37,305 nucleotides of DNA from a virus: the IMG/VR virus record IMGVR_UViG_3300035698_008027, positions 1 to 37,305 of that record; one strand, 5' to 3'. Made by a program: the position numbers and the translations under genes. Of the stretch, positions 1-37,305 are shown one piece after another. Position 1 is the stretch's first letter; every line of letters begins with the position of its first letter. A model generated the notes under the pieces. That model saw nothing but the letters and a program-made list of their open reading frames with translations. It did not search any database and had not been told where the DNA came from.

Positions 1-1056
1 TCATGGGCACCCACTGGGTCAAATATATCCATATTTTTACCAACGGGATCAAATTACGCTACAACAAATAATTTAGAACTATCCGGTTCATTTACGGTAA
101 GCGGATCAACCGGATTTACTAATATAGGTCCCAGTATATTAACGGGCCCAGCACATGTTACAGGCTCAGTTAATATTACAGGTTCACATGATGTAACGGG
201 TGACGGCTCTGATATTTTACGCGTTCGTAATAGTGACGGTGATACATTATTCAGAGTCCAAGATACAGTAGGTGGTGTATTACTTGATGTTCAAACCACA
301 ACGGGCCAAACATTATTTAGTGTTGGTAATACCAATACATTTGTTAGTAAATCATTGATAGTTGATGGTGTTATATCATGCAGTGCGTATATATCTACTA
401 GTGCAAATGTGGTGGCCCATTCATTCACAGGATCAAATGAAATATCAGCCGTATATGATTTATTTGGTGTAACGCGGTCGCTATCAGAAGGCGCGAATCA
501 TGTAATCAAATGGGATAATGCGTTACAAAAATATACAAATGGACCGTTAGTTATATTTAGTGGGTTCAACGTGTCATCATCAGATCCTGTGGGTCTCGTA
601 GGTTTTGATTCACTAGCACTTACTAATGATGACACTATAAACTTTATTGGTGCCAGCGGCAGCAAAAATGGTAGTGTGTTGGATATTCAATTCGACACCG
701 GCCTCGATCGTATCGATAGTCAACGTATACAAGCAAATAGAACTATTAGATATATGAGTGGGTCGATCCACCCACCCGATGAAAATACAACTGGAAATAT
801 TGTACTGACTAATTTTTCCCCTGAAACCCATGTGGCAAGCGGTAGTGTAAATTATAAATTACCGTCGCCATCGGCCGCAACAAACGGCCGCCGGTATACA
901 TTTTATCAATTACTAGCTGGAGAAAAATTAGAAATAACTGCATCTTCAAATGTAGGATTAATGGACACAACAGGTCCGTTTAAAGTTGATGTAATTTTAT
1001 CATCAGGCAACGCGGCCAATTATTTAATTTCGAGTCAAAGTTTAAATATATTTTAA
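1..1056 (+). CDS. Tail fibre / adhesin-like structural protein, 5' end missing
   Basis: The reading frame is open from the first base, so the gene begins left of the window; an internal ATG at 355 is probably not the start. The visible 351 residues are rich in Gly, Ser, Thr and Asn. The first half carries short beta-type repeats of the form 'TGS.N.TGS' followed by three units like 'TLFRVQDTVGG', 'LLDVQTTTGQ' and 'TLFSVGNTN', a pattern usual in trimeric phage fibre shafts and needles. There is no enzymatic motif. It ends three bases before the next start and leads a block of host-contact genes just upstream of the sheath, so a fibre or baseplate-attached adhesin is the likely role. The repeats are what I see; receptor binding is inference. 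Confidence 0.6.
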   Translation, partial: SWAPTGSNISIFLPTGSNYATTNNLELSGSFTVSGSTGFTNIGPSILTGPAHVTGSVNITGSHDVTGDGSDILRVRNSDGDTLFRVQDTVGGVLLDVQTTTGQTLFSVGNTNTFVSKSLIVDGVISCSAYISTSANVVAHSFTGSNEISAVYDLFGVTRSLSEGANHVIKWDNALQKYTNGPLVIFSGFNVSSSDPVGLVGFDSLALTNDDTINFIGASGSKNGSVLDIQFDTGLDRIDSQRIQANRTIRYMSGSIHPPDENTTGNIVLTNFSPETHVASGSVNYKLPSPSAATNGRRYTFYQLLAGEKLEITASSNVGLMDTTGPFKVDVILSSGNAANYLISSQSLNIF

Positions 1057-1059
1057 TGT

Positions 1060-2838
1060 ATGGCTGAATTTACGACTAATGTAGTATCTAAAGGTATATT
1101 TGAACCAGATACATACGTAATAGGAAATAATACAGGTCAATTAGATACGGTAGTAGCCCTACTTAACAGCGGCAGTATCCAGAGAATATTCTACACGGCC
1201 ACAGCTAGTGATGAATTTCCTACGTCATCTACTTGGAGCGCGTCGAATTATGCTACTATTAATTCCGATATAGAGGCTACTGCTGTAGGGGATAGACAAG
1301 CTAAGTTCTTGGAATTCATTAATGATGTTACTGGAAGTAGAGGATATAGCGGACTAACTAGAACTAATGCAAAGGGATACGCCCAGCTTTTATATATGGA
1401 CGTATACCCAGCATATGGGTTTTCACCATTACAATCAACTAATTCAACATCAAGCTTTGGCGATCCCACCGTCGCCGCGCCGATATTACTTTATTTCCAC
1501 GGCGGAGGCTTTGACGTAGGGTATTCTAATTTCGAGGCCACTCCAGATGAAACCATTAATCAGTTTCGCCGGGCCGGAATCCATTGTATAACGGTGGAAT
1601 ATAGACGGGGATGGACCGCAGTTACTGGGTCTTTATTTAATCTTACAGATGTACAATCACCGGAAAGATTATTGGGTGTAACGTCGACTCTTATGGGGTA
1701 TAGTCTTACCGACCAAAATACAACGCCGCCGTCATTTAGTATTGATAATGGAACTGAATTTTTACAAACTGCGTTGGGAACATCTGGTATGGCAACGATA
1801 GACGCCATCGATGCATGGGATTGGGTTGATGATAATATTCAAACAGTATTACCAAACGCAATTAAAAAATACATTATACAGGGTAATTCAGCAGGCGGCG
1901 CCCAGACCGCACAACTTACATTTGCAAATGATTTAGGTAATAATAAATTAAATCGCTTGGAAAAAAAGGTAATTGGGTCCATAGAATCATTTGGATCATA
2001 TACTGCATCCGTGGAAATGGACACTATAATACGTAATCGTGAAATACCATATCCAGTAATTATGCAAAGCGCTGGAGCAGACAAGCTCGTACCATTTAGA
2101 GATAACCATTTATTTTATCAGACAAACGCGCCTGTTGCCAAAGGAACATACGATCAATATGCCACTTTAAGTGAGAGTAATAAAAATGTCTATTGGTATA
2201 ATACACCACTTGGCGGCCACGGCTATGATAATTGGGACGTAACTTTTAATTTACTCGGTACTGATGATTTACGTGAAGTAGAATATGTGAACTTTGCATT
2301 AAATATAATTAATAAAAGTATTGGCGGCGAAACCCTACCACCGTCTCATTGGGTTACTAGGGTTGATACAACATTGGTTCTATTAAGTTCATCGTTACAA
2401 TACCCCGGACCTGGATACTATACCAGTTTAACAGAAGATAGCGATATATTTTCATTGTATAATACAGCGTCTATGTTTTATGATATACCATTTACCAAAG
2501 GAATATCAACTCCCTGGTTTTACACAAGTTCTACCGTGGAAGGTACGTTTGAAACACAAAGTGTATCTTTGGTTTTAAGTAATTCTACTGGGCTTGCTAT
2601 TGAATATGTAATGTCTGAATCAGCACGTAGGCATCAAATAGCATCTAATGCCATTGGCCAAAAAATACTTCAAACTAATAACGAATCATTTCCAAGTAAC
2701 TATACGGACTATTCGTTACATCACTATGGCGATATAAATGGAACGGCAGTAAGTAAGGACTTTCATACATACGCTGAAATGTCAACATCAATTGCATCAG
2801 CATCCACCGCCATAACACCCACAGATCCATTTCTGTGA
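1060..2838 (+). CDS. Virion-associated alpha/beta-hydrolase (esterase/deacetylase-like) protein
   Basis: A 592-residue protein with a full esterase signature. The oxyanion-hole motif HGGG is at residues 147-150, the nucleophile elbow GNSAGG has Ser277, a candidate catalytic Asp341 lies in 'SAGADKLVP', and a candidate His387 lies in 'GGHGYDNW'. This order and spacing fit the carboxylesterase/hormone-sensitive-lipase type. About 100 residues precede the domain and about 190 follow it; the tail shows no recognised motif and may mediate attachment or oligomerisation. It sits between a fibre-like gene and a glycosidase-like gene, so I infer it removes acyl groups (for example O-acetyl) from a surface polysaccharide during adsorption. 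There is no signal peptide or membrane segment. The substrate is unknown. The fold is well supported, the virion location comes from context. Confidence 0.7.
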   Translation: MAEFTTNVVSKGIFEPDTYVIGNNTGQLDTVVALLNSGSIQRIFYTATASDEFPTSSTWSASNYATINSDIEATAVGDRQAKFLEFINDVTGSRGYSGLTRTNAKGYAQLLYMDVYPAYGFSPLQSTNSTSSFGDPTVAAPILLYFHGGGFDVGYSNFEATPDETINQFRRAGIHCITVEYRRGWTAVTGSLFNLTDVQSPERLLGVTSTLMGYSLTDQNTTPPSFSIDNGTEFLQTALGTSGMATIDAIDAWDWVDDNIQTVLPNAIKKYIIQGNSAGGAQTAQLTFANDLGNNKLNRLEKKVIGSIESFGSYTASVEMDTIIRNREIPYPVIMQSAGADKLVPFRDNHLFYQTNAPVAKGTYDQYATLSESNKNVYWYNTPLGGHGYDNWDVTFNLLGTDDLREVEYVNFALNIINKSIGGETLPPSHWVTRVDTTLVLLSSSLQYPGPGYYTSLTEDSDIFSLYNTASMFYDIPFTKGISTPWFYTSSTVEGTFETQSVSLVLSNSTGLAIEYVMSESARRHQIASNAIGQKILQTNNESFPSNYTDYSLHHYGDINGTAVSKDFHTYAEMSTSIASASTAITPTDPFL

Positions 2839-2850
2839 TATTTAATAATA

Positions 2851-4761
2851 ATGATTCCTATAGTTATAGCTGTAGTAATTGTAATTGTAATTATGATAAT
2901 AATAAACAGTAAAACCGACATAAGTGGCGTTACCATCACTAATATATCAGATTTTATAACATTAGAGCAGGGAACATTAGAATCTGAATATCTTCCGGTA
3001 TCATTTGCATACGCAGGGTACCCGGGTAACTATGATAATGCAAGCGTAATTGCCACATTCGCATCCACCAGCGGCCAACAAGCGGAAGTATATACACATC
3101 CATTTTATTATGAAAATGATGGTGAAACATATACGGCCAATACTAGATTTCCAGATGGAATATATAATGTAACGGTAGCAATAGATACTGAAATTCCAAC
3201 TGTACAAAATGATGTAATTGAGTATAGCTCTAGTTGGTTAATGACTGATTTCATTAGGGACCATCCCACTGAACCTCAATTAGCATTAAAAGGTGGCCAA
3301 GCATTTTATCCCGCTGGATTTAATGCCCAATACGGTACAACGTTATATACGCCCGGTGATCCAGAATACGTTTCGGGTTCCGCCAACTTTGACCCCGCAG
3401 ACTATACCGTACTTATAGATTCAATGTCAAATTATCCCGATGAGTGGAACTATCTTAGATTTAACTTTAGTAATGATTTACATTTATTGGATAATCAGGA
3501 TACAAATGGTATACCAGGAACTATAAGTAGATTCGCGGCCAATGCCATAAATGATATAAATGTTGCATGTGATGCGGCGGGAATTGGAACATGGAATGTA
3601 TTTTTTCATAGAGGTGGCCTAAATCAAATGTTACTATTATGGGATGATGCACCCAGCGCGTTTTCCGATCAGGTAACAGCATCATGGAATTCAGAATGGT
3701 CATCGTCAATATGGTATGAAGATAACAACGGTCCATTAAATCACCCCCGAGATTTAACTACTACTGATACCGCAACCGATTATTTTAAAAATTCACTACG
3801 ATATTCAATAGCTCGGTGGGGATATCGTACTGGATGGATGATTCGTGAATTATGTGCTGAAGTTTATTTATTCGGCCACAATTATGATACAACATTACCA
3901 ACCGGCAAAGCGGATTTGGAATCATGGTATGAGGGTATGAAAACATACATGGAATCTATCGACCCATATGGTCAGTGGATAGCCACAGGCGATGGTGGAA
4001 CAGGCACCGAACAACACACAGGTGCTAATATGGATGTTAGGTGTTCACATCTACACCACAATCCTCCAGTTAAACCCAAGATTATCAGTATAAGCGCAGA
4101 TTCAGAAAACTTATATGCTGTATACAATCACTATACCCATCCAAATTCTGATTATATTGACCTTACAACTGCTAAATATATTAATGGTTCGATGGGAAAT
4201 GGTCAGTGGATAGCAGCTAATATAGAATCCGATAAGACTTCGGAATTATTTGGTATTACCAGAGCATTACATGATAAACATGCATATTGGGAAAACGCAT
4301 TTTCTGGAGCATGTGGCGTCGGATGTTCATGGGATATTAATAATCATTTAGCTACGGTTAATACACCAGCCATGAATTACGCATCTATTAGATTTGCTAA
4401 ATCCGCTAGTTTTCATGAAGAAACACACAGTGCAATAAATAACTTAACAACGGATACTGGGTATTATGCGATGGCTATGCAAAATGAAAACAAGACCGCC
4501 GCGTATATATTTGATATACAAAGTGGTAGTGCCGACATTTCTTCATCATATTATTTAACAGCGTCTGCTGAATGTCCTGCTCGAACGGGTGTATCAGTAT
4601 CTATTCCAGTATCTTTTACCGGTGGATTTGATGCAAGGCCATTTGATTGCGATACTTCAATTGAAGATACTGTAATAACCGGTACAGTTTCATCTAATAC
4701 TGCTAGTGTTACGCTACCCTCATTTAACAGAGCTATAGCATTAATAGTTCAACCGACATAA
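2851..4761 (+). CDS. GH5/clan GH-A-like TIM-barrel protein, probable pseudo-enzyme, with N-terminal hydrophobic segment
   Basis: A 636-residue protein. The central part matches the beta-glycanase layout of clan GH-A: 'SLRYSIARWGYRTGWMIREL' leads to CAEV, where the family has W-E-L-x-N-E; then comes 'DVRCSHLHHNPP' and, near the end of the barrel, 'YWENAFSGACGVGCSWD'. The Asn before the acid/base Glu is Ala336, with Glu337 kept. The strand that should carry the nucleophile Glu reads 'KPKIISISADS' from about residue 408 and has no Glu in place. A C-terminal beta domain follows. Residues 1-19 are strongly hydrophobic (MIPIVIAVVIVIVIMIIIN); an in-frame ATG at 2893 would shorten this to MIIIN and remove the membrane segment. 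No clear ribosome binding site decides between them. I infer glycan binding on the tail rather than cleavage. Confidence 0.55.
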   Translation: MIPIVIAVVIVIVIMIIINSKTDISGVTITNISDFITLEQGTLESEYLPVSFAYAGYPGNYDNASVIATFASTSGQQAEVYTHPFYYENDGETYTANTRFPDGIYNVTVAIDTEIPTVQNDVIEYSSSWLMTDFIRDHPTEPQLALKGGQAFYPAGFNAQYGTTLYTPGDPEYVSGSANFDPADYTVLIDSMSNYPDEWNYLRFNFSNDLHLLDNQDTNGIPGTISRFAANAINDINVACDAAGIGTWNVFFHRGGLNQMLLLWDDAPSAFSDQVTASWNSEWSSSIWYEDNNGPLNHPRDLTTTDTATDYFKNSLRYSIARWGYRTGWMIRELCAEVYLFGHNYDTTLPTGKADLESWYEGMKTYMESIDPYGQWIATGDGGTGTEQHTGANMDVRCSHLHHNPPVKPKIISISADSENLYAVYNHYTHPNSDYIDLTTAKYINGSMGNGQWIAANIESDKTSELFGITRALHDKHAYWENAFSGACGVGCSWDINNHLATVNTPAMNYASIRFAKSASFHEETHSAINNLTTDTGYYAMAMQNENKTAAYIFDIQSGSADISSSYYLTASAECPARTGVSVSIPVSFTGGFDARPFDCDTSIEDTVITGTVSSNTASVTLPSFNRAIALIVQPT

Positions 4762-4801
4762 TGATACTTATATATAGAATTTTAAAATAAAAAAAATAAA
4801 A

Positions 4802-5041
4802 ATGAAGTTAACACAGGAAGAATTAGCCACAGTAACAGAAATACGCGAACGATATAATGTCATTTCGTATGAACTTGGTAAAATATCAATAGATCGTATT
4901 GAACTAGATAGAAAACAAAATACACTAACTATTGATTTAAATAAACTTAGACAAGATGAAACCAATGCAGCTCAAGTACTAACTGATAAGTATGGCTCAG
5001 GTACTATTGACATTGATAGTGGGGAATTTATATCAAGTTGA
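4802..5041 (+). CDS. Small coiled-coil protein of unknown function
   Basis: A 79-residue, highly charged and mostly helical protein. The middle is a heptad-like coiled coil (EIRERYNVISYELGKIS to LNKLRQDETNAAQVL) and the end is 'DKYGSGTIDIDSGEFISS'. It lies directly upstream of the tail sheath operon, behind a 40-base AT-rich spacer. I do not recognise an assigned function; short coiled-coil genes at this place are common in marine T4-like phages. It could be a chaperone or a minor virion component. Confidence 0.6.
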   Translation: MKLTQEELATVTEIRERYNVISYELGKISIDRIELDRKQNTLTIDLNKLRQDETNAAQVLTDKYGSGTIDIDSGEFISS

Positions 5042-5073
5042 TATTATAGTGGTAGTGGTTTGTAGAATAGTTA

Positions 5074-5085
5074 TATATTTATATA
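5074..5085 (+). promoter_or_regulatory. Candidate late promoter element before the sheath gene
   Basis: The AT-rich string TATATTTATATA lies 49 bases upstream of the sheath start. There is no TTGGTA-like box 17 bases further upstream, unlike the promoters of the replication block. A lone AT-rich -10 element is typical of T4-type late promoters, but the sequence is not the T4 consensus TATAAATA on this strand. Similar strings occur at 9301-9310 and 25604-25613, and one lies inside a coding region, so confidence is low. Confidence 0.3.
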
Positions 5086-5134
5086 GTGAATAGTACTCTA
5101 ATTAGAGGAACAAACAACATAACGGAGATTATAA

Positions 5135-6862
5135 ATGGCAGAAAAAATAGTTAGTCCTGGTGTATTTACTAGAGAGAATGATTTATCTTTTATACCACAG
5201 GGTGTTTCGGAAATAGGTGCTGCTATAGTTGGCCCTACCGTAAAAGGTCCAGCAATGATACCAATCACAGTTAATTCGTTTTCCGAATATGCTGCAAAAT
5301 TTGGTACTACGTTTCAAAGTGGTAGTAAATACTACGAATATTTTACCAGCTTAACCGCTGATTACTATCTACGTAACTCCGGTGCATTAACTGTTGTTAG
5401 AATTCTAAGCGGAAGTTATACACCAGCAACAGCCAGTGTGTATTATGGAACGCCTTCATCAACCGCATCGTTTAAATTGACAACATTTGGCGATGGCGCG
5501 ATTATGAATTCCGCCGGAACCATTGGTACTAATGAAGCATTGGCTAATGGTACTGAAAATAATTTACGATACGAAGTATCAAACGTAAATAATGAAACAG
5601 GTACATTTACCCTGTCTGTTAGACGTGGCGATGATACTGAAAATAGAAAGATATATTTAGAACAATTTAATAATATATCACTTGACCCGAATTCAACCAA
5701 TTATATAGCACGTGCTATAGGTGATCAATATTACACATTAATGGATGCATCTACAAGTGATCCATTTATTCAGTTAACAGGCGATTATCCACCTATTTCA
5801 AATTATGTTCGTGTATCGGCTGTGGTTGATACTGTGGATTATTTGGATACTAATGGTAACGTCCGCGTCCCTGCCGCGTCCGCTTCGCTTCCAACTGCCG
5901 GTTCGGGGTCAGATGGTGGAGCTATGTCCGCCGGATCAGATGGTGAAGTAACTCACCCACAGCAATTCTTTTCTGCTTCATATGCAACCAACGTCCAAGG
6001 ATATGACCCAAATACCGCATATGCTCCTGCAATTCGATTACTAAAGAATTCAGATGAATATGATATTAACTTGATGGTTGCACCTGGTGTTACCCTTCAA
6101 GACCACGGTACTACCGTTTCATTAATGCAAACAGTAGCAGAAGAACGGGGTGACCTTTTCCTTGTAATTGACCCTGTAGCACATGGTCAAACTACATTGG
6201 CCACAGTTACGTCACAGGCAAATAACTTAATTTCATCATACGCAGCTACATACTGGCCTTGGGTTAAGATGTCTGCGCCTAGAATTAATAAAAACGTTTG
6301 GGTTCCACCTTCGGTTGTTATGCCAGGTGTATTATCATATAATGATTCAGTTTCTGCCGAATGGTTTGCCCCCGCTGGTTTAACTCGTGGTGGTATTGAC
6401 GTTGCTGTAGAAGCAGAACGTAAGTTGACTAAAGCTAACCGTGATACGTTGTATGATGGTAGAATTAATCCAATTGCAACATTCCCAGGACAAGGAATTA
6501 CAGTATTCGGTCAAAAGACACTTCAAAAGAAAGCTACATCACTTGACCGTGTTAATGTACGTAGATTGTTAATTAACCTTAAGAAGTTTATTGCATCTAC
6601 ATCACGTTTCTTAGTATTCGAAAATAACACATCGGCTCTTAGAAATAGATTCTTGGCAACTGTTAATCCATATATGGAATCAGTACAACAAGGTCAGGGC
6701 CTTTATGCATTCCGTGTTATAATGGACGAAACCAACAATACTCCTGATGTAATTGATCGTAATATACTTAAAGGTGATATTTACATCCAACCAGCACGTG
6801 CAGCAGAATTTATTATCATTGATTTTTCGATATTGCCGACAGGTGCTCAATTTGGCGATTAA
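5135..6862 (+). CDS. 18: Contractile tail sheath protein (gp18-like)
   Basis: A 575-residue protein beginning 'MAEKIVSPGVFTRENDLS', the standard start of myovirus sheath subunits, followed by 'VGPTVKGPAMIPI'. The C-terminal half has the conserved sheath core: the 'DRVNVRRLLINLKKFIA' helix, 'ENNTSALRNRF' and the final 'GDIYIQPARAAEFIIIDF', which forms the inter-subunit strands. It is shorter than T4 gp18 (659), with a variable region near residues 230-290. GGAG at 5124-5127 lies seven bases before the ATG, a good ribosome binding site. In T4 the tube gene follows at once; here an endonuclease gene intervenes. Identification is firm. Confidence 0.95.
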   Translation: MAEKIVSPGVFTRENDLSFIPQGVSEIGAAIVGPTVKGPAMIPITVNSFSEYAAKFGTTFQSGSKYYEYFTSLTADYYLRNSGALTVVRILSGSYTPATASVYYGTPSSTASFKLTTFGDGAIMNSAGTIGTNEALANGTENNLRYEVSNVNNETGTFTLSVRRGDDTENRKIYLEQFNNISLDPNSTNYIARAIGDQYYTLMDASTSDPFIQLTGDYPPISNYVRVSAVVDTVDYLDTNGNVRVPAASASLPTAGSGSDGGAMSAGSDGEVTHPQQFFSASYATNVQGYDPNTAYAPAIRLLKNSDEYDINLMVAPGVTLQDHGTTVSLMQTVAEERGDLFLVIDPVAHGQTTLATVTSQANNLISSYAATYWPWVKMSAPRINKNVWVPPSVVMPGVLSYNDSVSAEWFAPAGLTRGGIDVAVEAERKLTKANRDTLYDGRINPIATFPGQGITVFGQKTLQKKATSLDRVNVRRLLINLKKFIASTSRFLVFENNTSALRNRFLATVNPYMESVQQGQGLYAFRVIMDETNNTPDVIDRNILKGDIYIQPARAAEFIIIDFSILPTGAQFGD

Positions 6863-6867
6863 AAAGT

Positions 6868-7703
6868 ATGAACGGAATTATAGCAATAAGTAAAGAAAAA
6901 TCTAATCGTGGTACTCCAAAACGAGTTAAAAAAATATGTGAATGGACTAATATAGAATTTTGGATAGATTGGAAATATAGACACCAGCGATTTAAAGATA
7001 TTAAAACAATGCATGATTGGAGATCGGCGACAGCGCATGAAATTGTAAATTGTTTGAATTGCGGAACTTCGTTCGAACGATATAAAAATTGGAAACATCG
7101 TAGTTCCGGGAAACCAGCCCAGTATTGTTCAAATTACTGCAGTGTTTCATCAATTGAAAAAAGAAAGAAATTACAAGTCTGGGCTAACAGTGAAAAAAAT
7201 CATTGGAATACTAAAAATGCCAAGATAAAGTTAGACGGACCAAATTGAAAAGATATGGGGATGAGAATTACAATAATCCAGAATTGAATAAAAAAACAAT
7301 GATGGAAAAGTATGGTGTTCCATATGCAGTATATTTACCACACGTACAATCGAACGGAAAATCAATTTCAAATGGACAGCGACAGCTATATGAAATAGTT
7401 AAACAAAAATATAGTGATGCTAAACTTGAATGTTTCTTAAAAGATGTTGCCATATCAGTAGATATATTTATACCAAGTGAAAATAAAGTTATAGAATATT
7501 TTGGTGATTATTGGCACTGTAATCCAATAAAGTATGATAAAGATTATTACCACACACAAATTCACAAGATAGCTGAAGATATATGGAAATCTGACTTAGA
7601 TAGAATTGAATTGTTAAAATCTAATGGATATGTTGTTGGCATAATATGGGAATCCGATTTTAATAAAGATAAATCTAAAATTAATGATACTTATATACAG
7701 TAA
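6868..7703 (+). pseudogene. Vsr-like (PD-(D/E)XK) homing endonuclease, split by a one-base frameshift
   Basis: Two adjacent frames (6868-7248 and 7245-7703) form one endonuclease. The first half is basic with a zinc-ribbon-like pair, 'CLNCG' and 'YCSNYC'. The second half has 'KRYGDENYNNPELNKKTMME' followed by the nuclease core 'AISVDIFIP', 'KVIEYFGDYWHCNP' and 'NGYVVGIIWESDF', as in Vsr-type homing endonucleases of phages. Restoring one base (a G after 7224) turns the join into A-K-D-K-V-R-R-T-K-L-K-R-Y-G-D, the usual sequence of the family. As read, translation ends at 7248 and only a TTG at 7245 could restart it. The gene sits exactly between sheath and tube, a clean intergenic invasion. 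It may be a decayed element or a sequencing error. Confidence 0.75.
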
Positions 7704-7725
7704 TTAAAACAAAGGAATAAGAATA

Positions 7726-8214
7726 ATGCCAGAACTAATTGATCCTAATGAGCTAATGTTCCGTACATTTCAGCCAAAACAGAATCATAGATTTATTATG
7801 TATGTTGATGGAATCCCATCGTTTATGATCAAAGGTGCGGCAAGACCAAACTTTACTACTAACAAAGTAACATTAGATCATATAAATACAAAACGACATG
7901 TAACTGGTAAGACTGAATGGCAGGATATCGAATTGACATTGTATGATCCAATTGTACCATCTGGTGCACAAGCGGTAATGGAATGGATGAGGTTACATTA
8001 TGAATCAGTAACAGGCCGTGCAGGCTACGCTGACTTCTATAAAAAGGATATTACTATTAACGTCTTAGGACCACTTGGTGATAAGGTAGAAGAATGGACA
8101 CTTAAAGGAGCATTTATATTGAATATGACTCCTTCTGCTATGGATTGGGCTGAAGACGCATTTTCAACAATTACTCTTTCGCTCTCCTATGATTTTGCAA
8201 TTTTACAATTCTAA
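7726..8214 (+). CDS. 19: Tail tube protein (gp19-like)
   Basis: A 162-residue protein, the same size as T4 gp19 (163). It has the tube signatures 'NHRFIMYVDGIPSFMIKGAA', 'EWQDIELTLYDP', 'WTLKGAFILNM' and a C-terminal beta strand ending in 'SYDFAILQF'. AGGA at 7713-7716 lies nine bases before the ATG. It forms the inner tube inside the sheath; neighbours on both sides are tail genes, with only the mobile endonuclease separating it from the sheath gene. Confidence 0.92.
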   Translation: MPELIDPNELMFRTFQPKQNHRFIMYVDGIPSFMIKGAARPNFTTNKVTLDHINTKRHVTGKTEWQDIELTLYDPIVPSGAQAVMEWMRLHYESVTGRAGYADFYKKDITINVLGPLGDKVEEWTLKGAFILNMTPSAMDWAEDAFSTITLSLSYDFAILQF

Positions 8215-8231
8215 TTAAACGAAAATAAGTT

Positions 8232-9065
8232 ATGTCAACAGAATTATCAAATGATGCGCTAAAAGCGCAAGTCGCTGCCCAGTATACCAAAACAGAATTA
8301 AAGTTTCCTACTGAAATAATCGATTTACCGTCAAAAGGCCTCCTATATCCAGAAGGCCATCCTTTACGATCGGGTATGGTCGAAATGAAATATATGACTG
8401 CCCGTGAGGAAGATATACTTTCAACACCGTCATTAATAAAAAAAGGAATAGTTTTAGACAAATTATTCGAATCATTGATAATTAGTAACGGTGAAGGTGT
8501 ATCGTTTAATTATAGAGATTTGGTTTTAGGTGATAAGAACGCGATAATGGTTGCATCCCGAGTACTTGGATATGGTAAGTTATACGGCGTTTCAATTATT
8601 ATTCCTAAGTTAGATGACCCGCATGAAGTTGAAATAGACCTCACCACATTAAAAGATAAAGAATTTGATGAAGATTTGTTTACAGAGCATGGTAATAACG
8701 TACCATTTCTATTACCGAATTCTAATAAGCAAATTACATTTAAGATATTAGATGGTCATGCCGAAGCAGCTATAAAGAGTGACTTAACGCGGCAGGCTAA
8801 AAAGAATACATCTGGAATAGAAAGAACCAACTCCACTAGAATGAAGCACATAATAACTTCTGTAGATGGCGATGATTCCCGTTCGACTATTAATGATTTT
8901 GTAGATACGTATTTACTTTCAAGTGATTCTATATTACTAAAGGAATATATACAAAAAATCCAACCTGATGTAGATTTGAGGATAAAAGTAGAAATAGAAG
9001 ATGAGGAAATATCAGAATTCTTTGATATACCCATCGGCATTGACTTTTTTTGGCCAGGGGCTTGA
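8232..9065 (+). CDS. 26: Baseplate hub subunit (gp26-like)
   Basis: A 277-residue protein with the conserved N-terminal block of T4-like baseplate hub proteins: 'LPSKGLLYPEGHPL' then 'VEMKYMTAREEDILSTPSLI' and 'KKGIVLDKLFESLI'. The C terminus 'EFFDIPIGIDFFWPGA' is also typical. The order tube, gp26-like, gp51-like, tape measure recalls the T4 order 26-51-27-28-29. The stop lies inside the next gene, so the two overlap in different frames. The baseplate family is well supported; the exact gp26 equivalence is moderately sure. Confidence 0.7.
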   Translation: MSTELSNDALKAQVAAQYTKTELKFPTEIIDLPSKGLLYPEGHPLRSGMVEMKYMTAREEDILSTPSLIKKGIVLDKLFESLIISNGEGVSFNYRDLVLGDKNAIMVASRVLGYGKLYGVSIIIPKLDDPHEVEIDLTTLKDKEFDEDLFTEHGNNVPFLLPNSNKQITFKILDGHAEAAIKSDLTRQAKKNTSGIERTNSTRMKHIITSVDGDDSRSTINDFVDTYLLSSDSILLKEYIQKIQPDVDLRIKVEIEDEEISEFFDIPIGIDFFWPGA

Positions 9066-9282
9066 ATACAGGCCCATTCTGCACCAACAAATATTTGGTC
9101 TGATATTCCACGGTAAGGGTGGTTTTACTTGGCAAGATGTGTATAATATGCCCATTTGGCTAAGGAAGTTTTATATTACTCAGTCTGTAGAATTCTATGA
9201 GGAAGTGAATTCCAGCACTGAAGATGGTCAATCTATAGCAATGGATGATTCTGTTAAATCATTACTTAATACACAGCAGTAA
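9040..9282 (+). CDS. 51: Short baseplate hub assembly protein (gp51-like)
   Basis: The conserved part reads 'FHGKGGFTWQDVYNMPIWLR' followed by KFYITQSVEFYEEV, a motif shared by the short protein encoded next to gp26 in T4-like phages. Two starts are possible: ATG at 9001 (93 aa) or TTG at 9040 (80 aa, TTG-ACT-TTT-TTT). The region before 9065 is also the C-terminal coding sequence of the previous gene, and I favour the TTG because conserved sequence begins near there. No strong ribosome binding site is seen, so translation may be coupled to the upstream gene. The gp51 name rests mainly on gene order. Confidence 0.55.
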   Translation: MTFFGQGLEYRPILHQQIFGLIFHGKGGFTWQDVYNMPIWLRKFYITQSVEFYEEVNSSTEDGQSIAMDDSVKSLLNTQQ

Positions 9283-9323
9283 TAGAATTCACCTGCCGTG
9301 ATATTTATATCAAAGGAATTACT

Positions 9324-9521
9324 ATGAATAGCTTGATTACCAGATTTATATTTTCGCTAGTAGATATTAACCCATCTAAGTTAGCTAAGAAATTTGATGC
9401 GCAAGATAGTGAATTACAGTCCGAAATTGCTGATTTGAAGCGTGAGGTAGACGCTCTTGTTCAAAGTACGGACGAATTTTTAAAAAAATATAAAGAAGAC
9501 TTAAAGAACGCTGGTAAGTAA
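9324..9521 (+). CDS. Small helical protein with coiled coil
   Basis: A 65-residue protein. The N terminus 'MNSLITRFIFSLVDI' is hydrophobic and the rest is a charged coiled coil ('LQSEIADLKREVDALVQS'). AGGA at 9314-9317 lies six bases before the ATG, which supports real translation. It stands between a hub assembly gene and the tape measure gene and may be a hub accessory or tape-measure chaperone. I do not recognise a family. Confidence 0.55.
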   Translation: MNSLITRFIFSLVDINPSKLAKKFDAQDSELQSEIADLKREVDALVQSTDEFLKKYKEDLKNAGK

Positions 9522-9535
9522 TACGGACTGAATAG

Positions 9536-11191
9536 ATGCCATCAAAAAATCCAATAAATGACCTGTCGGCCATTCAATCTCAAATTGAGCAGCTTCAAAC
9601 TTTACTGACAAAAGTTCAGAATAATGGTGTTGAAACTGAAGGCCAGCTTAATGCTCTTATAAAAAAAGAAACTGAACTATTAAAGGAAAAGCTAAAGTTA
9701 CAATCTAAAGCAGTAGATTTGGCCGCAAAAGCTAAAGATATGTTTACAGACCAGGCTAAGATATTCAATGGTCCGCTACTTAAGGGAGCACAGAAACTTG
9801 ATGCCCAATTACGTAGATTACCAATGGGTGATAAGCTTGCCGACTTGTTACAGATAGAAAAGGGCATAGGCCGTATGACGCAAGCATTGGGTGACGCGTA
9901 TGTGAAAAATAAAATGGCTGGTCTAAGTTCATTTAAGGCTATTATGAATGCTGGTAAAATGGCATTTGCTATGATAACTAGGGCAATTGCAGCAACAGGC
10001 ATCGGATTATTGGTATTGGCAGCCGCTGCCCTACTTAAATTGTTCGCGGCAAATGAAAAGAAAGTTCAACGAATTAGAATGGAATTCGGTGTGACGGAAA
10101 AATCCGCCAGAGGATTAAACCTAATGCTATCGAAGAACGGTAAGCTACGTGACCAACAACTGGGAACGTTAACTGCAATGTCAAGTGAACTTGGGTTTAT
10201 GCCCAAAGTGACTAAGTACATGGTTGCTGACGTAACAAAGTTGACTCGTCAATTCAAATTAAGTAATGATGAAGCCGGGCAATTACTTGCATATACACTA
10301 GCTACAGGTCAAAACGTCAGTGAATTTAATTCTCAATTGGAATCTGTACTTGATGCTGAAAATAAAAGAAATACCATTCAAGTAGATGCACGCTCGGTAA
10401 CTAAGGATTTAGTCAAATTATCAGCGGGTGTAAGGATGCAATATAAGGGCCAAACTGCCGAATTGATTAAGCAAGTGGCAATAACAAAACGTATTGGTAT
10501 TAACTTCGAACGTGCCAGATCAGTTGCTCTTGGATTCTTGGACATAGGTTCATCATTAGAATCGCAATTTACGCTAGAAGCACTTACGGGCCAATCATTC
10601 AACTTAGATAAAACCAGAGCATTGGCTTTAAATGACCCTGCTAAAGCTGTTCAATCGGTTATAGATCAGTTTGGCCCGTTCCTACGAAATGCGAATCTAC
10701 TTGAACAGGAAGCATTCGCATCCGCAGCTGGACTATCGTTTGATGAACTGTCTAAGGCTGTTGAAATGCAAGAAATAGCAGCTTCGCATGGGTCTGAAGC
10801 CGTAGCAGCTAAGTTAGAAGAACTTAGAACTCCACAAGAAAAAATTCAAGATGCAGTTATTGGTATACAAGACGCAATATTGAAAAAGATAGTACCAGCG
10901 CTTGATCGTATGGCACGAAGTCGATTATTTGGAGGTAAAGGTAGAAATAGTGTAGCAGCTGAAGCTACAGAAGTAGATGACTTCATTTTACGTCCTGGAA
11001 AACCACCGATTAAATTCAATAAAGATGACTTGTTAATCGGCGGCACAAGTCTGTCAGGTAACAGTGGTGAAACAAACGCATTACTAAAAGAACTTATTGT
11101 AGCTGTACGTCAATCAGGTACTATTACATTGGACAGAGACAAAGTAAACGAAAGCTTGTCGATACGAAGTGTACCCGAAGGATTATCATAA
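9536..11191 (+). CDS. 29: Tail tape-measure / baseplate hub protein (gp29-like)
   Basis: A 551-residue, helix-rich protein, close to T4 gp29 (590). The first 70 residues are coiled coil ('AIQSQIEQLQTLLTKVQ'). Near residues 140-170 comes a hydrophobic stretch 'AIAATGIGLLVLAAAALLKL', typical of tape-measure proteins that are ejected into the host envelope. The rest is a long alpha-helical domain without repeats. It is placed after the small hub genes and before the tube-cap gene, as expected for the ruler that sets tail length. The stop overlaps the next ATG (TAATG). Confidence 0.7.
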   Translation: MPSKNPINDLSAIQSQIEQLQTLLTKVQNNGVETEGQLNALIKKETELLKEKLKLQSKAVDLAAKAKDMFTDQAKIFNGPLLKGAQKLDAQLRRLPMGDKLADLLQIEKGIGRMTQALGDAYVKNKMAGLSSFKAIMNAGKMAFAMITRAIAATGIGLLVLAAAALLKLFAANEKKVQRIRMEFGVTEKSARGLNLMLSKNGKLRDQQLGTLTAMSSELGFMPKVTKYMVADVTKLTRQFKLSNDEAGQLLAYTLATGQNVSEFNSQLESVLDAENKRNTIQVDARSVTKDLVKLSAGVRMQYKGQTAELIKQVAITKRIGINFERARSVALGFLDIGSSLESQFTLEALTGQSFNLDKTRALALNDPAKAVQSVIDQFGPFLRNANLLEQEAFASAAGLSFDELSKAVEMQEIAASHGSEAVAAKLEELRTPQEKIQDAVIGIQDAILKKIVPALDRMARSRLFGGKGRNSVAAEATEVDDFILRPGKPPIKFNKDDLLIGGTSLSGNSGETNALLKELIVAVRQSGTITLDRDKVNESLSIRSVPEGLS

Positions 11192-12702
11192 TGCCAATAA
11201 AACTAAAACAAAATCTAAAAGAATATTATGATTCATACGTGAAGCGTAATCCAACTAATATTGTACCAGGAACGGTAAACAATATAGCTGATATATACGC
11301 AACAGGGTTTACACGTAATATGACTACTAGCCAATTTCTATCGGCTAATAAGGGTGTTCAACTGACAACAACAGGGAAGAACATAACCATTACATCGGAT
11401 GTATCACATAAAAATTATTCGGATGGCAGGGAAATAAAAACATTTAAAAAGAATCTATTCAGTACTAATAATAGATATGGAACAGTTGTATCCACCACAG
11501 ATATATCAACCAGCCCACTAACAAAATATGCAATAACACAGAATTCTAAATCGCCGTTATTAAGGCAATACAGTAAATTTAATTTACGGAATGATTCACC
11601 TGGAAGTTTGGAACCATTTATATTAAGGGGTATTCAAAGATCAGGTAAATCACAGGAACCGCAACGATGGGGAATAGGTGGTTCTGGTATTGGCGCTATC
11701 GATGAACGAGCAGCTCTCGATGTAGTTAGACTTTCAAAATTTGCATTAACACCGAATGGAATTAAGTTTGGTATTAATAAAGCTATATTACAATTATACA
11801 AAGAAACAAGACCATATGATAAAGGCGCTACGTTAAAATCTAAGCCACCGTTTTTCGAAGTTAAGAAAGCAGGGAGGGACTTTAGATTACCACCGCCTGT
11901 TGGATATAATAATAAAAAGCTATCCGATTTAATACCAGCCATCCCAGGGGTAGGAATATTGGATACTAGAAAAACTGATTCGTATGCCACATCAAATACA
12001 ATTAAAGAATTTTTTGGAATTAAGAAGCAAACTGATATTGATGGCATATATGTGGATGAAGATCTATACCAAAACACCCTAAATAACAGTGATTTAATTC
12101 CCATTGGATTCGATAGGTTAGGAGGAAACAAATCAGTATTCAGAGGAACAATATCAGGAATAGCAGATTCATTTAGTCCGTCTTGGGAATCTTATCAATA
12201 TCTAGGCCGCCCTGATAAGGTATATAACTATACTGGCATGGATAGATCACTTGCATTCACATTTGAAGTATATGTACATCATCCAAGAGAATTGAAAGCA
12301 ATGTTTCGAAAGCTTGACTTTTTATCAAAGCTAACAATGCCAAAAATGACTGATACAAATAGGATGATAGGACCATTAATTAAATTAACAATTGGTGAAC
12401 TATATAAGGGGCAACTTGGATTTATAAGTTCACTTAACATATCTCCTAACACAGATATACCGTTTGATTTGGGGTTTGATGATACAAATACAAAACGAAT
12501 TAGAAATGCATTACCTAAAGCGGCCAGTGTAAATATAGGATTCCAATTTATTCACAATACTATACCAACCGACAACCAGGGATTCAGATCATATTCCGAT
12601 TCTGATTTTTTATTGGAAACACCAACAGTATCACCAATTACAACCATAGATTCCGTTTCTGGTGGAAGTACGCTGGGATTGCCAGGCGGACTAACAAACT
12701 GA
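11191..12702 (+). CDS. Baseplate / tail-tube cap protein (gp48/gp54-like)
   Basis: A 503-residue protein. The N-terminal two thirds are not recognised. The C-terminal third has features of tube-initiating proteins: 'SWESYQYLGRPDKVYNYTGM', 'TFEVYVHHPRELKAMFRKL', 'MIGPLIKLTIGELYKGQLGF' and 'AASVNIGFQFIHN', a fold related to the tail tube. In T4 the tube junction proteins gp48 and gp54 follow gp29, which fits this position. It is longer than either T4 protein and may combine functions. The start overlaps the tape-measure stop, so translation is coupled. Confidence 0.5.
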   Translation: MPIKLKQNLKEYYDSYVKRNPTNIVPGTVNNIADIYATGFTRNMTTSQFLSANKGVQLTTTGKNITITSDVSHKNYSDGREIKTFKKNLFSTNNRYGTVVSTTDISTSPLTKYAITQNSKSPLLRQYSKFNLRNDSPGSLEPFILRGIQRSGKSQEPQRWGIGGSGIGAIDERAALDVVRLSKFALTPNGIKFGINKAILQLYKETRPYDKGATLKSKPPFFEVKKAGRDFRLPPPVGYNNKKLSDLIPAIPGVGILDTRKTDSYATSNTIKEFFGIKKQTDIDGIYVDEDLYQNTLNNSDLIPIGFDRLGGNKSVFRGTISGIADSFSPSWESYQYLGRPDKVYNYTGMDRSLAFTFEVYVHHPRELKAMFRKLDFLSKLTMPKMTDTNRMIGPLIKLTIGELYKGQLGFISSLNISPNTDIPFDLGFDDTNTKRIRNALPKAASVNIGFQFIHNTIPTDNQGFRSYSDSDFLLETPTVSPITTIDSVSGGSTLGLPGGLTN

Positions 12703-12709
12703 TAATACC

Positions 12710-13048
12710 ATGTCCAGATATCAATACACAAAGATAAAAAAGTATATAGGTAAAGAACCTAAAATACCCAATCAACTAGCCGGGTTAAATAAGTCACCTC
12801 AAATGAGGGAGTCAACACTATATTCAGCAACTGATCGTAGTAATAATGATTTATATATAATTTCTAAATCTACCGATAGATTAGATTTATTGGCAGATAA
12901 ATATTATAGTGATATGTCTTTATGGTGGATAATAGCACTTGCTAATAGTATGGGTAAAGGTAGTCTATTCGTTACACCGGGAATCCAATTAAGAATCCCG
13001 GCCGACATCCAATCGTTTAAAGATAAATTAAATGAAAATCAAGTATGA
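12710..13048 (+). CDS. 53: Baseplate wedge protein with LysM-like domain (gp53-like)
   Basis: A 112-residue protein. Residues 45-100 form a LysM-like module: 'LYIISKSTDRLDLLADKYYS', 'LWWIIALANSMGKG' and 'FVTPGIQLRIP'. T4 gp53 carries such a LysM-like fold and joins baseplate wedges, and phage tail X-type proteins are similar. The size is about half of T4 gp53 (196), so this is either a reduced gp53 or a tail X analogue. The stop overlaps the following ATG. Confidence 0.6.
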   Translation: MSRYQYTKIKKYIGKEPKIPNQLAGLNKSPQMRESTLYSATDRSNNDLYIISKSTDRLDLLADKYYSDMSLWWIIALANSMGKGSLFVTPGIQLRIPADIQSFKDKLNENQV

Positions 13049-14016
13049 GTGGTATAAGAGGTGTATTTTTAGATCCTATTCACGCCAATATCAGAAATAG
13101 AATTGATATTGAAGAACGTAAGTATGCGAGCAAAGACCCATCTATTCATCAGAAAACGCCTTGGATGCGGCTTACATCCAATGCTAAGAATGTATATGAT
13201 TCTGAAACTAATGATGAACTACATGCAAAGGACTGGGTATTACAGGGTGATGTAGTAAAGAGTGAAGGATTAACACCATACACACGTAAATTATCCGGCT
13301 GGTCAACTGAAGAAGCTGGAACACAATATTCATATGCAAGACGTAATACACCACGTCCAGGAATAACCAACGTATCTATAGGTCAAAAAGGTAAATTAGG
13401 TTCAATTCAAAAAGCATCTATTTCAATAACTATACCATATGAAAAAGACCTTGAATTAATTGAAAAATTTTATATGGTTCCAGGTGTATCATGTGTATTA
13501 GAATGGGGGTGGAGTGACTATGATGGTGGATTACTTAATATATTAGATACTGATACACAGCCGTTAATTCAAGATAAAATACTTAAAAAAATATTATCGG
13601 TCGATAGTCCATTAAATGAACTCTTGGCTAGTAATTTAGGACCCGATGACAATACCGCTGGTAAATACGGTGCTATGCTGGGGGTAATATATAGTTTTCA
13701 ATATTCAGGCCGCGAAGGCGGCGGATATATAGCCAATATAGAATTGATTGCACCGTCCTATTTTTTAGCGGAGCGTCCTATCACGACTAATTATTTGCCT
13801 GACATAATACCAATTAAAACTCCTTCTCTTTATGAAAGTAAGGATGCAATTTTACCAGGTGAATTGATTATCAATGGTAACGCAATAGGCGTCGCCCCCG
13901 ATGATTCTAATAATAATGGATTAGACAATCGATTTGTTGACCCAGGCCGATTAATATCTCCGGAAGAATTGGCGACCATGGGTCTAGACCCTATCCCAAA
14001 AGAAGATGGTAATTGA
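13045..14016 (+). CDS. Baseplate hub-type structural protein
   Basis: A 323-residue protein that starts 'MSGIRGVFLDPIHANIRNRI'. The middle has 'NVSIGQKGKLGSIQKASISI' then 'PYEKDLELIEKFYMVPG' and 'CVLEWGWSDYDGG', a pattern that recalls the first domain of phage tail hub proteins (gp27/gpD type), where a beta barrel handles the central spike. The tail after residue 290 is low-complexity and rich in Asp, Asn and Pro. The following 802-residue protein seems to carry further hub parts, so I infer the hub is spread over two genes. No frameshift joining the two is visible. Family assignment is by motif pattern only. Confidence 0.5.
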   Translation: MSGIRGVFLDPIHANIRNRIDIEERKYASKDPSIHQKTPWMRLTSNAKNVYDSETNDELHAKDWVLQGDVVKSEGLTPYTRKLSGWSTEEAGTQYSYARRNTPRPGITNVSIGQKGKLGSIQKASISITIPYEKDLELIEKFYMVPGVSCVLEWGWSDYDGGLLNILDTDTQPLIQDKILKKILSVDSPLNELLASNLGPDDNTAGKYGAMLGVIYSFQYSGREGGGYIANIELIAPSYFLAERPITTNYLPDIIPIKTPSLYESKDAILPGELIINGNAIGVAPDDSNNNGLDNRFVDPGRLISPEELATMGLDPIPKEDGN

Positions 14017-14040
14017 GTTGGTTTTTAAATTAGAATATAA

Positions 14041-16449
14041 ATGGACGACATAAAAAAAATATTATATCATATTAACTATCCATACGATAGTGATTTGGGT
14101 ATAGATGATCCCAATCGATTTTTCACCAAAGTAGCAGCAGAAGCCATACTTACGGAAAAAGATGTATATTATAGATACCGATACGTAGATAATGGTAATA
14201 TATCAAACAACCGTACTAACTCTGATACTCTTAGTGCTACCGATAAATATATAATACTCGATGAAGATGATACTGTACAGGGATTAACGTTATATCTACC
14301 ATACAATGACACGAATACTGATACTGATAATAAAGAACCAGCATCAAATTATTCATCGCCTGAAACTTCTGGGCCTGACAGTAGTACGACTACAGCACCT
14401 GCAAATAATACACCTACCACTGAAAATGTAACTAAATCTCAAACTTCATTAGATTTATTACATCCGGTAACAAAACAAGCCGTGGTGAAGGTGATAACCG
14501 AAATGAAAAATCAAGGATTTAATCCTAGAATAATGGAAACTTACAGAAGTACGGCTCGGCAGGAACATCTCAATAAAGGTCCGAATACTCAAGTAAATTT
14601 TGGGTATCATAACTTTGTAAATTCAAAAGGAAAGCCGGCTGCCCAAGCGGTGGATATTGCTATACAACTCCCGCGCGGCGCAACCATAGATGAAATATAT
14701 CCGCCCAATTTAGACCACCCATTTTGGGTAGCATTGGGCCGAGCCTATTTAAATAACGGAATGGAGTGGGGCGGCAATTGGCGCAATCCTGATGCCCCTC
14801 ATGGCGAAATGAAAAAGAAACCGGGTCTTAATTTCCGCGGCGATGGATACAATACTCTATATAAAAATTCAGATGATGCATTGACAGTAGCTACTAAGCT
14901 TGGTTCTGTGGCTTCCATCCCCGGCGAAGTAACGGTATCAGCTAAATATAGAATGTTTGTAACTTGGGGATTTATCGAAGATTATTTATTAGCGTATATA
15001 AATACTCCGATAAATAGTAGAATATATAATGAAAGTGAAGCACGTGTAGAATCAAATCAAATATTAAACTTTACTGAATTAAGATCATGTGACTTAGATG
15101 TATGTATGTTACCTGGACAAGAATTCATGCCTCAGACTCAAACGGTTGATATTGCCGGAGCATCCACACCAGTTATTAAAAATAGTAGTAAAAACTATGT
15201 AAACAAAGAACACAATATATATCCATACCAACGTGTACTTTCACCAGAAACATCGGCCGCTGGCCCACCAGAGCCAATAGATTACAAGTTTGCAGATTTT
15301 ACTGTTCCAGGTAATCCAAAGAGAGGATATTTACGAAATATTGCCGTTAATGTTTCTTATATTGAACGTATATATAATTCACTTGGTAATAACCCACGCT
15401 TAAATGATTTTATCAATCGACTGTTAAGTGGAATTAATGAATCATGTGGTAATCTTTGGGAATTTTCAATGGCCGGGAAACCATATGACCAAACAGGCCT
15501 TGCCGTATATGATACTAATTGCATCAACGCAGATATAATTGATTTGATAAAATCAAAAAACGCGTTACTTGACTTTACTATTAAGCGTCCGTTCTTAAAG
15601 AGCCTTAACATGACAACTAATCTATCCGATAGATTAGCATCTGCAGCGTACGCTTCTTCACTTGGAGCATCATATTCTACTGAATTAAAAGATGGATCTT
15701 TTTTCACATTGTACGGTCATAACAACGACCAGATAATAGTGGATAAACTTAGAAATAAAATACCACCTACGACTACTAATGCCACACCTGATTTAATAAC
15801 AATAGATCAGTCAAACGAAGCGGCCGGTGAAATAAATCCAGTACTTGAATATTTCAACGATGTATACATATACATAAATTCAGGACATAAAAAAGGTGCA
15901 GCAAAATCGTCACTTGTTAATCTTGTTAATAAATTTAAGAATAGTACTGACGGATTAGATTTCAAGCCTCTGGCAAGCCTTCAATTGTCAATTGTAACAC
16001 CGGGAATCACTGGAATTTACATGGGTAATTCATTTACAGTAGAAGGTATTAATGAAGGAGGATGGCTTCCAGACAGATATAAAGCTAATACATTGTTTCA
16101 ATGTAATGAAGTATCACACACAATTGATACTACTAAATGGGAAACTAATATTAGTACACTGCTAAGACACAAGCCAGCAGTTCGCATCAAATACATAGAA
16201 GATGCTAATTTCTTTGCAGATTATATTAATGACGTTGACTTAGATTTCGACCTACGAAGCGGGAAAAATACTACTGCTCAAGCTCCAATGGCACCGCGCC
16301 GGAGAAATCGACTTAAACAACTAATGGATTTAAGAACAAACGGACAGGCTGCTGGTGTAGGATCAGCCGTAGCTGCAGGCGCCAGCGTAGTTGGATTGTT
16401 ATATAAAATATACAAACGTACACCTAAACCATCAGGAAAAGTACAATGA
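14041..16449 (+). CDS. Baseplate hub protein with embedded M15 (VanY/CwlK-like) peptidase domain
   Basis: An 802-residue protein. After a Ser/Thr/Asn-rich linker (about 90-135), residues 140-260 form an M15-type peptidase: 'LLHPVTKQAVVKVITEMKNQ', 'METYRSTARQ', zinc ligand His190 in 'FGYHNF', Asp205 in 'AQAVDIAIQ' and His254 in 'PDAPHGEM', with 'GMEWGGNW' just before. Such enzymes cut peptide bonds in peptidoglycan stem peptides. Residues 300-760 look like a structural hub region ('FVTWGFIEDYLLAYI', 'LNFTELRSCDLDVCMLPGQ'). I infer it replaces the lysozyme of the T4 spike gp5, opening the wall as DNA enters. The C terminus (785-802) is basic. It is followed by an ATGA-type overlap with the next gene. 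Confidence 0.7.
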   Translation: MDDIKKILYHINYPYDSDLGIDDPNRFFTKVAAEAILTEKDVYYRYRYVDNGNISNNRTNSDTLSATDKYIILDEDDTVQGLTLYLPYNDTNTDTDNKEPASNYSSPETSGPDSSTTTAPANNTPTTENVTKSQTSLDLLHPVTKQAVVKVITEMKNQGFNPRIMETYRSTARQEHLNKGPNTQVNFGYHNFVNSKGKPAAQAVDIAIQLPRGATIDEIYPPNLDHPFWVALGRAYLNNGMEWGGNWRNPDAPHGEMKKKPGLNFRGDGYNTLYKNSDDALTVATKLGSVASIPGEVTVSAKYRMFVTWGFIEDYLLAYINTPINSRIYNESEARVESNQILNFTELRSCDLDVCMLPGQEFMPQTQTVDIAGASTPVIKNSSKNYVNKEHNIYPYQRVLSPETSAAGPPEPIDYKFADFTVPGNPKRGYLRNIAVNVSYIERIYNSLGNNPRLNDFINRLLSGINESCGNLWEFSMAGKPYDQTGLAVYDTNCINADIIDLIKSKNALLDFTIKRPFLKSLNMTTNLSDRLASAAYASSLGASYSTELKDGSFFTLYGHNNDQIIVDKLRNKIPPTTTNATPDLITIDQSNEAAGEINPVLEYFNDVYIYINSGHKKGAAKSSLVNLVNKFKNSTDGLDFKPLASLQLSIVTPGITGIYMGNSFTVEGINEGGWLPDRYKANTLFQCNEVSHTIDTTKWETNISTLLRHKPAVRIKYIEDANFFADYINDVDLDFDLRSGKNTTAQAPMAPRRRNRLKQLMDLRTNGQAAGVGSAVAAGASVVGLLYKIYKRTPKPSGKVQ

Positions 16450-16919
16450 TTATCACCGACAGAGAATTAAAAATGTTCTTTACTAAAAATAAAGATAAAA
16501 TACTTGCTGGATCTCAATACCTTTCAGAAGTAATTTCATATTATCCAATACCATCTGATACAGATTATACCAATGGTCAAATGGATCGATATTTTGTTAA
16601 AAGATATGATTCGAATCCGATTGAAGTTAGTAAGAAATTTTACAACACTAAATTCAGTAAGTTATCAAAGGGGTTATATTTTCGAGGTACGTTAAAGTGG
16701 TTTTTATCTGATACATCTAATTTGGTTGCACCGTATACGATTGGAACTACGTCAGCAAAGGATAGAAATATATCTGAAATACATAGACTTAATGTACAGC
16801 TACCTGGTCTTAAGCTACATTTGAATAATCCATTACAATTTAATGCATCTGATGTAGATGTACGTATAGGTCGTATAGGTGGTGAATCATTGGCGCCAGG
16901 TCGAATCCCAAGACGATAA
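16446..16919 (+). CDS. Unknown small protein, likely tail/baseplate
   Basis: A 157-residue basic protein ('MIITDRELKMFFTKNKDKIL' to 'GGESLAPGRIPRR') with no recognised motif. Its start overlaps the stop of the hub-peptidase gene, so the two are translationally coupled and probably act together. It is the last gene before a promoter and a change of gene content, so it likely closes the late structural operon. A minor baseplate or head-tail part is the simplest guess. Confidence 0.45.
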   Translation: MIITDRELKMFFTKNKDKILAGSQYLSEVISYYPIPSDTDYTNGQMDRYFVKRYDSNPIEVSKKFYNTKFSKLSKGLYFRGTLKWFLSDTSNLVAPYTIGTTSAKDRNISEIHRLNVQLPGLKLHLNNPLQFNASDVDVRIGRIGGESLAPGRIPRR

Positions 16920-16933
16920 TTTTCATAAAGCGC

Positions 16934-16962
16934 TTGGTTTAACCGATTAATATGCCTATATT
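16934..16962 (+). promoter_or_regulatory. Promoter TTGGTT-N17-TATATT of the polA-like gene
   Basis: -35 TTGGTT (16934-16939), exactly 17 bases, -10 TATATT (16957-16962). The start codon of the next gene lies only eight bases after the -10 box, so transcription should begin at or next to the ATG and give a leaderless or nearly leaderless mRNA. The same two boxes with the same spacing occur at 21034, 29544 and 34573. The palindrome AAGCGCTT (16928-16935) overlaps the -35 box. Confidence 0.6.
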
Positions 16963-16970
16963 TACAAACC

Positions 16971-17999
16971 ATGGGAGTCATCAGCGAAATACGATCTATA
17001 TGTGACGATATACAGTTAACTCATTATCTGAAATATAATAGTGCCTTTGACGTTGATACTATTGAAACCGATGCTCATTCGTTCTACAAACGGTTGTATT
17101 GGAAGCGAACCGATGTAGACATGATTATACCTTTATGTAAGCACAGGGAGCGTCTCACACTACTACAGAGCTATTATTCTACCATAGCTGATGACAATCT
17201 TACTACTTCAACGCCGTGGTTATTTTACAAAAATAAGTTAATTCCATATTTTAGAAAGATAGAAGACTCTGGATTATATACTCCAGATGGATATGAGCAT
17301 ACTCATTATAACATATATACAAAAACCGGCCGCCCATCCAATTCCAACGGAGGGGTAAATTACGCCGCTTTAAATAAAGATGATGGGTCACGAACTAGAT
17401 TTAAATCCAGGTTTGAAGGTGGAAAGCTTATTGAATTTGATTACGATGCATATCACTTACGTTTGATATCCACTCTTATTGAATATGATGCACCCGATGA
17501 TAGTTTTCATACACACATGGCTAAGTTATACTATGATAAGGACGATATAACTGATGATGAATATAAGCAATCCAAATCAATATCATTTACAATGTTATAT
17601 GGTGGAATTGCCGATGAATATAGTAACGTAACCTTTTTTAAGTTAATCGATGAATATATTGAACGTCTATGGGTATCGTACATATCGAACGGGTATATTG
17701 AAACACCGATTGCAGAACGTAGATTAAGTGGTGATAATTTTGATGACATGAATCCACGAAAACTATTCAACTATCTCATCCAGGCATATGAAACCGAAAT
17801 GAATGTGTTGATTTTGACTGAATTATTTGATATATTATCTCCGTTAGAATCCAAATTAGTATTGTATACGTATGATTCATTTCTCTTTGATACGAAAAAG
17901 ACTGATATTTATATCAAAGAACTTATTAAGTCAAAATTGCAATTCCCATCGCGATGTAGTGTAGGAAATCATTATGGCTATATGAAGGCAGACAATTGA
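16971..17999 (+). CDS. Minimal family-A DNA polymerase-like protein
   Basis: A 342-residue protein with the ordered palm/fingers motifs of Pol I. 'TKTGRPSNSNGGVNYAALNK' (from residue 117) matches the TGRLSS..PNLQN block. Motif A is 'EFDYDAYHLRL' with Asp157. Motif B is 'KSISFTMLYGG', with Lys202, Phe206, Tyr210 and Gly211 at the canonical spacing. Motif C is 'YTYDSFLF' with Asp302. Departures from E. coli Pol I: the steric-gate Glu710 position is His162, the O-helix Arg754 position is Tyr198, and motif C reads Y-D-S instead of H-D-E. There is no 3'-5' exonuclease and only about 110 residues before the palm. It stands alone between baseplate and replication genes, under a replication-type promoter, in a genome that also encodes a family-B polymerase. 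Both metal-binding Asp are present, so activity is possible; gap-filling or a specialised role is speculation. Confidence 0.7.
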   Translation: MGVISEIRSICDDIQLTHYLKYNSAFDVDTIETDAHSFYKRLYWKRTDVDMIIPLCKHRERLTLLQSYYSTIADDNLTTSTPWLFYKNKLIPYFRKIEDSGLYTPDGYEHTHYNIYTKTGRPSNSNGGVNYAALNKDDGSRTRFKSRFEGGKLIEFDYDAYHLRLISTLIEYDAPDDSFHTHMAKLYYDKDDITDDEYKQSKSISFTMLYGGIADEYSNVTFFKLIDEYIERLWVSYISNGYIETPIAERRLSGDNFDDMNPRKLFNYLIQAYETEMNVLILTELFDILSPLESKLVLYTYDSFLFDTKKTDIYIKELIKSKLQFPSRCSVGNHYGYMKADN

Positions 18000-18000
18000 A

Positions 18001-20163
18001 ATGATAAACACTAATATCCATAGACTGATTCGCGACTGGGAATACAGAGTAAATGATGGAGTTGTTGATCCAAAAAACAACTCTCATATAATATTGTTTC
18101 GAGAAGTTCTAATTCAGAACGGGTGGCCACAAAGCGCCATTGACGAATATATATTACATCTCACCGAACGTACTGTGGGAGATGACGAAATGATAAAGTA
18201 CGTGGACAAAGATGGTGCCAGTACTGAAATGAAAGCTAAGTCTGCAAGAACTAGAGCGGATGCACATCCGGCAAAAATAGCATACAATAAGCTAACAGGT
18301 GAAGATGATACTGAAAAGAAACCAACAAAGACGGCACCAAGTGGTAGTTCATCAACCAATGATACAGATGCAGAAACGGATGATGGATCTGAATCGGATA
18401 TCGATAGACTAAAAAGGGAAAAGGAAGAGGGTGAAGAACGGAAAGCCGCAATTGTGAAAACACTAACTACACCTGAGCCCGGATCAGACGCTGATGAACA
18501 ATCGTCTGATAAGCAAGATGACAAAGAACCTACTAAGGTTCATGGTACTTCGGGTGAAGATGACTTTGATGTAAAACGAGATGTAATTGAATATGGAATT
18601 GCTAATTACGAAAAGAATACAGGTAAAAAGCCGGCCCCTGGAGGACCAGGAAGCGCGTTTAATGAAATAGCGTCTGGTGAAGGTGTCCATTTATTAATGA
18701 ATAATGACGAAATGACTACCGAAGATTTGGCACAAACTATGTACGACACTTATAAGGATAGTGAACTTGGTAAGGAACAGAAGGCTACTTCGGGCATTAA
18801 AAAAAGTGAAATACCAAATAATATAGATAACCCTAATCTGTATAGTAAATGCATTGTAGCAAGTCGTTCTGCGAAAGTAAAGTTTAATAACACTGTTAAT
18901 AGAGCTAAATCGTTACGATCCAAGGGACTTTTTGGTACCATAGATACAGTAAAAACTTACTATGGTTCATCTGAATCAATTGAATCTCAGGTAAAGGCTG
19001 TTGCTGACGCTAACACCGTTATATTACCCAATGGAACTAAGGTGGATAAGGAAGATATAGTTGAATTTATAAATGCAGGTGGAAGCGGAACGAACCCGTC
19101 TGATACTGCTACGTTCGCTATGGATAAAAATAATAATCTATTAGTTCAATTTCATTCAGATAAGACTACCACAGGTGACATACAGGATAATTCTACCTTG
19201 AACCAAGAAGGCGAAAACTATAAAGATTATATAAGTGAAATCAAAACTAATAAGGCAGTTAAGCAAAAATTGAAATCAATTGTTACTTCGTATTCAAATA
19301 AGATATCTAAAATAGAAGCTAATTATACCAAGCAGGCGACTCCGATGGCTGCTAGATTGATAGAATTACCATTAACTGTCCAATTGGGTATTATAAAAAA
19401 CGATAAAGGGACAATTAAAAAGAATATTGATGCGGCTATAATAGGTAAAACCGGTATAAAAGATCAATATAAGTTATTGGCACCCTCTGGAAAAAGCGCT
19501 AAGCAGCTTTCGATACAAGATAAATACAGAATGATTCAGTCATTGGTTGCAGGGGGTAATGGCAAGGCTTTGGATGTTAAAGTTATAAACAAGATCGGCC
19601 TCGCGTATCAAGCATTACATCCAGATACAGGTGGTATTGATGTAAAATCAAATTTGTCTGTTCAACGCAAACGTGTGGTTTCATTACAGCGTAAACGTGT
19701 CAATGAATTAAATAAAACTATGGTAAAGGTAGGGAATAAACTAATCCAAGTCGGAGTGTTAATGGAAGCAGAAGAAAGTATTAGAGGATTTCATTTGGAT
19801 TTAATGGATTATCCGACAAAGAACTATGTTCCCGGTGATTCAAGTACTATAGCTGGTGAGGCCCTTGATATTAATATGGGTGGGGTAGAAGTAAATGGTG
19901 ATATACTACGTCAATGTATTGGCGTAGGTAGTACTGACGAATTTAAGCAGAAATTTAGATTAAGTGAAACTGATGAATTCAGTAAAGATTCCGAAGGTAA
20001 TATAACAGGCAAAACAGTGTTTGTATACGCTATAGATTCGGATGGTAATACAATAGATATAGGTAAGAAAAGTTACAGGTCGAAGGCTGGTGCAACCGGC
20101 AAAACAAACAATACATTGACATACAGTACCGCTATGCAAAATTGTTTTAAGTCAAAATCATAA
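18001..20163 (+). CDS. Large unknown protein, possibly virion-associated
   Basis: A 720-residue protein. Residues 1-55 form a small helical module ('LFREVLIQNGWPQSAIDEYI') that I have seen at the N termini of other T4-like virion proteins. Residues 90-190 are low-complexity and acidic (Asp, Glu, Ser, Thr, Lys). The middle is mostly helical with 'LAYQALHPDTGG' and a doubled basic motif QRKRV..LQRKRV near residues 558-570. The C terminus has 'KSYRSKAGATGKTNNTLTYS' followed by a Cys. No enzyme motif is recognised. It starts one base after the polA-like stop, so it shares that transcript. Candidates are an internal head or ejected protein, or a DNA-processing scaffold. Confidence 0.45.
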   Translation: MINTNIHRLIRDWEYRVNDGVVDPKNNSHIILFREVLIQNGWPQSAIDEYILHLTERTVGDDEMIKYVDKDGASTEMKAKSARTRADAHPAKIAYNKLTGEDDTEKKPTKTAPSGSSSTNDTDAETDDGSESDIDRLKREKEEGEERKAAIVKTLTTPEPGSDADEQSSDKQDDKEPTKVHGTSGEDDFDVKRDVIEYGIANYEKNTGKKPAPGGPGSAFNEIASGEGVHLLMNNDEMTTEDLAQTMYDTYKDSELGKEQKATSGIKKSEIPNNIDNPNLYSKCIVASRSAKVKFNNTVNRAKSLRSKGLFGTIDTVKTYYGSSESIESQVKAVADANTVILPNGTKVDKEDIVEFINAGGSGTNPSDTATFAMDKNNNLLVQFHSDKTTTGDIQDNSTLNQEGENYKDYISEIKTNKAVKQKLKSIVTSYSNKISKIEANYTKQATPMAARLIELPLTVQLGIIKNDKGTIKKNIDAAIIGKTGIKDQYKLLAPSGKSAKQLSIQDKYRMIQSLVAGGNGKALDVKVINKIGLAYQALHPDTGGIDVKSNLSVQRKRVVSLQRKRVNELNKTMVKVGNKLIQVGVLMEAEESIRGFHLDLMDYPTKNYVPGDSSTIAGEALDINMGGVEVNGDILRQCIGVGSTDEFKQKFRLSETDEFSKDSEGNITGKTVFVYAIDSDGNTIDIGKKSYRSKAGATGKTNNTLTYSTAMQNCFKSKS

Positions 20164-20176
20164 TTGGAGAATATGC

Positions 20177-20572
20177 GTGAAAACACAACTACTATGTACC
20201 TTTTCTAGTCCATCCACACTGGACCATAACATAAGTTCTATTATAGAATCACACGATATACCATTTAGTAAAATATTTGTATTGGAAAATGCCGATAATT
20301 ACGATGAATTGATGTGTACGTATAATGTATCGTATAAATCAAAGTACACTATGCTCCCCGATACAATATCGGTTCATAGAAAAAAAGAAACAAGTACGCT
20401 ATACACTATAAATGCACTAAATAAATTGATAATGGAACTAAATAATGGAATACTGGATAAACAATATTCTATCTATTGGCCGGACTTTAGAAATATGTTA
20501 TTGATAGTTAGAAACTTTGAATTGATTGATATTTGTACTGAACTATATGACGTAATAGATATAACTCAATGA
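20177..20572 (+). CDS. Conserved-type hypothetical protein with GTG start
   Basis: A 131-residue protein ('MKTQLLCTFSSPSTLDHNIS...FSKIFVLENADNYDELMCTY'). GGAGA at 20166-20170 lies six bases before GTG 20177. A nearby ATG at 20173 is in another frame, so the ribosome binding site decides for GTG. The N-terminal pattern looks like small proteins kept in many marine T4-like phages, without known function. The stop overlaps the next start (ATGA). Confidence 0.6.
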   Translation: MKTQLLCTFSSPSTLDHNISSIIESHDIPFSKIFVLENADNYDELMCTYNVSYKSKYTMLPDTISVHRKKETSTLYTINALNKLIMELNNGILDKQYSIYWPDFRNMLLIVRNFELIDICTELYDVIDITQ

Positions 20573-20913
20573 TTCACTTAGTATACGCAATTATTCTATT
20601 CTTTATAAGTCAGTCTATATTGTGGTTTCAAATTAATGGTCAATTTATTTATCCAGTAATTGAAAAGAATCCTCTACTTGTTAGTTTAGGTTCGGTACTT
20701 GTCACATACATTATGATAATGGGTACCAAACATACCTACGCTTATTTCGATGGCGTCATATGGCCTGGCAGATTCATAGGGTTCGGTATTGGTATAATTA
20801 TATTCGCTTTTTTAACTTACTATTTCATGGGCGAATCTATAAACTTTAAAACACTGGTTTCAGTTCTATTAGCTGTTACTATATTGGGTATTCAAATACT
20901 ATGGAAGGTATAG
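20569..20913 (+). CDS. Small membrane protein with four helices (DMT/SMR-like)
   Basis: A 114-residue, very hydrophobic protein with four predicted membrane helices: 'LVYAIILFFISQSILWF', 'LLVSLGSVLVTYIMIM', 'FIGFGIGIIIFAFLTYYF' and 'LVSVLLAVTILGIQIL'. The pattern 'YYFMGESINFKTLVSVLLAV' is like the last two helices of drug/metabolite or small multidrug transporters. It is translated through an ATGA overlap with the previous gene. It could also be a membrane effector such as a holin-type protein; no lysis gene lies beside it. Confidence 0.6.
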   Translation: MIHLVYAIILFFISQSILWFQINGQFIYPVIEKNPLLVSLGSVLVTYIMIMGTKHTYAYFDGVIWPGRFIGFGIGIIIFAFLTYYFMGESINFKTLVSVLLAVTILGIQILWKV

Positions 20914-21002
20914 TTAACTATTTGTTAACATTGGCCGCTTGTATTTTCGAATGTTTATGTGTATATTTACAATATAATAAAGAAGGAGGAACTACCAGAT
21001 AA
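20901..21002 (+). CDS. Possible 33-residue membrane peptide
   Basis: An ATG inside the end of the previous gene opens 33 codons: 'MEGIVNYLLTLAACIFECLC' then VYLQYNKEGGTTR. The first 24 residues could form one membrane helix. Translation would be coupled to the upstream membrane protein by a 13-base overlap. There is no independent evidence, and the frame also contains promoter-like DNA (TTGTAT at 20939, 17 bases, TATATT at 20962), so it may be only leader DNA. Confidence 0.25.
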   Translation: MEGIVNYLLTLAACIFECLCVYLQYNKEGGTTR

Positions 21003-21033
21003 TAAAGAATTTCAAAAGAATTCAGATAAAAAT

Positions 21034-21067
21034 TTGGTAAATCAAAAAGAAAGTACTATATTAGTAC
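21034..21067 (+). promoter_or_regulatory. gp32 promoter TTGGTA-N17-TATATT with hairpin
   Basis: -35 TTGGTA (21034-21039), 17 bases, -10 TATATT (21057-21062). The -10 box lies in a perfect six-base-pair inverted repeat, GTACTA-TAT-TAGTAC (21053-21067). Transcription should start near 21069, where a six-codon frame (ATG-ACG to TAA, 21069-21089) begins. The leader from 21090 to 21116 is almost free of G and T runs (A/C-rich), and the gene has only a weak AGAG ribosome site. In T4, gp32 represses its own translation by binding an unstructured leader; the same use here is inference. Confidence 0.6.
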
Positions 21068-21116
21068 AATGACGTTGGGAACAAATTAAACAAACAAAAA
21101 CCAAACAGAGAACATT

Positions 21117-21896
21117 ATGTCTTTAAATTTAGATCAAATCAAAAACAGGTTATCAAACCTACAGAAAACAACAACCAAGAAATCAAATTATACCTGGAAG
21201 CCAGATGCCGGTGGTGATAACCGAATTAGAATTGTACCATATCAATTCAATAAGGATTTCCCATTCATTGAAGCTTATTTCCATTATGGATTTGCAGGAA
21301 AAACTTATCTTTCACCTTCCACATACGGAGAACCTGATCCTATTGTTGAATTTGCCGAAGCACTAAAGTCCACCGGCAACAAAGATGATTGGAAAGAAGG
21401 ACGGAAATTGGATCCTAAGATGCGTGTGTATGCACCTGTCATTGTCCGTGGAAAGGAAAGTGAAGGTGTTAAACTATGGGGATTCGGTAAAAAAGTGTAC
21501 GAAGAACTTCTTACATACATGGCTGACCCGGACTATGGTGATATCACAGACTTGAAATCAGGCCGCGATATCGTAGTGAAGTATACAGCTGGGGATGCTA
21601 ACAACTTCCCAAGTACCACACTTCTTATTAAGCCGAATGCTCTTCCTGCAACGGAAGACAAGGATATCGCAAAGAAAATCATCAATGACCAAACTGATTT
21701 TTATGATGTGTTTGAAAAAGTAAGTTACGATGACTTGAAGGGAGCGCTGGAAAAGTTCGCTGGTGAAGCTGGCGACGAAGTAGAATCTGGTACTGATACG
21801 GATACAACCGCTAACAGCCTTTCTACTACAAGCGCGAATTCCACTGATAACGCAGGTGATGCGTTTGACAAATTATTTAATTCGGACGAAAAGTAA
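21117..21896 (+). CDS. 32: Single-stranded DNA-binding protein (gp32-like)
   Basis: A 259-residue protein. The basic N terminus ('IKNRLSNLQKTTTKKSNYTW') corresponds to the cooperative self-binding part of gp32; the core has 'GGDNRIRIVPYQFNKDFPF' and 'VKLWGFGKKVYEELLTYM', typical of gp32 OB folds. The last 45 residues are acidic and Ser/Thr-rich, ending 'DAFDKLFNSDEK', the tail that contacts replication partners. The Cys/His zinc ribbon of T4 gp32 is not present. It coats single strands at forks and recombination sites and starts the replication operon. Confidence 0.88.
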   Translation: MSLNLDQIKNRLSNLQKTTTKKSNYTWKPDAGGDNRIRIVPYQFNKDFPFIEAYFHYGFAGKTYLSPSTYGEPDPIVEFAEALKSTGNKDDWKEGRKLDPKMRVYAPVIVRGKESEGVKLWGFGKKVYEELLTYMADPDYGDITDLKSGRDIVVKYTAGDANNFPSTTLLIKPNALPATEDKDIAKKIINDQTDFYDVFEKVSYDDLKGALEKFAGEAGDEVESGTDTDTTANSLSTTSANSTDNAGDAFDKLFNSDEK

Positions 21897-21903
21897 TCAT
21901 ACT

Positions 21904-22092
21904 ATGCCAATAATTGATACAGATGGTAAACAGGAAATACACGCTAAAATCGAAAAACCACTCAGCAGCCTTGCTGCTGAGTTGGTAAAGCTTGGTGTAT
22001 TCAACGGAAATATTCAGAAGATTACAGAATATATCCTAACTAATATTAGACATATACTTACAAATTGGAATGACTCCGATGAACAAGGATAA
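21904..22092 (+). CDS. 62-residue protein between gp32 and UvsX, unknown
   Basis: I start it at ATG 21904 (MPIIDTDGKQEIHAKIEKPL), because the longer frame from 21856 would lie inside gp32. It is helical ('LAAELVKLGVFNGNIQKITE') with an acidic end 'NWNDSDEQG'. T4 keeps gp59 and gp33 between gp32 and its neighbours, so a reduced loader or late-transcription factor is conceivable by position, but no motif shows it. It overlaps the UvsX start by 23 bases and contains a strong hairpin (21961-21981). Confidence 0.5.
   Translation: MPIIDTDGKQEIHAKIEKPLSSLAAELVKLGVFNGNIQKITEYILTNIRHILTNWNDSDEQG
21961..21981 (+). other. Perfect nine-base-pair GC-rich hairpin inside a gene
   Basis: CTCAGCAGC (21961-21969), loop CTT, GCTGCTGAG (21973-21981): nine perfect pairs, six of them G-C, in AT-rich DNA. 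It encodes L-S-S-L-A-A-E. No T-run follows, so it is not a normal terminator. It may stabilise or divide the transcript between gp32 and uvsX, or reduce downstream expression. Confidence 0.5.
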
Positions 22093-23188
22093 CTTAAGTA
22101 AAGTTATAGCTGACAGCATAAACAAAAAATTTAAGGACCATAAGACCGCTTATTTTTTGGATGGTTCGGAAGAAACCCCTACCGATTTAACGGAATGGAT
22201 TTCAACCGGATCATCGATGCTCGATTTTGCTATATCAAATCGAAAGCACGGTGGTATTCCCGTTGGCAGGATTACCGAAATAACAGGCATGGAAGCATCT
22301 GGAAAATCTCTAGTAGCTGCACATGTTTTGGCTAATACACAGAAAAAGGATGGTATTGCTGTTTTCATTGATACCGAAAACGCAATACATGAAGAATTCC
22401 TTACAGCAATTGGAATTGATTTAGAAAAGCTACTATATATTCAAACCGAAACTATAGAAGATATATTCGAAATAATTGAAAATATTATTTTGAAAGTTAG
22501 AGAATCTGATAAAGATAAACTTGTAACTATAGTAGTTGATTCGGTGGCAGCGGCCACAACTAAATTAGAACAAGACGCCGATTATAATAAAGATGGGTGG
22601 TCAACCGGAAAAGCAATTGTTATTTCAAAGGCTATGCGGAAGATTACTCAACTTATCGGCCGCCAGCGCGTATGTTTGGTTTTTACAAATCAATTACGTG
22701 AAAAACTTGGTGTGATGTTTGGTGACAAACTAACTACATCAGGTGGCAAGGCTCTACAATTCCATTCATCATGTCGCTTACGATTAAAGTCAATTGGAAA
22801 ATTGTCAATAAAAATAGGTGGTAAAGATCATGTAATTGGGATTAAAACGAAAGCTACGGTGGTCAAGAATCGAATGGGACCGCCATTAAGAACCGCTGAA
22901 TTTGAAATATATTTTGATTCGGGTATTAGCGATGAAGCCGGATGGCTATCGGTAATGGTTGATTATGATATTGTCAAACAAGGCGGGGCTTGGTATACAT
23001 ACGTTAGTCAAGAATCTGGAGAAGAAATCAAATTTCAAGCTAAGGATTTCTTGGCCAAAGTGTTATCAGACCCGGCTAATAAAGCTGATATCTATGACCG
23101 TATCGCAGATGCTGTGATTATGTCATATAAGACAGCTGATATTGCGCCCGATGAAATAACACTTGATTCAGATATTCCCGAACAATGA
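22070..23188 (+). CDS. uvsX: UvsX/RecA-type recombinase
   Basis: A 372-residue RecA-fold ATPase. Walker A is GMEASGKS (73-80). The Walker B strand is 'LVTIVVDSVAAAT'. The DNA-binding loop L2 region reads 'KLTTSGGKALQFHSS', matching the RecA/UvsX 'TT.GG.ALKF' block, and 'RVCLVFTNQLREKLGVMFG' precedes it. It pairs homologous strands for recombination-dependent replication and repair, working with gp32. ATG 22070 overlaps the previous gene; a second ATG at 22079 is possible. The stop overlaps the next start (ATGA). Confidence 0.93.
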   Translation: MTPMNKDNLSKVIADSINKKFKDHKTAYFLDGSEETPTDLTEWISTGSSMLDFAISNRKHGGIPVGRITEITGMEASGKSLVAAHVLANTQKKDGIAVFIDTENAIHEEFLTAIGIDLEKLLYIQTETIEDIFEIIENIILKVRESDKDKLVTIVVDSVAAATTKLEQDADYNKDGWSTGKAIVISKAMRKITQLIGRQRVCLVFTNQLREKLGVMFGDKLTTSGGKALQFHSSCRLRLKSIGKLSIKIGGKDHVIGIKTKATVVKNRMGPPLRTAEFEIYFDSGISDEAGWLSVMVDYDIVKQGGAWYTYVSQESGEEIKFQAKDFLAKVLSDPANKADIYDRIADAVIMSYKTADIAPDEITLDSDIPEQ

Positions 23189-24237
23189 GTAAGTCATCTA
23201 GATATTTTAAAATACTAGACGGTATAAAAGAAGGCCAATCCACACTTAACAATGACCCTAATTCTAGGGTCTTGTTAGTGGACGGCCTCAATACTTTTAT
23301 TCGTGCATTCGCAGCAAATCCAGCAACAAATGAAAATGGTGTTCATATTGGTGGTATGGCTGGGTTCTTATTGTCAATTGGATACGCCATAAAGAATATC
23401 AAACCCACCAGAGTAATTATTTGTTTCGATGGCGCGGGCGGCTCTGTTAGACGAAAAAAGTTATATAGCGGATATAAAGAAAATAGAAAAAACAAAGTAA
23501 CTCCGTTTCGCCAAGTATCATTGTCAGTTGCAGACGAAGAAATCTCTATGCAACAGCAAATGGTTCGTTTGTTGGAATATCTGGAGAAAATGCCATTGAC
23601 GGTTTTATGTATAGATAACATTGAAGCCGATGATTCTATTGCATATATTTCTCAGCAGATATACACCGAAGCACAATGTTTCATAATGTCTACGGACAAG
23701 GATTTTCTTCAATTGGTAGATAAGAGAGTAGCTGTTTGGAGTCCGACAAAGAAAAAATATTACTTTGATTCTACTATTAAAGAAGAATTTGGAGTTGAAG
23801 CTCATAACTTCCTTGAATATAGAACTTTCATAGGTGATACATCAGATGGTATTGGTGGTATTAAAGGCGCTGGGCCGAAGACACTACAAAAAATAATACC
23901 AATGTTATTCGAATCCGATAAGGTTGAAATGGATGACATTAAGAAATTTGTAACTGACAGTGAATCTACGCTTAAGTTACTTGCTGCTGTCCGCAATTCA
24001 TTCGACATAGTAGAACGTAACTATATATTAATGCAGCTTAAAGAAGTAGATATTTCAGGGCATGCAAAAACTTCAATATCAAACCAAGTTATTAATCCAA
24101 TTCCCAGGTTAAACAAGATGATGATTAACAAAATGATACTTGAGGATATGATGAACGGATCAATTAAAAACCCAGACTTGTGGTTACGTGAAGTATTTTT
24201 CACCTTAGATGCCATGGCATCAAAAACACATTCATAA
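23185..24237 (+). CDS. rnh: Phage RNase H / 5'-3' exonuclease (FEN family)
   Basis: A 350-residue protein with the flap-nuclease layout: 'RVLLVDGLNTFIRAF' (first acidic residue), 'RVIICFDG', 'RRKKLYSGYKENRKN', then 'NIEADDSIAYIS', 'FIMSTDKDFLQLV' and 'YRTFIGDTSDGIGGIKGAGP', which ends in the helix-hairpin-helix. T4 RNase H (305 residues) removes RNA primers from lagging strands. The start overlaps the uvsX stop, and gp41 follows after four bases, so it is part of the replication operon. Assignment is strong. Confidence 0.9.
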   Translation: MSKSSRYFKILDGIKEGQSTLNNDPNSRVLLVDGLNTFIRAFAANPATNENGVHIGGMAGFLLSIGYAIKNIKPTRVIICFDGAGGSVRRKKLYSGYKENRKNKVTPFRQVSLSVADEEISMQQQMVRLLEYLEKMPLTVLCIDNIEADDSIAYISQQIYTEAQCFIMSTDKDFLQLVDKRVAVWSPTKKKYYFDSTIKEEFGVEAHNFLEYRTFIGDTSDGIGGIKGAGPKTLQKIIPMLFESDKVEMDDIKKFVTDSESTLKLLAAVRNSFDIVERNYILMQLKEVDISGHAKTSISNQVINPIPRLNKMMINKMILEDMMNGSIKNPDLWLREVFFTLDAMASKTHS

Positions 24238-24241
24238 TACC

Positions 24242-25597
24242 ATGACCGACAAATTAAGTGAATTTGGATATGTATTCCAAATAAAACTACTTTCAGCCCT
24301 ATTCAAAGATAGGGTTTTTTTAAATCAAATAATTGATATATTAGAAACAGAATACTTTGAAAGCGATGCCAATCAATTTATAATTGATGCAATTCGTGCA
24401 TATTTTATAAAGTATAAATCAAATGTTACGTTGGAAGTAATGAAAGTTGCCATAGCGGAAATAGAAGATAAAGTATTAAAGGAAGTGGTCATTGACCATT
24501 TAAAAGATGTATGGAAATACACAGAATCAGCTGACTTAGAATTTGTCAAGGAAAAAAGTATAGAATTTTGTAAGAATCAAAAGCTTAAAGCTGCTATTAT
24601 GGAATCCGTATCTTTACTTAAGAATGGTAAGTACGATTCTATTAAAGAAATGATTGATGCAGCTATGAAAGCTGGAAGTGACCGTGACATAGGCCATGAC
24701 TATATGGTTAATATTGATGAACGATATGAAGAATCAGTACGAGCATGTAAGGAAACGGGATGGGATGTAATCGATGACCTGATTGATGGTGGCTTAGGTA
24801 AGGGTGAATTAGGTGTGGTAGTGGCCCCCGCTGGTATTGGTAAATCTTGGTTATTGGCCAACATCGGCGCAAATGCGATTAAGGCCGGCTATACTGTTTT
24901 ACATTATACTCTTGAATTAAATGCAGCATATGTTGGGTTACGTTATGATTCAATCCTAACAGGAATACCAAACCAAAACTTAAAGTATAATTTAGATGAT
25001 GTTAAACGTAGATTATCTACACTCGACGGTAATTTAATTATCAAACACTACAATACCAAATCAGCTACAACGAATACTATATCAAGTCACATCGAAAAGT
25101 GTATGATTCAAGATGTGAAGCCTGATTTAATTATAGTGGATTATGCAGACTTGCTTCGAAGTACATTGACAAGTAAAGAAGTTCGACATGAAATCGGTAG
25201 TATATACGAACATCTAAGAGGGTTGGCCGGTGAATATGAAGTTCCACTGTGGACCGCCTCGCAAGCTAACAGATCGTCACTTGAAGATGATGTGATCGGT
25301 GCCGACAAGATATCAGAAGACTACAGTAAGATTATGACCGCTGATGTTGTAATGTCGCTAAGTAGAAAGTTGGATGATAAGATAGCTGGTACTGGTAGAA
25401 TTCACATTATCAAAAACAGATTCGGACCTGATGGTATTACATTGCCAACCCAAATGAATGCATCTAATGGAAAAATTGACGTGTTCGACGGAAACTCTAG
25501 CCAGGGTACTAAGATGGCAACATCGATGGCCAATGGCGACGATCATTCCAGAGCTTATTTGAAAAATAAGTTCAAAGAATTGACTGGCGGAGCCTAA
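24242..25597 (+). CDS. 41: Replicative DNA helicase (gp41, DnaB-like)
   Basis: ATG 24242 gives 451 residues ('MTDKLSEFGYVFQIKLLSAL'); an upstream frame from 24209 would overlap the previous gene by 29 bases and adds no conserved sequence. The N-terminal 150 residues are helical, as in DnaB. The RecA-like motor has Walker A APAGIGKS (195-202), 'YTVLHYTLELNAAYVGLRYD', Walker B 'DLIIVDYADLL', 'LWTASQANRSSLEDD' (sensor) and 'GRIHIIKNRFGPDG' with the arginine finger. It forms the hexameric fork helicase. No gp61 primase is seen in the window. In marine metagenomes gp41 is a known host of split inteins; here it is intact. Confidence 0.92.
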   Translation: MTDKLSEFGYVFQIKLLSALFKDRVFLNQIIDILETEYFESDANQFIIDAIRAYFIKYKSNVTLEVMKVAIAEIEDKVLKEVVIDHLKDVWKYTESADLEFVKEKSIEFCKNQKLKAAIMESVSLLKNGKYDSIKEMIDAAMKAGSDRDIGHDYMVNIDERYEESVRACKETGWDVIDDLIDGGLGKGELGVVVAPAGIGKSWLLANIGANAIKAGYTVLHYTLELNAAYVGLRYDSILTGIPNQNLKYNLDDVKRRLSTLDGNLIIKHYNTKSATTNTISSHIEKCMIQDVKPDLIIVDYADLLRSTLTSKEVRHEIGSIYEHLRGLAGEYEVPLWTASQANRSSLEDDVIGADKISEDYSKIMTADVVMSLSRKLDDKIAGTGRIHIIKNRFGPDGITLPTQMNASNGKIDVFDGNSSQGTKMATSMANGDDHSRAYLKNKFKELTGGA

Positions 25598-25603
25598 TGG
25601 CTG

Positions 25604-25613
25604 ATATTTATAT
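25604..25613 (+). promoter_or_regulatory. Candidate promoter element before the RNR gene
   Basis: ATATTTATAT, continuing as TATAAACC, lies 32 bases before the RNR start in a 48-base spacer. It resembles the element ahead of the sheath gene. No matching -35 box is seen. AGGA at 25635-25638 is the ribosome site of the following gene. Confidence 0.3.
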
Positions 25614-25645
25614 AAACCTAATAACAAAAAATACAGGAAAATTAA

Positions 25646-27502
25646 ATGGATATATCCAACAAAATACTTAGCGAAATTACGGTGCACATGAAGTACGCCA
25701 AATACATCCCCGAATTGAAAAGAAGGGAAACTTGGTACGAACTTGTTGACCGAAATAAGGGTATGCATTTAAAAAAATATCCACAGTTGACAGATGAAAT
25801 TGAGCACGCATATACATATGTTTATGATAAAAAGATTTTACCCTCAATGCGGTCCATGCAGTTTGCTGGGAAGCCAATTGAAATAAGTCCCAATCGATTA
25901 TATAACTGTGCATATCTACCCATAGATGACTGGCGTTCATTTAGTGAAATTATGTTTCTACTTCTGGGTGGGTCAGGCGTAGGCTTTTCAGTACAAAAGC
26001 ATCATGTTGCATCTCTTCCTGAAATTAGGCGACCAAATACAAATAGAACCAGACGATTTTTAATCGATGACTCAATTCAGGGTTGGGCTGATGCAGTTAA
26101 GGTTTTAATGAAAAGTTATTTATTTGGTGGTAGCCAGATTAAATTTGATTTTTCAGACATTAGACCAAAAGGCTCATTGTTGATAACATCAGGTGGAAAG
26201 GCTCCGGGCCCCCAACCATTAAAAGAGTGTTTAGTAAAAATTGGAGGTATCTTATCAAATAAAAACAACGGTGATAAGTTATCTCCAATTGAAGTTTATG
26301 ATATTGTATGTCATATAGCTGACGCTGTATTGGCCGGCGGTATCCGTAGAGCAGCGCTTATTGCATTATTTTCTGCCGATGATGATGATATGATATCAGC
26401 AAAAAGTGGTACATGGTGGGAAAACAATCCGCAACGTGGTAGAGCTAATAATTCAGCGGTATTGATGCGACATAGAATCAGTAAAGAATTCTTTTTTGAT
26501 TTATGGAAACGTATTGAATTATCCGGCGCAGGTGAACCAGGAATCTACCTATCAAATGATAAAGATTGGGGCACTAATCCCTGCTGTGAAATTGCACTTA
26601 GACCATATCAGTTTTGTAATCTAGTTGAGGTAAATGCTTCTAACATAGAATCACAGGAAGATTATAATAATAGGGTTAGAGCAGCATCCTTCATAGCAAC
26701 ACTACAGGCGGCCTATACTGATTTTCATTATCTTAGACCTGTATGGCAACGTACTACTGAAAAAGATGCACTTATTGGAGTTAGTATGACAGGTATTGCA
26801 AGTGGTATTGTTTTGGGATATGATATGACCGAAGCAGCTAAAATTGTAAATGATGAAAACGAAAGGGTAGCTAAATTAATTGGTATTAATAAAGCTGCTA
26901 GAACCACATGTGGTAAGCCAGCAGGTACAACTTCATTGACTCTTGGTACATCATCTGGAGCTCACGCATGGCACAATGACTATTATCTCCGTAGACTTAG
27001 AGTGGGTAAGAATGAAGCTATTTATTCCTATCTATTAAAAAATCATCCCGAATTAGTAAAGGATGAATATTTCCGGCCACATGATACAGCGGTGATTGAA
27101 GTACCACAGAAGGCTCCATTCGGCGCCATAATTCGTACTGAATCTACATTTGATTTATTGGATAGAATAAAGAAACTATCTACAGAATGGATATATCCCG
27201 GTCATAGAAATGGAAACAACACACATAATATATCAGCTACCATATCAGTCAAGGATGATGAATGGGATTTAGTTGGTGATTGGATGTGGAATAATAGAAA
27301 TCATTACAACGGGTTGTCTGTACTACCCTATTCAAATCATACTTATGTCCAAGCCCCTTTCCAGGATATTACCAAAGAAGAATATGAATCGTTGTCTAAA
27401 AACCTACATGAAATCGATGTAAGTAAGATAATTGAATCGGAAGATAATACTGATCTTACAGGTGAACTAGCCTGTGCAGGTGGTTCGTGTGAAATAATTT
27501 AA
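25646..27502 (+). CDS. nrdJ: Class II (adenosylcobalamin-dependent) ribonucleotide reductase
   Basis: A 618-residue reductase that converts ribonucleotides to deoxyribonucleotides. 'MRSMQFAGKPIE' and 'RLYNCAYLPIDD' give the first redox Cys. 'NPCCEIALRPYQFCNLVEVN' has Cys313, Cys314 and Cys324: the pair 313/324 keeps the 11-residue spacing of the thiyl-radical Cys and second redox Cys in class II enzymes, while Cys314 replaces the usual Gly. 'TTCGKPAGTTSLTLGTSSGA' and the C-terminal swinging pair 'ACAGGSC' (Cys610, Cys615) complete the set. No separate small subunit follows, as expected for a B12 enzyme, so the phage depends on host cobalamin. It is shorter than the Lactobacillus enzyme (739). 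It leads the block of DNA-modification-like genes. Confidence 0.9.
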   Translation: MDISNKILSEITVHMKYAKYIPELKRRETWYELVDRNKGMHLKKYPQLTDEIEHAYTYVYDKKILPSMRSMQFAGKPIEISPNRLYNCAYLPIDDWRSFSEIMFLLLGGSGVGFSVQKHHVASLPEIRRPNTNRTRRFLIDDSIQGWADAVKVLMKSYLFGGSQIKFDFSDIRPKGSLLITSGGKAPGPQPLKECLVKIGGILSNKNNGDKLSPIEVYDIVCHIADAVLAGGIRRAALIALFSADDDDMISAKSGTWWENNPQRGRANNSAVLMRHRISKEFFFDLWKRIELSGAGEPGIYLSNDKDWGTNPCCEIALRPYQFCNLVEVNASNIESQEDYNNRVRAASFIATLQAAYTDFHYLRPVWQRTTEKDALIGVSMTGIASGIVLGYDMTEAAKIVNDENERVAKLIGINKAARTTCGKPAGTTSLTLGTSSGAHAWHNDYYLRRLRVGKNEAIYSYLLKNHPELVKDEYFRPHDTAVIEVPQKAPFGAIIRTESTFDLLDRIKKLSTEWIYPGHRNGNNTHNISATISVKDDEWDLVGDWMWNNRNHYNGLSVLPYSNHTYVQAPFQDITKEEYESLSKNLHEIDVSKIIESEDNTDLTGELACAGGSCEII

Positions 27503-27504
27503 GA

Positions 27505-28170
27505 ATGATAGATACTAAGAACGTTAATATAGTTAGCATAAAACAATCGGTATGTACTGATTGGCTTTTGGATAAACATTATCTAAAAAGAATGCCAACT
27601 ATATCGAAATCTTTCGGTCTTTTTATAAATAATCACATTGAAGGAGTTTGTGTTTTCTCTCCAGCCATCGCTAGATTTGATTTAGAAGATTCACCATACG
27701 AATTAAGTAGGCTGGTTACAAACGAATTAAATCAAAAAAACATTACCTCGTTCTTTTTAGCCGGATGCCTGAATCTAATTAAAGACCCGCATGTTGTATC
27801 GTATGCTGATCAGAATTGGGGTCATCACGGATATATATACCAAGCAACTAATTGGATGTATACCGGTATGTCATCAAAAGAAAAGATAATATATGTCAAT
27901 GGTGAAGAAACTCACCGTAGGACAATATTTGCCAGATACGGTACATCATCTATACCCGCGCTGATTGGTATGGGATATACAATTACATTCAAAGAACAAG
28001 AAGGCAAACATAGATACTTTCAGGTGACGGGAAATAAGCATCAAAAAAAGAAATTAAGAAAAGAATTAATGGAAAAATATGATGTGTTACCGTATCCAAA
28101 GGGGCAAAATAGTAGATATGATGCCGGAGATAATATTGTACGTGAATCGTATATAAACAAGTTTTTTTAA
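27505..28170 (+). CDS. Mom-like DNA-modification protein, copy 1
   Basis: A 221-residue protein of the Mom type, GNAT-fold proteins; phage Mu Mom turns adenine in DNA into a methylcarbamoyl form that resists restriction. Conserved parts: His25-Tyr26 in 'LLDKHYLKRMP', 'YELSRLV', 'ASYAD'-type motif 'SYADQNWGHHGYIYQATNW' with Asp102 and His107, then 'RYGTSSIPAL' and 'KHRYFQVTGNKHQKKKLRK'. It is the first of three tandem relatives (with 28172-28762 and 28759-29550) that align through His-Tyr, L-x-RL and SYAD. Two bases separate it from the RNR gene. The chemistry performed here is unknown; family membership is by motif. Confidence 0.7.
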   Translation: MIDTKNVNIVSIKQSVCTDWLLDKHYLKRMPTISKSFGLFINNHIEGVCVFSPAIARFDLEDSPYELSRLVTNELNQKNITSFFLAGCLNLIKDPHVVSYADQNWGHHGYIYQATNWMYTGMSSKEKIIYVNGEETHRRTIFARYGTSSIPALIGMGYTITFKEQEGKHRYFQVTGNKHQKKKLRKELMEKYDVLPYPKGQNSRYDAGDNIVRESYINKFF

Positions 28171-28171
28171 A

Positions 28172-28762
28172 ATGGCATTACAATCATATTGGGTAGAACA
28201 CACTTCGTTTAATAAATCGATTCGTACATTTATGAGGTGTTGGCATTATTCCGATTACGTTAATATTCAACACAAACATACGTTCTGCTTACTACGCCCT
28301 GGAAAATTTAATATTCCCGAAATTGTCGGTGTCTGTGTTTACACTAGGCCGGCTGGTGCAGCAGCAGGAGCAAAATATTATCCAGATAATCCGATGGCAG
28401 TTTTAGAACTACGTAGGTTATGCTGTATAGATGACACTCCTAAAAACGCCGAATCATTTTTTGTAAGTCGGACGTTAAAGTGGTTAAAGAAAAATTCAAA
28501 TTGGAAATTTGTCATATCATATGCAGACGGCGAACAAGGCCACACAGGTGTAATTTATAGAGCATCAAATTTCAAATATTTGGGATTGACTTCTACTGGC
28601 AAATCATTACTGGTAGACGGAAAGAAATTTCATGTTCGTACATTGTCAATGTTAGATAGACCGTATGGCGTCGAAATCAATAGAAGATATAAAGAAAAAG
28701 ATGAAGGTGTTGTGTTAATTGATACAAAACCAAAGCACATATTTACATACGATATATCATGA
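28172..28762 (+). CDS. Mom-like DNA-modification protein, copy 2 (short, divergent)
   Basis: A 196-residue relative of its neighbours. It keeps His25-Tyr26 ('RCWHYSDYVN'), 'LELRRLCCID', 'SFFVSRTLKWLKKN' and 'SYADGEQGHTGVIYRASNFK' with Asp119. It differs by a Pro/Gly/Ala segment 'TRPAGAAAGAKYYPDNP' before the RL motif and by a short C terminus: the K-H-R-Y...KKL block is reduced to 'TKPKHIFTYDIS'. The divergence suggests a different substrate or a partner role rather than a recent duplicate. One base separates it from copy 1, and its stop overlaps copy 3. Confidence 0.65.
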   Translation: MALQSYWVEHTSFNKSIRTFMRCWHYSDYVNIQHKHTFCLLRPGKFNIPEIVGVCVYTRPAGAAAGAKYYPDNPMAVLELRRLCCIDDTPKNAESFFVSRTLKWLKKNSNWKFVISYADGEQGHTGVIYRASNFKYLGLTSTGKSLLVDGKKFHVRTLSMLDRPYGVEINRRYKEKDEGVVLIDTKPKHIFTYDIS

Positions 28763-29550
28763 AAGAAGAAGGAAAACATTACTGTGATACATCAAAAGTG
28801 TTTATTAAAAAAATAAATGCTGTGGTAGCCAAAAAAATGATTGTAAAATATCATTACACACATTCATGGTCTTCATGTAAGTACGCTATTGGTATATATT
28901 ACGTCGATAGTAGCTCTGATACGTTCGGAGACGATGTATTAATTGGCTGCGCTATCTACGGTAATCCTGTTGGTCGATCAGCGGCAGCGAGCGTCTCAGA
29001 CACACTGGCGATAGATTCTGTGTTGGAATTGACCCGACTGTATATACATGATGGATACGGGTCAAATATAGAATCATATGCACTTGGTAAAACATTCAAG
29101 TGGATTAAGGAAAATGACCCTGATATTAAAGCGCTGATATCCTATGCGGATGCCAGCCAAGCTCATTTAGGTAGGATATATCAGGCTACAAATTGGATAT
29201 ACCAGGGAACCAATACAGATTTGGCATTAATGCCCAATTATGAATTGTCACTACAAAAAAATCCGTATAAGTGGATTCACAGTAGAACTGTATTTTCTAA
29301 GTGGGGATCTAGTAACGTGGACCATCTGAGACGCGAAATTGGTAAGCAAAATATAACTGAATTTTGGAGACGTATAGAAGCGTCCAAGCATAGATATATT
29401 CAGTTAATAGGTAATCCCCGGTCCAAAAAGAATCTTAAGCAATTACTTAAACATCCTGAAAAGGATTATCCTAAAAATAGTGATGTGTTTATGAATGAAA
29501 TACACCACCATTATACATCGTATGAAAAAAGTTCGTTAAATTTTTGGTAA
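28759..29550 (+). CDS. Mom-like DNA-modification protein, copy 3 (longest)
   Basis: A 263-residue relative. It has His32-Tyr33 in 'KYHYTHSWSSCKYAIGIYY', 'YGNPVGRSAAASVS', 'VLELTRLYIHD', 'SYALGKTFKWIKEN' and 'SYADASQAHLGRIYQATNW' with Asp131. The Gly before His in the GH pair is Ala here. The C-terminal block 'KHRYIQLIGNPRSKKNLKQL' matches copy 1, and 'HPEKDYPKNSDVF' parallels the 'PYPKGQNSRYD' end of copy 1. Translation is coupled to copy 2 through ATGA. I infer a tandem set of paralogues acting on phage DNA. Confidence 0.68.
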   Translation: MKEEGKHYCDTSKVFIKKINAVVAKKMIVKYHYTHSWSSCKYAIGIYYVDSSSDTFGDDVLIGCAIYGNPVGRSAAASVSDTLAIDSVLELTRLYIHDGYGSNIESYALGKTFKWIKENDPDIKALISYADASQAHLGRIYQATNWIYQGTNTDLALMPNYELSLQKNPYKWIHSRTVFSKWGSSNVDHLRREIGKQNITEFWRRIEASKHRYIQLIGNPRSKKNLKQLLKHPEKDYPKNSDVFMNEIHHHYTSYEKSSLNFW

Positions 29551-29572
29551 TGTCAATTAAAATGTGTATATT
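29544..29572 (+). promoter_or_regulatory. Promoter TTGGTA-N17-TATATT of the glycosyltransferase gene
   Basis: -35 TTGGTA (29544-29549, overlapping the stop of Mom copy 3), exactly 17 bases, -10 TATATT (29567-29572). The ATG at 29581 is eight bases beyond the -10 box, the same distance as at the polA-like gene, so the transcript should be leaderless or nearly so; no ribosome site is present. The -10 lies in an inverted repeat GTGTA-TATTG-TACAC. Confidence 0.62.
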
Positions 29573-29580
29573 GTACACTT

Positions 29581-30720
29581 ATGGAATTCTGGGATAGTAT
29601 AGATTACGCATCAGCTCGCAAAGTATTGGTTATACCTAATATTACAAATTCATCCAATATAGAAAAGGATTCGTTTGTAGATGTAATACATAACCACATC
29701 AAAGGATTAAATCAGTATGGTGAATACTTTTGGCATATAATAATGCCAACGGGAAACGTTAGTAAAAAGTTAAATTTACCAAATGTAAAGCAACATCAAA
29801 TTGATATTCCTGGTGACATGATGAACCAGCGCGCGTTTCCGTCTGATAAGTTGATGGCTATATTAAGGGATGTTGACTACGATGTAATTTATTCTCATCT
29901 GCCAGATTGGCCGCAAGTAGGTAGGTACAAAAAATCAATTGACACAAAGATAATTGGTTACTGCCATTGGTGGGAAATGAAATCTTGTAATGGTATTGAC
30001 CGTAGAGCTGGCAAAGCAAAGTGGATGTGGCTACCAATTGAATTACTTGGTATGTCTCAAATGGATACGTGCTACTTAAATACCCAAGACCAAAAGAACA
30101 GAGTATTATCGGAAGCTAGGGAAACATTCAACGATGACTTTATTGATAAATTGGATAGAATTCTTACAGTTTGGAACTTAGGATTACCCAAAGAAAAAAT
30201 TGTAACTTCAGCTAGCAACAATCCGGAAAATATAATTGTATTCAATCATAGGGCCGCTGCATATAAAGGATATCCTAAGTTCATGGAACTAATGGAAGAA
30301 TATAGAACACATCGACAAGACTTTACAGTGTGGGTTCCACAATTGAATGGTACACCTCCGCATGGATGGGTAGACAATACAAAAGTACCAAAGCATGAAT
30401 ATTACACTAGATTACAGACGTGTAAGGTTGGAATACAAATGAGACAGACAAATTATGGCTGGTCCGTAAGTGGTACTGATTGTATGATGAACGGCACACC
30501 TATGATTTGGCAAGAATCGGATTGTTATCATGAAATAGACCCAGACGGCCAGTTTTTCAGTAAGAAAACACAGCTGTTTAGTTTATTGGACGCCGTTTTA
30601 GATGATGATGATTTTAGAAAAAAATCGGAATTAAGTTGTATATCTCGTGCAAATGACTTATCTTTAAACGAAGGTAAAATGATTGAAAATTTACACAAAA
30701 AATTAAGTACATGCAAATAA
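29581..30720 (+). CDS. GT-B glycosyltransferase, candidate DNA-base glycosyltransferase
   Basis: A 379-residue protein with a GT-B layout. The N-terminal Rossmann half has 'VLVIPNITNSS', 'YDVIYSHLPDWPQ' and 'KIIGYCHWWEM'. The C-terminal half has 'NIIVFNHRAAAYKGYPKFME', 'DFTVWVPQLNG' and the nucleotide-sugar region 'QMRQTNYGWSVSGTDCMMNG' followed by TPMIWQESDCYHEI, like the E-x7-E area of GT4-type enzymes. There is no membrane segment. It sits after three Mom-like genes and before gp43, not in a cell-surface or fibre cluster, so a role in sugar decoration of DNA bases is reasonable, as T4 does on hydroxymethylcytosine. Lipid or protein targets remain possible. Confidence 0.6.
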   Translation: MEFWDSIDYASARKVLVIPNITNSSNIEKDSFVDVIHNHIKGLNQYGEYFWHIIMPTGNVSKKLNLPNVKQHQIDIPGDMMNQRAFPSDKLMAILRDVDYDVIYSHLPDWPQVGRYKKSIDTKIIGYCHWWEMKSCNGIDRRAGKAKWMWLPIELLGMSQMDTCYLNTQDQKNRVLSEARETFNDDFIDKLDRILTVWNLGLPKEKIVTSASNNPENIIVFNHRAAAYKGYPKFMELMEEYRTHRQDFTVWVPQLNGTPPHGWVDNTKVPKHEYYTRLQTCKVGIQMRQTNYGWSVSGTDCMMNGTPMIWQESDCYHEIDPDGQFFSKKTQLFSLLDAVLDDDDFRKKSELSCISRANDLSLNEGKMIENLHKKLSTCK

Positions 30721-31001
30721 ATATAGGAAAACGAAACTCAGGAAAAACAACTCATTTGATACGTAAATCGGCAGCTACTTCCGATGTAATTGTATGTAGA
30801 TGTTCACGGACAGCTAGGTTAATTAAAGACCGCGCGAAAGCGATGGGGTACAATATACCTAATCCCATATCATATGACAATTTTATTCGTAAGGATTGGT
30901 TGGGTGGTGATAGAAACATGAAATTTATGATAGATGATGCACATGATTTACTTAGCTATATGGGAAACTACCGCATCACTGAAATAACAATGTCTGTTTA
31001 A
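30711..31001 (+). CDS. Small P-loop NTPase-like protein
   Basis: A 96-residue protein. Walker A is GKRNSGKTT (6-14) and a Walker B-like strand is 'NMKFMIDDAHDLLSYM'; between them 'AKAMGYNIPNPISYDNFI' matches small phage ATP-binding proteins of unknown role. It overlaps the glycosyltransferase by ten bases and the gp43 start by one (TAATG), so it is coupled to both. It is too small for a full motor domain and may be a nucleotide kinase-like or regulatory subunit. Confidence 0.65.
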   Translation: MQINIGKRNSGKTTHLIRKSAATSDVIVCRCSRTARLIKDRAKAMGYNIPNPISYDNFIRKDWLGGDRNMKFMIDDAHDLLSYMGNYRITEITMSV

Positions 31002-32944
31002 TGTATCAGAATGTGCACTTTGATAGGAAGACCAATACTATACATTATTGGGATGACGAGCTTGGTTACAAGCAAGAAAAATACCATAAGTATGCATATG
31101 TACCGGATGCTAATGGAGCATTTGAATCTATCTATGGGGAGAAATTAAGGAAAATTGGAGAATGGGATAAATATACCACTAGTAAATTACACGAAAGCGA
31201 TATAAATCCAATCATTCGTTTCTTAATTGATACGTATGGTGACAGTGATGAAATTTCCACCGGCCATACTGTAGTTACGTTTGATATTGAAGTTGAAATG
31301 GTAACGGGGTTACCTGACTTAACTGATGCTGATAATGCAATCACATCAATAGCGCTACATGATTCTACAACAGATGATTATTATGTATATGTGATATCAG
31401 ATTTATCAATAGATAAGAAGATTAAGAAAGCCATTGTACAATCTTTTCCAGATGAAGATAGCTTACTACTTGCATTCCTTAATAAATGGGAACAAATAAA
31501 TCCCACCATTATAACTGGGTGGAACATAGATTATTTTGATATTACATATCTCTATAACAGAATCAAGACTGTATTTTCGGAAGGTGTTGCTAATAGGTTG
31601 TCACCGATTGGTATAGTTGATTGGAATGAAAGACGCGGCCGTTATTTAATAGCAGGTGTATCATCCCTTGATTATCTTGCTCTATATAAAAACTTCACAT
31701 ATAGTGAACTAGCAAATTATCGATTGGATACTATTGCAAAGGAAGTATTGGGTAGGGGTAAAATAGAATACGTTGGAAGCCTAGATGAACTATTCAGAGA
31801 TGACATTGAAACGTTTGTAGAATATAACTTGGTAGACGTTGAACTTGTGGTAGATATGGACCGTAAGCTACAATTCATTGACCTTGCTCGTTCAATTACT
31901 CATGCCGGTCACACTCAATATGAAGATTTTCTTTTTTCATCTAAATGGCTGGAAGGTGCTATATTAACATTCCTTAGACGGAATAATAGAATTGCAACAA
32001 ATTCACCACCCCGTTTGTCATTAGTATTAAGTAGAAAGCATCCCGTTGGAACCACGAAGCTTAATATGGAATCTAACATACTGACAAACGTACCTGGAAC
32101 AGGCCGATTAAAAATAAGTAAATCTACATCCAGCTATATTATTGTATCGTATGATTCATATGATGGATCAACATTTACATTATCAAAGCCACTAGAAAAA
32201 GAAGCTGGTACTGATTATAAGGTGGCACTTGATTTTGTAGGAGCATATGTAAAGGAACCTATTACCGGATTATATAAATGGGTATATGACTTGGACTTAA
32301 CATCATTGTATCCAAGTATTATTATGAGCCTAAATATTAGTCCAGAAACTAAGATGGGCAAGGTTCATAATTTCACTACGGAACGATATATATCCGATGA
32401 AATAGATGAATACATTATTGAAGATAGTCACGGCGACTATTATCCTGCTATTAACAAAGCTAAATTCCAAGAGCTATTATCAGAATCTAACTATTCGGTA
32501 TCATCCAATGGTGTATTGTATAGACAGGATAAAGTTGGTGTCATTGCAGAAATCTTAGATGTTTGGTTTAAAAAACGAACAGAATATACAAAGTTAATGA
32601 AATCACACGGTAAGGCCGGAGCCACCGATTTGTATAAATTCTACGATAGAAGGCAGCATACCCAAAAAATCATGCTTAATAGTTTATATGGCTGTCTTGG
32701 GCTTGCCACGTTCAGATTTTATGACCTTGATAATGCTGCAGCTGTTACAGAGTGTGGTCAAACCATTATTAAAACTACGGAAAAGATTGCCAACGCATAC
32801 TACAATGAACACATAAATCCACATAAACTCACACTAGAAAATGGCAAAGAATTAATATTTGGTGTAAATGAATTTGTTACGTTAATGGATGGTAGTAAGA
32901 AGCAAGTTGGTGAATTAACGGAAGATGATGATATTGTTGTCTAG
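31001..32944 (+). CDS. 43: DNA polymerase family B (gp43), N-terminal fragment ending in an intein-like tail
   Basis: A 647-residue fragment. The 3'-5' exonuclease motifs are 'TFDIEVE' (Asp95, Glu97), 'TGWNIDYFDITYLYN' and 'YNLVDVELV'. Palm motif A is 'DLTSLYPSI' (Asp432), and motif B is 'KIMLNSLYGCLG' (Lys556, Asn560). The palm continues to 'EKIANAYYNEHIN' (about 606). The last 40 residues, from His608 ('HKLTLENGKELIFGVNEFVT' then LMDGSKKQVGELTEDDDIVV), do not look like polymerase; they resemble the second half of an N-terminal intein segment (K-I-T-L-E-D-G-K-E...L..GD pattern). Motif C is absent and lies in the separate downstream piece. A stop (32942-32944) is followed by seven more codons (YSIQKVE) and another stop. 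Confidence 0.85.
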   Translation: MYQNVHFDRKTNTIHYWDDELGYKQEKYHKYAYVPDANGAFESIYGEKLRKIGEWDKYTTSKLHESDINPIIRFLIDTYGDSDEISTGHTVVTFDIEVEMVTGLPDLTDADNAITSIALHDSTTDDYYVYVISDLSIDKKIKKAIVQSFPDEDSLLLAFLNKWEQINPTIITGWNIDYFDITYLYNRIKTVFSEGVANRLSPIGIVDWNERRGRYLIAGVSSLDYLALYKNFTYSELANYRLDTIAKEVLGRGKIEYVGSLDELFRDDIETFVEYNLVDVELVVDMDRKLQFIDLARSITHAGHTQYEDFLFSSKWLEGAILTFLRRNNRIATNSPPRLSLVLSRKHPVGTTKLNMESNILTNVPGTGRLKISKSTSSYIIVSYDSYDGSTFTLSKPLEKEAGTDYKVALDFVGAYVKEPITGLYKWVYDLDLTSLYPSIIMSLNISPETKMGKVHNFTTERYISDEIDEYIIEDSHGDYYPAINKAKFQELLSESNYSVSSNGVLYRQDKVGVIAEILDVWFKKRTEYTKLMKSHGKAGATDLYKFYDRRQHTQKIMLNSLYGCLGLATFRFYDLDNAAAVTECGQTIIKTTEKIANAYYNEHINPHKLTLENGKELIFGVNEFVTLMDGSKKQVGELTEDDDIVV

Positions 32945-33714
32945 TACTCCATACAGAAAGTTGAATAATCATATACTTATTATAGGAGATATGATGATGA
33001 AAATATGTACGAAATTGTCCCACTTGCGGCATCGAAATAACAATTAAAACTAAATGGTTTCATGAAAAAGCTATAGCTGAAAATAAGAAATGTTTGAGTT
33101 GTTCTAAGACAGGTAAATTATTTAGTGATAAACATAAAGAAAGTCTAAGTAAGAATCACGCTGATGTTCGTGGTGATAAAAATCCATTTAAAGGAAAACG
33201 ACATAGCAAGGATAGTATTGATTCAATGATAGAAACTAGAAATAAACACCCGACTTGGAAGAAAAATGCAACCGCCGCGATGAAGAAAATACGATATAAG
33301 TATTGGACTTCGGTTGGTAAGAATCCGATGGATAATCCCAAAAGTGTTAGGAAACTAAGATTAAAGAGAATTGACGAATTGATATCCAAGCATGGTATTT
33401 CTCCAAACTATAATCCATCATCAATTTCCATCATTGAGGCCAAAGCAAAAGAACTTGATATAGTAGACCTCCAACACGCCGAAAATGGCGGAGAATTTTA
33501 TATTAAAGAACTTGGCTACTGGGTTGATGGATATAGTAAGGAAAAAAATATCGTAATTGAATATTACGAATCATTCCATACTAATCGAATTGAAAAGGAT
33601 AAAATAAGACAAAACGAAATAACAACCCATCTAGGGTGTGAATTTATTATTATTTATGAAAATCAAAAAAATTGAAAAAGTCCACGTAGATTATAACATT
33701 TACGTGGACACTTA
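32822..33714 (+). mobile_element. Insertion splitting gp43: endonuclease gene with intein-like flanks
   Basis: About 0.9 kb separates gp43 motifs B and C. It comprises an N-intein-like coding stretch (32822-32965, with one internal stop), a spacer with a ribosome site (AGGAG at 32985-32989), a homing endonuclease frame (32991-33675) and a 19-codon C-intein-like frame (33656-33715). Splits of this type, with split inteins around a free-standing endonuclease, are known in marine phage genes (gp41, NrdA, NrdJ, IMPDH). Here the first half of the N-intein and the end of the C-intein seem to be missing, so the element looks degraded. Confidence 0.55.
32991..33675 (+). pseudogene. NUMOD-type homing endonuclease with nuclease-like C terminus, frameshifted near its start
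   Basis: AGGAG (32985-32989) leads to ATG codons at 32991, 32994 and 32997. From there translation stops after 17 codons. In the +1 frame from 33004 the sequence continues as a zinc ribbon ('NCPTCGIE' with 'KCLSCSKTGK') and then NUMOD3-like repeats ('FSDKHKESLSKNHADVRGD', 'NPFKGKRHSKDSIDSM'). The C terminus 'LQHAENGGEFYIKELGYWVD' plus 'KNIVIEYYESFH' is the phage endonuclease core. Removing one A from the run at 33000-33003 gives one continuous frame. The frame open without repair (33094-33675, TTG start) lacks most of the zinc ribbon. It overlaps the C-intein-like frame. It is either decay or a homopolymer error. Confidence 0.7.
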
Positions 33715-33715
33715 A
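33656..33715 (+). other. 19-codon frame resembling the start of a C-intein
   Basis: ATG 33656 opens M-K-I-K-K-I-E-K-V-H-V-D-Y-N-I-Y-V-D-T before TAA (33713-33715). Split C-inteins of marine phages start this way (a short basic K-I-x-x-I-E segment, then an x-D-I-x-V strand), directly after the endonuclease gene. The remaining block (H-x-F-x-A-N...H-N) is missing. An alternative reading: N-I-Y-V-D-T is the polymerase's own strand before D-S, with five extra bases at the join. Confidence 0.4.
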
Positions 33716-33792
33716 CTGACTCAGTATTCTACGAATCAACGCCGCTTGTAAAAACACGTAATCCAGATATTGATGAAAACAATGATGATCAA

Positions 33793-34560
33793 ATGATACC
33801 TGCCATTCTATCAGTAGCAGGTGAAATTCAAAATCATATTAACTCGACATATGATGTTATGGCCACTCGAATGTTTAATATTGAATCACATCGATTTAAT
33901 ATCAAACAAGAAACAATTGCTAAGAGCGCATTCTGGGTTGCAAAGAAACGATATGCTCAGTGGATTATTAATGATAAGGGGGTTAACTGTGATAAACTTG
34001 ATGTAAAGGGGCTAGATGTACGTAGGTCATCATTTCCACCATACTTCAAAACTATTATGTCTGAGGTACTGATGGACATACTTAAAGTTGAAAATAAGGT
34101 GGCAGTGGATAACAAAATTCTGGCATACAGAAAAGATATATCTAACCAACCGATTACATCATTGGGACGTAATTCAGGTGTAAAGGGTATAAGTAAATAC
34201 ACTTATAAAGACCAATTATTAGGTGCGTTTACCAAAGGTACACCTGCTCACGTCAAATCATGTATAGCCCATAATCAACTACTTACACATTATAATCTTA
34301 CTACTAAGTATGAACCGATTAAGGACGGTGATAAAATCAAGTGGGTATATTTACTACATAATAATCTTGGATTGGAATCAGTTGCCTTCACAGGCTACAA
34401 AGATTCCGATGAAATCCTAAATATAATCAATACATACATTGATTATGATCAGATATGGAATAGTGAAATCGGTAAGAAGTTGGAACAATTCTATACGTCA
34501 CTTGGATGGGAACTACCAAATGAAAATTTGGAAACCGCATCACAATTCTTTTCATTTTAA
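33793..34560 (+). CDS. 43: DNA polymerase family B (gp43), C-terminal fragment
   Basis: The frame is open from 33697 and reads 'HLTDSVFYESTPLVKTRNPD' before the first usable start, ATG 33793, which gives 255 residues. Palm motif C is therefore only partly present (T-D-S at 33715-33723) and lies upstream of any start codon. The rest is the typical end of gp43: the 'FWVAKKRYAQWI' block (KKRY, contact with the primer template), 'GLDVRRSSFPPYFKTIMSEV' and the C-terminal clamp-binding end 'ASQFFSF'. The missing start and motif imply that the piece must be made by frameshift, by protein or RNA joining, or not in active form. The finding entry discusses this. Confidence 0.75.
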   Translation: MIPAILSVAGEIQNHINSTYDVMATRMFNIESHRFNIKQETIAKSAFWVAKKRYAQWIINDKGVNCDKLDVKGLDVRRSSFPPYFKTIMSEVLMDILKVENKVAVDNKILAYRKDISNQPITSLGRNSGVKGISKYTYKDQLLGAFTKGTPAHVKSCIAHNQLLTHYNLTTKYEPIKDGDKIKWVYLLHNNLGLESVAFTGYKDSDEILNIINTYIDYDQIWNSEIGKKLEQFYTSLGWELPNENLETASQFFSF

Positions 34561-34561
34561 C

Positions 34562-34585
34562 CTGATAATAATTTGGTATTATCAG
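34562..34585 (+). terminator. 43: Hairpin just after gp43
   Basis: CTGATAATA (34562-34570), loop ATTTGG, TATTATCAG (34577-34585): nine perfect pairs one base after the gp43 stop. The stem is A/T-rich and no pure T-run follows (TAATTATCCTTATAT), so termination may be weak. The -35 box of the gp45 promoter lies across its loop and right arm. Confidence 0.45.
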
Positions 34586-34601
34586 TAATTATCCTTATAT
34601 T
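34573..34601 (+). promoter_or_regulatory. 45: Promoter TTGGTA-N17-TATATT of the clamp gene
   Basis: -35 TTGGTA (34573-34578), exactly 17 bases, -10 TATATT (34596-34601), identical boxes and spacing to the glycosyltransferase and gp32 promoters. The ATG is 29 bases beyond the -10 box, leaving a short A-rich leader without a strong ribosome site. Confidence 0.62.
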
Positions 34602-34630
34602 GTAATCACTCCAAAAAAGTAAAGTAAACT

Positions 34631-35326
34631 ATGAACAAATCTAAATTAGACGGATTTATAACCCGATACAATCTATCAGGTGAAGTTGAATCTGTTAAAA
34701 TTTCAGCAGATTCCGCTGGAATGTATGTATCATTTATATCCGATGATAAAACATTGTTGGGTAATGTAACATCAAACGAACCCGATTTTCCTGCTGGAGA
34801 ATTTGGTATATATACAACCAGTCAACTCAAATCGATGTTAACTGTACTTGATTCTGACATTAAGGTTAGACACTCTGATAGTACAATTAAGTTGTCTGAT
34901 AGTAATACAGCAGTAACATACGTTTTATCGGACATGGCAGTTATTCCCGATGTACCAGAAATGAAGCAGATTCCCGATTTTGAAGCTGACATTAAACTTG
35001 ATATTGATTTCATCACTCGATTCATCAAATCTAAAGCAGCTCTTCCTGATAGTGATAAATTTACATTTAGCTATTCAGCAGACTCAGGCGAAATTATCTT
35101 AGGATATTCCACACTGAACACCAATCGTGTATCAATGGTAGTTAAATGTACATCATCCGGCGATATGAAGCCCATTCAATTTTCAGCAGATTATTTAAAG
35201 TCAATTCTTGTTGCTAATAAGAATAGTGAAAGTGCATCAATGAAGATTTCAAGTAAAGGGTTATGTCATTTAACATTCGCTACGGCGGATTATACATCTG
35301 AATATTACTTGGTCAAGTTAGCGTAA
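34631..35326 (+). CDS. 45: Sliding clamp (gp45-like)
   Basis: A 231-residue protein, near the 228 of T4 gp45. The start 'MNKSKLDGFITRYNL', the interdomain linker near 'MAVIPDVPEMKQIPDFEADI' and the ending 'ATADYTSEYYLVKLA' are typical of gp45-like clamps. It forms a trimeric ring that holds gp43 on DNA and, in T4, also activates late transcription. It has its own promoter and is followed by TAATG overlap to the next gene. Confidence 0.85.
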   Translation: MNKSKLDGFITRYNLSGEVESVKISADSAGMYVSFISDDKTLLGNVTSNEPDFPAGEFGIYTTSQLKSMLTVLDSDIKVRHSDSTIKLSDSNTAVTYVLSDMAVIPDVPEMKQIPDFEADIKLDIDFITRFIKSKAALPDSDKFTFSYSADSGEIILGYSTLNTNRVSMVVKCTSSGDMKPIQFSADYLKSILVANKNSESASMKISSKGLCHLTFATADYTSEYYLVKLA

Positions 35327-36549
35327 TGAATCCATTTTGGGACAGCGAAGTACCTGATGATGAATTTGATTTTACAAAAGAAAAGCAGAATTTAATTCAG
35401 AACTTAGATACGTTGGCAAGTATGACTGTGGAAGAACAAACCCTATATAAAAAATGGGTTGAACTTCAAGATCCAGCCGTGATTAAAAATAAATCGCTAC
35501 TGGCAGAGCTATATGATAATCAGTGGAATCCCACCGATATATATGATTATGATTTGACGGTAAGAGAAATAGAAAACTTGGACCCTTACGTTGAAATAGT
35601 AACAACGGAAAAGGAATCTACTAAGTGGAGCCACATACGCCGTATGATTCATACTATGAGTTGGACTCCTAACCCAGGACGAAATGTCAAATTGAATATA
35701 AAGGATAGGGTAAGTGGTAAGTTATTAGGTCAAGTATCAATGGCATCGGATATAACTTCTCTTGCTGTACGTGATAAATATATTGGGTGGACTTTACAAG
35801 ATAAATTTGCCGCCGGAAAACTAAACCACACAAGTATAGCATCTACCATTGTATGTACACAGCCACTTGGTTATAATTTCTTAGGTGGAAAATTGATAGC
35901 AACGATGACAACAACCCCTGATGTTAGGGATTATTGGAAATCATCGTATGGTCAGACACTTGTAGCAGTAGGTACAACATCATTATACGGTATTCATTCA
36001 CAGTATAACGCTATTCCCCATTTCAAAACTTTGGGTGAATCCGCCGGGAAAATTAGTATTAAGCCGGATGATTCAATTTATACTCCGTGGCACCAATGGA
36101 TAAAAGAAAACCGTACTCAATGGTATGAAATAAATGTGACAGAAGAACGTGGTAAAGATGGTCTCCCTATAGAAGAAGGTGACAATACACGCAGCGGCCC
36201 AGTAAGTGGAATCAAACAGAAAATAATTAGTAAAATATTTTCCGAATGTAAAATATCACAGTCTAAGTATCAGCACGGGTTCAAACGTGGTTGTTACGGA
36301 GCATTTATATATGATAATGGCAATGACTTTTTATGTGGAAAAATATCCGAAGACGAACTTGTTATGAAAAAGAAGTTTGTAGAGGGTATTGATTACATTA
36401 ATAATTGGTGGAAACCTAAAGCAATTAGACGTTATACTAAGCTACATACAGAAGGAAGGCTTAAGCCAGACCATTTGTATTACATTGATGCAGTTGGTAT
36501 CTCATGGGACGAAATGAAATCTAAATATTTAAGTGAAGTTGGTCGATAA
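35326..36549 (+). CDS. DUF4338 (DruA-like) protein
   Basis: A 407-residue protein. After a charged N terminus, residues 120-260 fit the DUF4338 pattern: 'GKLLGQVSMASDITSLAVRD' then KYIGW, 'LNHTSIASTIVCTQPLGYNF', 'GGKLIATMTTTPDVRDYWKS' and 'LVAVGTTSLYGIHSQYNAIP' followed by HFKTLGESAGK. The C-terminal 130 residues are rich in Lys/Arg and aromatics ('YQHGFKRGCYGAFIYDNGND'), possibly nucleic-acid binding. The best-known family member is DruA of the Druantia defence system. It is placed between clamp and dUTPase, translationally coupled to gp45. Function here is unknown. Confidence 0.5.
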   Translation: MNPFWDSEVPDDEFDFTKEKQNLIQNLDTLASMTVEEQTLYKKWVELQDPAVIKNKSLLAELYDNQWNPTDIYDYDLTVREIENLDPYVEIVTTEKESTKWSHIRRMIHTMSWTPNPGRNVKLNIKDRVSGKLLGQVSMASDITSLAVRDKYIGWTLQDKFAAGKLNHTSIASTIVCTQPLGYNFLGGKLIATMTTTPDVRDYWKSSYGQTLVAVGTTSLYGIHSQYNAIPHFKTLGESAGKISIKPDDSIYTPWHQWIKENRTQWYEINVTEERGKDGLPIEEGDNTRSGPVSGIKQKIISKIFSECKISQSKYQHGFKRGCYGAFIYDNGNDFLCGKISEDELVMKKKFVEGIDYINNWWKPKAIRRYTKLHTEGRLKPDHLYYIDAVGISWDEMKSKYLSEVGR

Positions 36550-36556
36550 TAAAATT

Positions 36557-36988
36557 ATGAAAACGAAATTGAAAGTCAAATTCAAGAAGCTGCACGATAA
36601 GGCAGTAATTCCTACAATTGCAAATCCAGGTGATGCCGGATCAGATTTAACTGCCACATCGATAGAACATGAATTGAATTCAATTATACGATATGGAACC
36701 GGCATAGCAATAGAAATTCCGATTGGATACGTTGGTCTGATATATCCCAGAAGTTCAATATATAAAAAGCAATTGGTGTTATCTAATTGTGTTGGTGTTA
36801 TTGATAGTGGTTACAGAGGTGAATTAATGCTTCGTTTCTGGGGTGACAGAGAAGCTGAAATTTATAAAGTAGGTGATAGAATAGGTCAACTTGTAATTAT
36901 GCCAATTCCGTCCGTAGAATTTGAAGAGGTTGAAGAACTTGAAGATACGGAACGTGGTGAAGGTGGATTCGGTTCAACTGGAGAATAA
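36557..36988 (+). CDS. dut: dUTPase
   Basis: A 143-residue trimeric-type dUTPase with all five motifs: I 'PGDAGSDL', II 'YPRSSIYKK', III 'NCVGVIDSGYRGEL', IV 'GDRIGQLVI' and V 'RGEGGFGSTG', which closes over the active site. It hydrolyses dUTP to dUMP, keeping uracil out of DNA and feeding dTMP synthesis. ATG 36557 matches the usual length; GTG 36533 would add eight residues inside the previous gene. Its stop overlaps the gp44 ATG. Confidence 0.92.
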   Translation: MKTKLKVKFKKLHDKAVIPTIANPGDAGSDLTATSIEHELNSIIRYGTGIAIEIPIGYVGLIYPRSSIYKKQLVLSNCVGVIDSGYRGELMLRFWGDREAEIYKVGDRIGQLVIMPIPSVEFEEVEELEDTERGEGGFGSTGE

Positions 36989-37305
36989 TGATAGGAAATA
37001 CAGAACATACGTTATTTATAGAAAAATATCGTCCCGCCGATTTGGACGGATATGTAGGTAATGAATTACTGAAAAGTAAAGTTAAAGTATATATTGAATC
37101 GGGAGACGTACCTCATTTATTATTGTATGGTCAAGCTGGAACTGGCAAAACTACACTAGCCAAAATTATATCTAATTCAATTGACGCGGATGTACTTTAT
37201 ATAAATGCGTCTGACGAAAACAACGTAGACACGGTAAGAACCAAAATCAAAAACTTTGCCAGTTCAATGGGATTCAGAAAGTGGAAGATTTGTATTCTTG
37301 ATGAA
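36988..37305 (+). CDS. 44: Clamp loader ATPase (gp44-like), 3' end missing
   Basis: 106 codons run to the window edge. 'FIEKYRPADLDGYVGNE' is the N-terminal signature of RFC/gp44 small subunits; Walker A is GQAGTGKTT (48-56), 'YINASDENNVDTVR' follows, and the visible end 'KICILDE' begins the Walker B box. It loads the gp45 ring onto primer ends with gp62, which would lie further right. The start overlaps the dUTPase stop (TAATG). Confidence 0.92.
   Translation, partial: MIGNTEHTLFIEKYRPADLDGYVGNELLKSKVKVYIESGDVPHLLLYGQAGTGKTTLAKIISNSIDADVLYINASDENNVDTVRTKIKNFASSMGFRKWKICILDE

What the first reader, a model, noticed from the sequence alone, without database searches (positions are those of the whole stretch)
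31001..34560. gp43 fractured by an endonuclease with intein-like flanks
The family-B polymerase is interrupted between motifs B and C. The N-terminal piece ends in about 40 residues resembling the later part of an N-intein ('KLTLENGKEL', then a L-T-E-D-D-D-I end). An endonuclease gene follows, then a short frame resembling the start of a C-intein, then the C-terminal piece with motif C. Free-standing split-intein plus endonuclease loci are established for marine gp41, NrdA, NrdJ and IMPDH genes, and gp43 fission by endonucleases is known in some T4-like phages. A gp43 with both, at the catalytic motif, would be a new or decayed case.
Basis: partly seen in the sequence, partly recalled or inferred. 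Interest (0 to 1): 0.82.

Follow-up and report, generated by a model that had tools for sequence, protein, structure and literature searches.

The report
Split phage polymerase with ribosome hop
In this phage a homing-endonuclease cassette has cut the DNA polymerase gene in two and left a stop codon plus a 5-base frame break inside the catalytic motif; related phages show this break is conserved behind an RNA hairpin, which suggests that ribosomes hop over it, as in the famous T4 gene 60.

Summary
The fracture is real. The N piece (31001-32944) ends in a 42-aa tail homologous to the middle of a split N-intein, an endonuclease follows, then the C piece. Four other diverged lineages share all of this (TGA in one); the hairpin covaries; 122 of 122 distinct unsplit relatives read DTDS in frame, and the 39 folded lack such a hairpin. 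Near-identical phages with and without the cassette exist, so it is mobile and the polymerases look functional, not decayed. It is not an active split intein (catalytic N half, TxxH and C-terminal HN absent). Best reading: a mobile HEG cassette like T4 gene 39-mobA-60, in which the ribosome bypasses a gap at a catalytic metal motif. T4 gp39 and its split relatives carry a tail that matches this one, so both cassettes may descend from fractured-gene split inteins that lost splicing. The hop itself is predicted, not shown.

The parts
31001..32944 (+). gp43 N piece: exonuclease and polymerase up to motif B, 647 aa
   Evidence: Pfam DNA_pol_B_exo1 / DNA_pol_B, PHROG 262
32816..32941 (+). 42-aa tail homologous to the middle of a split N-intein, absent from unsplit relatives
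   Evidence: predicted as four short strands, pLDDT about 65-77
33019..33675 (+). homing endonuclease frame (zinc-finger-like CxxC start, NUMOD3-like repeat, EDxHD/Vsr-like end); no in-frame ATG: the apparent start ATG 32997 is one base out of frame
33656..33715 (+). C piece ORF1: MKIKKIEKVHVDYNIYVDT, stop TAA 33713-33715; overlaps the endonuclease end
33680..33709 (+). RNA stem-loop, 12 bp with 6-nt loop, ending at the base before the take-off codon
   Evidence: z -4.5; covariation; absent in unsplit relatives
33710..33712 (+). take-off codon ACT (Thr of motif C)
33713..33717 (+). 5-nt coding gap TAACT: stop codon TAA, landing codon ACT 33715-33717
33718..34560 (+). C piece ORF2: motif C second half DS... 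to the end of gp43
   Evidence: PHROG 262 E 3e-48, 58-65% identity to the nearest relatives

Best explanation
A mobile homing-endonuclease cassette has split gp43 of a T4-like phage, in the manner of T4 gene 39-mobA-gene 60. The N piece is made with a 42-aa tail derived from the middle of a split intein. The C piece starts at ATG 33656 (intein-derived head), is read through the first half of motif C (YVDT), and meets a stop. The 12-bp hairpin just behind the take-off codon refolds as the ribosome stalls on the stop; the Thr peptidyl-tRNA lets go of ACT 33710 and re-pairs at ACT 33715, and decoding resumes at GAC, giving the exact wild-type motif YVDTDS. The two pieces then assemble without a peptide bond, possibly helped by tail and head. 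At DNA level the gap and changed bases would spoil the endonuclease's target in its own gene. Shown: architecture, conservation, hairpin, empty and occupied alleles. Inferred: the hop, the assembly, and protection from cleavage.
For: Five lineages share tail, ORF1, hairpin, take-off ACN, stop (TAA, or TGA in L024), landing ACN at +5. Hairpin: mean -20.9 kcal/mol against -4.8 in 39 unsplit relatives; 60/60 cells paired, 5 of 12 pairs changed on both sides, slid controls 20-43%; synonymous codons chosen for pairing, P 0.01-0.02 in each of four lineages. DTDS in 122/122 distinct unsplit relatives, and no ATG/GTG/TTG ahead of DS in the resumed frame in four of five lineages. Purifying selection on both pieces. 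Occupied versus empty alleles L092/L072: flanks 93 and 97% identical with a short conversion tract; cassette carriers interleave with non-carriers in the tree; the endonuclease type swaps within the same tail and flank. Only one gp43 in a 174,750-base contig. Independent L102: unsplit gp43 with ACG-TGA, 7-nt gap and hairpin at the same codon. T4 parallels; mechanism in PMC5009743 and PMC11194080.
Against: No protein or ribosome data. Take-off and landing codons match exactly only in the window; in the others they are synonymous (ACC/ACT, ACG/ACA, ACG/ACT). No strong take-off stem-loop in the window, unlike T4, and the nascent-peptide requirement cannot be tested. The window's endonuclease start is out of frame. 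All carriers of this gp43 cassette are metagenomic contigs, and only five lineages are known.
Confidence: 0.75

Rival explanations
1. Programmed -1 frameshift rather than a 5-nt hop: the ribosome shifts at the stop and adds two residues (DTLTDS or DTVTDS) to motif C.
For: Same frame change (+5 and -1 lead to the same frame); a stop and a 5' structure can stimulate shifting.
Against: No slippery site (the Thr tRNA on ACN cannot re-pair one base back), two extra residues would fall inside a motif that is DTDS in 122/122 unsplit relatives, and the landing triplet is a Thr codon in every one of the five lineages.
Confidence: 0.1
2. Decayed split intein or pseudogene: the stop, the frame break and the missing intein parts are damage, and the polymerase is dead or made elsewhere.
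For: Intein catalytic parts are gone; the window's endonuclease start is out of frame.
Against: Identical break, spacing and covarying hairpin in five lineages; both pieces under purifying selection; no second gp43 in the 174,750-base contig.
Confidence: 0.06
3. RNA-level repair: a self-splicing intron or processing removes the insert or the 5 nt before translation.
For: Group I introns occur in other gp43 genes (PMC2993671); a strong hairpin lies at the site.
Against: No Rfam family in the window or in L024, L043, L049, L071, L100; the tail is read in frame with the N piece and is protein-conserved, odd for intron sequence.
Confidence: 0.05
4. Active split intein (gp41-1 type fractured gene) that trans-splices gp43.
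For: Tail and head are homologous to N-intein middle and C-intein start.
Against: No Cys/Ser at the N junction, no N-terminal half, GxNx in place of TxxH, no C-terminal HN, and splicing cannot cross a stop.
Confidence: 0.02

Closest known systems
T4 gene 39 - mobA - gene 60 with its 50-nt translational bypass (and split topoisomerase genes of S16, Aes012, AC4, PM2, Stupor)
   Same: Essential replication gene split by a HEG; N piece ends in an extra tail of the same family (hhalign 85%, E 6e-6); C piece starts with a short basic head; stop directly after the take-off codon; 5' stem-loop; bypass sits on a catalytic metal motif (toprim TDADxDG there, polB DTDS here).
   Different: Different gene; gap 5 nt instead of 50 (17 predicted in the Aes012 record); no strong take-off stem-loop in the window; HEG of EDxHD-like or GIY-YIG-like type instead of HNH.
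Fractured genes with split inteins and free-standing endonuclease (gp41, NrdA, NrdJ, IMPDH; here a DNA ligase, L097/L098)
   Same: N-intein middle, C-intein start, and EDxHD-like endonuclease in the same order.
   Different: Both catalytic ends of the intein are missing and polymerase sequence is joined straight to the remnants.
Split gp43A/gp43B of Aeromonas phages 44RR and 25 (with seg43 HEG in 25)
   Same: gp43 made as two pieces; the phage 25 pieces co-purify and are active (PMC2988022).
   Different: 44RR is split at residue 499, before motif B; no bypass described there as far as I know.
Aes123 PolB1 split intein of Aeromonas phages (PMC11923092)
   Same: Split intein in a phage PolB gene.
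   Different: That one splices; this one lacks the catalytic parts.

Membership tests
Programmed translational bypass (T4 gene 60 type) | Stop codon directly 3' of the take-off codon | tested here: met
   TAA in four lineages, TGA in L024
[quoted passage not shown]
   ACT/ACT in the window, synonymous Thr codons in the others; product equals DTDS of 122/122 unsplit relatives
Programmed translational bypass (T4 gene 60 type) | 5' stem-loop just upstream of take-off | tested here: met
Programmed translational bypass (T4 gene 60 type) | Take-off stem-loop enclosing the take-off codon | tested here: inconclusive
   Only a weak 4-bp helix in the window; a 5-bp one around the stop in L102
Programmed translational bypass (T4 gene 60 type) | Nascent-peptide signal and a bypassed product | not testable with these tools
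   Needs translation assays or proteomics
HEG cassette splitting a gene (mobA/gene 60 type) | Mobile: cassette present or absent in near-identical genomes | tested here: met
   L092 versus L072, L094 versus L076
Split intein | Homology to Hint / N-intein | tested here: met
Split intein | Cys or Ser at the N junction and an N-terminal half | tested here: not met
   Polymerase is joined straight to the intein middle (e.g. IGE then IYDITLENGK) in all lineages
Split intein | Block B TxxH and C-terminal HN before Cys/Ser/Thr | tested here: not met
   GVNE / GGNx; no HN before TDS
Group I or II intron | Conserved catalytic RNA | tested here: not met
   No Rfam match
EDxHD / Vsr-like homing endonuclease | Family profile match | tested here: inconclusive
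   Only NUMOD3 weakly; resemblance of the C-terminal half by eye to the endonucleases in L043 and L049

The most novel reading that the evidence does not exclude
The T4 gene 60 bypass and the gp43 bypass are two branches of one mobile-element class: split inteins of HEG-fractured genes that lost protein splicing, kept their middle as a pairing device for the two pieces, and replaced splicing by ribosome bypass at the catalytic metal motif.
Probability: 0.45. Interest if true: 0.93.

Novelty: new variant of a known kind. Interest (0 to 1): 0.86.

Why it matters
T4 gene 60 has been the textbook case of efficient ribosome bypassing, and a 2010 review asked whether other genes of T4-related phages use it (PMC3014915). 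Here is a second gene, the replicative DNA polymerase, with a minimal 5-nt hop at its active site, conserved in several lineages and with natural cassette-free alleles as controls. The minimal gap and covarying 5' hairpin make the idea that a hairpin pulls the mRNA directly testable. The shared tail gives a possible origin for the T4 cassette that I did not find described in the papers searched.

Tried and rejected
Active split intein: rejected on missing catalytic parts. Sequencing or assembly error: rejected because the same break recurs in independent contigs and lineages. Group I/II intron: no Rfam hit in the window or five relatives. Independent start of the C piece: no ATG/GTG/TTG before DS in the resumed frame in four of five lineages (GTG only in L024). 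PDB search with the tail gave only a weak in-register gp41-1 match (E 0.38) and unrelated hits. Scan with the LR756508 C piece and pattern search of genome contigs found nothing. BLASTP of the T4 tail against the window tail alone found no alignment; only profiles show the link. AlphaFold of the N piece was of low overall confidence (mean 60).

Full report
OBSERVATION. The window encodes a family-B polymerase in pieces. The N piece (31001-32944) is polymerase up to about residue 605 and then has a 42-residue tail, NPHKLTLENGKELIFGVNEFVTLMDGSKKQVGELTEDDDIVV. An endonuclease frame follows, open from about 33000 to 33675. ATG 33656 opens MKIKKIEKVHVDYNIYVDT and a TAA. The rest of the polymerase resumes at 33718 (DSVFYES...) in another frame. 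Eighty IMG/VR relatives of the C piece show the ordinary gene: nearly all are unsplit and read ...IGKEDDYNVYTDTDSVFY.... So VDYNIYVDT is polymerase, not C-intein, and motif C is interrupted between YVDT and DS by TAACT.

NOT AN ACCIDENT. The same arrangement is present in L024 (GIY-YIG-like insert), L043/L045, L049/L051/L052/L071 (EDxHD-like insert) and L100/L101, which is only 41-43% identical and has lost most of its endonuclease. In each, the N piece ends in the tail, ORF1 ends in YxDT, a stop follows (TAA; TGA in L024), and DS resumes exactly 5 nt after the take-off codon, preceded by a second Thr codon. Of 181 loci classified, 157 read through motif C in frame, and all 122 distinct ones have DTDS.

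HAIRPIN. Directly 5' of the take-off codon lies a stem-loop, 12 bp with a 6-nt loop (z -4.5; longer stem in L100). Split lineages average -20.9 kcal/mol; 39 unsplit relatives average -4.8, none below -8.8. On five diverged sequences all 60 cells pair, five of twelve pairs change on both sides, and sliding the partner drops pairing to 20-43%. With the protein held fixed, random synonymous codons give full pairing with P 0.01-0.02 in each of four lineages.

FUNCTIONAL AND MOBILE. Both pieces evolve under purifying selection. The tree mixes carriers and non-carriers: L024 is sister to unsplit L076, and L052/L071 lie among unsplit L064, L072, L073 and L058. L092 (carrier) and L072 (empty) are 92.7% and 97.0% identical in the two flanks and differ by the cassette plus a short conversion tract in the first codons after DS. 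L092 and L093 share flank and tail but carry different endonuclease types. The tail is more alike than the flanks between L090 and L092 (synonymous differences 0.10 against 0.39). A 174,750-base carrier contig has one gp43 only. If the break were not recoded, these phages would have no polymerase (inference).

MECHANISM. A ribosome that starts at ATG 33656 reads YVDT and faces TAA. Hopping from ACT 33710 to ACT 33715 gives exactly YVDTDS. Forward hops of +5 are on record (Weiss 1987, cited in PMC5009743). In T4 gene 60 the current model is that pairing of a 5' stem-loop pulls the mRNA and starts the bypass (PMC5009743), and stem-loops folding behind the ribosome favour forward sliding (PMC11194080). 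Here the stem abuts the take-off codon and could not be fully formed while that codon is in the P site, so its refolding could drive a short forward move (inference). A -1 shift would insert two residues in an invariant motif and has no slippery site. L102 adds an independent, unsplit case: YIDT, TGA, a 7-nt gap (landing GCG, imperfect match), a strong 5' hairpin, and a small stem-loop over the stop; it is a single contig.

INTEIN ORIGIN OF TAIL AND HEAD. The tail search also found L097/L098, a DNA ligase fractured by a complete split intein plus endonuclease. Its N-intein ends WYEITLENGKTL...LTDNDELL, 47% identical to the tail of L071 (E 2e-8), and its C-intein starts LKIKSIKK, like MKIKTIKK. 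The gp43 cassette keeps only the middle of such an intein: no N-terminal half, no TxxH, no HN. LR756508.1 (484 kb) has the same fission and tail, with a complete cis-intein at the position of the hop.

LINK TO T4. T4 gp39 is followed by mobA and by gene 60, whose ORF1 ends TDADHDG-stop at the toprim metal motif. gp39 itself ends in about 44 residues that unsplit relatives up to 98.5% identical lack (their matches stop at residue 472). Split topoisomerase genes of S16, Aes012 (its record annotates a predicted 17-nt bypass), AC4, PM2 and Stupor have the same tail, and a Campylobacter phage gp39 has one too. Profiles of the topoisomerase tails and gp43 tails align over 30 columns (hhalign 85%, E 6e-6); direct comparison with the intein profile is weak (17.5%). 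So the two cassettes look alike in architecture and probably in descent; the intein origin of the T4 tail is a hypothesis.

LIMITS. No expression data. Codon match is exact only in the window. The endonuclease in the window has no in-frame ATG. Profile A8 contains sequences recalled from memory.

Noticed in passing
L192:3778-5328 (T4 AF158101), minus strand: T4 gp39 ends in a 44-aa tail absent from unsplit relatives and alignable with the gp43 tails; S16, Aes012, AC4, PM2, Stupor and Campylobacter CJLB-14 have versions of it.
   Followed up: partly
L102:4840-5040 (IMG/VR 3300009374_000591): Unsplit gp43 with stop TGA after YIDT and DS resuming after 7 nt, behind a strong hairpin: a second, independent bypass candidate.
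   Followed up: partly
L102:604-3234: Two adjacent frames ending and starting like a split intein (NHKVLVLDDGKV... and VEDNHQYILENGIVSHN|TTS): probably another fractured gene.
   Followed up: no
L082 and L084 (LR756508.1): Jumbo phage gp43 with an intein at motif B, the same fission tail, a C piece about 4 kb downstream, and a second intein at motif C where the others have the hop.
   Followed up: partly
L097/L098:5293-8003: DNA ligase fractured by a complete split intein with endonuclease in between.
   Followed up: partly
L105:4175-5004: gp43 split between motifs B and C by another insert, without tail or hop; C piece starts MQNVIISDTDS.
   Followed up: no
window 32991-33093: Endonuclease frame lacks an in-frame ATG; the ATG cluster with a good ribosome site is one base out of frame, so the gene may be inactive or mis-assembled.
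   Followed up: no
window 27505-28170: Mom-like DNA modification protein (PHROG 1384, E 4e-44).
   Followed up: no
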